This document shows positions 1-64,000 of a stretch of 64,000 bases of DNA, one piece after another; position 1 is the first letter of the stretch, and every line of letters begins with the position of its first letter. The stretch lies in NCBI RefSeq assembly GCF_013408535.1, contig NZ_JACBZA010000001.1:5664850-5728849 (forward strand). The letters are read 5' to 3'. The stretch comes from Actinopolymorpha cephalotaxi. Its GTDB lineage: Bacteria; Actinomycetota; Actinomycetes; Propionibacteriales; Actinopolymorphaceae. The notes below the pieces were generated by a model. It was not told where the DNA came from, did not search any database, and saw nothing but the letters and a program-made list of their open reading frames with translations. The position numbers and the translations under genes are program-made.

Positions 1-864
1 ATCGGCGCCGACACCGGCCAGGCACACGCGGTGAGCCACTTCGGCGGCGTCCGCGCCTACCTCGCCGCCGTGCGCGGCGACGAGCCGCACCTGCGCGAAC
101 TCGTCGGCGCGGTGCGGGCCGCGACCGCCGGCGACTCCTCACCCGGCCCGTCGTGGACCCAGTGGGCGCTGGCGACGTACGACCTCGCGACCGGCCGCAC
201 CGAGGCGAGCCTGAACCGGCTCGAGGCGCTCGCACGCGGACCGGCCCGGCACCAGATCCCCGCGACCCGCTGCGCACCCGACCAGGTGGAGGCAGCGGTC
301 CGCCTCGGCGCACCCGACCGGGCCGCCGAATCCCTTGCCCGGTTGACCGAATGGGCCTCGTGGGTACGCCAACCCTGGGTTGACGCGCTCGTCCGCCGGT
401 GCCGGGCGCTGGTGGCACCCGAGGAGGAGGCGGAGGGGCACTTCGTCGCGGCGCTCGGGCTGCACGAGGCGTCGGCGAAGCCGTGGGAGGCCGCGCACAC
501 CAGGCTGCTGTACGGCGAGTGGCTGCGCCGGGCCCACCGCCCGACCGACGCGCGTACCCAGCTCGCTGCCGCGCTCACCGCGTTCGAGCAACTCGCCGCT
601 GCCCCCTGGGCGGACCGCGCCAGGGCAGAGTTGCGCGCGTCCGGATCGCCGACCGTGGATCAGGCCCCGGACCCGCTGGCGTCCCTCACCCCGCAGGAGC
701 TGCAGATCGTCCGGCTGGCCGCCGAGGGGAGTTCCAACCGGGACATCGCGGCCCGGCTGTTCCTGAGTCCGCGTACCGTCGGATACCACCTCTACAAGGC
801 GTATCCGAAGCTCGGCGTCACCTCGCGCACCCAACTCGGCGCGATCGTCCGCGCGGGTTCCTGA
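1..864 (+). CDS. LuxR-family regulator, C-terminal part (5' end outside window)
   Basis: The frame is open from base 1, so this is the 3' end of a longer gene. The last 65 or so residues are a LuxR/NarL helix-turn-helix: LTPQELQIVRLAAEGSSNRD, then IAARLFLSPRTVGYHLYKAY. The preceding 200 residues are Ala/Leu/Arg-rich helical repeats like the TPR-type middle of large ATP-binding LuxR (LAL) regulators. In that family an N-terminal AAA/STAND ATPase senses a ligand and the HTH binds promoters; the ATPase would lie upstream and is not visible. Its targets cannot be inferred. The internal GTG at 31 is probably not the true start. Family assignment is firm; LAL subtype is inferred. Confidence 0.85.
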   Translation: MGADTGQAHAVSHFGGVRAYLAAVRGDEPHLRELVGAVRAATAGDSSPGPSWTQWALATYDLATGRTEASLNRLEALARGPARHQIPATRCAPDQVEAAVRLGAPDRAAESLARLTEWASWVRQPWVDALVRRCRALVAPEEEAEGHFVAALGLHEASAKPWEAAHTRLLYGEWLRRAHRPTDARTQLAAALTAFEQLAAAPWADRARAELRASGSPTVDQAPDPLASLTPQELQIVRLAAEGSSNRDIAARLFLSPRTVGYHLYKAYPKLGVTSRTQLGAIVRAGS

Positions 865-900
865 GGGGCCTCGGTCAGCCCCGCCAGCCCGCCAGCTCCG

Positions 901-1404
901 TCAGCCCCGCAGACGCGCGGCACCCGCCTGGGCGTCGGCCACCAGCGCGCGCCGGAACATCACCCACAGCGCCAGTCCCACGACGGCGACCCCGGCCACC
1001 AGGTCGGCGACGATGAGCGTGTTCTGCAGACCGTCGAACGCCGAGGGCGGCGCGTCGGTGTAGTGGACCGCGCTGACCAGGCCGCTGACGGAGTAGACCG
1101 CGAACGCGCCGACCGCCCGCCACCAGTTCCCCGCGCGATAGGCGAGCAGGCCGACCAGCCCCACCGCGGTGAGCACCACCCATGCCAGGGGGACCGACCA
1201 CGGCGCGTTGGCGACGGGGCTGTCGGGGTTGAGCGCGTACCGGTCGAAGCGCACGGTGTTGTCGGCGTAGTGGACGACAGAGACCACGAAGGAGACCGCC
1301 AGGATCGCCGGCACCCAGCGGGTCGCACCGGAGGACCCGGCACGGGCCGAACCCGCCTCCGGACGAAGGTCTGCGCTCGAACTCTCCCGACCGGCCTGCG
1401 ACAT
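901..1404 (-). CDS. Small four-helix integral membrane protein, unknown function
   Basis: Encodes 167 aa. The ATG at 1404 is chosen because it lies 7 nt after the stop of the upstream HAD gene and the GGGGAGGAG at the end of that gene is its ribosome binding site; longer in-frame starts would lie inside the HAD gene. After a polar N-terminus of about 30 residues there are four hydrophobic helices (about 38-55, 76-96, 101-122 and 131-152). Helices 1 and 3 both end in a V-H-Y-x-D motif (VVHYAD and AVHYTD), suggesting an internal duplication. I do not recognise the family. It probably forms a two-gene operon with the HAD phosphatase. Confidence 0.75.
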   Translation of the reverse strand: MSQAGRESSSADLRPEAGSARAGSSGATRWVPAILAVSFVVSVVHYADNTVRFDRYALNPDSPVANAPWSVPLAWVVLTAVGLVGLLAYRAGNWWRAVGAFAVYSVSGLVSAVHYTDAPPSAFDGLQNTLIVADLVAGVAVVGLALWVMFRRALVADAQAGAARLRG

Positions 1405-1411
1405 CGACGGG

Positions 1412-2065
1412 TCACTCCTCCCCGAGCAGCCCCGGAAGGTCGCGCATGTCGTCGAACAACGTGGTGCCGGGGCCTGCGAGCCGTTCGGCGGGGATGATGC
1501 CACCGCCGACGTAACCGTACGCCGTCATTCCGGCCGCGCGCGCGGCCAGTACGCCGTACTCGCTGTCCTCGATCACCGCGCACTCACCCGGGTCGACGCC
1601 GAGGGTGCGCGCCGCGTGCAGGAACAGGTCCGGCGCGGGCTTGCCGTGCGCGACCTCGGTGGCGCTGAAGATGCGGCCCTCGAAGCGTTCGTACAACCCG
1701 GTGAGGCCCAGCGTGAACCGCATCTTCTCGTGGCTGCCGCTGGAGGCGACACAGGTCAGGCCGGCGATCCGGTCGAGCGCGGCCGCGATCCCCTCCACGG
1801 GGCGGAGCTCGGCGGCCAGCACCTCGCGGTATCGGGAGGTGAACCTGGCGTCGACGTCCTCGGGCACCGGCCCGCCGAGGTGTGCGGCCAGCTCGCCCAT
1901 CATGTAGTCGGTGGTCCGGCCGACGAACCGCCGCGCGATCTCCTCGCTGGACAGCGGCCAGCCGAGTTCGGCGAAGAGTTCGGTGTCGACCCGGAGGGCG
2001 AGGGGCTCACTGTCGACGAGCACGCCGTCGCAGTCGAAGATCACCAGCTTGTACGTCGAGGCCAC
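1412..2065 (-). CDS. HAD-superfamily hydrolase (phosphoglycolate phosphatase / beta-phosphoglucomutase-like)
   Basis: Encodes about 217 aa with all four HAD motifs. Motif I is FDCDGVLVDSE near residues 10-20, with the nucleophile and acid/base aspartates. Motif II is ASSGS, motif III the lysine in HGKPAPDLF, and motif IV VIEDSEYGV. A helical cap sits between motifs I and II, as in subfamily I enzymes that dephosphorylate sugar phosphates or isomerise glucose phosphate. The substrate cannot be predicted from sequence. GTG at 2065 is preferred because the nucleophile then falls at the usual place; an in-frame GTG nine bases upstream is equally possible. A small membrane protein gene follows 7 nt downstream. 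Confidence 0.85.
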   Translation of the reverse strand: MASTYKLVIFDCDGVLVDSEPLALRVDTELFAELGWPLSSEEIARRFVGRTTDYMMGELAAHLGGPVPEDVDARFTSRYREVLAAELRPVEGIAAALDRIAGLTCVASSGSHEKMRFTLGLTGLYERFEGRIFSATEVAHGKPAPDLFLHAARTLGVDPGECAVIEDSEYGVLAARAAGMTAYGYVGGGIIPAERLAGPGTTLFDDMRDLPGLLGEE

Positions 2066-2153
2066 GCCGAGCACCCTAGGCCATGCCCGGTCCGGCCCCG
2101 GTCCCCCGCCGACCCACGCCGGCCGACGCTGTCCCCCGCCGACCCGTGCGGTC

Positions 2154-2672
2154 CTACGCCGACTCCCCGACGCCCGTCTCACGGGCCCGCCGGGCCGCAC
2201 CCTCGCGGCCGGCCTCCAGGTGCCGGGCGAGGGTGGCGCTGATCGTGCCGAGCTCGGCCACCTGGTCGTCGCTGAGCTGGTCGAACAGATGCCGGCGTAC
2301 ACCCTCCACGTGCCCGGGGGCGGCGGCCTCGAGCGCGGCGAAGCCGTCGTCGGTCAGGGCCGCGAAGTGCCCGCGCCGGTCGGTGGCGCAGGCGCGGCGG
2401 CGTACCCAGCCGCGTTCCTCCAGCCGGGCGACGGCGTGGGAGAGCCGGCTGCGGGACGAGCCGAGCTGGTCGGCCAGCTCGCTCATCCGCATCTCCCGGC
2501 CGGGGTGCTCCGACAACCGGACGAGGATCTCGTAGTAGGCGTGCGGGATGCCCGCCTCCGCCTGCAGCTCCTGGTCGAGGCGTTCGAAGAACAGCCGGGT
2601 CGCCGCGAGGAAGTCCCGCCAGACCCGCTGCTGACCGTCGTCGAGCCACCTGGTTTCCGCCACGGGCCCCAT
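2154..2672 (-). CDS. MarR-family transcriptional regulator
   Basis: Encodes 172 aa with the MarR layout: N-terminal dimerisation helices, a winged helix at about residues 50-110 (MSELADQLGSSRSRLSHAVA as the HTH), the wing ATDRRGHFAALTDDGFAAL, and C-terminal dimer helices. MarR proteins usually repress a divergent neighbour and release DNA on binding a small phenolic or other ligand. It is divergent from the VOC/glyoxalase gene at 2821, and a near-perfect inverted repeat lies between them, so autoregulation together with control of the VOC gene is the simple reading. The ligand is unknown. Confidence 0.9.
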   Translation of the reverse strand: MGPVAETRWLDDGQQRVWRDFLAATRLFFERLDQELQAEAGIPHAYYEILVRLSEHPGREMRMSELADQLGSSRSRLSHAVARLEERGWVRRRACATDRRGHFAALTDDGFAALEAAAPGHVEGVRRHLFDQLSDDQVAELGTISATLARHLEAGREGAARRARETGVGESA

Positions 2673-2686
2673 CGTACCCCGAACTG

Positions 2687-2737
2687 GTTGAACGCTTGAT
2701 GATTCTCTGTTAGCCTGCAGATAGTCAAGCGCTCAAC
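2687..2737. promoter_or_regulatory. Divergent promoter region with 13-bp inverted repeat, probable MarR operator
   Basis: GTTGAACGCTTGA at 2687-2699 is repeated in inverted orientation at 2725-2737 with one mismatch. On the plus strand TTGAAC (2688-2693), 17 bp, then TAGCCT (2711-2716) resembles a sigma-A promoter for the VOC gene. On the minus strand TTGAGC (2731-2736), 18 bp, then TAACAG (2707-2712) would serve the marR-like gene. Each repeat arm covers one -35 box, so a dimeric repressor bound here would shut both promoters. Confidence 0.6.
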
Positions 2738-2820
2738 TACCTGCTCGACCACCTGTCCGATCACATCCGCTCGATCAAGTCCGCTCGATCAACCGACTCG
2801 CTCCAGGGAGGACGGTCGCC

Positions 2821-3345
2821 ATGCCGATCACCCGCCTCAACCACGCCGTGCTGTACGTACGGGACGTCGACCGCAGCGTGGCCTTCTACTCCGACGTGCT
2901 CGGCTTCCGGCGGGTCGACATGACCCCGGAGGGCTTCACCGGCGCGGCGTTCCTGCAGGCCGCGGGCTCGGCCAACGACCACGACCTCGGCCTGTTCGAG
3001 ATCGGCGCGCAGGCCGGCGCCTCCCAGGCCGGCCGCGTCACCGTCGGGCTCTACCACCTCGCGTGGGAGGTCGACACGCTCGCCGAGCTCGATGCCGTAC
3101 GCGCCCGGCTGGTCGCCGCCGGCGCGCTGGTCGGCGCCAGCGACCACAGCACCAGCAAGAGCCTGTACGGCCGCGACCCGGACGGCATCGAGTTCGAGGT
3201 GGCGTGGTTCGTCCCGGCCGGCCTGCTCGACGAGGCCACCCTCGCCGGCCGCAAGGACGGCGTCCGCCCGCTCGACCTGGAGCAGGAGCTGCGGCGGTAC
3301 GGCGCGACCACGCCCGGCGCGAGCTCCGCGACCGACCCGGCGTGA
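2821..3345 (+). CDS. VOC-superfamily protein (glyoxalase / extradiol dioxygenase-like)
   Basis: Encodes 174 aa. It starts ITRLNHAVLYVRDVDRSVAF with the first metal-ligand-type His at about residue 8, has a second in YHLAWEV near residue 80, and ends the barrel with YGRDPDGIEFEVAWF, which supplies the Glu ligand typical of catechol 2,3-dioxygenase-like VOC proteins. This points to a metal-dependent enzyme acting on a small or aromatic substrate rather than an antibiotic-binding VOC protein. A strong ribosome site (GGGAGGA) precedes the ATG. It is divergent from a MarR regulator and probably under its control. The substrate is not predictable; the acidic C-terminal 35 residues lie outside the core fold. 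Confidence 0.85.
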   Translation: MPITRLNHAVLYVRDVDRSVAFYSDVLGFRRVDMTPEGFTGAAFLQAAGSANDHDLGLFEIGAQAGASQAGRVTVGLYHLAWEVDTLAELDAVRARLVAAGALVGASDHSTSKSLYGRDPDGIEFEVAWFVPAGLLDEATLAGRKDGVRPLDLEQELRRYGATTPGASSATDPA

Positions 3346-3429
3346 ACCCCGCCCAAGCCGTGGCGTGAACCCGGCCGCGGACGTACGTCCTCGGTCGGGG
3401 CCGGCGCACCCGCGTAACCCGGCCCGGGT

Positions 3430-4017
3430 TCAGCGGCGGGAGTGGCGCGGCAGGACGAGGACGACCGCGACGGCGAGGATCGCCGGGGCCGTCACCACCA
3501 GCCAGGCGGCCGGCGGGAGCGGGAGCACGACGACGACGGACAGCACGACCGCGCCGGCGAGCCCGGCGGCGAGCAACGGTGCGACTGTCCGCACCCAGCC
3601 GGCCAGGCAGGCCGTACTCGCGCCGGAGCCCGCTGCCCGGGTGCCCTCGGGCTGCCAGCCGTCCTCCCCGGCCAGCGACTGGGCGAGTTCCACCAGCACG
3701 AGGTACGCCAGCGCCAGCAGTCCGAGGACCGCCGCCGTGGGCGCCGGCAGCCGCCCGCTGTCGGCGGACAGCATGACGCCGAGCGCGGCCAGGGCCAGCC
3801 CGACCATGCCGAACGCGCCCAGCCCGAGGTCGGCCAGGGCGCCGAGCCCCCGGACGCAGGCGCCGGCCACGCCCGCGTATCCCAGGCACAGCGCCACCAC
3901 CGTGGGCAGCCCGACCCAGACCAGCGCCGACGGCGGCAGCACTGTCAGCAGGACCACCACGAACGCCAGGACGCACGCGCCGGCCGCCACCGCCGCGGCG
4001 AGCGGACCGATCCTCAT
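3430..4017 (-). CDS. Integral membrane protein at the end of the MoxR/DUF58 operon
   Basis: Encodes 195 aa, almost entirely hydrophobic Ala/Val/Leu segments giving about six membrane helices in two groups, separated by a soluble stretch at about 120-145 (ending in AGEDGWQPEGTRAAG). I recognise no catalytic motif. The ATG overlaps the DUF58 stop by 4 nt (ATGA), so translation is coupled and it is the last gene of the five-gene operon starting near 7937. Membrane proteins commonly accompany MoxR-DUF58 pairs, where a transglutaminase-like protein is often present; this one shows no transglutaminase triad. Confidence 0.75.
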   Translation of the reverse strand: MRIGPLAAAVAAGACVLAFVVVLLTVLPPSALVWVGLPTVVALCLGYAGVAGACVRGLGALADLGLGAFGMVGLALAALGVMLSADSGRLPAPTAAVLGLLALAYLVLVELAQSLAGEDGWQPEGTRAAGSGASTACLAGWVRTVAPLLAAGLAGAVVLSVVVVLPLPPAAWLVVTAPAILAVAVVLVLPRHSRR

Positions 4018-5321
4018 CGGGTACCTCCCAGCAGCGGCTCCAGCCGGACCCGGTCCAGGGCGATGCCGACCTCCTCGTCCCAGGCCAGCACGGTCACGCC
4101 CATCTCCGCCAGGCCGTGCAGGAGGACCTCCCGTTCCAGCCGCCAGACCCGCAGGGCCAGCTCGCTGTCCGGGTCCCGGGGCGAGGCGTCGGGTTCGGTG
4201 GACAGCACGTCGACGACGATCACCGGGTGGCCGCGTTCACGCAGGTCGCGTACGGCCTCGGCGGCGCGCGCGTCGACCAGCGGGGTGAACACGAACGCCA
4301 GCGCGCCCGGCGGCAGCGCCTGCGGCGGGAAGTGCGCGAGCTCGGGTTCGAGGTAGCTCTCGTCCACGCGGGACGCGAGCAGGGTCTCCACGATCCGGTA
4401 GTACTGCCGGGTCCCGACGTCGGGCGCCAGCCAGCGCAGCGCGCCGCCGAGGGTGACCACGCCCACCCGGTCGGCGTACCGCAGGTACGCCTGCACCACG
4501 GTCGCCGCCCCGCGCACCGCCAGGTCGAGGGAGGACCGCCCGAACGGCCCGAGGTCCACGGTGGTGTCCACGACCGCCACCACGTCCGCGGCCCGCTCGG
4601 CGGCGTACTCGTTGACGTACAGCTCGCCGCGGCGGGTGCTCACCGGCCAGTTGACCCGCCGCACCGGATCGCCGGGTGCGTACGTACGGATGCCCGCGAA
4701 CTCCACCCCGGGGCCGGGGCGCCTGGCGACGTGGCTGCCCATCCGGGCCAGCAGCGCCGGCGGTACGGCGACCTCGCGGGCCGCCGAGGGCGGCGGGAAG
4801 ACGGTGAGCTCGGCCAGCGAGAGCGTGGCGGTCCCGACGTAACCCCACCCGCGGCTGCGTACCCGTAACCGCAGCGGCCCCGCCCGCCAGCGTCCCCATC
4901 GCCGCGCCCGGACCGTCCAGGTGTGCGACACGCTCCGCACCTCGAACTCCCGGCAGGCCCGCTCCCCGTCGACCTCGAACGTCCGCGGCAGCGCCAGGTC
5001 CAGCCCGATCTCGCCGAGCACCTCCTCCGCGCGCACCACCACGTGCACCTCGACGTCCTCGTCCTCGAAGCTGCGCGGCTCCGACAGCGCCGCCTCCACC
5101 CGGATCGTCTCCGGGCGCGGGCGGCGCAGCGCCACGACCAGCGCGACCAGGCAGGGCGCGGCCACCAGGACGGGTTCGGGCCGGGCCGCGACGATGCCGG
5201 CCACCAGCGCCAGCGCGCCGAACACCGCCAGCCGGACCGCGAGCCTGCTCAGCCGCCAGGTCGGGGTGACCTCGACGCCCGGCAACGGCGACGCCGGCCG
5301 CGCCGGGGCGGGCACGGTCAC
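4014..5321 (-). CDS. DUF58-domain protein (MoxR partner, vWA-like)
   Basis: Encodes 435 aa. Two membrane helices near residues 25-65 are followed by a beta-rich extracytoplasmic-type domain and the DUF58 core, whose diagnostic motif is PGDPVRRVNWPVSTRRGE with ELYVNEY just after it. A vWA-like region follows (VVAVVDTTVDLG). DUF58 proteins are thought to act with MoxR AAA ATPases as chaperone-like complexes maturing envelope or metal enzymes. The GTG at 5321 overlaps the MoxR stop as GTGA, which fixes the start; much longer in-frame readings upstream are antisense-type artefacts inside moxR. Confidence 0.9.
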   Translation of the reverse strand: MTVPAPARPASPLPGVEVTPTWRLSRLAVRLAVFGALALVAGIVAARPEPVLVAAPCLVALVVALRRPRPETIRVEAALSEPRSFEDEDVEVHVVVRAEEVLGEIGLDLALPRTFEVDGERACREFEVRSVSHTWTVRARRWGRWRAGPLRLRVRSRGWGYVGTATLSLAELTVFPPPSAAREVAVPPALLARMGSHVARRPGPGVEFAGIRTYAPGDPVRRVNWPVSTRRGELYVNEYAAERAADVVAVVDTTVDLGPFGRSSLDLAVRGAATVVQAYLRYADRVGVVTLGGALRWLAPDVGTRQYYRIVETLLASRVDESYLEPELAHFPPQALPPGALAFVFTPLVDARAAEAVRDLRERGHPVIVVDVLSTEPDASPRDPDSELALRVWRLEREVLLHGLAEMGVTVLAWDEEVGIALDRVRLEPLLGGTR

Positions 5322-6412
5322 CGGGCGGCGCCGGTGCGGTCGAAGACCCGGGTGCTGGGCGTCGGCACCCGGCCGAGGAGCTCGGCGACCACGTCCTCGC
5401 CGGACACCCGGCGTACCCACAGCTCCGGCCGCAGCACCAGCCGGTGCCCGAGTGCTGCGACCGCCACCTGCTGCACGTCCTCGGGCGTGACGTAGTCGCG
5501 GCCGGCCAGCACCGCGGCGCCCCGGGCCAGCTGGGTGACCGCCAGGGTGCCGCGCGGGCTGGCGCCGACCTGCGCCTTCGGGTGTTCGCGGGTGGCCTGC
5601 ACCAGCGCCACGACGTACGCCAGTACGTCGTCGTGCACCTCGACCTGCTCCAGCGACGCGCTCATCGCCAGCAGCTCGGCCGGCTCCACGACCTGGTTCG
5701 GCACCGGCCGCTGCGCACCCCGGTCGAGCCGGCGGCGCACCATGTCCGCCTCCAGCTCGGCGGTGAGGTAGCCGAGCCGGGTCCGCAGCACGAACCGGTC
5801 CAGCTGCGCCTCCGGAAGCGGGTAGGTGCCCTCGTACTCGATCGGGTTCTCGGTGGCCAGCACCACGAACGGCGACGGAAGCGCGCGGGTCACCCCATCG
5901 GCGGACACCTGCCGCTCCTCCATCGCCTCCAGCAGCGCGGCCTGGGTCTTCGGCGGTGTGCGGTTGATCTCGTCGGCGAGCAGCAGCTGGGTGAAGACCG
6001 GCCCCTCCCGGAACGCGAACTCGCCGGTCTTCTGGTGGTAGATCGACGCGCCGGTGAGGTCCTGGGGCAGCAGGTCCGGGGTGAACTGCACCCGGGTGAA
6101 GTGCAGGCCGAGCGTGTGCGCGAACGACCGGGCCAGCAGCGTCTTGCCCAGGCCGGGCAGGTCCTCCAGCAGGACGTGGCCGTCGGCGAGGATGCCGAGC
6201 AGGACGAGGGTGAGCTGGCCGCGCTTGCCGACGATCACGCGTTCCAGCTCGGCCAGGACGGCCAGCGCCCGCTCCCGGGTCTGCTCCGGGCGGAGCGCCG
6301 GCGGGCCCTGCGCACCGGACGTGCCGGACGTGCCGGGGGTGACAGACGCCGGGGACGGGTCCTGCGTGGCGCCTGCGTTCTGCGTGGCCGAGGGGTTCTG
6401 CGGTGTCGTCAC
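5318..6412 (-). CDS. MoxR-family AAA+ ATPase
   Basis: Encodes 364 aa. After a Pro/Thr/Gly/Ala-rich N-terminal tail of about 40 residues comes the AAA_3 core: Walker A EDLPGLGKTLLA, the MoxR signature FTPDLLPQDLTG, Walker B LLLADEINR, sensor 1 VLATENPIEYEGTYPLPEAQ and the Arg-finger region LDRF. A C-terminal AAA lid follows. MoxR ATPases are cytoplasmic and work with the DUF58/vWA protein encoded next. Both ends overlap neighbouring genes by 4 nt, implying coupled translation. The substrate protein of the complex is unknown. Confidence 0.93.
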   Translation of the reverse strand: MTTPQNPSATQNAGATQDPSPASVTPGTSGTSGAQGPPALRPEQTRERALAVLAELERVIVGKRGQLTLVLLGILADGHVLLEDLPGLGKTLLARSFAHTLGLHFTRVQFTPDLLPQDLTGASIYHQKTGEFAFREGPVFTQLLLADEINRTPPKTQAALLEAMEERQVSADGVTRALPSPFVVLATENPIEYEGTYPLPEAQLDRFVLRTRLGYLTAELEADMVRRRLDRGAQRPVPNQVVEPAELLAMSASLEQVEVHDDVLAYVVALVQATREHPKAQVGASPRGTLAVTQLARGAAVLAGRDYVTPEDVQQVAVAALGHRLVLRPELWVRRVSGEDVVAELLGRVPTPSTRVFDRTGAAR

Positions 6413-7026
6413 GGTCTGGTGCTCCTTTCCGGCCGGTCACCCTGACCGGTCGCGGGATCCTGCTCAGGACGTGCCTCAGGACGTGCCTCGGTACGTGACT
6501 CGGCGCTCGCCTCGGGTCGCAGGCTTTCGAGGGTGCCGACCAGTTGGTCCAGCGTGCGCAGGTCGACACCGGGAGCGGTGCGGTCGGTGGACGCCGGCCG
6601 TCCCGGCCCCAGCAGGTCCCAGGCCTCCTCACCCAGCAGCCGGCGAGCCGCCTCGGGGTTCGCGGCCAGGTCGACGCCGTGCCCATCGGCCAGCCGGACC
6701 GACGCGACCGCCAGCAGCCGCTCGCGCAGCCCGACGTCGAAGTCGCGCCGGGAGAACCTCGCCCAGCCGATGTCGGCGACGATCCGGTCGTACGCCGAGA
6801 ACGACGCCGCCGACGTCCTCCGGCGGCGACGCCACGGGAACGGCAGTCGCCGCAGCCAGTCCCACACCGGTCGGCGGCGCGCGCGTTCGGGGCCCTGCAG
6901 CCGCAGCACCGCACCGATCACTTCGGCCACGGCCAGGACGGTGAGCCCGAGCAGCAGCCCCTGCAGCCGCTGGGTGACGGTCGCGCCGAGCAGCAGCACG
7001 ATCAGGATCGGGCGAAGCTGCCTCAC
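6409..7026 (-). CDS. Membrane-anchored protein of the MoxR operon, unknown function
   Basis: Encodes 205 aa. Two closely spaced hydrophobic helices at about residues 4-40 are followed by an Arg-rich stretch (WRRRRR, cytoplasmic side), a conserved-looking helical domain (FSAYDRIVADIGWARFSRRD, then VGLRERLLAVASVRLADGHG), and a disordered Glu/Ala/Arg/Pro tail. It sits between the DUF4129 gene and moxR with 4-nt overlaps on both sides. A small two-helix protein at this position is common in actinobacterial MoxR operons, but I assign no function. It may tether the ATPase complex to the membrane. Confidence 0.75.
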   Translation of the reverse strand: MRQLRPILIVLLLGATVTQRLQGLLLGLTVLAVAEVIGAVLRLQGPERARRRPVWDWLRRLPFPWRRRRRTSAASFSAYDRIVADIGWARFSRRDFDVGLRERLLAVASVRLADGHGVDLAANPEAARRLLGEEAWDLLGPGRPASTDRTAPGVDLRTLDQLVGTLESLRPEASAESRTEARPEARPEQDPATGQGDRPERSTRP

Positions 7027-7937
7027 CCGGCCGCCTCGCCCCGGCTCGCCGCCACGCGGAGCTCGGTGTCCAGCCGGCCGAGTACGTCCACGGCGCGGAT
7101 GCGCACCTGCGGATCGAGCTGGCGCCGGGTGTAGCGGGCCTGCCGGAACAGCTCGGTGAGCTCCTCCGCCGCCGCGGCTCCGGTGGCGCTGAACAGCCCG
7201 GCGTCCACCGCCCGCCGCAGCAGGTCCGTGGGCGTGTCGCCGGCGGCGCGGGCAACTCCCGTCCGGGCCAGGGCCTCCTCCATCGCCGCGTACGCCCCGA
7301 TCACGGCCGCCCGCGGCTCGTCCAGGTCGGCCAGCGCGGCCCGGCCGGCGGCGACGACCGCGTGCACGTCGGCCACGGAGGGCTCGACCTCGACCTCGCG
7401 CACCTGCGGCGCCTGCCGGCGGACTACCAGGGCCAGCGCGAGCGCGACCAGGCCGACGACGAACCCGGCGGCGACGGCGATCGGCCAGTTCCAGGTGGGG
7501 CGTGCGCCCGGCCGCGGTGCCGGCGTGGCCGTCTCGGCACCGGCCGGCGGGCCGGTGGGCAGCGTGGTGGGCGGTGTCGTGGGCGTCGCGCCGTGGCCCT
7601 GCAGGGCCGACTGGATCTGGTCACGGAACGCAAACAGCGCCAGCACGATCACCAGCATCACCACGGCACCGATCACCATGCTCGCCCCGCCGGTCCGCTG
7701 CGGGCGGTCCTTACGGCGCAGCGACGGCCCGAGGATCAGCGCCGCGACGACCAGCGCGAGGCTCAGGCCCAGCAGCACCATGAAGATCCCGACGATCGTC
7801 CTCGCCGAGATCTGCTGGGAGTTCAGGGAGACCCGGTCCTGCCAGCCGAGGCCGACGGCGCCGGCGGCAAGGAGCACCAGCACCATGGCGACCATGGCCA
7901 CGCCGGCCCAGCGGGCCGCCGGTCCGCGTGCACGCAC
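7023..7937 (-). CDS. DUF4129-domain membrane protein, first gene of MoxR operon
   Basis: Encodes 304 aa from GTG at 7937, with GGAAGGGG upstream. Membrane helices lie at about 12-32, 47-70, 86-104 and 150-172, with a Thr/Pro-rich linker before the last. The C-terminal 110 residues match the DUF4129 pattern: RAAVIGAYAAMEEALARTGV, then DTPTDLLRRA, then LTELFRQARYTRRQLDPQVR. DUF4129 domains occur in proteins near transglutaminase/MoxR/DUF58 systems. As first gene of the cluster its upstream region should carry the operon promoter. The remaining four genes follow with 4-nt overlaps. Confidence 0.85.
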   Translation of the reverse strand: MRARGPAARWAGVAMVAMVLVLLAAGAVGLGWQDRVSLNSQQISARTIVGIFMVLLGLSLALVVAALILGPSLRRKDRPQRTGGASMVIGAVVMLVIVLALFAFRDQIQSALQGHGATPTTPPTTLPTGPPAGAETATPAPRPGARPTWNWPIAVAAGFVVGLVALALALVVRRQAPQVREVEVEPSVADVHAVVAAGRAALADLDEPRAAVIGAYAAMEEALARTGVARAAGDTPTDLLRRAVDAGLFSATGAAAAEELTELFRQARYTRRQLDPQVRIRAVDVLGRLDTELRVAASRGEAAG

Positions 7938-8270
7938 AGCCCGCCCCTTCCGCCCCCGGCACCTCGACGGTCAGCTTCGTCAGCCTGCCGGACCACCCTG
8001 GGCGCCGCCAATCGCGAATCCGCAACGATCTGGCCGGACCCTGACAGTCGCTCCGGCGACGTGCCCCGCGTTCACTCAGAGTGATGTTGTCGGACGGTCG
8101 ACCAGCGGGAACGGGAAGCCGTCGGAGGGGAGGCACCCGGGCACGGTGTGGCTGCGGTCGGAACTCTTCGTACACATCGCAAGTGCCCGCACACCCGGAA
8201 AGCCCCGCACACAGAAGCCCGTACGCACAGAAGTCCCGCACGCACGACGAGGTCGTACGGAGACAGGAAA
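7938..8270. other. Intergenic region upstream of the MoxR operon with degenerate repeats
   Basis: No gene is visible on either strand. Between about 8180 and 8242 there are four degenerate direct repeats of 15-17 bp related to CCCGCACACAGAAG. The promoter of the minus-strand operon should lie here, but I do not see a convincing -35/-10 pair. Confidence 0.4.
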
Positions 8271-8306
8271 GTGGCGGCCCCTCCCATCATCGGGATGGAC
8301 CGCCAC
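8271..8306 (-). terminator. Hairpin terminator downstream of bldC
   Basis: GTGGCGG (8271-8277) pairs with CCGCCAC (8300-8306), and an inner TCCC/GGGA stem closes a 6-nt loop. It lies 40 nt past the bldC stop. There is no long T-tract, as is usual in actinobacteria, so activity is inferred. Confidence 0.5.
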
Positions 8307-8346
8307 CTCGCAATACCTGCGTGTCCGAGCGTGAGACAACCACCGT

Positions 8347-8565
8347 TCAGCGGCTCTCTGCTCCCCCGCGCTGTTCGGGGAGAACCCCGGCCAGCAGCGC
8401 TCGCACCTCGGACTCACGGTAACGCCGGTGTCCCCCAAGTGTCCGGATCGAGCTGAGCTTGCCTGCCTTAGCCCACCGGGTCACTGTTTTGGGGTCGACC
8501 CTGAACATGGCCGCGACCTCTGCCGGCGTCAGCAGAGACTCGGTCTCCGGCGTACGTGTCGTCAT
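8347..8565 (-). CDS. bldC: BldC-type MerR-like DNA-binding protein
   Basis: Encodes 72 aa, nearly all a single winged helix-turn-helix: LLTPAEVAAMFRVDPKTVTR, then WAKAGKLSSIRTLGGHRRYR, ESEVRALLAG. This matches Streptomyces BldC almost residue for residue. BldC binds head-to-tail on direct repeats and controls the timing of development. Unlike classical MerR proteins it has no coiled coil or effector domain, and none is present here. ATG at 8565 is chosen for its GGAGGAGG site; a longer reading would add 17 poorly conserved residues. The flanking hypothetical gene and vdh are the same neighbours as in Streptomyces. Confidence 0.95.
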   Translation of the reverse strand: MTTRTPETESLLTPAEVAAMFRVDPKTVTRWAKAGKLSSIRTLGGHRRYRESEVRALLAGVLPEQRGGAESR

Positions 8566-8805
8566 GAGCGGCCTCCTCCACGAGAAGCGGACATTCGTCC
8601 GTCCCGCACCCTCCATGGTGCATCGAATCCCTCTACGAGGACAGGGGCTTGTGTCAGGACAAGCACCACTTTGGTCACGCCGTGTTATGCATCCCCCACG
8701 CGACGTAGTGGTCCCAGTCCACCCCTCTCCTCACGTGACTCACCGTAACCCGTATCCGGTAGTTCCGCCCAGTTTTCCCAGAATTTCCGGACCTGTTCCG
8801 GTGTT

Positions 8806-9636
8806 TCACGATGCGCGCTCTTTTTCGCGCATCTCCCACCACTGCTTCCGTAGGCGGTGGTAGATCGTTCTCGCCTCCTCGTCGTCACCCTTCGCCACCG
8901 CCTGGAGGGCGGCGGCAACGTCACTGGCGGAGCGGTCCGCGGTCATCCGCTCCGAGCCCATCAGCCGCACGAGACCGCCGTAGTCCAGCTCCACCCAGCT
9001 GTGCGGATGGAACGACTCGATCCAGCGGCCGAGCGTGCGAAGCGGCTCCATCTCCCAATCCGGGCGAGCCCGGGTCAGCAGCCGGTGGGCCCGGCTGAGC
9101 CGGCGGCGCGCCTCCACCATGGGTGCGCGGTAGCGAAGCTCCACAGGATCCATCCCGATACTGCGGTCCTCATCACCAAAGATGACGAACCAGGCCAGCG
9201 GAACGTGCCAGCGCGCGGTCAGGATGTGGGGCTCGGCGTCCGGTGGACATTCGTTCTCACCGAGCGCGTCGAAGTCGACACGATCCAGTCCGCCCGCGGG
9301 CAGCAGGACCCGCAGCACGTGCTCAGGCAACGACATCATGAGATCACCAAGTGCCTGGCGGACCCGAAGGGCGGATTCGTCCGGACACAGCAGGAGGTTG
9401 CCCTCCACCTCCATGGCATAAGCGCGACGCGCCCGCGACACGGCACCAGGTGGCAGCATTGGTAACAACGCGGCGAGCGACTCCCGTTGCTCGGTCACGG
9501 CCAAAGATGACGTTTCCGGACGTTCGGGCACCCGCACCTGGGCTTCCCACGATGTCCGCTCGCCGGCCGGGAAGGCGGGCAGCGGCTCATAAACCCGCAG
9601 GTAGCAGCAGTACGGCGTGACGACCGAAGTCCGCAT
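8806..9636 (-). CDS. Conserved hypothetical protein of the bldC-vdh neighbourhood
   Basis: Encodes 276 aa from ATG at 9636, with GGGAG just upstream. It has no signal peptide or membrane helix. Recognisable blocks are [20 protein letters not shown] at the N-terminus, [20 protein letters not shown] in the middle, and [14 protein letters not shown] followed by [20 protein letters not shown] at the C-terminus. I know no function. A protein of this kind lies between bldC and the valine dehydrogenase gene in Streptomyces (the SCO4090 position), so it is an actinobacterial core gene rather than a spurious frame. It is divergent from vdh. Longer frames running past 9636 are antisense to vdh and were discarded. 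Confidence 0.8.
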
Positions 9637-9768
9637 GCTCCCATCGTGCACCTCTCCGTTGGTTCGCGGCACCTGTCCAGTGAGATCCTGAGCAGTCGTT
9701 ATCGCTCTAAGGTGGAGCCGGACGCCCGCCCCACCCCCTGCGGGCACGCTCAGCGAGGAGTCACCAAC

Positions 9769-10851
9769 GTGACGGAGTTTTTCGGCCGACATCCCGGCCA
9801 CGAGCAACTGGTCTTCTGCGCCGACGAGACGAGCGGGCTGCAGGCGATCATCGCGATCTCCTCCACGGCTCTCGGGCCGGCCCTCGGCGGCACCAGGTTC
9901 CACCCGTACCCCAGCGAGGACGCGGCCGTGGCCGACGCCCTCAACCTGTCCACCGCGATGGCCTACAAGGCCGCCCTGGCCGGACTCGCCCTCGGCGGCG
10001 GGAAGGCCGTGATCATCGGAGACCCCGACCGGGACAAGACCGAGCCCCTCCTGCGGGCGTACGGCCGGTTCGTGGAGTCCCTCGGCGGCCGGTACATCAC
10101 CGCCTGCGACGTGGGCACCTATTCGCCCGACATGGACGTGATCGCCCGGGAGTCCCGCCACGTCACCGGCCGCACCGTCGAGCAGGGCGGCGCCGGCGAC
10201 TCCTCCGTCCTCACCGCGTTCGGCGTCTTCCAGGCCATGCGCGCCTGCGCCGAACACCGATGGGGTACGCCGACCCTGCGCGGCCGCCGCGTGGGCGTCT
10301 CCGGCGTCGGCAAGGTCGGCCGGCACCTGGTCGACCACGTGCTCGCCGACGGAGGCGAGGCCGTGATCACCGACGTCAGCGAGGCGGCCGTGCAGCGGGT
10401 ACGCCAAAAGCATCCCGAGGTCGACGTGGTGACCGACACGATGGCGCTGGTCGAGGCCGACCTGGACGTCTACTCACCCTGTGCGCTGGGCGGCGCGCTG
10501 GACGACACCACCGTGCCCCGGCTGCGGGCCGGCGTCGTCTGCGGCGGCGCCAACAACCAGCTCGCCCACCCCGGCATCGAGAAGCTGCTGCAGGACCGCG
10601 GCATCCTGTACGCGCCCGACTACCTCGTCAACGCGGGCGGCCTGATCCAGGTGGCCGACGAGCTGCACGGGTTCGACTTCGAGCGGGCCAGGGCCCGTGC
10701 CGCGCGGATCCTGGACACCACCCGCGAGGTCCTGCAGGCGGCCGACGCCGAAGGCGTACCCCCCGTGGTCGCCGCCGACCGGCTGGCCGAACGCCGGATG
10801 GCCGACGCGGGCCGCGGCCGGCCGTTGTGGCTGAACGCACCGAGCGGCTGA
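9769..10851 (+). CDS. vdh: Leucine/valine (branched-chain amino acid) dehydrogenase
   Basis: Encodes 360 aa, the usual length. GTG at 9769 follows GCGAGGAG, and the next residues [20 protein letters not shown] are the family N-terminus. Catalytic features are seen in order: the glycine/lysine loop [20 protein letters not shown], the active-site lysine region [19 protein letters not shown], the aspartate in [14 protein letters not shown], and the Rossmann loop [15 protein letters not shown] binding NAD+. C-terminal VCGGANNQL and [10 protein letters not shown] are family signatures. The enzyme oxidatively deaminates valine, leucine or isoleucine to 2-oxo acids and ammonia, feeding branched-chain catabolism and fatty-acid precursors. 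Substrate preference within the family is not resolved. Confidence 0.93.
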
Positions 10852-10895
10852 CCGGCGCTGAGCGGCCGCCGGGGCGCTCACCTGCGCACGCCTGA

Positions 10896-10936
10896 CACGA
10901 CCGCGGGCCCGGCACCTGGCCGGACCCGCGGTCGTG
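10896..10936. terminator. Bidirectional terminator between vdh and the ThuA gene
   Basis: A perfect 12-bp stem (CACGACCGCGGG at 10896-10907 with its complement at 10925-10936) is followed on the plus strand by a T-rich run (GTGTTTCTGTCGTT). It separates the convergent vdh and ThuA genes. Confidence 0.75.
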
Positions 10937-10964
10937 GTGTTTCTGTCGTTCTGTGTTCCCGGCG

Positions 10965-11642
10965 TCAGGACCGGCCGGCCACCCAGCGGGCGGCGTTGCG
11001 GATGATGTGGCGTACGTCGTCCCGGTAGTACGTGGGGTTCTCCTCGTGGCCCGGCCGGAAGTAGAACACCCGCCCGTTGCCGACCGTGTACGCACACCCG
11101 GACCGGAACTCGTGCCCGCCGGGGAACGTCGAGTGGAACACCACCGTGTCCGGCTTGCCGCAGCCGAACTCCTCGTCGTACATCTCCTCTTCCTCGATGG
11201 CGAAGTCGCTCACGCCGGCGGCGATCGGGTGCTCCGGAGCCAGCACCTTGATCGACTCCGGGCCCGCGTCGTGCTTCACGCCGCCGATCCGGCCGTCGTC
11301 ACCGATCAGCCGGGTGAACGGCTTGGCCATGTGCGAGGAGTGCAGCGCGAGGAAGCCCATCCCGCGTTCCTTGACGTGCCGTTCGATCCGGTCGACGGTC
11401 TCGTCGCTGACGTTGCGGTGCAGCATGTGCCCCCACCACGCGAGTACGTCGGTCTGCGCGAGCACCTCCTCGGGCACGCCCTGGCCGGGGTCGACGAGCT
11501 CGGCCGTGCTCACCTGGAACCCCTGGTCCTTGTCCTGGCGCAGGCCGTCGGCGACCGCGCCGTTGATGTCGTGCGGGTACCACTCCCTGGGCGCGGTGTG
11601 CTCGGACCAGACGAGGACGCGGATCTTTCCCTGCTCGCTCAC
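10965..11642 (-). CDS. ThuA-domain protein (trehalose/sugar utilisation family)
   Basis: Encodes 225 aa from GTG at 11642, with GGAGGAAAC upstream. The class I glutamine-amidotransferase-like fold of ThuA is clear: RVLVWSEHTAPREWYPHDIN at the N-terminus, WWGHMLHRNVSD, the nucleophile-elbow equivalent FLALHSSHMAKPFTRLIG, and VFYFRPGHEENPTYY. ThuA proteins accompany sugar oxidation and uptake genes and are linked to 3-keto-sugar metabolism. Here the gene sits next to a uronate-dehydrogenase-like oxidoreductase on the same strand, so a role in sugar or sugar-acid catabolism is plausible. The exact reaction is unknown. Confidence 0.9.
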   Translation of the reverse strand: MSEQGKIRVLVWSEHTAPREWYPHDINGAVADGLRQDKDQGFQVSTAELVDPGQGVPEEVLAQTDVLAWWGHMLHRNVSDETVDRIERHVKERGMGFLALHSSHMAKPFTRLIGDDGRIGGVKHDAGPESIKVLAPEHPIAAGVSDFAIEEEEMYDEEFGCGKPDTVVFHSTFPGGHEFRSGCAYTVGNGRVFYFRPGHEENPTYYRDDVRHIIRNAARWVAGRS

Positions 11643-11774
11643 GTTTCCTCCTACGAGAGGTGGCCGGCGATCGAAGGTCGCCGGCCGGCGGAACCGCGAG
11701 GACGTAACGCCGAGACGCCGATGTGTCGGGTACGGGCCTCACGGGGATCTGGTGGTGCGAAGTGTCGCTGGGGG

Positions 11775-11836
11775 TTCGGACGGCTTGGGTTCGGAAGGCT
11801 GGAGGTTCTGACGGCTGGAGGTTCGGAAGGCTAGGG
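11775..11836. repeat. Four tandem 16-bp repeats overlapping a gene 3' end
   Basis: Four near-identical copies of TTCGGAAGGCTGGAGG (with G/T and A/C variants) lie at 11775-11789, 11790-11805, 11806-11821 and 11822-11836. The last copy contains the stop codon of the minus-strand dehydrogenase-like gene. Confidence 0.85.
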
Positions 11837-12640
11837 CAGCGGGCCGACGGCGCACAGGCCGCGTTCCTCGTCGGGGCTCACCGAGCCGGCGAACGCCTCG
11901 GAGTCCATGGTCGGCGTGTAGCCGAGGTCGGCCGTGGCGTTGCCGGTGTCCCACTCGTGGCGGGTGTTGGCGGAGATCCCGTGGTAGACGCCGAACGGCA
12001 CCTTCGCCGCGTCGGCCTCGACCGCGCCGACCACCAGTGCCCGCAGGTCCTCCGGCCCGATCCAGGACGGCAGCCCGCCGACCGAGCCCGGCCGGGGCTG
12101 GACGCCACCGAACCGCAGGCACACCACCGACAGCTCGGTGCGATAGGCGTACGTACGCCCGATCGCCTCCGTGAACGCCTTGCTCGTGCCGTACAGGCAG
12201 CACGGCGACGGCGGCCAGGCCGGATCGATCGGCACCTCTCCCCGCCGGACGTAGGCGCCCATCGCGTGCACCGAACTGGCCAGCACCACCCGGCGCACCC
12301 CGGCCGCCAGCGCCGCCTCCAGGACGGACGCCACCACGTCGAAGTTCGGGCCGCGCAGGTCCGCCCAGGACGCCTGCGGGCTGGGGTCGGCGGCCAGGTG
12401 CACGACGGTGTCCATGCCGGCGACCACCTCGGCCACGAAGTCCGGATCGGCCAGGTCGCCGGGCCGGACCTCCACCGAGCCGGCGGAGCCGGCGGAGTCG
12501 GCCGGGATGGGGTCGGCCGGGATGGAGTTGGCCCGGTCCGCCCGGTCGGTCAGCCGGAGCGAGTAGCCGGCGAGGCCGGGTAGCAGGAGCCGGGACACGT
12601 TGCCTGCCGCTCCGGTGAGCAGCACCCTGCGCTGGGTCAT
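11831..12640 (-). CDS. NAD(P)-dependent short-chain/epimerase-family oxidoreductase, uronate dehydrogenase-like
   Basis: Encodes 269 aa from ATG at 12640, which places the Rossmann loop VLLTGAAGNVSRLLLP at the N-terminus; an in-frame ATG at 12679 is the alternative. An acidic DLADP motif binds the adenine, VVHLAADPSP and VVLASSVHAMGAYVRRGEV follow, and the catalytic Tyr-Lys pair is in YGTSK. The order and the CLRFGGVQPRP segment resemble bacterial uronate dehydrogenases, which oxidise glucuronate or galacturonate to the aldaric lactone. An insertion of about 15 Ser/Pro/Ala/Asp residues (SIPADPIPADSAGSAGSV) follows strand 2. With ThuA next door, sugar-acid catabolism is inferred; a nucleotide-sugar epimerase is the alternative. 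Confidence 0.75.
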   Translation of the reverse strand: MTQRRVLLTGAAGNVSRLLLPGLAGYSLRLTDRADRANSIPADPIPADSAGSAGSVEVRPGDLADPDFVAEVVAGMDTVVHLAADPSPQASWADLRGPNFDVVASVLEAALAAGVRRVVLASSVHAMGAYVRRGEVPIDPAWPPSPCCLYGTSKAFTEAIGRTYAYRTELSVVCLRFGGVQPRPGSVGGLPSWIGPEDLRALVVGAVEADAAKVPFGVYHGISANTRHEWDTGNATADLGYTPTMDSEAFAGSVSPDEERGLCAVGPLP

Positions 12641-13332
12641 CCGCTGGTCGTCCGTCCCGTCCGGTGTCAAGGGGGTCATCGGCTTCGCCGGCCGTACGGC
12701 CACGCTGATCGCCGGTCCACGTCTATCGCACCATGCCGGGAGGGTCCGGTGCGATTCCGGCGGCCGGACGGGTGTGCCCGATCCCGGACTCCGTCCCCCG
12801 TAGGTCTCCGTGGCAGCCCCGCGAAGGCTCCACGACAGCCCCCGCGAAGACGCTGTGACGGCTCGACCACGGCTCCGCACGGGTGCCCGGCGGTGCCGAA
12901 ACCGGACAGCCGTGCTCGGGGTCCGCCACGATTCGTCCGGACGTCCGTCTCACGCCGCCGGGCCGGCGACCGAGCCGGCCGTTCCGACCGTTGTTCGCGC
13001 TCACGGAGCCGCTGACGAGCCGCTGACGAGCCGCTCAGAACCGTTTCAGGGCCTGTTCCGGCCCTGCTCGGGGCCGGAACGCGGGCGGTACCGGGGCAAC
13101 ACGGGGGCGGCGTCCTGCCGGCCGTGGCCGGGCACGACGTACGGATTCTCCTGGTTCGGGCAGCCGCCCGCCGGGCCGTCGCCGGGCGTCGCGGGATGAT
13201 CCGGACCCACCCCAGGTGCACGATCCGGGCACATGCCGGTACCGTTGACCCACGAGCAGATGAGACCGTGAGCCCGAGGGCACACGTCTATGACGTGTTG
13301 CCCCGGTTTATGTTGTGCGAGGGGGTCGACCC
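12641..13332. other. Long divergent intergenic region with hairpin and short tandem repeat
   Basis: I find no supportable gene in about 690 bp. Three 11-bp direct repeats of GAGCCGCTGAC (the last degenerate) lie at 13006-13038. A perfect 10-bp hairpin stem follows, GTTCCGGCCC at 13055-13064 with its complement at 13071-13080 and a 6-nt loop. Promoters for the flanking divergent genes should be here, but no strong hexamers are evident. Confidence 0.4.
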
Positions 13333-13539
13333 ATGGGGCGCGGCCGTGCGAAGGCCAAGCAGACGAAGGTCGCCCGGGAGCTGAAGTACCGCACCCACGA
13401 CACCGACCTCGAAGCGCTACAGCGAGAGCTGTCGAGTCGTGAGGAAGCGAACGGCAACGTTCGTGGCGGGCAGGACGACCCCGACGAGCCTGACGAAGAC
13501 GGGGCCGACGAGGACTATCGCATCGCACGTCGCCGCTGA
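13333..13539 (+). CDS. DUF3073-family small basic/acidic protein
   Basis: Encodes 68 aa. ATG at 13333 is preceded by GAGGGGG; the upstream in-frame ATG would add six residues. The N-terminal half is MGRGRAKAKQTKVARELKYR followed by THDTDLEALQREL, the conserved DUF3073 signature; the C-terminal half is acidic (DDPDEPDEDGADEDY) and ends in RRR. The family is restricted to actinobacteria, of unknown function, and characteristically sits beside purM, as here (convergent, 21 nt apart). The basic head suggests nucleic-acid or ribosome contact, which is inference. Confidence 0.9.
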   Translation: MGRGRAKAKQTKVARELKYRTHDTDLEALQRELSSREEANGNVRGGQDDPDEPDEDGADEDYRIARRR

Positions 13540-13560
13540 CCACGGCCGACCTCATCGCGG

Positions 13561-14643
13561 TCAGCTTCTTCCGTGGCTGCCCGTGAGATGCGCTGAACCC
13601 TCGCCTGCGAGCACATTCCCGGCGATCCACGCGTGGATGCCGCGGTTGGCAAGTACGCCGACCGCGGCATCGGCGTCGTTCGCGTTCACCAGGGCGACCA
13701 TGCCCACACCCATGTTGAGCGTCCGCTCGAGTTCGGGCTGCTCGACCTGGCCCCACTCACCGACCAGGGTGCAGATCCGCGGCGGTGTCCACGTCGACCG
13801 GTCGATCTCGACATCCACGTCCGCCGGCAGCACCCGGGCGACGTTCGCCGCCAGCCCGCCGCCGGTTATGTGCGACATCGCGTGCACGTCGACCTCGCGG
13901 TTGAGCGCCAGGCAGTCCTTGGCGTAGACGCGGGTCGGCTCCAGCAGTTCCTCCCCGAGCGTGCGGCCGAGGTCGTCCACGTGCTCGGTCAGATCGCGGC
14001 CGGTCGCGGCGAGTACGTGCCGGACCAGCGAGTAGCCGTTGGAGTGCAGTCCGGACGAGGCCATCGCCACCACCACGTCGCCGGCGCGCACCCGGTCCGG
14101 GCCGAGCAGTTCGTCGGCCTCCACCACTCCGGTGGTCGCGCCGGCCACGTCGTACTCTCCCGGCGACAGCAGCCCGGGGTGCTCGGCGGTCTCCCCGCCC
14201 ACCAGGGCACAGCCGGCGTGCACGCAGGCCTCGGCGATGCCCTTGACGATGGCCGCGATGCGTTCGGGTACGACCTTGCCGCAGGCGATGTAGTCGGTCA
14301 GGAACAGCGGCTCGGCGCCGCACACCACCAGGTCGTCGACCAGCATCCCCACCAGGTCGAAGCCGATCGTGTCGTGCTTGTCCAAAGCCTGGGCGATCGC
14401 GACCTTCGTACCCACTCCGTCGGTGGAGGTCGCCAGCAGCGGGCGCCGGTAGCCGCGCAGGGCCGAGGCGTCGAACAGCCCGGCGAAGCCGCCGACCCCG
14501 CCGACGACCTCCGGCCGCCGGGTCTTCTCCACCCAGGTGCGCATCAGGCTGACGGCCCGGTCACCGGCCTCGATGTCGACACCGGCCGCGGCGTAGGAAG
14601 CCCCCGGCGTCTGCCCGCTGGTGGGTTCGGCGGACTGGGTCAC
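13561..14643 (-). CDS. purM: Phosphoribosylformylglycinamidine cyclo-ligase (AIR synthetase)
   Basis: Encodes 360 aa from GTG at 14643, with AGGAAAGGACA upstream. PurM converts FGAM to AIR with ATP in de novo purine synthesis. The N-terminal YAAAGVDIEAGDRAVSLM, GGFAGLFD, the ATP-site glycine loop TSTDGVGTKVAIAQAL, the signature VDDLVVCGAEPLFLTDYI, and GGETAEHPG, SSGLHSNGYSLVR and HITGGG are all present in order. It lies 67 nt downstream of purF on the same strand, so purF-purM are probably co-transcribed. The C-terminus is close to the usual end of the family. Confidence 0.97.
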   Translation of the reverse strand: MTQSAEPTSGQTPGASYAAAGVDIEAGDRAVSLMRTWVEKTRRPEVVGGVGGFAGLFDASALRGYRRPLLATSTDGVGTKVAIAQALDKHDTIGFDLVGMLVDDLVVCGAEPLFLTDYIACGKVVPERIAAIVKGIAEACVHAGCALVGGETAEHPGLLSPGEYDVAGATTGVVEADELLGPDRVRAGDVVVAMASSGLHSNGYSLVRHVLAATGRDLTEHVDDLGRTLGEELLEPTRVYAKDCLALNREVDVHAMSHITGGGLAANVARVLPADVDVEIDRSTWTPPRICTLVGEWGQVEQPELERTLNMGVGMVALVNANDADAAVGVLANRGIHAWIAGNVLAGEGSAHLTGSHGRS

Positions 14644-14710
14644 TGTCCGGTGTCCTTTCCTCGGATGCGGCTCACGGACGAAACGTGGAAGTGGGGGTAC
14701 GGCCGGCGGG

Positions 14711-16201
14711 TCAGTTACCCGCGGCCGGGCCCACGACCTCGAGCTGGAACTTGCCGTGCCGGCTGGCGGCCTCGTGGATCGGCACCGGGTAGTTGCCGTC
14801 GAAGCAGGCCCGGCACAACCGGTCGGCGGGCACGCTGCTCGCCTCGGTCAGCGACTCCAGCGAGATGAAGCCGATGGAGTCCGCGCCGATCGAGGCGCAG
14901 ATCTCGTCCACGGTCTGCTCGGCCGCGATCAGCTCCTTGGGGGAGGCGAAGTCGATGCCGTAGAAGCAGGGCCACTTCACCGGGGGGCTGGCGATCCGGA
15001 CGTGCACCTCGGCAGCACCCGCGTCACGGAGCATCTTGACCAGCGCCCGCTGGGTGTTGCCGCGCACGATCGAGTCGTCCACCATCACCAGGCGCCTGCC
15101 CTCGATCACCTCGCGCAGCGGGTTGTACTTGAGCCGGATGCCGAGTTGGCGCAGCGTCTGGCTGGGCTGGATGAAGGTGCGGCCGACGTAGCTGTTCTTG
15201 ACCAGGCCGTGGCCGTACGGGATGCCGGACTCCTCGGCGTACCCGATGGCGCCCGGCGTCGCCGACTCCGGCACCGGGATCACCAGGTCGGCCTCGACGG
15301 GGAAGTCCCGCGCCAGCCGGCGCCCGACCTCGACCCGGGTCTCGTGCACCGAACGCCCGGAGATCCTGGTGTCGGGGCGGGAGAGGTAGACGAACTCGAA
15401 CAGGCAGCCCTTGGGCTCCGCGGCGGCGAACCGGCGGCTGCGTACGCCGTCGCCGTCCAGGGCGACCACCTCGCCCGGCTCCACCTCGCGGACGAACTCG
15501 GCCCCCACGATGTCCAGCGCGGCGTTCTCGCTCGCGACCACCCAGCCGGCGCCCAGCCTGCCGATCACCAGCGGGCGGATGCCCTGCGGGTCGCGGGCGG
15601 CGTACAGCGTGTCCTCGTCCATGAACACCAGCGAGAAGGCGCCCCGCAGCTCCGCACACACCGCCTGGGCCGCGTCCAGCAGCGGCCGGTCGGGATAGGT
15701 GGCCAGCAGCCGGGTGATCAGGCCGGTGTCGTTGGTCGAGCCCCGGTCACCCGGCGACTCGGCGAGGTCGGCCTCGGCCGCCCGTTTCGCGGCGAGTTCG
15801 ACCAGGTCGGCCGAGTTGGTGAGGTTTCCGTTGTGGGCCAGGGCCAGCCCGCCCGCACTCGTCGATCGGAACGTCGGCTGGGCGTTGGCCCACACGCTCG
15901 CCCCGGTCGTGGAGTAGCGGCAGTGGCCGACCGCGAGGTGCCCGACCAGCGACTCGAGGATCGCCTCGTCGAACACCTGGGAGACCAGGCCCATGTCCTT
16001 GTAGACGAGCACCTGGCGCCCGTTGCTGACCGCGATGCCCGCTGATTCCTGGCCGCGGTGCTGCAGGGCGTAGAGCCCGAAATAGGTAAGCTTCGCGACC
16101 TCCTCCCCGGGCGCCCAGACTCCGAAGACGCCACAGGCATCTTTGGGGGTCTTGTCGTCGGGATGAAGGTCGAATGAGAGCAGTCCGTCGCCGCCCGGCA
16201 C
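14711..16201 (-). CDS. purF: Amidophosphoribosyltransferase
   Basis: Encodes 496 aa from GTG at 16201. PurF makes phosphoribosylamine from PRPP and glutamine, the committed step of purine synthesis. A 22-residue propeptide precedes the catalytic Cys23 (KDACGVFGVW), which must be exposed by processing. The N-terminal nucleophile glutaminase domain continues with ALQHRGQESAGIA and GHCRYSTTG. The phosphoribosyltransferase domain has the PRPP loop RLVMVDDSIVRGNTQ. Cysteines in PCFYGID and LCRACFDG mark the Bacillus-type enzyme with an oxygen-labile [4Fe-4S] cluster. It is followed by purM. Confidence 0.97.
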   Translation of the reverse strand: MPGGDGLLSFDLHPDDKTPKDACGVFGVWAPGEEVAKLTYFGLYALQHRGQESAGIAVSNGRQVLVYKDMGLVSQVFDEAILESLVGHLAVGHCRYSTTGASVWANAQPTFRSTSAGGLALAHNGNLTNSADLVELAAKRAAEADLAESPGDRGSTNDTGLITRLLATYPDRPLLDAAQAVCAELRGAFSLVFMDEDTLYAARDPQGIRPLVIGRLGAGWVVASENAALDIVGAEFVREVEPGEVVALDGDGVRSRRFAAAEPKGCLFEFVYLSRPDTRISGRSVHETRVEVGRRLARDFPVEADLVIPVPESATPGAIGYAEESGIPYGHGLVKNSYVGRTFIQPSQTLRQLGIRLKYNPLREVIEGRRLVMVDDSIVRGNTQRALVKMLRDAGAAEVHVRIASPPVKWPCFYGIDFASPKELIAAEQTVDEICASIGADSIGFISLESLTEASSVPADRLCRACFDGNYPVPIHEAASRHGKFQLEVVGPAAGN

Positions 16202-16271
16202 GGTCCGAGTCTAACCACGCGTCCCGGGCGGCCCGCGCGGGGCGTACGTCCGGCCGCCATAACCTGGGCGG

Positions 16272-17705
16272 ATGCCAGAGCGCCGAGATGTCGAGTCCGT
16301 CCCGTCCGACGCCGAGCCCGTACGGCCGGAGACCGGAGCGGAGCTGCTGCGGCGGGTCGCCCTGGAGCAGTCCACCGGCCGGATTCCCGCCCTCACCGCC
16401 GGGGTGATGCGGGACGGGGTGCTCGCCTGGAGCGGCGGCCGCGGCCGGGTCGGCGGTGCCCGCCCGGACGCCGGCACGCAGTCGCGGATCGGGTCGATCA
16501 GCAAGACGTTCACCGCGGTGCTGGTGGCCAGGCTGCGCGACGAGGGCCGGCTGGACTTCGCCGACCCGCTCGACCGGCACGTGCCGGGTACGCCGTTCGG
16601 CGACCGCACGCTGGCGCAACTGCTCGCGCACGTGTCCGGCCTGCAGGCGGAGACGAACGGGCCCTGGTGGGAGCGCACGCCGGGAGCGGAGTGGCCCGGC
16701 CTCGTGGAGACGCTGAACGCCGGGACGGCCAGGAACCGGGCCGGCCGCCGCTTCCACTACTCCAACCTGGGCTTCGGCGTGCTCGGCGAGGTGGTGGCCC
16801 GGCATCGTGGCTGCTCGTGGTGGGAGGCGCTGCGGACCGAGGTGCTGGAGCCGCTGGAGCTTCGGCGTACGACGTACGCACCGCTGCAGCCGCACGCCTC
16901 CGGGTTCGCCGTGCACCCGTGGGCCGACGTCGTACTCCCCGAACCCGACGAGGACGCGGGCGCGATGGCACCGGCCGGGCAGCTGTGGTCGACGGTCGCG
17001 GACCTGGCCCGGTGGGCGGCGTTCGTGGCCGGGGACACCGGCGGCGTGCTCAGCCCGGACACGCTCGCGGAGATGCGCGAGCCGCACGCGGTGGAGCAGG
17101 CACCCACCTGGACGGCGGGATACGGGCTGGGCTGGCAGGTGCTGCGGGTGGGTGAGCGCACCCTGGTCGGCCACGGCGGCTCGATGCCGGGCTTTCTCGC
17201 CGGGTTGTACGTCGACGTCGAGCAGAATCTCGGCGGTGTCTGCCTGGGCAACACGACCTCGGGGCTGCGGCCGCTCGGCCTGGTGTCGGACCTGATCGAC
17301 GTGGTGGAGGCGCGCGAGCCCCGGCTGACACCGGAGTGGACGCCGGTGCCGGACCTGCCCGAGGGGACGCTGGAACTGGTGGGGCCGTGGTACTGGGGCC
17401 CGATGGCTTCGGCACTGCGCGCCGGGCGGGACGGGATGCTCGACCTACGTCCCCTCGGCGAGGGCGGCCGCGCGTCGCGGTTCCGGCCGAACGCCGACGG
17501 CACCTGGACCGGGCTGGACGGCTACTACGCCGGGGAGACGCTGCGGGTGGGCCGTGGCCCCGACGGCCGGGTGACCCACCTGGACATCGCGACGTTCGTG
17601 TACAGCCGGCAGCCGTACGACCTCGACGCACCGATCCCCGGCGGCGTGCACCCGGCCGGGTGGACCGGGTCCACCAGCACCGACGGCGGCACGCACGGCG
17701 AGTGA
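16272..17705 (+). CDS. Serine beta-lactamase-family hydrolase (class C / PBP4*-like)
   Basis: Encodes 477 aa. The acyl-serine motif SxxK is in IGSISKTFTAVLVARL near residue 78, the YxN motif is YSN in RFHYSNLGFGVLGE, and the third motif is HGG in LVGHGGSMPGFLAG. That is the full triad of the beta-lactamase/D,D-peptidase/esterase clan. There is no signal peptide, so a cytoplasmic esterase or D-aminopeptidase role is more likely than wall synthesis or antibiotic resistance. A C-terminal beta-rich domain of about 120 residues follows the catalytic domain, as in many such esterases. It is divergent from purF; the substrate is unknown. Confidence 0.88.
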   Translation: MPERRDVESVPSDAEPVRPETGAELLRRVALEQSTGRIPALTAGVMRDGVLAWSGGRGRVGGARPDAGTQSRIGSISKTFTAVLVARLRDEGRLDFADPLDRHVPGTPFGDRTLAQLLAHVSGLQAETNGPWWERTPGAEWPGLVETLNAGTARNRAGRRFHYSNLGFGVLGEVVARHRGCSWWEALRTEVLEPLELRRTTYAPLQPHASGFAVHPWADVVLPEPDEDAGAMAPAGQLWSTVADLARWAAFVAGDTGGVLSPDTLAEMREPHAVEQAPTWTAGYGLGWQVLRVGERTLVGHGGSMPGFLAGLYVDVEQNLGGVCLGNTTSGLRPLGLVSDLIDVVEAREPRLTPEWTPVPDLPEGTLELVGPWYWGPMASALRAGRDGMLDLRPLGEGGRASRFRPNADGTWTGLDGYYAGETLRVGRGPDGRVTHLDIATFVYSRQPYDLDAPIPGGVHPAGWTGSTSTDGGTHGE

Positions 17706-17712
17706 ACCCGCA

Positions 17713-18090
17713 TCAGGACAGACCCTGGTTGCGACGGGGCGCCATCTGGTGCTCCCTGGTCATGGTGGTCCGGGCGCGCCGGCACATGGCGGCGAGCGCC
17801 GCCGCCTGCCGGTCGCCCGGATCGGGCTCCCCGAACTCCCCGCGGGCCGCGCCGTCGCCCCGCGCCGGCTCGGAGAAGGCGCTGATCGCCCGCATCAGGA
17901 TGGCCCACTGCGGGTGTGGGACCACACCCTCGAGTTCGGTCATTCCGTCAGCGTGACTTTCGGTGGTCACATAGCGTGCGAGGATTGCCGTGCCGGCGAG
18001 CGCCAGCGCCTGCAGGCCGGCCTGGCCGAGGGCTACCGCGTCGATCTCGTCGAGTCCGCCCGGCGCCACGCGAGAGGCATTCGAAAGCAT
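17713..18090 (-). CDS. Small hypothetical protein
   Basis: Encodes up to 125 aa. It is accepted as a gene because third codon positions are strongly G/C along its length and it fills the gap between two plus-strand genes. I recognise no domain. It has a short Ala/Leu-rich helix near residues 22-40 (LGQAGLQALALAGTAILARY), a PHPQWAILMRAISAFSEPA segment, and an Arg-rich C-terminus. No good ribosome site precedes the ATG at 18090, so a later start is possible. It is probably soluble. Function unknown. Confidence 0.5.
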   Translation of the reverse strand: MLSNASRVAPGGLDEIDAVALGQAGLQALALAGTAILARYVTTESHADGMTELEGVVPHPQWAILMRAISAFSEPARGDGAARGEFGEPDPGDRQAAALAAMCRRARTTMTREHQMAPRRNQGLS

Positions 18091-18147
18091 GTTCGAACGC
18101 TAGCAGGTAGCCGCCCGACTCGCCAGCGTCACCGGGAGGTCATTCAG

Positions 18148-18720
18148 ATGACGATGACACAAGGTTCCGCACGGACCCTGATCCCCGCGGCCGCCAGGGA
18201 GTTCGGCGCCCGCGTGCACGGCGTACCCCCCGACGGCTGGACCGCGCCCACCCCCTGCACCGAATGGTCGGTTCGCGACCTGGTCAACCACCTCGTCGGC
18301 GAACACCTGTGGGCACCGCACCTGCTGCGCGGCGAGACCGTCGAGCAGGTGGGCGACCGTTACGACGGGGACGTGCTGGGCGAGAACCCGGTCGCCGCCT
18401 GGGACACCGCCGTCACCGCCTCGCTGGCCGCGTGGGAGGCGGCAAAGGACGACGACACCGTTCACCTGTCGTTCGGCGACACCTCGGTGGAGGAGTACGC
18501 CGAGCAGATGCTGACCGACCTCGTGGTGCACGCCTGGGACCTGGCCCGGGGCGCCGGCCTGGACGACCGGCTGGACCCCCGCTCGGTGCGGCACGTCTGG
18601 GAGTACGCCTCGGTGCGGGTGCCCCAGTGGGAGGGCAGCAGTATGCTCGCGCCGCCGGTCCGTACCGCCTCCGACGACATTCAGGACCAACTGATCGCCC
18701 TGGTCGGGCGGCGGCCCTGA
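18148..18720 (+). CDS. Maleylpyruvate isomerase-type (TIGR03086, DinB-like) protein
   Basis: Encodes 190 aa. ATG at 18148 follows GGGAGG; an in-frame extension upstream lies over the antisense gene and lacks a site. The N-terminal four-helix bundle signature is [20 protein letters not shown], with further conserved polar residues in [20 protein letters not shown]. Proteins of this family belong to the DinB/mycothiol-dependent metalloenzyme superfamily of actinobacteria; the His residues in these motifs are positioned to bind a metal. The reaction is unknown; mycothiol-dependent transfer or isomerisation is inferred from the family. It stands alone ahead of tdh-kbl. Confidence 0.8.
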
Positions 18721-18829
18721 CCGGTGGGCCCGGCCGGCGACCCCGACCGCGGCCCGACAGCGCACCACCCGGCCCCGGCCACCACACCGGGACGACACCG
18801 GGACGACACACCAGCAGCGGAGACAAGCA

Positions 18830-19876
18830 ATGCGCGCGCTCGTGAAGGCCAAGGCCGAGCCCGGACTGTGGCTGGAGGAGGTCCCCGAACCCGAGCCGGG
18901 TCCCGGTGAGGCGCTCGTGCAGATACTCCAGACCGGGATCTGCGGCACCGACCTGCACATCATGAACTGGGACGATTGGGCCCGAACCCACGTGCCCGTC
19001 CCGCTGGTGGTCGGCCACGAGTTCGTCGGCCGGGTGATCGAGGTCGGCGCCGGCGTGGACCGGGTGGCGGTCGGTGACCTGGTGAGCGGCGAGGGTCACC
19101 TGGTGTGCGGTCGCTGCCGCAACTGCATGGCCGGCCGCCGGCACCTGTGCGCGCACACCCAGGGGGTGGGGATCAGCCGGGCCGGCGCGTTCGCCGACCG
19201 GCTCACCCTGCCGGCCGGCAACCTGTGGAAACACCCGGGCGACATCGACCTCGACGTGGCCACGATCTTCGATCCGTTCGGCAACGCCGTGCACACCGCG
19301 CTGGCGTTCCCGGTGGTCAACGAGGACGTCCTGATCACCGGCGCCGGCCCGATCGGGCTGATGGCGGCCGCCGTCGTCCGGCACGCCGGCGCCCGCAAAG
19401 TGGTGATCACCGACGTCAACCCGTACCGCCTCGAACTCGCCCGCAAGGTGGGCGTCACCGCGGCCGTCGACATCTCCCGCACCACCCTCCCGCAGGTCCA
19501 GGCCGACCTCGGCATGAAGGAGGGCTTCGACGTCGGGCTGGAGATGTCCGGGCACCCGAGCGCGCTGCCGGCGATGGTCGACTCGATGTCGCACGGCGGC
19601 CGGATCGCGGTTCTCGGCCTGGCGTCCGGGCCGATCAGCATCGACTGGAGCCGGGTCGTACTCTCCATGCTGACCATCCAGGGCATCTACGGCCGGCAGA
19701 TGTACGAGACGTGGTACGCGATGTCGGTGCTGGTCGAGGAGGGCCTGGACATCTCGCCGGTGGTGACCCACCGGTTCCCGGTCACCGAGTACGACCAGGC
19801 CTTCGCCACCCTGCGCGAGGGCAACTGCGGCAAGGTGATCCTCGACTGGAGACAGGACCCATCGGCGGGGAGCTGA
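18830..19876 (+). CDS. tdh: L-threonine 3-dehydrogenase
   Basis: Encodes 348 aa of the zinc medium-chain dehydrogenase family. The catalytic zinc site is in [17 protein letters not shown] and [12 protein letters not shown]; the four structural-zinc cysteines are in [16 protein letters not shown]. The NAD+ site is [20 protein letters not shown] followed by [12 protein letters not shown]-family sequences ending in this way ([17 protein letters not shown]) are typical threonine dehydrogenases, which give 2-amino-3-ketobutyrate. The kbl gene follows after 16 nt and takes that product, so the two form the Tdh-Kbl threonine-degradation operon yielding glycine and acetyl-CoA. Confidence 0.95.
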
Positions 19877-19892
19877 CCCCGGAAGGACGGAC

Positions 19893-21092
<1,200 letters not shown>

Positions 21093-21102
21093 GTCGGCGA
21101 TC

Positions 21103-21194
21103 GGATTCTTCCGCGGAAGAATCCTGGCCGCCACGGGCTCGTGCTCTGGGGGTGGCCACCGCCAGAGCACCGGATTCTTCCGCGGAAGAATCCG
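21103..21194. repeat. Two copies of a 22-bp perfect palindrome flanking a second hairpin
   Basis: The palindrome consists of GGATTCTTCCG followed directly by its reverse complement. Copies lie at 21103-21124 and 21172-21193; the second extends to 24 bp with its flanks. Between them, GTGCTCTGG (21141-21149) pairs with CCAGAGCAC (21162-21170) around a loop that is itself the palindrome GGTGGCCACC. Both flanking genes are convergent, so this is 3' to both kbl and cysN. Confidence 0.95.
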
Positions 21195-21301
21195 CCGATC
21201 CACCCGCCCGACGTAGGCGGGCGAATCGCTCGGCACGCGGATCTGTCAACAGCGACCGGGGATGCTCACGGAGTCGAATGGGTGTCCGAACCGCGACGCC
21301 A

Positions 21302-21337
<36 letters not shown>

Positions 21338-21340
21338 ACC

Positions 21341-21464
21341 GAAGCGTGGAGACCGACGGTGGCTGTGACCACCGCGAGCCTTCACGCTTCGCGCGGACCC
21401 GCCGGCCCGCACCGGAAGCGTGAAGACCGACGGGGGCTCTGGCCACCCGCACCTTTCACGCTTC
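21341..21464. repeat. Two imperfect copies of a 50-bp hairpin element
   Basis: Copies at 21341-21390 and 21415-21464 both begin GAAGCGTG, share AGACCGACGG directly after, and end CACGCTTC, which is the inverted complement of the start. Each can fold as an 8-bp stem; the internal parts have diverged. Confidence 0.85.
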
Positions 21465-21494
21465 ACCGGAACACCAACCACGTCGCAGGGGCAC

Positions 21495-21593
21495 GCGGAT
21501 TCTTCCGCGGAAGAATCCGCTCCGGCCCAGCCCCGGGCCGGGGAGCGGCACGCGATCGCGAGAGCCCGGGATTCTTCCGCGGAAGAATCCCGG
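21495..21593. repeat. Two further copies of the 22-bp palindrome with extended symmetric flanks
   Basis: Core copies lie at 21497-21518 and 21569-21590. The first is symmetric over 26 bp (flank GC/GC), the second over 28 bp (flank CCG/CGG). The core is identical in all four copies while the flanks differ in sequence yet stay self-complementary, which suggests the two-fold symmetry itself is selected. Confidence 0.95.
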
Positions 21594-21644
21594 CGGAGGA
21601 ATCCGGCTCGAACCGACCCGAACCCCGCCCCAAGTCCTGAACGC

Positions 21645-22895
21645 CTAGTCGGCGTTCATCACCATGCCGGCGCCGACGGTGACGTTGGTGGCCTCGTCGA
21701 CGAGGACGAAGCCGCCCGTCTGCCGGTTGCGGGCGTAGTCGTCGACGAACAGCGGCTGGGCCACCCGCAGGTCGACCCGCCCGATCTCGTTCAGGCCGAG
21801 CTGGCCGGCGCTCTCGTCGCGGTGAAGGCTGTTGACGTCGAGCCGGTAGTGCAGCTTCTTGACGATCGCCCGCGCGGTGCGGGTGGTGTGCTTGACGTAG
21901 ATCCGCTGCCCGGGTTTCAGCGGCGCGTCGGTCATCCAGCTGACCATGGCGCTGAGGTTCTGCGCGACCGTGGGCTTGTTGTGCGGACGGCAGATCAGGT
22001 CGCCGCGGGAGACGTCGAGATCGTCCTCGAGCAGCACCGTCACCGACATCGGCGAGAACGCCTCCTCGACCGGGCCGTCGGCGGTGTCGATGCGCTTGAT
22101 CCGCGAGGTCATCCCGGACGGGAGCACCATCACCTCGTCGCCCGGCTTGAGCACCCCGCCGACGACCTGACCGGCGTACCCGCGGTAGTCGTGGTAGTCG
22201 TCGGAGTGCGGGCGGATGACGTACTGCACCGGAAGCCTGGGGTCCTGGAGGTTGCGGTCGCTGGCGACGTGGATGTTCTCCAGGTGGTGCAGCAGCGACG
22301 GGCCGTCGTACCACGGCATGTTGGTCGACCGCTCGACGACGTTGTCACCGGCGAGCGCGGAGATCGGGATCACCTGCAGGTCGGGGGTCGTCAGCTTGGT
22401 GGCGAAGCCCAGGAACTCCTGCCGGATGCGTTCGTACACCTCCTGGTCGTAGTCGACCAGGTCCATCTTGTTGACGCAGACGACCAGGTGCGGCACCCGC
22501 AGCAGCGAGACCAGGAACGCATGCCGGCGGGTCTGCTCGACCAGACCGTGGCGCGCGTCGACCAGCACCAGGGCGAGGTCGGCGTTGGAGGCGCCGGTCA
22601 CCATGTTGCGGGTGTACTGGATGTGCCCGGGGGTGTCGGCGATGATGAACTTGCGGTTGGGGGTGGCGAAGTAGCGGTACGCCACGTCGATGGTGATGCC
22701 CTGCTCGCGCTCGGCGCGCAGGCCGTCGGTCAGCAGCGCGAGGTTGGTGTATTCGAACCCCCGGTCGCGGCTGGTGCGTTCGACGGACTCCAACTGGTCC
22801 TCGAAGATCGCCTTGGAGTCGTAGAGCAGGCGCCCGATCAGGGTGCTCTTGCCGTCGTCGACGCTGCCCGCCGTGGCGAAGCGCAGGAGATCCAC
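21645..22895 (-). CDS. cysN: Sulfate adenylyltransferase subunit 1 (GTPase)
   Basis: Encodes 416 aa, an EF-Tu-like GTPase: G1 AGSVDDGKSTLIGRLLYDSK, switch/G2 around GITIDVAYRYF, G3 DTPGHIQYT, G4 VNKMDLVD, then two beta-barrel domains. It drives ATP sulfurylase by coupling GTP hydrolysis to formation of APS from ATP and sulfate. It lacks the C-terminal APS-kinase domain of CysNC fusions, ending at VGAGMVMNAD. GTG at 22895 overlaps the cysD stop by one base (TAGTG), so expression is coupled to cysD. No cysC, cysH or sulfotransferase gene is in the window. Confidence 0.96.
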   Translation of the reverse strand: MDLLRFATAGSVDDGKSTLIGRLLYDSKAIFEDQLESVERTSRDRGFEYTNLALLTDGLRAEREQGITIDVAYRYFATPNRKFIIADTPGHIQYTRNMVTGASNADLALVLVDARHGLVEQTRRHAFLVSLLRVPHLVVCVNKMDLVDYDQEVYERIRQEFLGFATKLTTPDLQVIPISALAGDNVVERSTNMPWYDGPSLLHHLENIHVASDRNLQDPRLPVQYVIRPHSDDYHDYRGYAGQVVGGVLKPGDEVMVLPSGMTSRIKRIDTADGPVEEAFSPMSVTVLLEDDLDVSRGDLICRPHNKPTVAQNLSAMVSWMTDAPLKPGQRIYVKHTTRTARAIVKKLHYRLDVNSLHRDESAGQLGLNEIGRVDLRVAQPLFVDDYARNRQTGGFVLVDEATNVTVGAGMVMNAD

Positions 22896-23800
22896 TAGAA
22901 ATAACCTTCCCGCTTGCGGTCTTCCATCGAGGCCTCGCTCACCCGGTCGTCGGCGCGGGTCGCGCCGCGCTCGGTGATCCGGCTGGTGGCCACCTCGGTG
23001 ATGATCTCCTCCACGGTCGCGGCGGTGGACTCCACCGCGCCGGTGCAGGAGATGTCGCCGACCGTGCGGTACCGCACCGTCGCCTCGTGCAACTCCTCGC
23101 CCTCCCGCCGGGCCAGGTGTACCGACTCCGAGAGCAGCATCCCGTCGCGCTCGAACACCTTGCGCCGGTGCGCGAAGTAGATGGACGGGATCTCTACGTG
23201 GTCGTCGGAGATGTACTGCCAGATGTCGAGCTCGGTCCAGTTGGACAGCGGGAACGCACGGATCGACTCACCGGGGTGGATCCGGCCGTTGTAGAGGTTC
23301 CAGAGCTCGGGGCGCTGGTTCTTGGGGTCCCACTGGCCGAACTCGTCACGGAAGGAGAAGACGCGTTCCTTCGCCCGGGCCTTCTCCTCGTCGCGGCGCG
23401 CTCCGCCCATGAGCGCGTCGAAGTTGTGCTTCTCGACCGTCTCCAGCAGGACCTGGGTCTGCAGCGGGTTGCGGCTCTGGCCGGGGCGCTCGGTCATCCG
23501 GCCCTCGTCGATGGCCTCCTGGACCGAGCCGACCACCAGGCGTACACCGAGTTCGGCGACCAGCCGGTCGCGGAACTCGATCACCTCGGTGAAGTTGTGC
23601 CCGGTGTCGACGTGCAGCAGCGCGAACGGGACGCGGGCCGGCCAGAACGCCTTCTGGGCCAGCCGCAACATCACGCAGGAGTCCTTGCCGCCGGAGAACA
23701 GCAGCGCCGGCCGCTCGAACTCGGCGGCCACCTCACGAATGATGTGAATGGATTCGGACTCGAGGGCCTGCAGGTGGGACAAGCGGTAGTCGAGGGGCAT
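22895..23800 (-). CDS. cysD: Sulfate adenylyltransferase subunit 2
   Basis: Encodes 301 aa from ATG at 23800; the open frame runs further upstream but the family begins MPLDYRLSHLQALESESIHI. The PP-loop ATP-pyrophosphatase motif SGGKDS is at about residues 36-41. Conserved blocks HVDTGHNFTEVIEFRDRL, DALMGGARRDEEKARAKERV, SNWTELDIWQYI and the C-terminal SMEDRKREGYF are diagnostic of CysD, which adenylates sulfate with CysN. It is the first gene of a cysDN operon. The roughly 240 bp upstream contain a TCGGTCGGGAA direct repeat but no recognised riboswitch. Confidence 0.96.
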   Translation of the reverse strand: MPLDYRLSHLQALESESIHIIREVAAEFERPALLFSGGKDSCVMLRLAQKAFWPARVPFALLHVDTGHNFTEVIEFRDRLVAELGVRLVVGSVQEAIDEGRMTERPGQSRNPLQTQVLLETVEKHNFDALMGGARRDEEKARAKERVFSFRDEFGQWDPKNQRPELWNLYNGRIHPGESIRAFPLSNWTELDIWQYISDDHVEIPSIYFAHRRKVFERDGMLLSESVHLARREGEELHEATVRYRTVGDISCTGAVESTAATVEEIITEVATSRITERGATRADDRVSEASMEDRKREGYF

Positions 23801-24039
23801 AACACCACCAGGTGGTCGTCGAGGTGGGTCCTCCGGCGGACCACCGCGGGCAGCAAATTCGGAATCGGTCGGGAATCGGTCGGGAACGTTGGGCGAACGC
23901 AGCGATGCTACCTGCACCCCTGCGAGAACCCACTCGCATCACCGGATCCTGGACATCGAGGGGCTCCTGGACACCCGAGCGGCAGGCCGGCCCGACGGTA
24001 ACTGACGGGGAGTACGCATGAGCTCGGGAGGGACGCGAG

Positions 24040-24642
24040 ATGACGCTGTTCATCGTCGGGGCGGGCGGCTTCGGCCGGGAGACCTACGACGCGGTACTCG
24101 CCGCCGGTGACAGTACCGAGCCGGTGATGTTCTGTGACCACGCGCTCGCGGGTGAGAAGACCCGCGGCCTGCCGGTCGTCCACCCGGACGAGGTCGACGA
24201 CGACTTCGTGGTGGCGATCTCCGACCCCGACGCGCGGGCCCGGCTGTCGGCCGGACTCGAGGGCCGCGGGCTGACCCCCCGTACGATCGTGCACCCCCGA
24301 GCGGTGATCGGCCCGGAGACGGTCCTCGGCGCCGGCAGCGTCGTCCTCGCCATGGCGTACGTCTCGTCCTCGTGCGTCCTCGGCCGGCACGTACAGATCA
24401 GCTACAACACCACTCTCGGCCACGACTGCCGGCTGTCCGACGTCACCACGGTCCTGCCCGGCGCCAACGTAGCCGGTTCGGTGCATCTCGCCACCGGCGC
24501 GACGGTGGGCTCGAACGCGTTCGTGCGGCAGGGCCTGACCGTCGGCGCGGGCGCCTTCGTCGGCGCGGGAGCGGTGGTCACCAGGGACGTGGCCGCACGG
24601 ACCGTCGTGGTCGGCGTTCCGGCCCGGCCGCACGCGCGCTGA
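24040..24642 (+). CDS. PglD/NeuD-type sugar O/N-acyltransferase (left-handed beta helix)
   Basis: Encodes 200 aa; a GGGAGGGACG ribosome site precedes ATG. The N-terminal Rossmann-like part (LFIVGAGGFGRETYDAVLAA) binds the nucleotide-sugar, and the C-terminal hexapeptide repeats form a left-handed beta helix (IVHPRAVIGPETVLGAGSVV). The catalytic-type His lies in NTTLGHDCRLSD. PglD/NeuD proteins acetylate UDP-4-amino-sugars or sialic acids. No aminotransferase for a 4-amino sugar is in the window, so the acceptor is uncertain. It lies at the left edge of the glycan locus, convergent with the sugar-transferase gene. Confidence 0.85.
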   Translation: MTLFIVGAGGFGRETYDAVLAAGDSTEPVMFCDHALAGEKTRGLPVVHPDEVDDDFVVAISDPDARARLSAGLEGRGLTPRTIVHPRAVIGPETVLGAGSVVLAMAYVSSSCVLGRHVQISYNTTLGHDCRLSDVTTVLPGANVAGSVHLATGATVGSNAFVRQGLTVGAGAFVGAGAVVTRDVAARTVVVGVPARPHAR

Positions 24643-24657
24643 GCCGCCGGCCGAAGA

Positions 24658-25335
24658 TCAGCCGGCACGCAGCAGCCGGCGGGCCTTCGCGTCCAGGACG
24701 AGTTCGTCGGTCAGCGCCTCGCCGCGTTCCTCGTCCAGGTCCGACATCAACGCGCGGGAGTCGACGACGACGCCCTCACGGGTGAACACGATCTTCACGG
24801 TCGCCAGGACGATCCGCAGGTCCAACCACAGCGAGCACCGCTCGACGTACTCCACGTCCAGGCTGAGCCGGGCGCTCCAGCTGACGGTGTTGCGGCCGGC
24901 GATCTGGGCCAGCCCGGTGATGCCGGGACGGACGTCGAATCTGCGGCGTTCGTGCGCGGTGTACCAGAGGTCGTACTTCCGCAGCAGCGGTCGCGGGCCG
25001 ACGATGCTCATGTCGCCACGCAGGACGTTGACCAGCTGCGGGATCTCGTCCAGGCTCAGCGCGCGCAGCAGCCGGCCCAGCCGGGTGAGCCGCCGGTGGT
25101 CGGGGAGCAGGTCGCCGAAACGGTCGCGGCGGTCGGTCATCGTGCGGAACTTCAGGACCGAGAACGACCTGCCGTGCATACCGGTGCGCTGCTGGCGGAA
25201 GAGCACCGGCGAGCCGAGCCGCCAGCGGACCACCACCCAGATGGCGAGGACCAGCGGCGAGAGGACACCCAGCCCCGCGAGGGCCGCCCCGATGTCGAAG
25301 GCCCGCTTGATCCCTCGTGCCACCTGGTTTCTCAC
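24658..25335 (-). CDS. Undecaprenyl-phosphate sugar-1-phosphate transferase (PglC/WcaJ C-domain type)
   Basis: Encodes 225 aa from GTG at 25335, with GGGAG upstream. One reentrant or membrane helix (IGAALAGLGVLSPLVLAIWV) is followed by the monotopic transferase signature: VLFRQQRTGMHGRSFSVLKF, RTMT, LSLDEIPQLVNVLRGDMSIV, GPRPLL, and RFDVRPGITGLAQIAGRN. These enzymes place the first sugar phosphate on undecaprenyl phosphate to prime glycan synthesis. The open frame extends about 350 nt upstream to 25686, but that part has no known domain and poorer codon bias. It has an unusually long C-terminal tail of about 20 residues. Confidence 0.9.
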   Translation of the reverse strand: MRNQVARGIKRAFDIGAALAGLGVLSPLVLAIWVVVRWRLGSPVLFRQQRTGMHGRSFSVLKFRTMTDRRDRFGDLLPDHRRLTRLGRLLRALSLDEIPQLVNVLRGDMSIVGPRPLLRKYDLWYTAHERRRFDVRPGITGLAQIAGRNTVSWSARLSLDVEYVERCSLWLDLRIVLATVKIVFTREGVVVDSRALMSDLDEERGEALTDELVLDAKARRLLRAG

Positions 25336-26060
25336 AGCACTCCCATCGGCGACAAACCACCGCGCCTTTTCCGGTGACCGCCGCACGACAGGCGTCCGCC
25401 GCCTTTTTCGGTAGCGAAGGAAACGGACGAGGAAGCGATACGAACGGATACCGGTCGGTACGGACAGGACAATGTTTCGGACATTTGTCCGGGCCGTTCG
25501 CGAGACCACCGCGCTGACTCGCCGATGCGAAGATCTGTGGGCGTTCTCACGTCGCAGGAGATACCCGGAGACGTGACCGTCGATGCCCAGAAGAGATCTC
25601 CGAATGCTGTCCACGACAAACCTGTTGTGTGCGACAAACGCGGCGATAACGGCTCGGCCCGGGTGCTCGGCCGCGAGCTCGGCCATGCGCGCGAAGATCG
25701 TTTACCTGCTTGGGCTTTCGCCGTCGGAGATCGACCGCCACGGAATTCGAAGATCAGTTCCTGAATAGCCGTCGACGCCTGCCGGACGGCGAGATCGTCA
25801 CGACATTCCTCTTTGCTCCCGCCTTGCGCTTCCGCATGCCGGGACGAGCATTTGAAAGCTCTCATCAAAATCGCGCACAATGCAGCACGGCCACGGGGGC
25901 CGAAAGCCGTCACGAACGAGCACGGCCTCCGACATGTCCGCACATCAACGGCATCGACACCGCTGTCCGGTGTGCAGCGAATCCGAGGAATTCGTAAGAG
26001 ATCTCTCCTCGAACGGGTGGCCCGTGCGAAACGACGCGCACCCGAACGAAGGAGTTTTCA
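25336..26060. other. Divergent intergenic region, visibly less GC-rich, with in-frame extension
   Basis: About 725 bp between the sugar transferase and the muramidase. It is clearly richer in A+T than its surroundings, with several AGATCT-type words. The transferase frame stays open through 25686 (a possible N-terminal extension starting MAELAAEHPGRAVIAAFVAH), but I do not see a domain there. I looked for a c-di-AMP (ydaO) riboswitch ahead of the muramidase and did not find its conserved blocks. Confidence 0.4.
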
Positions 26061-27347
26061 GTGCGGCTTTCCGCATCCGCGCGCAGCCATCCCACCGAGC
26101 GGCCCCGTCCCCGCTCGCGCCGTTCGTCCCTCACCCGGAGCGCCGTCACCCTGGTCGGCGCCGCCGCGCTCACCCTCGGCGTCGCCACCCCCTCGTACGC
26201 CGGCACGTCCATCGGAGCGGCCGGCCCGGCCGGCCCGGCCGGCCCGGCAGGTGCGGCCGGGGTACGGACCGACGGCGACCTGGCCGGTATCCCGGGGCTG
26301 CGGATGTCGCCGCAGGCGTTCGGCGGTCCGGACTATCTGGCCCGCTACCGGCCCGGCGCCGAGGCCGTCGCCGCGCGACAGCAGGGCGCCCGGCCACTCC
26401 CGCCGCCGTCACCCGACGGAGTCGTCACCGGCACGGTTGAGGTGACCGACCTCAAGCAGGCGGTGAACGCCCTGCGGGTCGCCTCCCGACAGCACGCCGC
26501 GGCGGTACGCCATGTCGCGCGGGCGGCGGCGGTGAAGAAGGCCGCGGAACGCAGGGTCGCCGAACTCCGCAGAGCCGAGGCCGCCGCCGCGAAGAAGGCT
26601 GCAGCCGCGAAGAAGGCCGCCGCGGCGAAGAAGGCGCAGGTCGCGAGGAAGGCGCCGAAGAAGACCACGGCGAAGGCGTCGGAGACCAGGTGGGAGCCGC
26701 GCGGGCTGACCCGCGGCGCTCCCGGCATCGACGTGGCCAGCCACCAGGGCAACGTGGACTGGCCGTACTACCGGGACCAGGGCTTCAAGTTCGCCTACGT
26801 CAAGGCCACCGAGGGCACGACCTACAAGAACCCGTTCTTCGACCAGCAGTTCAACGGGTCGGCGAAGGTCGGCATGCTGCACGGCACCTACCACTTCGGC
26901 CGGCCCGACCAGTCCAGCGGCGCCGAGCAGGCCCGGTTCTTCGTCGCCAACGGCGGAGACTGGAAGCCCGACGGCAAGACCCTGCCCGGCGAGCTCGACA
27001 TCGAGTTCGGTGAGGCGGTCGGGGTGTCGACCTGCTACGACCTGTCGCCTGGCCAGATCGTCACGTTCGTCCGCGACTTCAGCAACGAGTACAAGCGGCT
27101 GACCGGCCGGCTCCCGGTGATCTACACCAACGGCTCCTGGTGGCAGCAGTGCGTCGGCAACAGCACGGCGTTCGGCCGCAACCCGCTGTGGATCGCGAGC
27201 TACAACCCCGAGCCCGGCCCCATGCCGGGCGGCTGGCAGAAGGGCCACACCTTCTGGCAGTACACCGAGACGCCGATCGACAAGAACTACTTCAACGGAT
27301 CGCTCGCGGACCTGAAGACCTTCGCCAACCAGCGCTGGCCGCGCTGA
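26061..27347 (+). CDS. Secreted GH25 muramidase (lysozyme)
   Basis: Encodes 428 aa from GTG at 26061, with GAAGGAG seven nt upstream. An Arg-rich n-region and hydrophobic core (AVTLVGAAALTLGVATPSYA) form a signal peptide cleaved near residue 47. Then come a collagen-like GPAGPAGPAG stretch, an Ala/Lys helix with repeated KKAAAA units at about residues 150-205, and the GH25 catalytic domain. Catalytic carboxylates are in GIDVASHQGNVDW and GELDIEFGE; KFAYVKATEG and HTFWQYTE are family motifs. It should cleave the MurNAc-GlcNAc bond of peptidoglycan outside the cell. The Ala/Lys segment may span or bind the wall. Confidence 0.93.
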   Translation: MRLSASARSHPTERPRPRSRRSSLTRSAVTLVGAAALTLGVATPSYAGTSIGAAGPAGPAGPAGAAGVRTDGDLAGIPGLRMSPQAFGGPDYLARYRPGAEAVAARQQGARPLPPPSPDGVVTGTVEVTDLKQAVNALRVASRQHAAAVRHVARAAAVKKAAERRVAELRRAEAAAAKKAAAAKKAAAAKKAQVARKAPKKTTAKASETRWEPRGLTRGAPGIDVASHQGNVDWPYYRDQGFKFAYVKATEGTTYKNPFFDQQFNGSAKVGMLHGTYHFGRPDQSSGAEQARFFVANGGDWKPDGKTLPGELDIEFGEAVGVSTCYDLSPGQIVTFVRDFSNEYKRLTGRLPVIYTNGSWWQQCVGNSTAFGRNPLWIASYNPEPGPMPGGWQKGHTFWQYTETPIDKNYFNGSLADLKTFANQRWPR

Positions 27348-27361
27348 CCACCCGCGTCGGC

Positions 27362-27409
27362 CCGACCGGAGCCGACCGCACTCGACGTCGAGTGGTCAGC
27401 TCCGGTCGG
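27362..27409. terminator. Long bidirectional terminator between muramidase and wecC
   Basis: CCGACCGGAG (27362-27371) pairs with its complement at 27400-27409, and the interior contains a perfect 16-bp palindrome, CACTCGACGTCGAGTG (27379-27394). It overlaps the last codons of the minus-strand dehydrogenase gene. Confidence 0.75.
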
Positions 27410-28721
27410 CGGACTCGCCCGGGTCACCCGCCGGCGCGACGCCGATCACCCGGCGGGGCACCCCGGCCCAGCGGCTCTCGTCGGTGACCGCGCGCCCGTC
27501 GACCAGGGCACGCACTCCGGGCAGGTCGGCCGGCCCGACCGCGCGGTAGTCCGGGTGGTCGGCCTGCAGGATCGCCGCGTCGACGGGCGTGCCGAGGTGG
27601 TACGGGGTGAAGCCGAGCGCGGCCAGTTCGTCGTCGTCGTACAGCGGGTCGTGCACCACCGCCCGGGCGCCCCTGCGGCGCAGGGCGGCGACGGTGGCGA
27701 ACACGCCCGAGAACGCGGTCTCCTTGACCCCGCCCCGGTAGGCGGCGCCGAGCACCACCACGCGGGCACCGGACAGGTCGCCGTAGGTCTGCGCCAGCAC
27801 CTCCACGGCGTACGCCGGCATCGCGGCGTTGGCCTCGCGGGCGGCCCGCACCACGGTCGCTCCCGGGTCGTTCCAGAGATACAGGCGTGGGTAGACCGGG
27901 ATGCAGTGCCCGCCGACGGCGATGCCCGGACGGTGAATGTGGCTGTAGGGCTGGGAGTTGGCCGCGTCGATCACGGCGAGCGCGTCGATGCCGTTGGCCT
28001 CGGCGAACCGCGCGAACTGGTTTGCCAACCCGATGTTGACATCGCGGTAGGTCGTCTCGGCGAGCTTCGCGAGCTCGGCGGCCTCGGCCGACCCCAGGTC
28101 CCACACGCCGTTGGGCCGTGGAAGGTCGTTGCGCGGGTCGAAGTCGAGGACCGCGTCGTAGAACGCCCGTGCCCGATCGGCGCCTACCGGGTCGAGCCCG
28201 CCGATCAGCTTCGGATATTTCCGCAGATCCGCGAAAACCCGACCGGTGAGGACGCGTTCGGGTGAGAAGACCACCCAGAAGTCGGTGCCCTCGGTGAGCG
28301 CCGATCCCTGCTCCAGCGCGGGTTTCCAGCGGCTGCGGCAGGTGCCCACTGGCAGGGTCGTCTCGTAGATCACGGTCGTGCCGGCCCGCAGGTGGGCCGC
28401 GATCGCGGTGGTGGCGGAGTCCATCCAGCCGAAGTCGGGAACGCCCTCGTCGTCGACGAACAGCGGCACCACCACGACGACGTACTCCGCCTGCGGAACG
28501 GCCCGGGAGTAGTCGGAGGTGGCCGTCAGCGCGCCGTCGGCCACCGCCTGCTTCAGGCGTACGTCCAGCTCCGCCTCGCCGGGAAAGGGCTCGATGCCGG
28601 CGTTGACCGACTCCACGACGCGCGGATTGGTGTCCACGCCGGTGACACTGTGGCCCTTACCGGCGAACTGGACGGCCAGGGGCAAGCCGATCTTGCCCAG
28701 GCCGACAACGGTGATCTTCAC
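27396..28721 (-). CDS. wecC: UDP-N-acetyl-D-mannosaminuronate dehydrogenase-type enzyme
   Basis: Encodes 441 aa. GTG at 28721 (VKITVVGLGKIGLPLAVQFA) gives the standard N-terminus; a GTG nine bases upstream is the alternative. The NAD loop is GLGKIGLPLA, the middle domain has FSPERVLTG, and the active-site cysteine is in AVGGHCIPVYPRLYL. VLGAAYRGGVKETAFSG begins the third domain. The family oxidises UDP-sugars twice at C6; a UDP-GlcNAc 2-epimerase gene lies divergently 160 bp away, so UDP-ManNAc to UDP-ManNAcA is the likely reaction. A second, distinct dehydrogenase is encoded at 32448-33710. Confidence 0.85.
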   Translation of the reverse strand: MKITVVGLGKIGLPLAVQFAGKGHSVTGVDTNPRVVESVNAGIEPFPGEAELDVRLKQAVADGALTATSDYSRAVPQAEYVVVVVPLFVDDEGVPDFGWMDSATTAIAAHLRAGTTVIYETTLPVGTCRSRWKPALEQGSALTEGTDFWVVFSPERVLTGRVFADLRKYPKLIGGLDPVGADRARAFYDAVLDFDPRNDLPRPNGVWDLGSAEAAELAKLAETTYRDVNIGLANQFARFAEANGIDALAVIDAANSQPYSHIHRPGIAVGGHCIPVYPRLYLWNDPGATVVRAAREANAAMPAYAVEVLAQTYGDLSGARVVVLGAAYRGGVKETAFSGVFATVAALRRRGARAVVHDPLYDDDELAALGFTPYHLGTPVDAAILQADHPDYRAVGPADLPGVRALVDGRAVTDESRWAGVPRRVIGVAPAGDPGESADRS

Positions 28722-28883
28722 GGGCAACACGTCTTCCTGGGAAGGGATCCGAGGGTCTCCGGCGGGTCGCTGGCCAGGGTAACCTGCCGCGAAGTCTGGT
28801 ACGGAGTGTGACACGCCGCTAACGTTCCGGTCATGTCGCCCGGCGTCTCCTCGAGGAGCCGGCTCACACCACGAGGAGCCCCA

Positions 28884-30059
28884 GTGACCACACGATTCGA
28901 ACAGCCACAGCAGCCAGGACAGCCAGGGCGGTCGGAGAACCCCGAGCAGCCCGAGCAGCCCGGGCACTCGGGGCGGCGGCTGACGGTGCTGAGCGTCGTG
29001 GGCGCCCGCCCGCAGTTCGTCAAGCTCGCCCCGGTCGCCGCCGCCTTCGCCGCGACCGGCCACCGGCACGTGATCGTGCACACCGGCCAGCACTACGACA
29101 GCCGGATGTCGGAGGTGTTCTTCACCGACCTCGCGATACCCGCGCCGGACGTCCACCTCGGCGTGGGCTCGGGCACCCACGGCGCCCAGACGGGCGCGAT
29201 GCTGACCGCACTCGATCCGGTGCTGGCCGAGCGGCGGCCGGACTGGGTGCTGGTGTACGGCGACACCAACTCCACCCTGGCCGGCACGCTGTCGGCGGTG
29301 AAGCAGCACCTGCGGGTCGCGCACCTGGAGGCGGGCCTGCGGTCGTTCAACCGGCGGATGCCCGAGGAGCACAACCGCGTCCTCACCGACCACGCCGCCG
29401 ACCTGTTGCTCGCGCCGACCGGCACGGCCATGGGCCACCTGGCCGACGAGGGGCTGGCCGGCCGCTCGGTCCTGGTCGGCGACGTGATGACCGACGTGTG
29501 CTTCGGCGTACGCGACGCGGTGGCCGGCACTCCCCTGCCCGCGGAACTCGGCGACGCCCTCGGCGCCGATCTCCATGGCCACCCCGCCGGCTACCTGGTG
29601 GCGACCGTGCACCGCGCCGACAACACCGACGACCCGGACCGGCTCGCCGCCGTGGTCGACGCGCTGGCCGGGCTGGACTTTCCGGTCGCCCTGCTCGCCC
29701 ATCCCCGCCTGGTCGCCCGCTGCGAGGAGTTCGGCATCGACCTGGCGCGGCCGTCCCTGAGGGTCCTTCCGCCGCTCACCTACCCCGACATGGTGCGGGC
29801 CGTCCTCGGCTCACGGGGCGTGGTCACCGACTCCGGCGGCCTGCAGAAGGAGGCGTTCCTGCTCGGCGTCCCCTGCACGACCCTGCGTACCGAGACCGAG
29901 TGGACCGAGACGCTGGCCGGCGGCTGGAACGTCCTCGACCCGAACCTCACCCAGGTCAAGGAACTGGCCGCCCGGCCGGCCCCGGCCGGGGAACGCGGCA
30001 CCCCCTACGGCGACGGGCAGGCCGCACGCCGAACCGTCGAGGCACTGGAGGCGGACTGA
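28884..30059 (+). CDS. wecB: UDP-N-acetylglucosamine 2-epimerase (non-hydrolysing), copy 1
   Basis: Encodes 391 aa. GTG at 28884 follows GAGGAG; the ATG at 28833 lacks a site. A Gln/Pro/Gly-rich head of about 30 residues (ENPEQPEQPGHSGRR) precedes the usual N-terminus VLSVVGARPQFVKLAPVAAA. Catalytic residues match WecB: Asp in YGDTNSTLAG, Glu in LEAGLRSF, Glu in MPEEHNR, His in TVHRADN; the allosteric/UDP segment VTDSGGLQKEAFLLGVP is intact. It makes UDP-ManNAc for the dehydrogenase encoded divergently. A second epimerase lies at 45484. Confidence 0.92.
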   Translation: MTTRFEQPQQPGQPGRSENPEQPEQPGHSGRRLTVLSVVGARPQFVKLAPVAAAFAATGHRHVIVHTGQHYDSRMSEVFFTDLAIPAPDVHLGVGSGTHGAQTGAMLTALDPVLAERRPDWVLVYGDTNSTLAGTLSAVKQHLRVAHLEAGLRSFNRRMPEEHNRVLTDHAADLLLAPTGTAMGHLADEGLAGRSVLVGDVMTDVCFGVRDAVAGTPLPAELGDALGADLHGHPAGYLVATVHRADNTDDPDRLAAVVDALAGLDFPVALLAHPRLVARCEEFGIDLARPSLRVLPPLTYPDMVRAVLGSRGVVTDSGGLQKEAFLLGVPCTTLRTETEWTETLAGGWNVLDPNLTQVKELAARPAPAGERGTPYGDGQAARRTVEALEAD

Positions 30060-30162
30060 CCTCCCCTCGGTCCCGTAGGTCCGGCACGCGCGGTTCGTTG
30101 TCGATCACCCGTTATGGTGTGGCCCTACGACGTCGCGGGCTGTGCCGCAGGGGGTGGGACTG

Positions 30163-30846
30163 ATGGCGACCATGACCACCTCGGCCCGCCCGGAGCGCGG
30201 CTGGCAACGCCCCGAGGCCGAACGCCTGCTGACCGGCGCCACCGTCGTCACCTTCGTCCGCACCGTTGTTTCGGTGGGCCTCGGGCTGTACGCCGCGTAC
30301 GACCGGTCGCTGACCCTGCTGCTGGTCGCGCTGGCGGTCTACTGGGTGGGCGACATGGCCGACGGCGCCCTGGCCCGGCTGACCGACACCGAGACCCGGA
30401 TCGGCGCGGTGTTCGACATCGTGAGCGACCGGCTGTGTGCGGGCACCTTCTACGTCGGCCTGGTCTGGCTGGAGCCGGCGATGGCGCTGCCGGTGGGTGT
30501 CTTCCTGCTCGAGTTCGCGGTCGTGGACACGTTCGTGTCACTGGCGTTCCTGGCCTGGCCACTGCGCAGCCCCAACTACTTCTACCTGGTCGACCGGCCG
30601 ATCTGGCTGGCCAACTGGTCCAAGCCGGGCAAGGCCGCCAACTCCTCGGCGGTGGCGCTGCTGATGGTGGTCACCCACTCCGTACCCCTGTGCACCGCGG
30701 TGGCACTGTGCCTGCTCGCGGTCAAGATCTGGTCGCTGGTCCGGCTCAACCGGCTCGGCCTGCCGCTTCCGCGGGCGGACGAGGCACCGAGCGACCTGAG
30801 TGACGCCGGTGAGCCGAGCGACGGCCGGGCGAAACGAGCTGCCTGA
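30163..30846 (+). CDS. CDP-alcohol phosphatidyltransferase-family membrane enzyme
   Basis: Encodes 227 aa; ATG at 30163 follows GGGGGTGGGA. The CDP-alcohol signature DG-x2-AR-x8-G-x3-D-x3-D is complete in MADGALARLTDTETRIGAVF followed by DIVSD. About five or six membrane helices flank it. The family moves a phosphatidyl or phosphoalcohol group from a CDP-activated donor, making phosphatidylglycerol phosphate, phosphatidylinositol phosphate or polyol-phosphate polymers. In a glycan locus it might add a phosphoalcohol to a lipid or glycan, but phospholipid synthesis is equally possible. The C-terminal 25 residues are polar. It overlaps the next gene by one base. Confidence 0.85.
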   Translation: MATMTTSARPERGWQRPEAERLLTGATVVTFVRTVVSVGLGLYAAYDRSLTLLLVALAVYWVGDMADGALARLTDTETRIGAVFDIVSDRLCAGTFYVGLVWLEPAMALPVGVFLLEFAVVDTFVSLAFLAWPLRSPNYFYLVDRPIWLANWSKPGKAANSSAVALLMVVTHSVPLCTAVALCLLAVKIWSLVRLNRLGLPLPRADEAPSDLSDAGEPSDGRAKRAA

Positions 30847-31301
30847 TGGGCCTGCTCGCCGCGACGTTCTGCTACTGCATCGCGTCCGCGCTGATCCCCT
30901 TGATCAACGCCGAGGCGTACGTCGGCGCGGTGGCCGCGACGTTCACCGGCCAGTCCATCTGGCTGGTCGCCGCCGCGGCGGCGGGCGGGCAGATGGTGGG
31001 CAAGGTGGCGTACTTCATGATCGGCCGCAACTCGCTGCGGTGGAGCTGGGTGCGCAAGAAGACCGAGTCGCCGAAGTGGCAGCAGACGTTCCTCACCTGG
31101 CAGCGCCGGATCGGTGGCCGCCCGTGGCTGGCGGGCGTGCTGCTGCTGGTCTCGGCCGCGCTCGGGTTCCCGCCGTTCGCCGTGGTCTCGGTGGTGGCCG
31201 GGCAGCTCCGGGTGCCGATCACGTTGTTCGTGGTGGTCGGCTTCGTCGGCCGGCTGCTGCGGTTCGCCTCGTTGCTGGGGATCATCAAGGCCCTGCTGTG
31301 A
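30846..31301 (+). CDS. Small DedA/VTT-like membrane protein
   Basis: Encodes 151 aa. The ATG shares its A with the preceding stop (TGATG), so it is translationally coupled to the CDP-alcohol transferase. Four hydrophobic segments are seen, with the VTT-type feature GGQMVGKVAYFMIGRNSLRW, then GRPWLAGVLLLVSAALGFPP and a Gly/Arg segment GFVGRLLRFASLL. This resembles a short VTT (DedA/SNARE-associated) scaffold; those proteins flip or transport lipids such as undecaprenyl phosphate or phosphatidylethanolamine. That function is inferred from fold and context only. Confidence 0.7.
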   Translation: MGLLAATFCYCIASALIPLINAEAYVGAVAATFTGQSIWLVAAAAAGGQMVGKVAYFMIGRNSLRWSWVRKKTESPKWQQTFLTWQRRIGGRPWLAGVLLLVSAALGFPPFAVVSVVAGQLRVPITLFVVVGFVGRLLRFASLLGIIKALL

Positions 31302-31320
31302 AGGCGGAGCGGATCGGAGC

Positions 31321-32448
31321 TCAGAGCGTGCCGAGGGTGATGCACTGGTGCGGCCGGGCCGCGTCCGCCCAGGCCTCCAGCCGCATCAGGAACTCCCGGG
31401 CGGTCTGCGGCCAGTGGTAGCCGGTACGCGCCACCGCGTGCCCGCGCTTGCCCATCGAGGCCCGCAACTCCGCGTCGTCGCGCAGCCGGAGGATGGCCGA
31501 CACAGTGGCCTCGGCGTCGTCGAAGGGGACCAGCAGCCCGCATTTGTTCACCTGGGTCAGGGACACCGCCGCCGGCAGCGGGGTGGAGACCACGGGGACG
31601 CCGTGCGCCATGTACTCCAGCACCTTGGTGGGCATCGAGTGCCGGTAGTTGGGCAGGTCGCGCAGCAGCGACAGGCCGCACAGGGCTCCGTCGACCAGGG
31701 CCAGCGCCCTGTCGTTGGGGACGTAGCCGTGCCAGCGGAGGAACCCCTCCTGCTGGGCGCGGACCAGCGCCCGGCGGGAGTAGGAGTCGGCGTGGCCCAC
31801 CACGTCGACGTCCAGGCCGCTGCCGGCCAGCAGCCGCGCGGCGTCGAGCATCACGTCGACGCCGCGGGCGACCGACAGGTGCCCGACGTAGACGACCCGG
31901 TTCGCACCGGTCGGCGCCGCGGACTCGGGTACGTAGGTGGTGTTGGGCACCACCGGGTGGATCCGCCGGAACCGGCTGCGGTAGCCCGGTTCGGCGAGGA
32001 TCAGCCGGAGGTTGCGTTCGGCCCAGTCCTCGACCATCCGCACGCCCGCACGGGCCATCGGGCGCACGGGGCCGGGCAGCCAGCTCTTGGCCACCAGGGC
32101 CGCGGCGGTGTCCTCGTGCACGTCCCACACCACGGCGCCGGGCAGGTCGAGCCCGGGCAGGACGAGCAGCAGCTCGGGGTCGTGCAGCAGCACCACGTCG
32201 GCGTCCGCCCCGTGGGTGCGCAGGACGTGGCGGGCGGCGCGGAGCGCGTCGGAGCGGTGCCGGCCGAGCGCCCGGGGCAGGTCGATCGCCGTCAGCTCCG
32301 GCCAGGCCGTGGTGGCGTACGCCGAGAAGGGCGCGGCGTAGGTCACGGTGTATCCGGCGTCCAGCATGGCCCGGATCTGCCGGTGAAGAATGCGCGCGTC
32401 CTGCGGATGGTGCACGACCGTGCACACGAGCACGCGCAGGCCGGGCAT
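31321..32448 (-). CDS. Family 4-type glycosyltransferase
   Basis: Encodes 375 aa from ATG at 32448, whose A overlaps the stop of the upstream dehydrogenase gene. It has two Rossmann domains of GT-B fold: VLVCTVVHHPQDARILHRQI at the N-terminus, ADVVLLHDPELLLVLP, VVYVGHLSVARGVDVMLDAA at the hinge, and the donor-binding Glu region TKVLEYMAHGVPVVSTPLPA. It has no membrane helices. The expected role is transfer of a sugar from an NDP-sugar to a lipid-linked glycan at the cytoplasmic face. Co-translation with the UDP-sugar dehydrogenase suggests a uronic-acid donor, which is inference. Confidence 0.87.
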   Translation of the reverse strand: MPGLRVLVCTVVHHPQDARILHRQIRAMLDAGYTVTYAAPFSAYATTAWPELTAIDLPRALGRHRSDALRAARHVLRTHGADADVVLLHDPELLLVLPGLDLPGAVVWDVHEDTAAALVAKSWLPGPVRPMARAGVRMVEDWAERNLRLILAEPGYRSRFRRIHPVVPNTTYVPESAAPTGANRVVYVGHLSVARGVDVMLDAARLLAGSGLDVDVVGHADSYSRRALVRAQQEGFLRWHGYVPNDRALALVDGALCGLSLLRDLPNYRHSMPTKVLEYMAHGVPVVSTPLPAAVSLTQVNKCGLLVPFDDAEATVSAILRLRDDAELRASMGKRGHAVARTGYHWPQTAREFLMRLEAWADAARPHQCITLGTL

Positions 32449-33710
32449 CACAACACCTCGGCCGTCCCGTCGCGGACCCGGCCGCGGGTGTCGAACAGCA
32501 GCCGTGCGCGGGACAGGGTCTGCGCGTCGTAGACGGAGTGGTCCTGCAGGAGCAGGGCGAGGTCGGCGGTGGCCAGGGCGTGGTCGAGGTCGTCGACCCG
32601 GGGTACGGGCTCCCCGTCGACCTCCCACTCGGTGACGTAGGGGTCGTGGAAGACGAGGTTGGTGCCCATCCGGCGCAGCCGGCGGGCGACCGGGCGTGAG
32701 GGTGACTCCCGCTGGTCGGCGATGTTGGGTTTGTAGGTGACCCCGAGGATCAGCACGGTGGACCCGCGCACGGACCGGCCGGCGTCGTTGACGAGGTCCT
32801 GGACCCGCTGGGCGACGTAGGACGGCATCCGCTGGTTGATCTCCTGGGCGAGTTCGACGAACCGGAACGGGTAGCCGAGCCGTTTGACCTTGTACGACAG
32901 GTAGTTGGGGTCGATCGGGATGCAGTGCCCGCCCACGCCGGGGCCGGGGTGGAACGCCTGGAACCCGAACGGTTTGGTGGCGGCCGCCTCGATCGCGTCG
33001 CGCAGGTCGATGCCGAGCTCATGGCAGAAGATCGCCATCTCGTTGACCAGGGCGATGTTGACGTGGCGGTAGGTGTTCTCCAGCAGCTTGGCCATCTCGG
33101 CCTCGCGGGTGCCCTTGGCCCGCACCACCTGGTCACAGATCCGGCCGTAGAAGTCGACCGCGCGTTCGGTGCAGTGGACGGTGTGGCCGCCGACCACCTT
33201 CGGGGTGTTGCGCAGGCCGTAGGTGGGGTTGCCTGGGTCGATGCGTTCGGGGGAGAACGCCAGCGCGAACTGCACCCCGGCGGTCAGCCCGGACTTCTCC
33301 AGGATCGGCCGCACCACCTCGTCGGTGGTGCCGGGGTAGGTGGTCGACTCCAGGACGACCAGCATCCCCGGCCGCAGGTGGTCGGCCACCGTGGCCGCGG
33401 CCGACTTGACCGCGGCCAGGTCGGGCCCGCCGTCGTCGTCGAGCGGGGTCGGCACACAGATCACCACCGTGTCCGCCGCTGCCAGCGCCTCCTCGGCGTC
33501 GGTGGTCACGGTCAGCCCGGCGGCCAGCATGGCGGTCAGGTCGGCATCGGAGAGGTCGTCGATGTGGGAACGCCCGGCCGCCAGGCCCGCGACCACACGG
33601 GGGGAGACATCGAGTCCGACGACTCGAAGTCCCGCCCGGCAGGCCTCACGGACCAAGGGAAGACCGACGTATCCAAGACCAACGACAGCGAGGTCACGCA
33701 CGCTCCGCAC
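32448..33710 (-). CDS. UDP-sugar 6-dehydrogenase (WbpA/TviB/Ugd-like)
   Basis: Encodes 420 aa from GTG at 33710. The NAD loop is VVGLGYVGLPLVREA. VICVPTPLDDDGGPDL, FSPERIDPGNP and the active-site cysteine in VGGHCIPIDPNYLSYK are typical of UDP-GlcNAc/UDP-GalNAc 6-dehydrogenases, which carry IDP after the cysteine; UDP-glucose dehydrogenase is the alternative. LGVTYKPNIADQRESPS opens the C-terminal domain. It differs in many positions from the ManNAc-type enzyme at 27396, so the locus can make two different uronic-acid donors. A glycosyltransferase gene follows with a one-base overlap. Confidence 0.85.
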   Translation of the reverse strand: MRSVRDLAVVGLGYVGLPLVREACRAGLRVVGLDVSPRVVAGLAAGRSHIDDLSDADLTAMLAAGLTVTTDAEEALAAADTVVICVPTPLDDDGGPDLAAVKSAAATVADHLRPGMLVVLESTTYPGTTDEVVRPILEKSGLTAGVQFALAFSPERIDPGNPTYGLRNTPKVVGGHTVHCTERAVDFYGRICDQVVRAKGTREAEMAKLLENTYRHVNIALVNEMAIFCHELGIDLRDAIEAAATKPFGFQAFHPGPGVGGHCIPIDPNYLSYKVKRLGYPFRFVELAQEINQRMPSYVAQRVQDLVNDAGRSVRGSTVLILGVTYKPNIADQRESPSRPVARRLRRMGTNLVFHDPYVTEWEVDGEPVPRVDDLDHALATADLALLLQDHSVYDAQTLSRARLLFDTRGRVRDGTAEVL

Positions 33711-34060
33711 CCTAGGTTGGGGGTACCCCGCCGAAGCCGCGAAACGACGCCGAGCCGGGGAGAGTTAGGGAAAAGTTACCGTTTCCGTCACCGTTCAAAC
33801 CCGATCAGTGAGATCTGTCCATCTCACGGCTCGGCCGCGTTCATCCTGCGGCCGCCCCGCCGACACCCGATCCGGGCGCCGAAATCGCGCGCCGGGGCGG
33901 ACCACGTGTGGCCGCTGTGGGCCGAAACCGGGCTCGGACTGGCCAGGGTGGTTGCCCACCCTTGACCCGCGATCTTCGCGCCACCCAGTCTTTCCGGCGA
34001 AGAACCGGCGGTGACGGCTGGCTCACCGGCCGACACCCGACGAGGAAGGCCGGCGCCGCG
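33711..34060. other. Divergent control region between glycan genes and ABC importer
   Basis: No gene is seen. GTGAGAT (33808-33814) and ATCTCAC (33821-33827) form a perfect inverted repeat with a 6-nt gap, and GGAAA/TTTCC arms lie just upstream near 33770-33787. Either could bind a regulator of the importer operon. The ribosome site of the binding-protein gene (GAGGAAGG) is at 34042-34049. Confidence 0.45.
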
Positions 34061-36028
34061 ATGACCCAGCACCCCACCACAGGACCGGACCATGCCGGCC
34101 TCTTCGAACACGCAGAGCACGCAGGACACGCAGGACACGCCGAGCACCCGGGGCACCCGGGGCACCCGGGGCACGCCGAGCACCCTGAGCACTCTGGGCA
34201 CGCCGGTTCGTCCTCCCGGCGGGCGTTCCTGCGCCGCACCGTCCTCGCCGGGGCGGCGGCCGGCGGGCTGCCCGCACTACTGGCGGCCTGCGAGGGCGAG
34301 GGTGCCGGCGGCGGAGGAGGGGCCGGTGGCGGGGGCGGCGGCGGTGCGGGCGGTGGCGGTGGCGGCAGCAGCGCCCGGGCCCGTACGGTCGTGTTCGACT
34401 ACCACGGCGGCCGGGTGCAGAGCCCGGACCTGTGGAACCCGTTCGTACCCGGGTTCAGCAACAACGCCGGCTTCCACCAGGCGATGGCCGAGCCGTTGTT
34501 CATCCTCGACTACGAGTCGGGAAAGACGGAGCCGTGGCTGGGCCTGTCGTTCGAGCCGAACGACACCAGCACCGTCTGGACGCTGAAGCTTCGTGACGGC
34601 ATCAAGTGGTCCGACGGGGAGGCCTACGACGCCGACGACGTGGTGTTCACCATCGAACTCCTGCGGAAGGGCAGCGCGGAGCTGAACAACGCGGCCGCGA
34701 TCCAGGAGTGGGTGAAGTCGGTCGAGAAGGTCGACCCGCTGACGGTGCGTTTCACGTTGAACAAGCCGAACCCGAGGTTCCAGCTGGACTACTTCTCGGT
34801 GAAGATCCACAGCGGCCTGGTGATCGTGCCCGAGCACGTGTGGCGGGGCAAGGACCCGACGACGTTCAAGAACTACGACAAGAAGGCGTCGCCGGTGTTC
34901 ACCGGCCCGTACCGCCTGACCTCGGCGAGCCCGACGAGGTTCACCTACGAACGCCGCGCCGACTGGTGGGGCGCCAAGGGTGGCTTCCTGCCGCTGCCCA
35001 AGCCGGAACGCCTGCAGTGGGTGGTGAACGAGACCGAGGACATCCGGGTCGCCCGGGCCGCCGACCACCAGCTCGACTCGGTGGCCGACCTCACCGCCGG
35101 CGCGTTCGAGAGCCTGAAGGCCCGCAACCCGAAGGTGATCTCCTGGCTGCCGGACAAGCCGTACGCCTGGCCGGACCCGTGCACCCGGCTGCTGTCGGTC
35201 AACAACGCCGCCGAACCGTGGAACGACCCGCAGATGCGCTGGGCGCTCAACCACGCCCTCGACCGGGACGAGATCGTGAAGATCGCCTACGAGGGCACGA
35301 CCACGCCGGCACGGTTCTTCTTCCCCAACTACCCGCCGATGCAGCGGTGGGTGGACAAGATCGAGGAGGCGGGGCTGTTCGAGGAGTTCCCGATCGGCAG
35401 GCACGACCTGGACAAGACGAAGAGCATCCTCGCTGCGAAGGGCTACACCAGGAAGGGCGACTACTACCAGAAGGGCGGCAAGGAGCTCCGGCTGCAGATC
35501 GACGCACCGACCGACTTCATCGAGATCTGGCGGTACGCCGAGGTGATCGGGGAGCAGTTGCAGCGGGCCGGCATCAACGCGACCGTCCGCAAGCTCGCCA
35601 TCGGCACGTGGGGCGACAACCTCGGCAACGGGAAGTTCGAGGCCGCCAGCGACTGGAGCGCGTGCGGCTCGGTCACCGAGCCGTGGTTCTCGATGCAGCT
35701 GTTCTCGGCGAAGGCGGTCGTGCCGGTCGGCAAGGCCTCCTCCTCCAACGCGGTCCGCTGGAAGAACGCCGACTACACGAAGGCCGTCGACCAGATGGCG
35801 AACCTCCCGCTGGACGACCCCGGCCTGGACAAGCCGTTCCTCGAGGCCGCCCGGGCATGGCTGCGTGACCTGCCGTTCCTGCCGATCGCGCACGCCCGCA
35901 AGCTGTACGCGTTCGACACGACGTACTGGACCGGCTGGGCGACCAAGAAGAACGACTACCTCCAGCCCACGCTGGACTGGGCGAACGCGCACCAGATCAT
36001 CCACCACCTGCGCCCGGTGAAGGCGTGA
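34061..36028 (+). CDS. ABC importer solute-binding lipoprotein, family 5, with His-repeat N-terminus
   Basis: Encodes 655 aa. ATG at 34061 is fixed by GAGGAAGG; a longer reading has no site. Residues 16-48 are eleven tandem (E/G)-H-(A/P/S) tripeptides. A Tat-type signal follows (SSSRRAFLRR), then a hydrophobic core and lipobox LLAAC with Cys at about 77, then a long Gly-rich linker. The mature part is a family 5 (DppA/OppA-like) binding protein: LWNPFVPGFSNNAGFHQAMA, LKLRDGIKWSDGEAYDADDV, RWALNHALDRDEIVKIAYEG. Ligands of this family include peptides, nickel and oligosaccharides; here an oligosaccharide is possible but unproven. It leads a five-gene operon. Confidence 0.9.
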   Translation: MTQHPTTGPDHAGLFEHAEHAGHAGHAEHPGHPGHPGHAEHPEHSGHAGSSSRRAFLRRTVLAGAAAGGLPALLAACEGEGAGGGGGAGGGGGGGAGGGGGGSSARARTVVFDYHGGRVQSPDLWNPFVPGFSNNAGFHQAMAEPLFILDYESGKTEPWLGLSFEPNDTSTVWTLKLRDGIKWSDGEAYDADDVVFTIELLRKGSAELNNAAAIQEWVKSVEKVDPLTVRFTLNKPNPRFQLDYFSVKIHSGLVIVPEHVWRGKDPTTFKNYDKKASPVFTGPYRLTSASPTRFTYERRADWWGAKGGFLPLPKPERLQWVVNETEDIRVARAADHQLDSVADLTAGAFESLKARNPKVISWLPDKPYAWPDPCTRLLSVNNAAEPWNDPQMRWALNHALDRDEIVKIAYEGTTTPARFFFPNYPPMQRWVDKIEEAGLFEEFPIGRHDLDKTKSILAAKGYTRKGDYYQKGGKELRLQIDAPTDFIEIWRYAEVIGEQLQRAGINATVRKLAIGTWGDNLGNGKFEAASDWSACGSVTEPWFSMQLFSAKAVVPVGKASSSNAVRWKNADYTKAVDQMANLPLDDPGLDKPFLEAARAWLRDLPFLPIAHARKLYAFDTTYWTGWATKKNDYLQPTLDWANAHQIIHHLRPVKA

Positions 36029-36038
36029 GGAGCCGATC

Positions 36039-37049
36039 GTGCGCGGACTGAGCGTGGGGTACGTCGTCCGCCGGGTGGGGATGTTCCTGTTCACCATCTG
36101 GGCGAGCGCGACGCTGATGTTCTTCATCCCGCGGCTGGCGCCGGGCGACCCGGTGCAGGCGATGATCACCCGGATCACCTCGCAGGCGGGCTACGTCGAG
36201 GGCAGCGGCAGGCTGGTCGCCGCCTGGCGGGCGAGGTTCGGCCTGGACGATCCACTGCCGGTGCAGTACCTCCACTACCTCAAGAGCATGGCGACGTTCG
36301 ACTTCGGCTACTCGCTGGCGCAGTTCCCGGCGGAGGTGGGCACGATGATCGGGCGGGCCCTGCCGTGGACCGTCGGCCTGCTGGTCATCGCGACGGCGCT
36401 GTCGTTCCTCGCCGGGAGCGTGATCGGTGCGCTGATGGCGTGGCGGGGTACGCCCTCACTGCTGCGGGTGTTCCTGCCGGTGTCGCTGACGTTCACCGCG
36501 ATCCCGTTCTACATCCTCGGGATCGTCCTGATCTACGTGTTCGTCTTCACCCTGCGGCTGTTCCCGATCTCCGGCGGCTACCGCGGCGACCTGACGCCCG
36601 GGTTAAGCCTGGCGTTCGTGAACAGCGTGGTGCAGCACGGCACCCTGCCGGCGTTGTCGATCGTCCTTGCCAGCATGGGGTTCTGGGCGCTCGGCATGCG
36701 CGGGATGATGGTCACCGTCGCCGGGGAGGACTACCTCACGCTGGCCCGCGCGAAGGGGCTGCGGCCGCTGGACATCCTCTTCCGGTACGAGATCCGCAAC
36801 GCGATCCTGCCCCAGGTCACCGCGCTCGTGCTCGGCATCGGCGGGATCGTCGGCGGCACCGTGCTGGTGGAGTACCTCTTCGGCTATCCCGGCATGGGCG
36901 CGCTGCTCTACCAGGCGATCTCCACCACCGACTACACCGTGATGCAGGGGATCGTGTTCATCCTGATCCTCACCACGGTCACCGCGGTGCTGATCATCGA
37001 CCTGGTCTACCCGCTGCTCGATCCGCGCATCTCCTACGAGAGGAGGTGA
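36039..37049 (+). CDS. ABC importer permease (DppB-type)
   Basis: Encodes 336 aa from GTG at 36039, with GAGGAG upstream. The N-terminus VVRRVGMFLFTIWASATLMF plus FIPRLAPGDPVQ is typical of DppB/OppB. About six membrane helices follow. The EAA-type cytoplasmic loop that docks on the ATPase is DYLTLARAKGLRPLDILFRY with EIRNAILP after it. It forms a heterodimeric channel with the permease encoded 10 nt downstream and takes substrate from the lipoprotein encoded upstream. Confidence 0.93.
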   Translation: MRGLSVGYVVRRVGMFLFTIWASATLMFFIPRLAPGDPVQAMITRITSQAGYVEGSGRLVAAWRARFGLDDPLPVQYLHYLKSMATFDFGYSLAQFPAEVGTMIGRALPWTVGLLVIATALSFLAGSVIGALMAWRGTPSLLRVFLPVSLTFTAIPFYILGIVLIYVFVFTLRLFPISGGYRGDLTPGLSLAFVNSVVQHGTLPALSIVLASMGFWALGMRGMMVTVAGEDYLTLARAKGLRPLDILFRYEIRNAILPQVTALVLGIGGIVGGTVLVEYLFGYPGMGALLYQAISTTDYTVMQGIVFILILTTVTAVLIIDLVYPLLDPRISYERR

Positions 37050-37058
37050 CGGCCGGCC

Positions 37059-37991
37059 ATGGACCCGACCGCCGTCACCCAGATCCAGGAACGGGCGGAC
37101 CAGCCCACCGAGGCGACCGACCCGGCCGGCCGGCGACCGACGTCGCCGTGGCGCAACCGCAAGTTGCTCGCCGGCGCCGGCATGGTCGTGGGCGTGCTGA
37201 TCCTCACGCTGGCCGGTCGGCTGCTGTGGGACACCACCCTCGCCAGGGCGGCCAGCTCGCCGCTCAACCTGCCGCCGTTCTGGCTGCCGGGCGGCTCGTT
37301 CGCGCATCCGCTGGGCACCGAGAACAGCGGCCGGGACATGCTCGCCCTGCTGGTGGTGGGCGGCCCGACCACGTTGCAGGTCGGCCTGGTCGTGGGCGTG
37401 ACCAGCATGCTGGTCGGCACCGTGCTGGGGTTCGCCGCCGGCTATCGCGGCGGGGTCGTGGACACGGTGATCCGAACGCTGTCCGACACCGCGCTCACCA
37501 TCCCGACGCTGGCGATCCTGGTGGTGATCTCGGCGTACGTACGGCAGATGGACGTCACCACGATGGCGCTGATCGTGGCGCTGTTCGCCTGGGCCGGGCC
37601 GACCCGGCTGATCCGGGCGCAGGTGCTGTCGATGCGCGAACAGGGGTACGTCCGGATGGCCCGGCTCACCGCGCTTCCGACGCGGCACATCATGTTCGGG
37701 GAGATGATGCCGAACCTGCTGCCCTATCTCGCGGCCAGCTTCATCGGCGCGACCTCCGGCGGCATCCTGGCCGCGGTCGGGCTGGAGGCGCTCGGCCTCG
37801 GGCCGCAGCGCATCCCGACGCTCGGCATGACCGTGTCCAACGCGATCAGCGGGTCGGCGATCCTGCGCGGCATGTGGTGGTGGTGGGGCTTCCCGACCCT
37901 GGTGCTGATGGTGATCTTCATCGGGCTGTTCCTGCTGGCGATCGGCCTGGACGAGGTGGCCAACCCGCGGCTGCGGGGAGCGAAGGCATGA
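37059..37991 (+). CDS. ABC importer permease (DppC-type)
   Basis: Encodes 310 aa. A cytoplasmic N-terminal tail is followed by a first helix (AGMVVGVLILTLAGRLL), the conserved HPLGTENSGRDMLALLVVGG loop, four or five more helices, and the EAA loop GYVRMARLTALPTRHIMFGE with MMPNLLPYL. C-terminal RGMWWWWGFPTLVLMVIFIG is typical. It pairs with the DppB-type permease. Its stop overlaps the start of the first ATPase gene as ATGA. Confidence 0.93.
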   Translation: MDPTAVTQIQERADQPTEATDPAGRRPTSPWRNRKLLAGAGMVVGVLILTLAGRLLWDTTLARAASSPLNLPPFWLPGGSFAHPLGTENSGRDMLALLVVGGPTTLQVGLVVGVTSMLVGTVLGFAAGYRGGVVDTVIRTLSDTALTIPTLAILVVISAYVRQMDVTTMALIVALFAWAGPTRLIRAQVLSMREQGYVRMARLTALPTRHIMFGEMMPNLLPYLAASFIGATSGGILAAVGLEALGLGPQRIPTLGMTVSNAISGSAILRGMWWWWGFPTLVLMVIFIGLFLLAIGLDEVANPRLRGAKA

Positions 37992-38938
37992 GCCCGGACG
38001 CGAGCCCGGAGACGAGCGCCGGGGGGCCCGTGCTGTCGGTGACGGACCTGCGGGTGCACTACCGCACAGCCGGAGGGGACGTGGTGGCCGCGAACGGCGT
38101 GTCGTTCGCCCTCGGCCGCGGGGAGACGCTCGGGCTGGTCGGTGAGTCCGGCTCGGGGAAGTCGACCGTCGCGATGGCGATCCTGCGGCTGACCACGCCG
38201 CCCGGCCGGGTGGTGGGCGGCTCGGTCCGGCTGGGCGACGCCGACCTGCTGGCGATGTCGGAGGCGGAGCTGCGGGCCCGCCGGTGGCGCGACATCGCCC
38301 TCATCCCGCAGGGGTCGATGAACTCCCTGAACCCCGTGCTCCGCGTACACCGCCAGCTCGGCGACGCGATCGAGACGCACGAGGGCCGGCAGCCACGAAA
38401 GGCGCTGCGCGAACGCATCGTCCGGCTGCTGTCGCTGGTCAACCTGCCCGGCCGCGTGGTCGACCTCTACCCGCACGAGCTGTCCGGCGGGATGAAGCAG
38501 CGGGTCTGCATCGCGATGGCGATCGCCCTGGACCCGGCGGTGATCATCGCCGACGAACCCACCAGCGCGCTCGACGTCGTGGTGCAGAAGGCGGTCGCCC
38601 AGACGCTGCTGGACGTGAAGAAGCGGCTGAACAGCTCGATGATCCTGATCGGGCACGACATGGCGTTGCAGGCCCAGCTGGTGGACCGGATCGCGGTGAT
38701 GTACGCGGGGAACATCGTCGAGATCGGCTCCGTACGCGACATCCTGCGCGACCCCCGGCACGCGTACACCCGGCACCTGATCGCCTCCATCCCGTCCATC
38801 CGGGAACGCCGGGCACTGGTGGTCCGCGACGTCCGCGCACCCGACCTGCGCACCCGGCGGCCGACGCCGGCGATGGTCGAGGTCGCCCCCGGCCACCTGG
38901 TGGCCACGTCCGACCTGGAGGTGACGGTCGATGGCTGA
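37988..38938 (+). CDS. ABC importer ATPase (DppD-type)
   Basis: Encodes 316 aa; ATG at 37988 overlaps the permease stop by 4 nt. Walker A is GLVGESGSGKSTVAM, the Q-loop IALIPQGSMNSLNP, the ABC signature ELSGGMKQRVCIAMA, Walker B VIIADEPTSALDV, and the H-loop LIGHDMALQ. The C-terminal tail beyond IVEIGSVRDILRDPRHAYTR is the oligopeptide-type extension, but I see no cysteine cluster there. It hydrolyses ATP together with the next protein. Very long frames covering both permease and this gene are artefacts. Confidence 0.94.
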   Translation: MSPDASPETSAGGPVLSVTDLRVHYRTAGGDVVAANGVSFALGRGETLGLVGESGSGKSTVAMAILRLTTPPGRVVGGSVRLGDADLLAMSEAELRARRWRDIALIPQGSMNSLNPVLRVHRQLGDAIETHEGRQPRKALRERIVRLLSLVNLPGRVVDLYPHELSGGMKQRVCIAMAIALDPAVIIADEPTSALDVVVQKAVAQTLLDVKKRLNSSMILIGHDMALQAQLVDRIAVMYAGNIVEIGSVRDILRDPRHAYTRHLIASIPSIRERRALVVRDVRAPDLRTRRPTPAMVEVAPGHLVATSDLEVTVDG

Positions 38939-39770
38939 CCAGACGACAAGCTCCGCGCGGAACGAGCCGCCGCTGCTGGAGGTCCGGTCGGCGGTGAAGG
39001 TGTACGGCAAGGGCGAGGACCGGACCACCGCCCTCGACAACGTGTCGTTGACACTGCACGAGACGCCGGCCGGCATCACCACCGTCGCCGGGGAGAGCGG
39101 CAGCGGCAAGACGACTCTGTCCGACGCCATCCTGGGCTTCACCACGTTGACGTCGGGCCAGGTGCTGCACCGGGGCCGGGACGTCTCCACCCTGGACAAG
39201 GAGGGGTTCCTCACCTACCGGCGCGAGGTGCAGGCGATCTTCCAGGACCCGTTCGGCGTCTACAACCCCTTCTACCGCGTACGCCACGTGTTCGACCTGG
39301 CCGTACGGCACTTCCGGCTGGCGACGTCGAAGGCGCAGGCCCGCGACCTCGTCGAGGACGCCCTGCGGGTGGTGGGGATGCGCGGGGACGAGGTGCTGGA
39401 CAAGCACCCGCACCAACTGTCCGGCGGCCAGCGGCAGCGGCTGATGATGGCCCGGGCGTACCTCATCCAGCCCCGGCTGATCGTCGCCGACGAGCCGGTG
39501 TCGATGGTGGACGCGTCGTTGCGGGCGCTGATCCTGGACATCATGCTGCGGCTGCGGGACGAGCGCGGCATCTCGTTCCTCTACATCACCCACGACCTGT
39601 CCACGGCCTACCAGGTCGGCGACGAGATCTGCATCCTCTACCGGGGCTCGATCGTCGAACGCGGCGACACCCGGGAGGTGATCGACAACCCCCGGCACGA
39701 GTACTCCCGGCTGCTGGTCGCCTCGATCCCGGTGCCCGACCCCGACACCGCCTGGGCGGCCGACCGCTGA
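38931..39770 (+). CDS. ABC importer ATPase (DppF-type)
   Basis: Encodes 279 aa, overlapping the previous gene by 8 nt. Walker A is TVAGESGSGKTTLSDAI, the Q-loop AIFQDPFGVYNPFYRV, the signature QLSGGQRQRLMMARA, Walker B LIVADEPVSMVDAS and the H-loop YITHDLSTAYQ. The Walker B-D-loop SMVDAS is the usual DppF/OppF form. It completes the five-gene importer. The stop codon lies inside the first unit of a 45-bp tandem repeat. Confidence 0.94.
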   Translation: MADQTTSSARNEPPLLEVRSAVKVYGKGEDRTTALDNVSLTLHETPAGITTVAGESGSGKTTLSDAILGFTTLTSGQVLHRGRDVSTLDKEGFLTYRREVQAIFQDPFGVYNPFYRVRHVFDLAVRHFRLATSKAQARDLVEDALRVVGMRGDEVLDKHPHQLSGGQRQRLMMARAYLIQPRLIVADEPVSMVDASLRALILDIMLRLRDERGISFLYITHDLSTAYQVGDEICILYRGSIVERGDTREVIDNPRHEYSRLLVASIPVPDPDTAWAADR

Positions 39771-39891
39771 GCGGCTGCGGCTCCGCTACTACCGGGTGCG
39801 GCCGCCGAGAGCTGAGCGGCTGCGGCTCCGCTACTACCGGGTGCGGCGGCCGAGAGCTGACCGGCTGCGGCTCCGCTACTACCGGGTGCCG
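39766..39891. repeat. 45-bp tandem repeat (2.8 copies) at the end of the importer operon
   Basis: Units at 39766-39810, 39811-39855 and 39856-39891 (partial) share GCTGAGCGGCTGCGGCTCCG then CTACTACCGGGTGCGG and differ at only a few positions. The first unit contains the TGA of the ATPase gene; the array fills most of the gap to the convergent glycosyltransferase gene. Confidence 0.95.
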
Positions 39892-39916
39892 TTTGGTCGT
39901 ACCAAGGGAAGGACCG

Positions 39917-42106
39917 TCAGGCGCCGACGTCGGCGTACGCCGCGAACCTCGCCCGCGCCCGGTCCACCCGGTCGTGGGCCAGGTCCGCCCACGCGGCCAC
40001 CACCTGGCCGGGGTCGAACCTGCGGGCGACCTCCGCCCTGGCCCAGGCCGACCGCTCCTCCCAGGTCGCCTGGTCGGAGGTCTCCAGCACCCGCGCCACC
40101 GCCTCGTCCAGGGAACCGCACAGGGCGTCCTGGCCGTACGCCTCGGCAGCACCTTCCCAGGCCCGGATCACCGGCACCGCGCCCGAGCCCATGCCCTCCG
40201 CCAGCGCGGCGTGCGAACCCTCCACGTCCGACAGCGACAGGATGTGGCCCACCTTGCGGTACCACGCGGGCATGTCCTGGCCGAAGGCGTCGAACATCAC
40301 CGCGCCGCGCAGCAGCGGATCCTTCTCCACCCGTTCCAGGCTGCGCTGGGTGTCGCGGCGTTCCTTCGGGCGCTCCCACGACGGCTTGTGCGCCCAGCCC
40401 ATCCTGCTCCGCACCAGCAGGTGGAACCTCGGGTCTTTCCGCCGCAGCGCGGCGAGCAGGTCCAGGGCCAGGTCGAACCGCTTCAGGCCGGGCGTGATCC
40501 CGACCATGCCGAGGGTGAACCGCGCCTCGGCGTACTTCGGCCGGTCCAGCGCGGCGAGGTCGACGTAGTTCGGGATGTAGAGCAGCTTCTCGTCCGGCCA
40601 GCCGAGCTCGGTCCGGATCCGCCGACGCATGTGCGGCGCGATGTAGACCACCGCGTCCACGGCGTCGAGCTCGATCTTCGCGGGATAGTCGCTCTCGATC
40701 TCGAACCGGTGCAGGCGTACGACCAGCCGCTGGTCGGGGCGCTTCGTCCTGGACAGCCAGACCGCGTTCGGCCGGGCCCATTCGGCCACCAGCAGCTGAC
40801 CGGAACGGGCGAGGTTCTCGGTGATGCCGTCGTTGCGCGCGCCGGGCGTACGCCACTCGTCGACGGCCACCTCCAGGTCGGGCCGCTGCCCGAGCCGGGT
40901 GGCCAGGCCGCGCATGAACTTCATGTCGTGCCCGAAGACCCGGACGCGCACGGTCCCGCCGGCCGAGCCGGCTGTGGCCACTGAGCCGGCTGGGCCGGCG
41001 GACGGCTCGGGCTCCGCGAGCGGCGGCAGCAGCGCGAGCAGCCGGCGGGCGCCGTCGTCCTGGGCGGCGGCGGTCCACTCCGCCTGCGGCTCTCCGGTCC
41101 GCGGCCACGGCTCGCCGCCCCAGCGGTCCAGCTCGGGCGGTGTCCAGGGGCCGCCGTCGCCGCGCAGCCGGGCGACCGGATAGGAGTACGCCGTCGGCCC
41201 GGGAGCCGCACCGTCCGCGGTCTCGTCCAGCAGCCGCCGCCACAGCGCGAGGTGACCGGGAACGTCCTCGGGATGTACGTCCGTACGACCGCCGCGACGA
41301 GTCCCGCCCCGAGCGCCCAGGCCACCCCGACCACCCTGACCACCCCGGCCGCCGCAGGTCGGGCAGGGCCGGTCGGCGGCCAGCGGCGGGAAGACGATCG
41401 TCCGCACCGGGCCGGCCACCCGCTCCAGCACGCCCGCGGCGTCCAGGCTGTCCGCGACCAGCCCGCCGACCAGCGGAGCGGCCTCCCGTACCTTCCCGGC
41501 CCAGGTCACCGGCTCACCCGGCGCGGCGCGTTCGGGCGGGACGGCGAACAGCCAGACGACGGCGCCGGGTACGCCGGAGTCGACCGCGGCCAGCGCCGCC
41601 GCGGCGGACTCGGCGAGCACCAGCCGGGCGCCGGCCAGCGCGGCGAGCTGGGGGTCGGGGGCACCGGAGGTCCGCGTGGGCACCGGCTCCACCGGCGCGG
41701 CCATACCCGCGCGCCGCCGGGCCACGTGCACGCCGAACTCGTGGCCCACCCGCCTGGCCGCCGTGTGGGTCCGCCGGGCGACGGCGTACGCACCGGCGCG
41801 CGCGGCCCGGCCGACGAACCGCACCGCCACCCCGGCAGTGCCGGGCATCCGCGCGGCGGGTGCCGTCGTCGGCTCCACGACGTCCGGTGGCGGCGGCGAC
41901 CAGGCGACCTGGTGAACGTCCAGGCCGAGTTCGGTGAAGGCGGTGTGAACGTTCGCGCGCCAACAGCACACGCCCGGCTCAGCGGGCCAGTTCGGGTCGC
42001 ACAGCACAACTACGCTGCCCACTGCGGCCGCCGCCGGGGAGCCTTCCGGGCCTTCCCCGGGTGCCGGCCGCGCCTGCTGGACGCCGAGAGGTGTGTCGTC
42101 AGCCAC
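39917..42106 (-). CDS. Large two-part glycosyltransferase-like protein
   Basis: Encodes about 729 aa from GTG at 42106, chosen because later codons begin a Rossmann strand (VGSVVVLCDPNWPAEPGVCC) and earlier ones run into the divergent gene. The N-terminal half is poorly conserved and includes CPTCGGRGGQGGRGGLGARG followed by GTRRGGR. From about residue 390 a GT-B C-terminal region is clear: VRVFGHDMKFMRGLATRLGQ, VVRLHRFEIESDYP, YIPNYVD, RFTLGMVGITPGLKRFDLAL, and EGSHAALAEGMGSGAVPVIR as the donor site. No membrane helices. The start is uncertain. Confidence 0.75.
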   Translation of the reverse strand: MADDTPLGVQQARPAPGEGPEGSPAAAAVGSVVVLCDPNWPAEPGVCCWRANVHTAFTELGLDVHQVAWSPPPPDVVEPTTAPAARMPGTAGVAVRFVGRAARAGAYAVARRTHTAARRVGHEFGVHVARRRAGMAAPVEPVPTRTSGAPDPQLAALAGARLVLAESAAAALAAVDSGVPGAVVWLFAVPPERAAPGEPVTWAGKVREAAPLVGGLVADSLDAAGVLERVAGPVRTIVFPPLAADRPCPTCGGRGGQGGRGGLGARGGTRRGGRTDVHPEDVPGHLALWRRLLDETADGAAPGPTAYSYPVARLRGDGGPWTPPELDRWGGEPWPRTGEPQAEWTAAAQDDGARRLLALLPPLAEPEPSAGPAGSVATAGSAGGTVRVRVFGHDMKFMRGLATRLGQRPDLEVAVDEWRTPGARNDGITENLARSGQLLVAEWARPNAVWLSRTKRPDQRLVVRLHRFEIESDYPAKIELDAVDAVVYIAPHMRRRIRTELGWPDEKLLYIPNYVDLAALDRPKYAEARFTLGMVGITPGLKRFDLALDLLAALRRKDPRFHLLVRSRMGWAHKPSWERPKERRDTQRSLERVEKDPLLRGAVMFDAFGQDMPAWYRKVGHILSLSDVEGSHAALAEGMGSGAVPVIRAWEGAAEAYGQDALCGSLDEAVARVLETSDQATWEERSAWARAEVARRFDPGQVVAAWADLAHDRVDRARARFAAYADVGA

Positions 42107-42431
42107 GACCGGAGCATAGGGACCCTCACCACCGATGCCGAGCACCGACGTCGAACAGTCAGGTAAAGCCGGGCCCGTGCCCGCCCCGTCCGAGAGTCCC
42201 GGTGCAGCCTCGCCGCCTTCACGTACGGTGACATTCGGCGTCGGATTCCGCCGATCTCGCCGTTCGCCGCCCGCGCTCCGCATTGTTTGGCAAGCTGGGC
42301 AATCCGGGCCTTCGCTCACCGAGCGCGACCGGCCCGAAGCTGGACACCCCGAAGCTGGACACCCCGAAGCTGCACACACCGACGGGAACACCGACGACGC
42401 GGCACCGCGTACGAGCCTGGGAGGGCGGAGG
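42107..42431. other. Divergent region between glycosyltransferase genes with 15-bp repeats
   Basis: Three 15-bp units of CCCGAAGCTGGACAC lie at 42333-42347, 42348-42362 and 42363-42377, the last with one change. If the downstream gene started at the ATG at 42135 the repeats would encode (PEAGH)3; I prefer the TTG at 42432, which would make them untranslated leader. Confidence 0.5.
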
Positions 42432-44201
42432 TTGAGTTTCGCGGACGATCTGGCCCGGCGCGGGCGCGCGCTCGCCCGGCAGCGCCTCTCTCCGCGGGCC
42501 CGCCGGCGGCTGCGTGAACTCCAACGGGCCGTGCTCGGCCGGCAGACCGCGATCGTGGCCCGGACCGGCCTGAGCGCTGCCCGGGCGAGCCTCGGTGCCG
42601 GGGAGTACGCCGAGGCCGCGGCCCGCGTCGAGGCGGTGCTGCGGCGCGACCCGCGCGACGAGGCGGCACTCGACCTGGGGCTCCGGGTGGCGACGAAGCG
42701 GGGCGCGGTCACCGAGGCCGGGTCCTACGCGGTCGCCCGGGCCGAGCGCACCCAGCTGCCCGCGCACTGGCGGGAGGCCCGCAGGGCGGTCGGCCGGGCC
42801 ACCGAGACCGACCCGCGCTGGCGGCCGGTGGTCACCGCACCCGCTCCGCGGGAGTACGACGCCCACCCGGGCCGGGTGCTCTACGTCGCCAAGGAGTCCA
42901 GGCCCTATCTGCACAACGGGTTCTGCACCAGGTCCCACGAGTCGCTGCGTGCTCTCGCCCGGGAGGGGTGGGACGTCGTGGGGGTCACCGAGCCCGGCTT
43001 CCCCGGCACGCTGGACGCGACCGACGGGTCGAACGCGACCGGCGCACCGGACCGCAGCGTGGTCGAGGGAGTGACGTACCACCATCTGCTGCCGAACGCC
43101 GGCCGCCGCCTGCGCGACCTCGGGCACGACGAGTACGCCAGCCTGGCCGCCGCCGCCCTCGCCGGGGTCGTCGCCCGCGAACGCCCCGCCCTGCTGCACG
43201 TCTCGTCCGGCCACCGGGGATACGAGACCGCGCTGGCCGCCGGCGCGGTCGCCCGCTGGGCCGGCCTCCCCTGGCTGTACGAGGTGCGCAGCTTCTTCGA
43301 GACGACCTGGACCTCCGACGCCGGCCTCGCCGAGACCGCGGAGTATCCCCGCCGCCGGTTCGCCACCGAGACCGCGATGATGCGCGAGGCCGACCTCATC
43401 CTCACGCTGTCGTCGCCGATGCGGGACGAGATCGTCGAACGCCACGGCATCCCGGCGGACAAGGTGCGGGTGGTGCCCAACGGCGTCGACCTCGACCGGT
43501 TCGCACCCCGCCCGCGCGACCCCGCCCTGCGCCGCAAGCTGGGGTTGACGGACACGTTCACCCTCGGCTACGTGAGCAACCTGTCCCACCCGCGGGAGGG
43601 ACAGGAGGTGCTGATCGAGGCGGTGGCCCGGCTGCGGGCGCGGGGACGCGCGGTGACCGGGCTGCTGGTCGGCGACGGCGGCCGGCGCGGCGCGCTGGAG
43701 GACCTGGCCCGGCGCCTCGACGTGGCCGAGCACGTGGTCTTCACCGGCAACGTCCCCTTCGACGAGGTGGCCGGGCACTACGCCCAGATCGACCTGTTCG
43801 TGGTGCCACGGGTGGACGAGCGCGCCGCCCGGATGGTCTCGCCGATGAAGCCGTTCGAGGCGATGGCGATGCGGGTTCCGGTCCTGGTCGCCGACCTGCC
43901 GGCGCTGACCGAGATCGTGGGCAGCACGCCCGAAGGTGCGGAAGGCCAACGTGGGCTGACGTTCCGGGCCGGCCAGGCGGGCGCTCTGGCGGCCGCGGCC
44001 GCGGAACTGATGGACGACGTACCCACCCGTCAATTGCTGGTTGACAACGCCGCGAAGTGGGTCGCCACCGAGCGTTCCTGGGACGCGGTGGCCGGCGCCT
44101 TCGCCCAGGCGTACGCCGACCTGCTGCGGCCCCGCCGCCCGGATCGATGGGGCCCACAGGCGCGCCCGGGACGCACCGCGGAGGAGGGATCGGCGTGCTG
44201 A
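42432..44201 (+). CDS. Family 4 glycosyltransferase with helical N-terminal extension
   Basis: Encodes 589 aa from TTG at 42432, 6 nt after GGGAGGG; an in-frame ATG at 42135 would add 99 low-complexity residues including three PEAGH repeats. Residues 1-150 form Ala/Arg-rich helices resembling a short TPR (AARVEAVLRRDPRDEAALDL). The GT4 part follows: VLYVAKESRPYLHNGFCTRS, VRVVPNGVDLDRFAPRPRD, LGYVSNLSHPREGQEVLIEA, and the E-x7-E donor site SPMKPFEAMAMRVPVLV. It is the first gene of a four-gene glycan operon. The donor sugar is unknown. Confidence 0.87.
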   Translation: MSFADDLARRGRALARQRLSPRARRRLRELQRAVLGRQTAIVARTGLSAARASLGAGEYAEAAARVEAVLRRDPRDEAALDLGLRVATKRGAVTEAGSYAVARAERTQLPAHWREARRAVGRATETDPRWRPVVTAPAPREYDAHPGRVLYVAKESRPYLHNGFCTRSHESLRALAREGWDVVGVTEPGFPGTLDATDGSNATGAPDRSVVEGVTYHHLLPNAGRRLRDLGHDEYASLAAAALAGVVARERPALLHVSSGHRGYETALAAGAVARWAGLPWLYEVRSFFETTWTSDAGLAETAEYPRRRFATETAMMREADLILTLSSPMRDEIVERHGIPADKVRVVPNGVDLDRFAPRPRDPALRRKLGLTDTFTLGYVSNLSHPREGQEVLIEAVARLRARGRAVTGLLVGDGGRRGALEDLARRLDVAEHVVFTGNVPFDEVAGHYAQIDLFVVPRVDERAARMVSPMKPFEAMAMRVPVLVADLPALTEIVGSTPEGAEGQRGLTFRAGQAGALAAAAAELMDDVPTRQLLVDNAAKWVATERSWDAVAGAFAQAYADLLRPRRPDRWGPQARPGRTAEEGSAC

Positions 44202-45487
44202 TCACCCGGCGCCTCGGGCACGAACCCGCCCTGGCCGTCGACGACGCGGCCCGCGCGCTGGCCGGGCACGACTGGACCCGGCCCGACGGCGCGCTGTTCG
44301 GATACTTCCCGGTCGCACGCGGAAACCCCTTCCAGGACATGCTCTACTCCCGGCTGCGCCCCGCCGGGCTCACACCGCTGCCGACGTACGACCTCGGCAC
44401 CACCCGGCAGGTCGCCTCCATGGTCGCGGGCGCGGGCGTGGACTTCGTGGTCCACCTGCACTGGCTGAACGTCGTACTCGCGAAGGCACGCGACGAGGCC
44501 GACGCCCGCGACCGGGTGAAGGAGTTCCTCGACGGCCTGGCACAGCTGTGCGACACCGGCGCACGGCTGCTGTGGACGGTGCACAACATCCTTCCGCACG
44601 AGACCCGCTACCCCGACCTGGACGCCGAGCTACGGCAGGGCGTGGTCTCCCTGGCCGAGCGCGTGCACGTGATGAGCCCACGCACCCGCGAGCTGGTCGC
44701 GCCGTGGTTCGACATCCCCGCGCACAAGGAGCTGTCGATCCCGCATCCGTGCTACCAGGACGCCTACCCGTCGTGGATGCCACGCGCGCAGGCCCGGGCC
44801 GAACTCGGGCTGCCGGACGGCACCACCGTCTTCCTGCTGCTCGGCCGGGTCCAGCCGTACAAGGGGATCACCGAACTCCTCGACGCGTTCGACCTCTTGT
44901 GTGAACGCGAACCCGGGCGGTACGCCCTGCTCGTCGCCGGGCCGGCCGGCTCCGACCCGGAGACGCTGGCGTTCCGGGACCGGCTGCTGGCGCACCCCAC
45001 CGCGCACGCCTCACTCTGGAAGATCCCGGTGGAGGAGATGCAGGTCTACCTGCGAGCGGCCGACATCGCGGTGCTTCCGTACCGCCGTTCGCTGAACTCC
45101 GGCGCCCGCGCGCTCGCGCTCACGTTCGGGCTGCCCGCGGTGGTCCGTGACGACGCGGCACCCGGGCTACGGCTGGAGGCGAACCACACGCTGCGGTACG
45201 ACGGAAGGACCGCCGCAAGCACCGCGGCCGGCAGCGTCGACGGCCTGCTCGAAGCGCTCGCCGAGGCTGGGCGGGTGCTCACCACGCCTCAGGCCCGGGC
45301 GAGCGCCGCCGCGGCAGCCGCCCGGCTTGCCCCCGCCCGGGTGTCGGCCGCCTTCGCCGCCGCCGTGCGCGGATGGCTCGACCCCACACCGGCCCCGGAG
45401 CATCTCGCCGAGCACCTCGTCCCGGAGCACATCCCCGGACACGTCCAGGGGCAGGACCCAGAACACGTCCAAGGAGGAACACCGTGA
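44195..45487 (+). CDS. GT-B glycosyltransferase
   Basis: Encodes 430 aa. GTG at 44195 follows GAGGAGGGA and overlaps the previous gene by 7 nt. The N-terminal domain has HLHWLNVVLAKARDE and LLWTVHNILPHETRYPDLDA, the hinge TVFLLLGRVQPYKGITELLD, and the C-terminal donor site ADIAVLPYRRSLNSGARALA. These suit a mannosyl- or GlcNAc-type transferase acting on a lipid-linked acceptor in the cytoplasm. The C-terminal tail is His/Glu-rich (APEHLAEHLVPEHIPGH, then PEHVQ). The stop overlaps the start of the next gene as GTGA. Confidence 0.87.
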   Translation: MLITRRLGHEPALAVDDAARALAGHDWTRPDGALFGYFPVARGNPFQDMLYSRLRPAGLTPLPTYDLGTTRQVASMVAGAGVDFVVHLHWLNVVLAKARDEADARDRVKEFLDGLAQLCDTGARLLWTVHNILPHETRYPDLDAELRQGVVSLAERVHVMSPRTRELVAPWFDIPAHKELSIPHPCYQDAYPSWMPRAQARAELGLPDGTTVFLLLGRVQPYKGITELLDAFDLLCEREPGRYALLVAGPAGSDPETLAFRDRLLAHPTAHASLWKIPVEEMQVYLRAADIAVLPYRRSLNSGARALALTFGLPAVVRDDAAPGLRLEANHTLRYDGRTAASTAAGSVDGLLEALAEAGRVLTTPQARASAAAAAARLAPARVSAAFAAAVRGWLDPTPAPEHLAEHLVPEHIPGHVQGQDPEHVQGGTP

Positions 45488-46605
45488 CCGTCGTGCACAT
45501 CACCGGCGCCCGTCCGAACTTTCCCAAGGCCGCCCCGGTCCTGGCCGCGCTCGCCCGGCTCGGAGTCGAGCAGCGGCTGGTGCACACCGGGCAGCACTAC
45601 GACGACCGGATGTCGGAGATCTTCTTCCAGGAGCTGGACCTGCCCCGCCCGGACGTCAACCTCGGCGTCGGCTCGGGTTCGCACGCGAGCCAGACGGCCG
45701 CGGTGATGGTCGCGCTGGAGAAGCTGTTCACCGGCGAGCCACCCGAGCTCGTCGTGGTGTACGGCGACGTCAACTCCACCGTGGCGGCGGCGCTGGTCTG
45801 CGCGAAGATCGGCGTACCACTGGCACACGTGGAGGCCGGGCTGCGCAGCTTCGACCCGACCATGCCGGAGGAGGTCAACCGCAAGGTCACCGACGCGCTG
45901 TCCGAGCTCGCGTTCGTCACCAGCCCGGAGGCGATCGGCCACCTGGCCCGCGAGGGCGTGCCGGACGACCGGATCCACCTGGTCGGCAACCCGATGATCG
46001 ACACGCTGCTCACCCACCTGGACCGGTTCGAGCCCGGGCCCGCCCAGGAGGCGCACGGGCTGACCGGCCGGTACGCCGTGGCCACCCTGCACCGTCCCGG
46101 CAACGTCGACAGCGATGCGCAGGCCCGCACGCTGGTGCAGGCGATGCACAAGTGCGCCGACCTGATGCCGATCCTGGTCCCGCTGCACCCGCGCGGCCGG
46201 ACCCGGCTGCTCGAGCTCGGCTTCGCCGACCACCCGGACATCCGGGTCGTGGACCCGCTGGGGTACGTCGAGTTCATGTCGCTCGTCCGCGGCGCCGAGG
46301 CGGTCCTCACCGACTCCGGCGGCGTGCAGGAGGAGACCACCGTGCTCGGCGTACCCTGCCTCACTCTTCGCCCATCCACCGAACGCCCGGCGACCATCAC
46401 CCACGGCACCAACCGGCTGGTACGCGCGGACACCCTGCCGGCCGAGCTGGCCCAGATCGCCGACCGCGGGCGCCCGTCGTCGTGGCCGGTGCCGCCACTG
46501 TGGGACGGGCAGGCCGGGCCGCGCATCGCCGCGATCGTCTCCTCCTGGCTGACCGACCGCTCGGCTCCGGCGAGCGTGGCGGGCGCGGCCGACACCCCCG
46601 GATGA
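45484..46605 (+). CDS. wecB: UDP-N-acetylglucosamine 2-epimerase (non-hydrolysing), copy 2
   Basis: Encodes 373 aa; GTG at 45484 with GGAGGAA upstream overlaps the previous stop. HITGARPNFPKAAPVLAALA is the N-terminal UDP site, with TGQHYDDRMSEIFF following. Catalytic residues are present: Asp in YGDVNSTVAA, Glu in VEAGLRSF, Glu in MPEEVNRKV, His in TLHRPGN, and VLTDSGGVQEETTVLGVPC. It diverges clearly from copy 1 (VNST versus TNST, PGN versus ADN), so the pair is not a recent duplication. It makes UDP-ManNAc inside the four-gene operon. Confidence 0.9.
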   Translation: MTVVHITGARPNFPKAAPVLAALARLGVEQRLVHTGQHYDDRMSEIFFQELDLPRPDVNLGVGSGSHASQTAAVMVALEKLFTGEPPELVVVYGDVNSTVAAALVCAKIGVPLAHVEAGLRSFDPTMPEEVNRKVTDALSELAFVTSPEAIGHLAREGVPDDRIHLVGNPMIDTLLTHLDRFEPGPAQEAHGLTGRYAVATLHRPGNVDSDAQARTLVQAMHKCADLMPILVPLHPRGRTRLLELGFADHPDIRVVDPLGYVEFMSLVRGAEAVLTDSGGVQEETTVLGVPCLTLRPSTERPATITHGTNRLVRADTLPAELAQIADRGRPSSWPVPPLWDGQAGPRIAAIVSSWLTDRSAPASVAGAADTPG

Positions 46606-48059
46606 GCGACGCCGCCCCGGCGCGCCGGATCGTCCTGGCCACCAGCAACGGCACCGGCATGGGGCACCTGGCCCGGCAGGCCGCCGTCGCGCTCGCGCTC
46701 CAGGACACGGTGGACGCCGAACCGCTCGTCTTCTCCCTGTCCCAGGCCGTGCATGTGGTGACCCGGCACGGACTGCGGGCGGAGTACTGCCCGAGCCACC
46801 ACCGGAACTGGATGCCGCACCTGTCCTGGCACGGGTACCTCGCCGCGCGCGTCGGCGCGCTGCTGGCCGAGACGGGCGCCGACACGTTCGTCTTCGACGG
46901 GGTGGCGCCCTACCTCGGGCTGCTCCGGGCCCGGGCCGCGCACCCGGACGTCGCGTTCGTCTGGGTACGCCGCGGAATGTGGCGGCCTGGCGCCAACCGG
47001 CGGGCGCTGGCCGCCGAACCGTTCTTCGACCTGGTCGTCGAGCCCGGCGACCTGGCCGCCGAGGCCGACCACGGCGCCACCGCCGGGCGCCGGAACGCCG
47101 TCCGGGTGCCGCCGATCAGCGTCTGGCCCCGGAGCCGGCCACTGCCGCGACCGGAGGCGGCGGCCGCGCTCGGTCTCGACCCGGACCGGCCGACCGCCCT
47201 GGTCACCCTCGGCGCCGGCTCGATCAACGACGCGGTCACTCCCGCACTGGCCGCGATCCGGACCTTCCTCGACCGTCCCGAGTGGCAGGTGGCGGTGACC
47301 CGGGCACCACTGGCGCGGTCCGGGCTGCCGCCTGCGGAGGCGGCCCGGGTGCACGAACTGGTGGGCGTCTACCCGCTGGCCCGTCACCTCGCGGCGTTCG
47401 ACGCGGCGGTGAGCGCGGCCGGCTACAACGCGGTACACGAGTTGCTGCCGGCCGGGGTGCCGACCGTTCTGGTGCCGAACGCCGCCACCGCCACCGACGA
47501 CCAGCAGGCCCGGTCCGCGGCGGTGGCCCGGGCGGGATTGGCCGTACTCGCGGCCGATGACACCGCGGCCGCGGTCGCCGAGGCGTGTGCGCTGCTGCTG
47601 GAGCCGTCCCGGCGGGCCGAGCTGGCTCTCGCGTGCGCGCGGCTGCCGACGCCGACCGGTGACCTGGCCACGGCGGAACGGTTGCGCGACCTCGGCGGCT
47701 TCACCGGCCACCGGCCGGGCCGCACCGAACGGTTACGGACGTTCGACCTGGAAGCCCGGGCGGGTGTGATGCGCGCGCTCGGACCGGCCGGAACCTCGGC
47801 GGTACGCCGGGCTCTGGGCCGGCTGCCGGTCCCCGGACCCACGCGGCCGCTGACCGTACGGCCGATCGTCACCGACCGGCTGGACCCGGCCGAACTACGC
47901 GGCGAACACCCGGTCGAGCACGTGCTGCCGGGCTCCTCCCCGGCGTACCGCGCCCGGCGGCTAGCGATCGCACACTCCGTCTACCGGTGGCCGGCCGAGG
48001 CCGACCCGAACGAACCGAACGAACCGGACGAACGGCCGGCCGTCGCCGACCACGTCTGA
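46602..48059 (+). CDS. MurG/GT28-like glycosyltransferase
   Basis: Encodes 485 aa. ATG at 46602 overlaps the epimerase stop as ATGA; a far longer reading frame upstream is antisense artefact. The N-terminus RRIVLATSNGTGMGHLARQA is the Gly-rich acceptor loop of GT28 enzymes. The donor domain is seen in ALVTLGAGSINDAVTP, FDAAVSAAGYNAVHELLPAG and VPTVLVPNAATATDDQQARS. About 120 extra residues follow, ending EADPNEPNEPDERPAV. No membrane helix is seen; it probably acts as a peripheral membrane enzyme. Last gene of the operon, before a strong terminator. Confidence 0.83.
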   Translation: MSDAAPARRIVLATSNGTGMGHLARQAAVALALQDTVDAEPLVFSLSQAVHVVTRHGLRAEYCPSHHRNWMPHLSWHGYLAARVGALLAETGADTFVFDGVAPYLGLLRARAAHPDVAFVWVRRGMWRPGANRRALAAEPFFDLVVEPGDLAAEADHGATAGRRNAVRVPPISVWPRSRPLPRPEAAAALGLDPDRPTALVTLGAGSINDAVTPALAAIRTFLDRPEWQVAVTRAPLARSGLPPAEAARVHELVGVYPLARHLAAFDAAVSAAGYNAVHELLPAGVPTVLVPNAATATDDQQARSAAVARAGLAVLAADDTAAAVAEACALLLEPSRRAELALACARLPTPTGDLATAERLRDLGGFTGHRPGRTERLRTFDLEARAGVMRALGPAGTSAVRRALGRLPVPGPTRPLTVRPIVTDRLDPAELRGEHPVEHVLPGSSPAYRARRLAIAHSVYRWPAEADPNEPNEPDERPAVADHV

Positions 48060-48106
48060 CGTCGGGCCCCGGAACGGCCACCCGCCCGCGCCGGAGTCCC
48101 GCCGCC

Positions 48107-48141
48107 GGGCGACCGGGCGTCCCCTCCGCGCCCGGTCGCCC
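48107..48141. terminator. Bidirectional terminator between convergent GT28-like and GH85 genes
   Basis: A perfect 13-bp stem, GGGCGACCGGGCG (48107-48119) with its complement at 48129-48141, encloses a 9-nt loop. It lies midway between the two stop codons. Confidence 0.75.
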
Positions 48142-48205
48142 GCAATCCGATGCCGAAGCAGTCAGAGCCGGTCCGATCCGCGCCCGCACACTCCGACGTG
48201 GACGG

Positions 48206-50254
48206 TCAGAGCCGGCCCGATCCGGCGGCCGCGCGACGGCCGTCGGCCCCGACCGGCACCACCTCGACCCGGGCCGTGTCCGCGGGCAGCTTCGCCGCGT
48301 AGAACGCCGACCCGGTGGTGGCGCCCAGCCAGGTGCGGTCCCCGCGGGCGGTCACCGCCTCGACCTCGTAGCGCGTACCCTCACCGGCCCGGGAGACCCA
48401 GTGCACGCGCACGCCGTCACCGGAGCGTTCGGCCTCGACGTTCACCGGCGCGGCCGGAGGCCGGGACCCGTGGCCGAGCAGTGCGAACTCGCCGACGTGG
48501 ACGTCCAGGTCCGGCTGCGCGCCGCGCAGGCGCAGGCCCACGCTGACGAGCGCCCGGCCGCCGAACCGTCCCAGCGCCGCGGTGTGGGTGCGCCACCGGG
48601 TCCCGGTGTCCCCGAGCGGTACGACGACATCGCGGCCCGGCTGGTCGGCGAACCGGAGAACGGCGTCCCAGCTCGCGTCACCCGTCGCCGTCACCCGGAG
48701 CCTGGTGTCCCGGCCGACCGTCAGCCGCGTCGCGTACAGCGGGATGGTGGTGGGTTCGGTGAGGTCACCGCGGATGTGCAGGGACGAGCCTCCCCGCCAG
48801 GCCTGGCCGTGGTCCAGGTCGACGGTCAGCGGTGCCCCCCGAACGATCCAGCGCCAGGTCGGCAGGACGTCCTGGGCGCTGAGGTTGTTCCAGTCGCCGC
48901 GCTGCCACACCTTCCCGTCGTACGCCCAGAGCCGGCCGCGGCCGTCGCCGAACCTGGTGACGAACGGCGTGTGGGTCACCACCGCGTGCTCGGCGACCTT
49001 GGTCGACACTCCTCGCCAGCCGTCGGCGTCTGCGCCGGAGGTGCTCGGGTCGTCGTCCGCGCCGACCCAGAAGCGGGCGTCCCGCTCGGCGTACTGCGAC
49101 CTGTCGTCGGTGCCGGTGAGGGTGAAGTCGGGCCGGTACAACGCGAGGGAAACACCGGATCCGTTGCCGCCGTCGGGGAACAGCGTGTCGAAGTAGCTCT
49201 GCACCGCGAACTGCCGCCAGCCCACGTCCACACCGGCGTGCAGGTCGGCCGGATCGCGGCCCATCGCCTTCGCGTGTGCGGCCGAGGAGGCCAGCCGGTC
49301 CGCGTTCCAGCCGTAGTTGAGGAACATCAGGTCCGAGACGGCGAAGAAGCCGTCATTGGCGTCGGTGAGCGCGTCCTGCCAGTCCACCTCGCCGGACTCG
49401 ACCATCGAGTCGTACCACAGCACCTGCTGGCCCTGCGCTTTGAGCTCGACCAGGAAGTCGCGCATGTCCGCGGCCAGCGCGGGGTCCGCCCCCTCGGTCT
49501 CCTGGTTGACGAACCAGCCGTCGAAACCGTAGTAGTCGGCCGCCTCCGCCAGCTTGGCCGCGGCGGGGAAATGGCCGGCGGCGTCGCGGGTGAGGAGCTG
49601 GCGTACCCATTCCAGCTTTCCGCCGTACACGGTGGGCGGGAGGAAGACGGTGCCGAGGACCGGTACGCCGTTGCGGTGGGCCGCGTCGACCACGGTCGGA
49701 TTAGGCGCGAGGATCAGGCCCTCGCCGGCGGATCCGCCCCAGAACACCAACGTGTCGAGGTACTGCCAGAAGTCGGAGGTGTAGTAGTCGAAGTCGGCCG
49801 ACCCCTGGGACGGGTTGCCGTCGGTGTTGGCGAACACCGAGAGCGCCATCACCCGGCGGGGCCTCGCCAGTGGGTTGGCGGTCGTCAAACGGTCCGTGAC
49901 CCGACCGGCCAGGGGAGTAGTGCTGCGGTTGTACGCAGCGTCCGGATCGCTGGACGGGCTCCAGGCGAGCAGCTCCTCCGGGAACCAGTTGGGCGCGTAG
50001 GGCTGGCCCACGCCGGCGGACGGGGCCGAACTCGCGCGTCCCGTCCTCGCGGTCGCCGGCGTACCCGCACCCGTCGTACCCGTCGCCGGCGTACCCGTCG
50101 CCGTCACGCGGGTAGCGGCCGTACTTGCCGGCGTCACGCGGGTCGCCGTCGTACTTGCCGCGCTCACCGCGCCGGGCGCCATCGCCGCGCCGAGGAGTCC
50201 GACTGCCAGTGCCACCCCGGCAGTCCGGCCGAACCTCGCTGTGGATCTCCCCAT
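48206..50254 (-). CDS. Secreted GH85 endo-beta-N-acetylglucosaminidase
   Basis: Encodes 682 aa from ATG at 50254, with GCGAGG upstream. A signal peptide (RTAGVALAVGLLGAAMAPGA) is followed by about 45 Thr/Ala/Gly/Pro residues, a flexible O-glycan-like linker. The GH85 barrel then begins at YAPNWFPEELLAWSPSSDPD. The catalytic Asn-x-Glu is in YYGFDGWFVNQETEG near residue 250, matching the spacing of known ENGases; VLWYDSMVESGEVDWQDAL and FLNYGWNADRL follow. C-terminal jelly-roll and Fn3-like domains complete it. It should cut the chitobiose core of N-glycans or related glycans outside the cell. Confidence 0.9.
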   Translation of the reverse strand: MGRSTARFGRTAGVALAVGLLGAAMAPGAVSAASTTATRVTPASTAATRVTATGTPATGTTGAGTPATARTGRASSAPSAGVGQPYAPNWFPEELLAWSPSSDPDAAYNRSTTPLAGRVTDRLTTANPLARPRRVMALSVFANTDGNPSQGSADFDYYTSDFWQYLDTLVFWGGSAGEGLILAPNPTVVDAAHRNGVPVLGTVFLPPTVYGGKLEWVRQLLTRDAAGHFPAAAKLAEAADYYGFDGWFVNQETEGADPALAADMRDFLVELKAQGQQVLWYDSMVESGEVDWQDALTDANDGFFAVSDLMFLNYGWNADRLASSAAHAKAMGRDPADLHAGVDVGWRQFAVQSYFDTLFPDGGNGSGVSLALYRPDFTLTGTDDRSQYAERDARFWVGADDDPSTSGADADGWRGVSTKVAEHAVVTHTPFVTRFGDGRGRLWAYDGKVWQRGDWNNLSAQDVLPTWRWIVRGAPLTVDLDHGQAWRGGSSLHIRGDLTEPTTIPLYATRLTVGRDTRLRVTATGDASWDAVLRFADQPGRDVVVPLGDTGTRWRTHTAALGRFGGRALVSVGLRLRGAQPDLDVHVGEFALLGHGSRPPAAPVNVEAERSGDGVRVHWVSRAGEGTRYEVEAVTARGDRTWLGATTGSAFYAAKLPADTARVEVVPVGADGRRAAAGSGRL

Positions 50255-50492
50255 CGTCGACCTCGCCGTCTGCCGGGCAGCTGCCGGCCCCGTTGCCGCG
50301 GACAATCCCGCGGGTGTTCGGGTTCGGCACACCGCCTGGTGCATGGCCAGGCCAAGCTGCCCTACGTCGACCCACGGTGAAGTGGATCATGGTGCGCCGA
50401 CCCGGCCGAGGGCAAGGGAAGCACCAATGACGGCCACATCTGGCGAGGTGAACGGGCGACCGTGAAAGGCGGCAAAAAGGTCCGGAAATGAC

Positions 50493-50522
50493 TGAGGGCC
50501 ACCCCGTGTGGGGTGGCCCTCA
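50493..50522 (-). terminator. rRNA operon terminator
   Basis: A perfect 13-bp stem (TGAGGGCCACCCC at 50493-50505 and its complement at 50510-50522) with a 4-nt loop lies 12 nt past the 5S gene. Reading the minus strand it is followed by a T-rich stretch ending in CCTTTTT. Confidence 0.85.
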
Positions 50523-50534
50523 ACCAATGTATGT

Positions 50535-50651
50535 CCGGCGGCGTCCTACTCTCCCACAGGATCCCTCCTGCAGTACCATCGGCGCTGAAGAGCTTAACTT
50601 CCGGGTTCGGAATGGGACCGGGTGTTTCCCCTTCGCCATGACCGCCGTAAC
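50535..50651 (-). rRNA. rrf: 5S ribosomal RNA
   Basis: About 117 nt. The minus strand begins GTTACGGCGGTCATGGCG and ends in ACGCCGCCGG, which pair as helix I; the internal CCATTCCGAACCCGGAAG is the universal 5S core. It is the last gene of the operon and is followed by a strong terminator. Confidence 0.97.
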
Positions 50652-50740
50652 GCTGTGAAGATGTGAACCAGCAACCACAACTGCCGGGCCCACACAAACT
50701 CCCCGACCTACTTGGCCGGTGTTGTGTGGCGGGGTGGGTG

Positions 50741-50787
50741 GTTCGTTTCTTCAGAACCGCATAGTGGACGCACAGTCTTTGTTTCGC
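50741..50787 (-). other. 3' arm of the 23S processing stem
   Basis: This sequence is the near-perfect complement of 53985-54032 on the other side of the 23S gene (shared words ATAGTGGACGC and CTTTGTTT). In the precursor the two arms would pair over about 45 nt, forming the RNase III-type stem that frames 23S rRNA. Confidence 0.8.
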
Positions 50788-50829
50788 AGGTCACGTGTGT
50801 GGTGCTCACACCCGCGAAAGGTGTGGTGT

Positions 50830-55935
<5,106 letters not shown>

Positions 55936-56165
55936 ACCAACAAAAAGCCACCCCAGCAAACAAACAACCCGAAGGTCGCCTGTCACCAAAGGAATCCGCG
56001 ACAAAACACCACACAAACCCTCAGACAAAAAGCCCTCAGGCCCGCACAGCATTCTGCCAACGGGGCAAAAAACACTGCATCGACTTTCGGCACGCTGTTG
56101 AGTTCTCAAGGATCAGACACACACCAGAACCCAACTTCTCAGCCCGGCTCCAGGGCAACTCCTCT

Positions 56166-56194
56166 ACGTTACTTGCTCCGACCATCCGTGTCAA
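56166..56194 (-). promoter_or_regulatory. rRNA promoter, proximal (P3)
   Basis: TTGACA (56189-56194), 17 bp, TAACGT (56166-56171) on the minus strand: a near-consensus sigma-A promoter about 230 nt upstream of 16S. Downstream, TTGAGAACTCAA near 56100 and related boxes resemble rRNA antitermination/processing leader motifs. Confidence 0.8.
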
Positions 56195-56266
56195 CTCGGC
56201 TGTTCGGGGCACCCTCAAGATCCACTCAGAACGCCGAAGCGCTCCTGCGTTGATCTCTTTGGGGTG

Positions 56267-56325
56267 GTCGCTGGTCCGGCCACCTTTCGGTGTCCCGCTC
56301 TCTCAGCGACCCGGTAAACCTTACC
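56267..56325 (-). ncRNA. Structured leader element B at the start of the middle rRNA transcript
   Basis: On the minus strand GTCGCTG (56310-56304) pairs with CAGCGAC (56273-56267). Inside is AGAGAGCGGGA, a CACC-GAAA-GGTG tetraloop hairpin (56281-56292) and GGCCGGA. It begins at the expected +1 of the middle promoter. Element A (56428-56470) has the same plan with compensating base changes. Confidence 0.6.
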
Positions 56326-56346
56326 GATCTCGTCGCCGCCCGGCAA
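56318..56346 (-). promoter_or_regulatory. rRNA promoter, middle (P2)
   Basis: TTGCCG (56341-56346), 17 bp, TAAGGT (56318-56323) on the minus strand. The transcript should start near 56310, exactly where hairpin element B begins. Confidence 0.65.
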
Positions 56347-56427
56347 ATCGGGCTCTTCGTGACCGGCTCGCCTGGATCCTACGTCCGCCACACAGCTGTG
56401 TGACGTCCGGTATGTCCCTGCGAAGTG

Positions 56428-56470
56428 GCCGCCGTTCCGGCCGCCTTTCGGCGTCCCGCTCTCCGGCGAC
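56428..56470 (-). ncRNA. Structured leader element A at the start of the distal rRNA transcript
   Basis: On the minus strand GTCGCCG (56470-56464) pairs with CGGCGGC (56434-56428), with one G-U pair. Inside are GAGAGCGGGA, a CGCC-GAAA-GGCG hairpin (56442-56453) and GGCCGGA. Relative to element B the loop and single-stranded parts are conserved, while stem positions change in pairs. Confidence 0.6.
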
Positions 56471-56476
56471 TCGTAG

Positions 56477-56505
56477 AAGTTACATGGTCGTCTTGTGGTG
56501 GTCAA
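56477..56505 (-). promoter_or_regulatory. rRNA promoter, distal (P1)
   Basis: TTGACC (56500-56505), 17 bp, TAACTT (56477-56482) on the minus strand. The predicted start is at about 56470, the first base of hairpin element A. Confidence 0.7.
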
Positions 56506-56610
56506 CTTGGGGGTCGACCATGCGCCGGCACCCGAGCACCGGACCCCGCAGAGGGGTCCCGACGGGCGCGGGGCAGACGCCCGGCAGGCCGGACAGGAAC
56601 ACCCCGACCA

Positions 56611-56642
56611 GCGGCGACAGGTCGCACTTCACCTGTCGCCGC
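56611..56642 (-). terminator. dnaK terminator hairpin
   Basis: A 12-bp perfect stem, GCGGCGACAGGT (56611-56622) with its complement at 56631-56642, lies about 70 nt past the dnaK stop. No U-tract follows, so it is an L-shaped terminator candidate insulating dnaK from the rRNA promoters. Confidence 0.65.
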
Positions 56643-56712
56643 CGACCGGGGCGCTGGTCCCGTCCGGAGCATGCCGACCGGTTCACCTACACCGGCCGCG
56701 GCCTACTGCCGG

Positions 56713-58614
56713 CTACTTCTGCTCGCCACGCTTGTCGTCGTCGACGACCTCGCCCTCCACGACGTCGTCCCCACCGCCGGTGGGAGCGTCCCCTGTCGCG
56801 CCGGTGCCGTCGGGTCCGTCGGTGTGGTCGGCCGCCTCGCCGGTCGGGGCACCCTGCGCCTGCTCGGCGTTGGCGTAGATCGCCGAACCGATCTTGGTGC
56901 GCGACTCCGACAGCTTGTCGAACGCCGCCTTCACCGCGTCCGTGTCCTCACCCTCGAGGGCCTTCTTCAGCGCCGAGACGTCCTGCTCGACCTCCGACTT
57001 CACCTCGGCCGGAACGCTGTCGGGGTTGTCCGCGACGAACTTCTCCGTCTGGTAGATCAGCGAGTCCGCCTGGTTGCGCAACTCCGCTGCCTCACGCCGG
57101 AGACGGTCCTCCTCGGCGTACTGCTCCGCGTCCCGCACCATCCGCTCGATGTCGTCCTTGGGGAGAGCCGACCCACCCGTGACCGTCATCTTCTGCTCAC
57201 GACCCGTGCCCAGGTCCTTCGCCGACACGTGCACGATGCCGTTCGCGTCGATGTCGAAGGAGACCTCGATCTTGGGCACGCCGCGCGGCGCCGGTGCGAT
57301 CCCGGTGAGCTCGAAGTTGCCGAGGGACTTGTTGTCGGCCGCCATGGCCCGCTCGCCCTGGAACACCTCGATCAGGACGGACGGCTGCCCGTCGGCCGCG
57401 GTGGAGAAGACCTCCGACTTGGTGGTCGGGATCGTGGTGTTGCGCTCGATGATCTTGGTGAAGATGCCGCCCTGGCCCGACAGCCGGCCGGACGCGATGC
57501 CGAGGGACAGGGGAGTGACATCCAACAACAGGACATCCTTCACCTCACCCCGCAACACACCCGACTGCAACGACGCACCAATCGCCACCACCTCATCAGG
57601 ATTCACACCCTTGTGAGGCTCCTTACCACCCGTCAACTCCCGCACCAACTCAGCCACCGCAGGCATCCGCGTCGAACCACCCACCAGAATCACGTGATCG
57701 ATCTTCGCCACCTCGACCCCGCCATCCCGCAACACCTGCTGGAACGGACGACGACACCGCTCCAACAAATCCCCCGTCAACCGCTGGAACTCAGCACGAG
57801 TCAACTTCTCGTCCAAATGCAACGGACCCGACTCACCCAACGTCACATACGGCAGATTGATCGACGTCTCCGACGCCGACGACAACTCGATCTTCGCCTT
57901 CTCCGCAGCCTCCGTCAGCCGCTGCTTCGCGATCTTGTCCGCCCCAAGATCCACACCATGCTTGTTCTTGAACTGACCCACCAGCCAGTCCACGATCTTC
58001 GAATCCCAGTCATCCCCACCCAGAAGGTTGTCACCCGAGGTCGCCTTCACCTCGAACACACCCTCACCAATCTCCAACAACGACACATCAAACGTGCCAC
58101 CACCCAGATCGAACACCAGAATCGTCTGATCCGACCCCTTGTCCAACCCATACGCCAACGCAGCCGCCGTCGGCTCATTGATGATCCGCTGAACATTCAG
58201 CCCAGCAATCTCACCAGCCTCCTTCGTCGCCTGACGCTGCGCATCCGAAAAATACGCCGGCACGGTAATCACCGCATCCGTCACCGACTCCCCCAGATAC
58301 GCCTCCGCATCACGCTTCAACTTCTGCAACACAAACGCAGAAATCTGCTGCGCCGTAAACGGCTTCCCATCCACAGACGCCGACCAATCCGACCCCATAT
58401 GACGCTTCACCGAACGAATCGTCCGATCAACATTCGTCACCGCCTGCCGCTTCGCCACCTCCCCCACCAACACCTCACCATTCTTCGCAAACGCCACCAC
58501 CGACGGAGTCGTCCGCGCACCCTCCGCATTCGTCACAACCGTCGGCTCCCCACCCTCAAGAACCGCCACCACAGAATTCGTCGTACCAAGATCGATACCG
58601 ACCGAACGAGACAT
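56713..58614 (-). CDS. dnaK: Hsp70 chaperone DnaK
   Basis: Encodes 633 aa from ATG at 58614, with GGAGG about 9 nt upstream. The ATPase domain has [33 protein letters not shown] and [20 protein letters not shown]; the linker and substrate domain have [20 protein letters not shown]. The acidic tail ends [16 protein letters not shown]. It folds proteins with DnaJ and GrpE. It is unusual in lying after clpB rather than in front of grpE, with no HAIR operator seen upstream. From about 57520 to 58614 codons end mostly in G or T, while the 3' third uses the C/G-ending codons of the neighbours. Confidence 0.97.
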
Positions 58615-58640
58615 AACCACAAGCCTCCGAGCGAGATTGG

Positions 58641-58669
58641 GGTGCGGCGCCCGTGGAGGGCGCCGCACC
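58641..58669 (-). promoter_or_regulatory. 12-bp hairpin just upstream of the dnaK ribosome site
   Basis: GGTGCGGCGCCC (58641-58652) and its exact complement (58658-58669) enclose a 5-nt loop. It ends 12 nt before the GGAGG of dnaK. It could terminate clpB transcripts, attenuate dnaK, or be a stable 5' leader hairpin. Confidence 0.6.
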
Positions 58670-58781
58670 GGGTGTTGTCACCGATGAAGAGGGGAACCCG
58701 GCCGGCCGGCCGGATCGAATGGAGATCGAGATGGAGATCAGGAAGGACGTCGAGTCGACGTCGAGCGGACAGTGGTCGGTG

Positions 58782-58796
58782 CCCCCGTCGGGGGCG
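58782..58796 (-). terminator. Short hairpin after clpB
   Basis: GCCCCCG and CGGGGGC pair around a single base immediately after the clpB stop. Too tight a loop for an efficient hairpin on its own; weak terminator candidate. Confidence 0.35.
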
Positions 58797-58803
58797 GGCC
58801 GGG

Positions 58804-61419
<2,616 letters not shown>

Positions 61420-61529
61420 GGTTTCCGTGTCCCCGGTCTGGGTGTTCCCTGTCTGGATGTCCCGTGTCTGGGTGTCTGGGTGTCTGCGGTGCAGGCCCCC
61501 GTCGTCATCGGTCTTCTGCTGGCTGAACC

Positions 61530-61566
61530 ATCACGAAGTTGAGTCCATTCCACTCAACTTCGTGAT
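61530..61566 (-). promoter_or_regulatory. HAIR-type HspR operator upstream of clpB
   Basis: GTTGAGT-N7-ACTCAAC at 61538-61558 matches the HspR consensus CTTGAGT-N7-ACTCAAG at six of seven positions in each half. The symmetry continues outward to 15-bp arms (61530-61544 and 61552-61566). It lies between hspR and clpB. The longer arms could also make it a terminator of the hspR transcript. Confidence 0.8.
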
Positions 61567-61600
61567 CGTGCCGGGCCCTGGGTCATGGTGGTCCGCGAGA

Positions 61601-62071
61601 TCAGGGCTGTCGCCGGCGCCGAGTCCGGCCCTTCCAGACCACGACGGCCTGGCTCGGGCGGGGCAGCAGCTCGGGGAGGAAGGCCGCCTGCTCGGCGGCG
61701 CGTTCGAACATCAGCCGGGCGTCCTCGAGAGCGCCTTCCAGCTCCTGCACCCGACCGCCGAGCGCCTCGACGACGGACTCCAGCTCGAGAATCCGGCGCA
61801 CGCCCTCCAGGCCGATGCCTGCGGCGGTGAGCTCGATGACGTGCCGCAGGGTCTCGATGTCACGGAGGGAGTAGCGCCGGCCCCCGCCCCCCGACCGGCC
61901 CGGCCGAACCAGGCCGAGCCGGTCGTAGGTGCGAAGGGTCTGCGGGTGCAGGCCGGTGAGCTCGGCCGCGACGCTGATGACGTACACCGGCGTCTCGGCG
62001 TCCATCGACACGTCGAAGGCCGGCCGGGAGCGGCGTGAGCCGTCCGGCGCGCCGGCACGGGTACCCGTCAT
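61601..62071 (-). CDS. hspR: HspR heat-shock repressor (MerR family)
   Basis: Encodes 156 aa. ATG at 62071 overlaps the dnaJ stop as ATGA. The MerR-type HTH is VYVISVAAELTGLHPQTLRT followed by YDRLGLVRPGRSGGGGRRYS, the exact HspR pattern, with a coiled coil after it (LESVVEALGGRVQELEGALE). HspR binds HAIR elements with DnaK as co-repressor and turns off dnaK and clpB operons when unfolded protein is low. The final RTRRRRQP tail is highly basic. Being translated with dnaJ fits autoregulation of the operon. Confidence 0.95.
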   Translation of the reverse strand: MTGTRAGAPDGSRRSRPAFDVSMDAETPVYVISVAAELTGLHPQTLRTYDRLGLVRPGRSGGGGRRYSLRDIETLRHVIELTAAGIGLEGVRRILELESVVEALGGRVQELEGALEDARLMFERAAEQAAFLPELLPRPSQAVVVWKGRTRRRRQP

Positions 62072-63258
62072 CGGACGCCTTCCTTCCCGTCGTACTCACC
62101 GCGCGCCGCGTCGCTTCCGGTCGCCCGGCGGTAGGCGTCGAGGGCTTCCCGGGCCTTGTCGTCGAGATGGTCCGGAACGACCACCTCCACGGTGACCAGC
62201 AGGTCGCCCTTGGTGCCGTCCCGGCGGGCCGCTCCCTTGCCGCGTACGCGGAACGTACGGCCGTTGGGTGTGCCCGGCGGGACCTTCAGGGTGACCAGCG
62301 GGCCGGCGAGCGTGGGCACCTTCACCTCACCACCGAGCGCCGCCTCGGGGAACGAGATCGGCACGGTGACGGTGAGGTGCTCGCCCTTGCGGCCGAACCG
62401 CTCGTCCGCCTGTACGTGCACGGTGACGTACAGGTCGCCGGCCGGTCCGCCCCGCTCGCCCGCGGCGCCCTTGGCGCGCAGGCGGATGCGCTGGTTGTCG
62501 TACACCCCGGCCGGGATGCGCACCTGCATCGTGCGGGCCGACTCCGCCCGGCCCGAACCGTGGCAGGTGGGGCACGGGTTGTCGACCACCAGGCCGCGGC
62601 CCCGGCAGGAGCGGCACGGCTCGGTCATCGCCAGCCGGCCGCCCTGGGAGGTGGCCCGCATCCCGACGCCCTCGCAGTCCGGGCACACCCGCGGCATCGT
62701 GCCGGCCTTCGCGCCGGTGCCCGAACACGCCGGGCACGGCGCGTCGCTGGTCATCCGGAGCGGGACCGTCACACCGTCGACCGCGTCCCGGAAGCCGATG
62801 GTGACCTCGGTCTCCACGTCGGCGCCCCGGCGCGGGCGGGTGCCCGGCGGGGTCCGGGTGCGCCCGCCGGTGAAGATGCCACCGAGGATGTCGCCCAGAC
62901 CGCCGCCCCCGCGGTTGCCGCCCTGCTGCTGGGTGAAGATGTCGCCGAGGTCGAACGGAAAACCGCCGCCGGCCTGGCCGCCGGCTCCTCCGCCGCCGCC
63001 GGGGAAGCGGAACCCGCCTCCACCGAACAGCGACCGAGCCTCGTCGTACTCCTTGCGCTTGGCCGGGTCGGAGAGGACGGAGTAGGCCTCGGAAACCTCC
63101 TTGAACCGCTCCTCCGCCTTGGCGTCACCCCGGTTGGCGTCGGGGTGGTTGGCCCGGGCGAGCTTGCGGTAGGACTTTTTGATCTCCTCGGGCTTCGCAT
63201 CCTTGGAGACGCCGAGCACCTTGTAGAAGTCCTTCTCGAGCCATTCCTTGGTGCCCAT
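62068..63258 (-). CDS. dnaJ: DnaJ co-chaperone
   Basis: Encodes 396 aa from ATG at 63258, with GGGGAG upstream. The J domain has KDFYKVLGVSKDAKPEEIKK and the HPD triad in RANHPDANRGD. A Gly/Phe region (FGGGGFRFPGGGGG) and four zinc-finger CxxCxGxG repeats follow: CPACSGTG, CPDCEGVG, CRSCRGRG, CPTCHGSG. It stimulates DnaK ATPase and presents substrates. It sits between grpE (23 nt) and hspR (4-nt overlap), the usual DnaJ1 position in actinobacteria. Confidence 0.96.
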   Translation of the reverse strand: MGTKEWLEKDFYKVLGVSKDAKPEEIKKSYRKLARANHPDANRGDAKAEERFKEVSEAYSVLSDPAKRKEYDEARSLFGGGGFRFPGGGGGAGGQAGGGFPFDLGDIFTQQQGGNRGGGGLGDILGGIFTGGRTRTPPGTRPRRGADVETEVTIGFRDAVDGVTVPLRMTSDAPCPACSGTGAKAGTMPRVCPDCEGVGMRATSQGGRLAMTEPCRSCRGRGLVVDNPCPTCHGSGRAESARTMQVRIPAGVYDNQRIRLRAKGAAGERGGPAGDLYVTVHVQADERFGRKGEHLTVTVPISFPEAALGGEVKVPTLAGPLVTLKVPPGTPNGRTFRVRGKGAARRDGTKGDLLVTVEVVVPDHLDDKAREALDAYRRATGSDAARGEYDGKEGVR

Positions 63259-63281
63259 GGTGCTCCCCACCTCCCCCTTGC

Positions 63282-63992
63282 TCAGCCGTTGTCGGTCGGC
63301 GGCTGGTCATCGGCGCCCGCCGTGGCACCTTCGTCCGCCCCGGCGGCCGGCTCGGCGTCGGCGCTCTGCGCCGCCTGCTCCGGCGGCAGCCCGACGGTGG
63401 GTTCGGTGACCGCGACCCGGGCCGGCCGCAGCACCCGCTCGCCCAGCCGGTAGCCCGGCTGGAGGATGGCCGAGCACGTCGGCCCCGACACGTCGTCGGA
63501 GTACGCGTGCATGAGCGCGTCGTGCACCCGCGGATCGAACTCGTCGCCGGCCTCGCCGAACTTCACCAGCCCGAGCTTGGACAACGAGGTTTCCAGCGCC
63601 TCGGACACCGCCTTGAACCCGCCGGACAACTCCTCGTGCTCACGGGCCCGGCCGATGTCGTCGAGGACCGGGAGGAGTTCGGTCAGCACGCTGCCGACGG
63701 CGTGTTCCTGGTTGGCCTGCCGGTCGCGGTCGACCCGCCGCTTGTAGTTGACGTACTCCGCCTGGAGCCGCTTGAGGTCGTTGGTGCGTTCGGCGACGGC
63801 CAGCTTGAGCGCCTCCACCTCCGCGGCGGACGCCGCGGAGGCCTCCTCGGCACCGCCAGGCTCACCGGTCGTGGCAGTGGCCCCCGCGTCGGGTTCGGCC
63901 GCTTCGCCGGCGCCGGGCGAAGGCGCGGTCGCGCGCGCCTCCTCCCGGATCTGCCCGGTGCGCGGGTCGATGCGCCGCCGGTCGTGGACCAC
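63282..63992 (-). CDS. grpE: GrpE nucleotide exchange factor
   Basis: Encodes 236 aa from GTG at 63992, preceded by AAGGA at the very edge of the window; the true start may lie a little further upstream, since related proteins have a longer N-terminus before RRIDPRTG. The long helix carries LKRLQAEYVNYKRRVDRDRQ, and the beta domain has FDPRVHDALMHAYSDD and AILQPGYRLGERVLRPARVA. GrpE releases ADP from DnaK. The C-terminus has an extra Ala/Pro/Asp/Glu tail. In actinobacteria dnaK normally precedes grpE, so a dnaK may lie just beyond the window. Confidence 0.93.
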   Translation of the reverse strand: MVHDRRRIDPRTGQIREEARATAPSPGAGEAAEPDAGATATTGEPGGAEEASAASAAEVEALKLAVAERTNDLKRLQAEYVNYKRRVDRDRQANQEHAVGSVLTELLPVLDDIGRAREHEELSGGFKAVSEALETSLSKLGLVKFGEAGDEFDPRVHDALMHAYSDDVSGPTCSAILQPGYRLGERVLRPARVAVTEPTVGLPPEQAAQSADAEPAAGADEGATAGADDQPPTDNG

Positions 63993-64000
63993 GGGTCCTT

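Follow-up and report, generated by a model that had tools for sequence, protein, structure and literature searches.

To our knowledge, the control of rRNA synthesis in actinomycetes is poorly understood, and attention has so far been on promoters and protein factors. Nut-type rRNA antitermination relies on linear boxes that lie past the last promoter, within the common leader; in Escherichia coli, rRNA antitermination runs from boxes after P2, without an element of the kind described here. A different type of nascent RNA is known from phage HK022. Its putRNA, about 70 nt of two adjacent stem-loops in the phage early operons, binds RNA polymerase directly, according to the part of PMC9378689 available to us. 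In mycobacteria, CL1/CL2 is a conserved sequence directly past the -10 box of an rRNA promoter (PCL1), as described in the accessible part of PMC10218544. For Propionibacterium acnes, PMC3848588 reports a TAnnnT motif centred at -9 for 92 transcript starts of the translation machinery, and assigns two starts to every one of the three rRNA operons.

The locus analysed here lies in the window, by which we mean the whole stretch of 64,000 nucleotides from Actinopolymorpha cephalotaxi. An earlier note on this DNA had proposed that two of three tandem rRNA promoters begin with the same covarying hairpin. We searched for relatives of this hairpin and compared its possible functions.

The rRNA promoters of the window and their hairpins

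On the minus strand, a 16S-23S-5S operon lies downstream of three sigma70-like promoters, P1 (56505-56477), P2 (56346-56318) and P3 (56194-56166), whose spacers of exactly 17 bp are as the earlier note had read them. The features are as follows (hexamers and leader box read from the sequence itself; scores from R3, a covariance model defined below).

56500..56505, minus strand, -35 hexamer of P1, TTGACC
56477..56482, minus strand, -10 hexamer of P1, TAACTT, 17-bp spacer
56428..56470, minus strand, hairpin copy 1, 43 nt, first base at the predicted +1 of P1 (R3 51.5 bits, 56478-56422)
56341..56346, minus strand, -35 hexamer of P2, TTGCCG
56318..56323, minus strand, -10 hexamer of P2, TAAGGT, 17-bp spacer
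56267..56310, minus strand, hairpin copy 2, 44 nt, one base past the predicted +1 of P2 (R3 50.4 bits, 56318-56261)
56189..56194, minus strand, -35 hexamer of P3 (proximal), TTGACA
56166..56171, minus strand, -10 hexamer of P3, TAACGT, 17-bp spacer
56090..56110, minus strand, CTTGAGAACTCAACAGCGTGC, box C / antitermination-like part of the common rRNA leader
54417..55933, minus strand, 16S rRNA (Rfam RF00177)

The outer stems of the two copies read GTCGCCG/CGGCGGC and GTCGCTG/CAGCGAC, with compensatory changes between them, and the GAAA-capped inner stems read CGCC/GGCG and CACC/GGTG, both as claimed. The further description of a 43-nt element with identical joining sequences holds for the shared hairpin and requires correction in its details: the P2 copy is 44 nt long, an additional A preceding GAGAGCGGGA, and the two 3' joiners end in different bases (GCCGGAA versus GCCGGAC). 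Judged from the -10 positions, with no start mapped, copy 1 starts on +1 and copy 2 one base later. Single-sequence folding gave z = -1.78 for the P1 copy and z = -3.64 for the P2 copy, and would not by itself have proved the structure.

The 6.86-Mb genome carries two rRNA operons. A strict core pattern found only the two window sites (reversed control, 0), and the covariance models found four copies, the additional two lying after the two distal promoters of the second operon. In the distal copy of that operon (L002:1373-1425) the GAAA cap is lost (CGCCAACTGGCG) and the outer stem is shortened; L009, L015 and L016, which come from three genomes of the genus, show this capless form too, and it represents a paralogous subtype. 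When named genomes were scanned with the pattern, one record matched, Actinopolymorpha rutila (L051), with two strong model matches upstream of 16S and a weak one elsewhere (14.8 bits).

P3 is followed by a GTTGCCC leader, the hairpin element is absent there, and no R3 match was found after P3 in the window. A similar GTTGCCC stands at many other proximal promoters among the matches listed. By eye, proximal transcripts commonly start with GTTGCCC, often with a GNRA-capped hairpin next (for example L220, and 56160-56111 in the window), which may be a second structured leader element. The string at 56110-56090, presumably a NusA-binding box, has a match in 35 of the 39 R3-match regions checked. 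A palindrome-like stretch, ACGTCACACAGCTGTGTGGCGGACGT, lies between the first hairpin and P2 (56381-56406, minus strand).

Directly upstream of the rRNA promoters and on the same strand, a heat-shock cluster (56713-63992, minus strand) comprises GrpE, DnaJ, a MerR-type HspR-like regulator, ClpB and Hsp70/DnaK. An inverted repeat upstream of clpB (61538-61558) has 2 mismatches to CTTGAGT-N7-ACTCAAG, which we take to be the HspR-type consensus; when up to 3 mismatches are allowed, the window contains 2 matches, and 15 of 100 shuffles contain at least as many. For Streptomyces coelicolor, PMC2687793 reports that HspR gave a ChIP signal at the rRNA promoter region of rrnD.

Relatives, consensus structure and position

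Relatives were sought with three successive covariance models and a core regex. R1, built from 20 sequences, matched 48 of 147 genomes of the order at E <= 0.01, 8 in family label f1, 38 in genus g5 of f3 and 2 in f2. One of these, G142 (f2), was judged false, as neither a promoter nor 16S was seen. On inspection, distal promoters of other f2 members (L269, L270, L271, L275) are followed by copies, and the core was not seen in the f2 genera g7 and g10. The 16S start lay in the fetched locus for 53 of the 61 order matches laid out; the remaining order sites were not all checked. R2 matched 34 of 296 genomes of the class, many of the matches being real and many lying in apparently coding DNA; those in f4 and others were judged chance by eye and not counted as members.

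R3, built from 54 sequences, matched 62 of 394 class genomes at E <= 0.01, at 86 sites, one genome match being judged false. Since the genome search scores few candidates per genome, match counts are lower bounds. A 16S start follows on the same strand, about 330-570 nt downstream, at 52 of the 86 sites (19 best loci, 16 later regions and 17 by coordinates), and a leader-box string at 27 (19 of them by looser match), making 79 rRNA-linked sites in total. At six sites a contig end or N-run precedes any 16S or box, so that linkage cannot be told, and the last, G403, is not rRNA and was set aside as chance. The earlier note had stated that its proposal would fall if a covariance search found no support outside this locus; the order-wide and class-wide matches, with one false in each, provide that support.

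Across the phylum, a sample of 296 genomes yielded 2 matching ones, both within the class. Real members occur in at least 21 family labels of class Actinomycetes (f1, f2, f3, f5, f9, f12, f14, f15, f16, f19, f20, f23, f24, f28, f31, f33, f34, f41, f43, f47 and f49). The core regex, tested on 83 16S-anchored upstream regions of at least 450 nt, matched directly after a promoter in 40, five of which look like chance (L124, L131, L151, L157, L178). Of the 43 regions without a match, at least L130 and L145 are members by alignment; regions without a recognisable core include ones that we take to be from Streptomyces and mycobacteria. Distal rRNA promoters without a recognisable core in L118-L122, L168-L171 and L184-L191 start with other hairpins, some of them perhaps diverged homologues. 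In f21, the core helix seems by eye to have A-U instead of G-C.

For the alignments, 20 of the rRNA-linked matches were picked by eye (A2), and 53 rows from 42 loci, without the false match L053 and near-duplicates, formed A4, whose 51 distinct rows are A5. The widest alignment, A6, holds 54 of 65 candidate rows, with L130, L145, L153 and L167 re-cut. L010:1680, L011:1831, both L016 rows, L083:1662, L085:148, L114:1196, L115, L137, L163 and L183 were dropped by eye; L117, L124, L129, L131, L151, L154, L155, L157 and L178 had been left out before the candidate set, although L117 and L129 are R3 matches.

The consensus is one hairpin per element, 43-44 nt in the window and longer in some relatives. 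An outer helix of variable sequence begins near +1 and leads to an internal loop with unequal sides, roughly GNRA facing G or GNG facing G. Next come a C-G pair, a bulged purine in some families, two G-C pairs and an A.G mismatch; the core thus amounts to a short C-GG/CC-G helix to which the asymmetric loop and the A.G mismatch belong. The capping hairpin is very variable in length. A first model that paired CGG/CCG straight through left two A.C mismatches and was abandoned; these vanished once the purine was read as a bulge (C-R-GG-A), and class-wide members without the purine were found later. The least variable part is the core, which is far more conserved than the helix, and not the capping loop, as would be expected of a binding surface.

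Covariation was scored on the two larger alignments. A5 scored 0.287 against 0.174 when shuffled and at most 0.143 in slid controls, with double changes in 9 of 14 pairs; the A6 score was 0.260 against 0.124 and at most 0.070, with both sides changing in 7 of 10 pairs. In A6, the two G-C pairs are kept in 54/54 and 52/54 rows and the first inner pair in 53/54, and the next inner pair is A-U in 25 rows and G-C in 25. These figures carry two caveats: the structures were drawn from the very sequences tested, and relatedness of the sequences inflates shuffle tests. Other measures were weaker. Owing to a shifting register, no more than 71.1% of the cells of the A5 outer helix are paired, and 41 of 500 shuffles reached the A5 count of further pair types. 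RNAalifold gave only -2.03 kcal/mol and 7 pairs on A6, and single folds across members ranged from z = -3.78 to -0.04, the weak ones being -0.40 and -0.04.

By design, 139 distinct related elements were gathered by regex at rRNA promoters, next to rRNA leaders. A minimum-free-energy helix surrounds the core in 125 and is missing in 14; an enclosing helix of 7 or more pairs was found in 116/139 real elements versus 396/695 with shuffled GC-rich flanks. The promoter spacer is 17 or 18 bp in 137 of the 139 (15-20 allowed), and the core starts 18-22 nt past the -10 box in 102 (14-30 allowed). Among the 125 folded elements, the enclosing helix starts 1-12 nt past the -10 box in 122, in folds that included the untranscribed 6 nt. 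R3 matches have a TTGNNN/TANNNT promoter directly upstream in 37 of 39 cases, and in 30/30 of the best loci. With TAnnnT centred at -9, as the available part of PMC3848588 has it, the hairpin is inferred to start at about +1. The proposal of a selected RNA structure at the predicted 5' end of the rRNA precursor is thereby supported by compensatory changes and by relatives at rRNA promoters, with the start itself inferred.

The elements belong to distal promoters. In 85 distinct regions with a 16S, a leader box and an element, a promoter-like site lies nearer the box than the element in 79, versus 4 on the other strand as control; the exceptions are L104, L112, L117, L146, L150 and L163. The core-to-box distance is 113-358 nt (median 207). 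Only the last 600 nt before 16S were considered, so that second elements farther away are missed. Three core-like strings follow proximal promoters, of which those in L114 and L220 look by eye like part of a simple leader hairpin. A terminator (perfect stem of 5 or more and 5 T in 7, within 170 nt) follows the element in 1 of the 139.

No Rfam 15 family matched the element in the window or in five diverse loci, where at gathering score only rRNA was found, in line with the earlier note's failure to recognise a riboswitch or leader; below that score appeared one miRNA model (E 5.9) and, elsewhere in L103, one CRISPR repeat model. A literature search restricted to open-licence papers, by titles and the starts of abstracts, yielded nothing describing the element among the matches listed. 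The rRNA passages of two structured-RNA surveys (PMC2864571 and PMC6429828) contain no rRNA-leader motif of such kind, and PMC4681348 mentions no such hairpin in 12 of its 45 relevant places. On sequence evidence alone, a conserved RNA family almost certainly exists at distal rRNA promoters of actinomycetes, and we rate it as a putative new family within a known broad kind, cis-acting leader RNA.

Possible functions of the element

The reading that we prefer, at a probability of about 0.4, is that the element is a cis-acting structured RNA forming the 5' end of rRNA transcripts from distal promoters, with an antiterminating or antipausing action like that of putRNA; function and transcript start are both inferred. 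Antitermination or antipausing of polymerases from the distal promoters is the most likely function, though held tentatively, as it is inferred without transcript, binding or termination data. The hairpin would fold once the first 45-60 nt have left the polymerase, and its conserved internal-loop core would be bound either by the elongating polymerase itself or by a ribosomal or transcription protein. In this way, polymerases from distal promoters would stay resistant to pausing and Rho while crossing the untranslated leader and passing the proximal promoter, and the common Nus-type boxes ahead of 16S would then assume the role. The mode would be like that of putRNA, without membership in that family. 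Because distal polymerases cross untranslated leader before reaching the common box, a nascent-RNA element acting on polymerase fits the near-fixed position at the predicted +1, the distal promoters, the rRNA operons, the conserved core with free caps and the scarcity of terminators.

Several points were counted against this putRNA-like mode. putRNA has two stem-loops and the element one, and many actinomycetes lack a recognisable core. Furthermore, only 62 of 394 class genomes matched (a lower bound), the RNAalifold result and some single folds are weak, and shuffled flanks pair often.

Protection of the 5' end is unlikely, although not excluded. The hairpin would bury the first nucleotides and shield distal precursors from pyrophosphohydrolase and RNase J until processing, and the helix start, 1-12 nt past the -10 box in nearly all folded elements, leaves the 5' end paired or nearly so. 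Yet any helix would serve this purpose, whereas the core is far more conserved than the helix; transcripts from proximal promoters lack the element, and rRNA precursors are soon cut out by RNase III anyway.

An improbable reading, which again cannot be excluded, is a feedback site at which a ribosomal protein or assembly factor in excess binds the core and damps distal rRNA synthesis. Ribosomal protein targets typically have a small, conserved internal-loop core and variable caps, and 79 of the 86 class matches are rRNA-linked, with only one clear exception. However, R3 has no match in the window's own 16S, 23S and 5S, and a mimic of rRNA by sequence was rejected on that result, which is at sequence level only; mimics of ribosomal protein sites are often structural.

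Ligand sensing, that is, a small-molecule aptamer tying rRNA synthesis to a growth signal, also remains unexcluded and is quite improbable. Conserved purine-rich internal loops closed by variable helices, the absence from Rfam and the tandem copies on tandem promoters would suit it, but the core is small for an aptamer and there is no obvious expression platform. A terminator-like hairpin with a T-run in one of the 139 elements, by a strict test, likewise means that the element is not a plain attenuator, and an attenuator or riboswitch with an intrinsic terminator was rejected, as was a known Rfam class for want of a match in the window and the five loci.

It is very unlikely that the sequence past +1 merely sets promoter escape, the hairpin helping the nascent RNA to leave: the near-fixed position relative to the -10 box agrees with such an effect on initial transcription, but covariation over 45-60 nt and the identity of the loops extend well past the initially transcribed region. 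Finally, a DNA operator with dyad symmetry is hardly tenable, for although every RNA hairpin is also a DNA inverted repeat, the bulged purine, the A.G mismatch and above all the asymmetric internal loops and the frequent G-U pairs (150 of 1435 enclosing pairs), on which we rejected it, argue for RNA.

Comparison with known systems

At least 21 family labels share a covarying RNA at the predicted distal rRNA start that Rfam 15 does not list, which points to control exerted after initiation. Like riboswitches and the leader RNAs catalogued in Rfam 15, the element is 5', structured, covarying and predicted to act in cis; it differs from them in having no Rfam match, and a terminator platform in only 1/139. 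Were it to bind a ligand, it would count as a riboswitch controlling rRNA.

With mycobacterial CL1/CL2 the element shares its place directly past a -10 box. The CL1/CL2 position, as given in PMC10218544, corresponds however to the proximal GTTGCCC leader and not to the hairpin, and the terms 'secondary structure' and 'stem-loop' do not occur in the main text of that paper. The element was accordingly rejected as a CL1 motif, the leader of the promoter adjoining the common leader, on the nearer promoter-like sites in 79/85 regions and the lack of an R3 match after P3.

The nut-type antitermination leader (boxA, box C) also lies in the rRNA leader, and the element could serve the same end. It is folded, however, and stands before the proximal promoter, and the box-like string at 56110-56090 is separate from it, both being present in the window.

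The likeness to HK022 putRNA goes further. Both would be nascent cis RNAs with pairing at the 5' end (putL, A3 in putRNA) just after the promoter, on early untranslated RNA, as the accessible part of PMC9378689 describes for the phage; for the element this holds if transcription, whose start is unmapped, begins where the -10 box predicts. The differences are the single hairpin, the different core and the bacterial rRNA operons. putRNA binds the beta' zinc-binding domain and suppresses termination and pausing, and for the element there are no binding data. At somewhat less than even odds, a host-encoded, ancient and class-wide element of this kind, or a growth-signal sensor, would make distal polymerases behave unlike proximal ones and provide an RNA-based setting of rRNA output. 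Should the element prove to be an antiterminator, phage putRNA would have a chromosomal counterpart.
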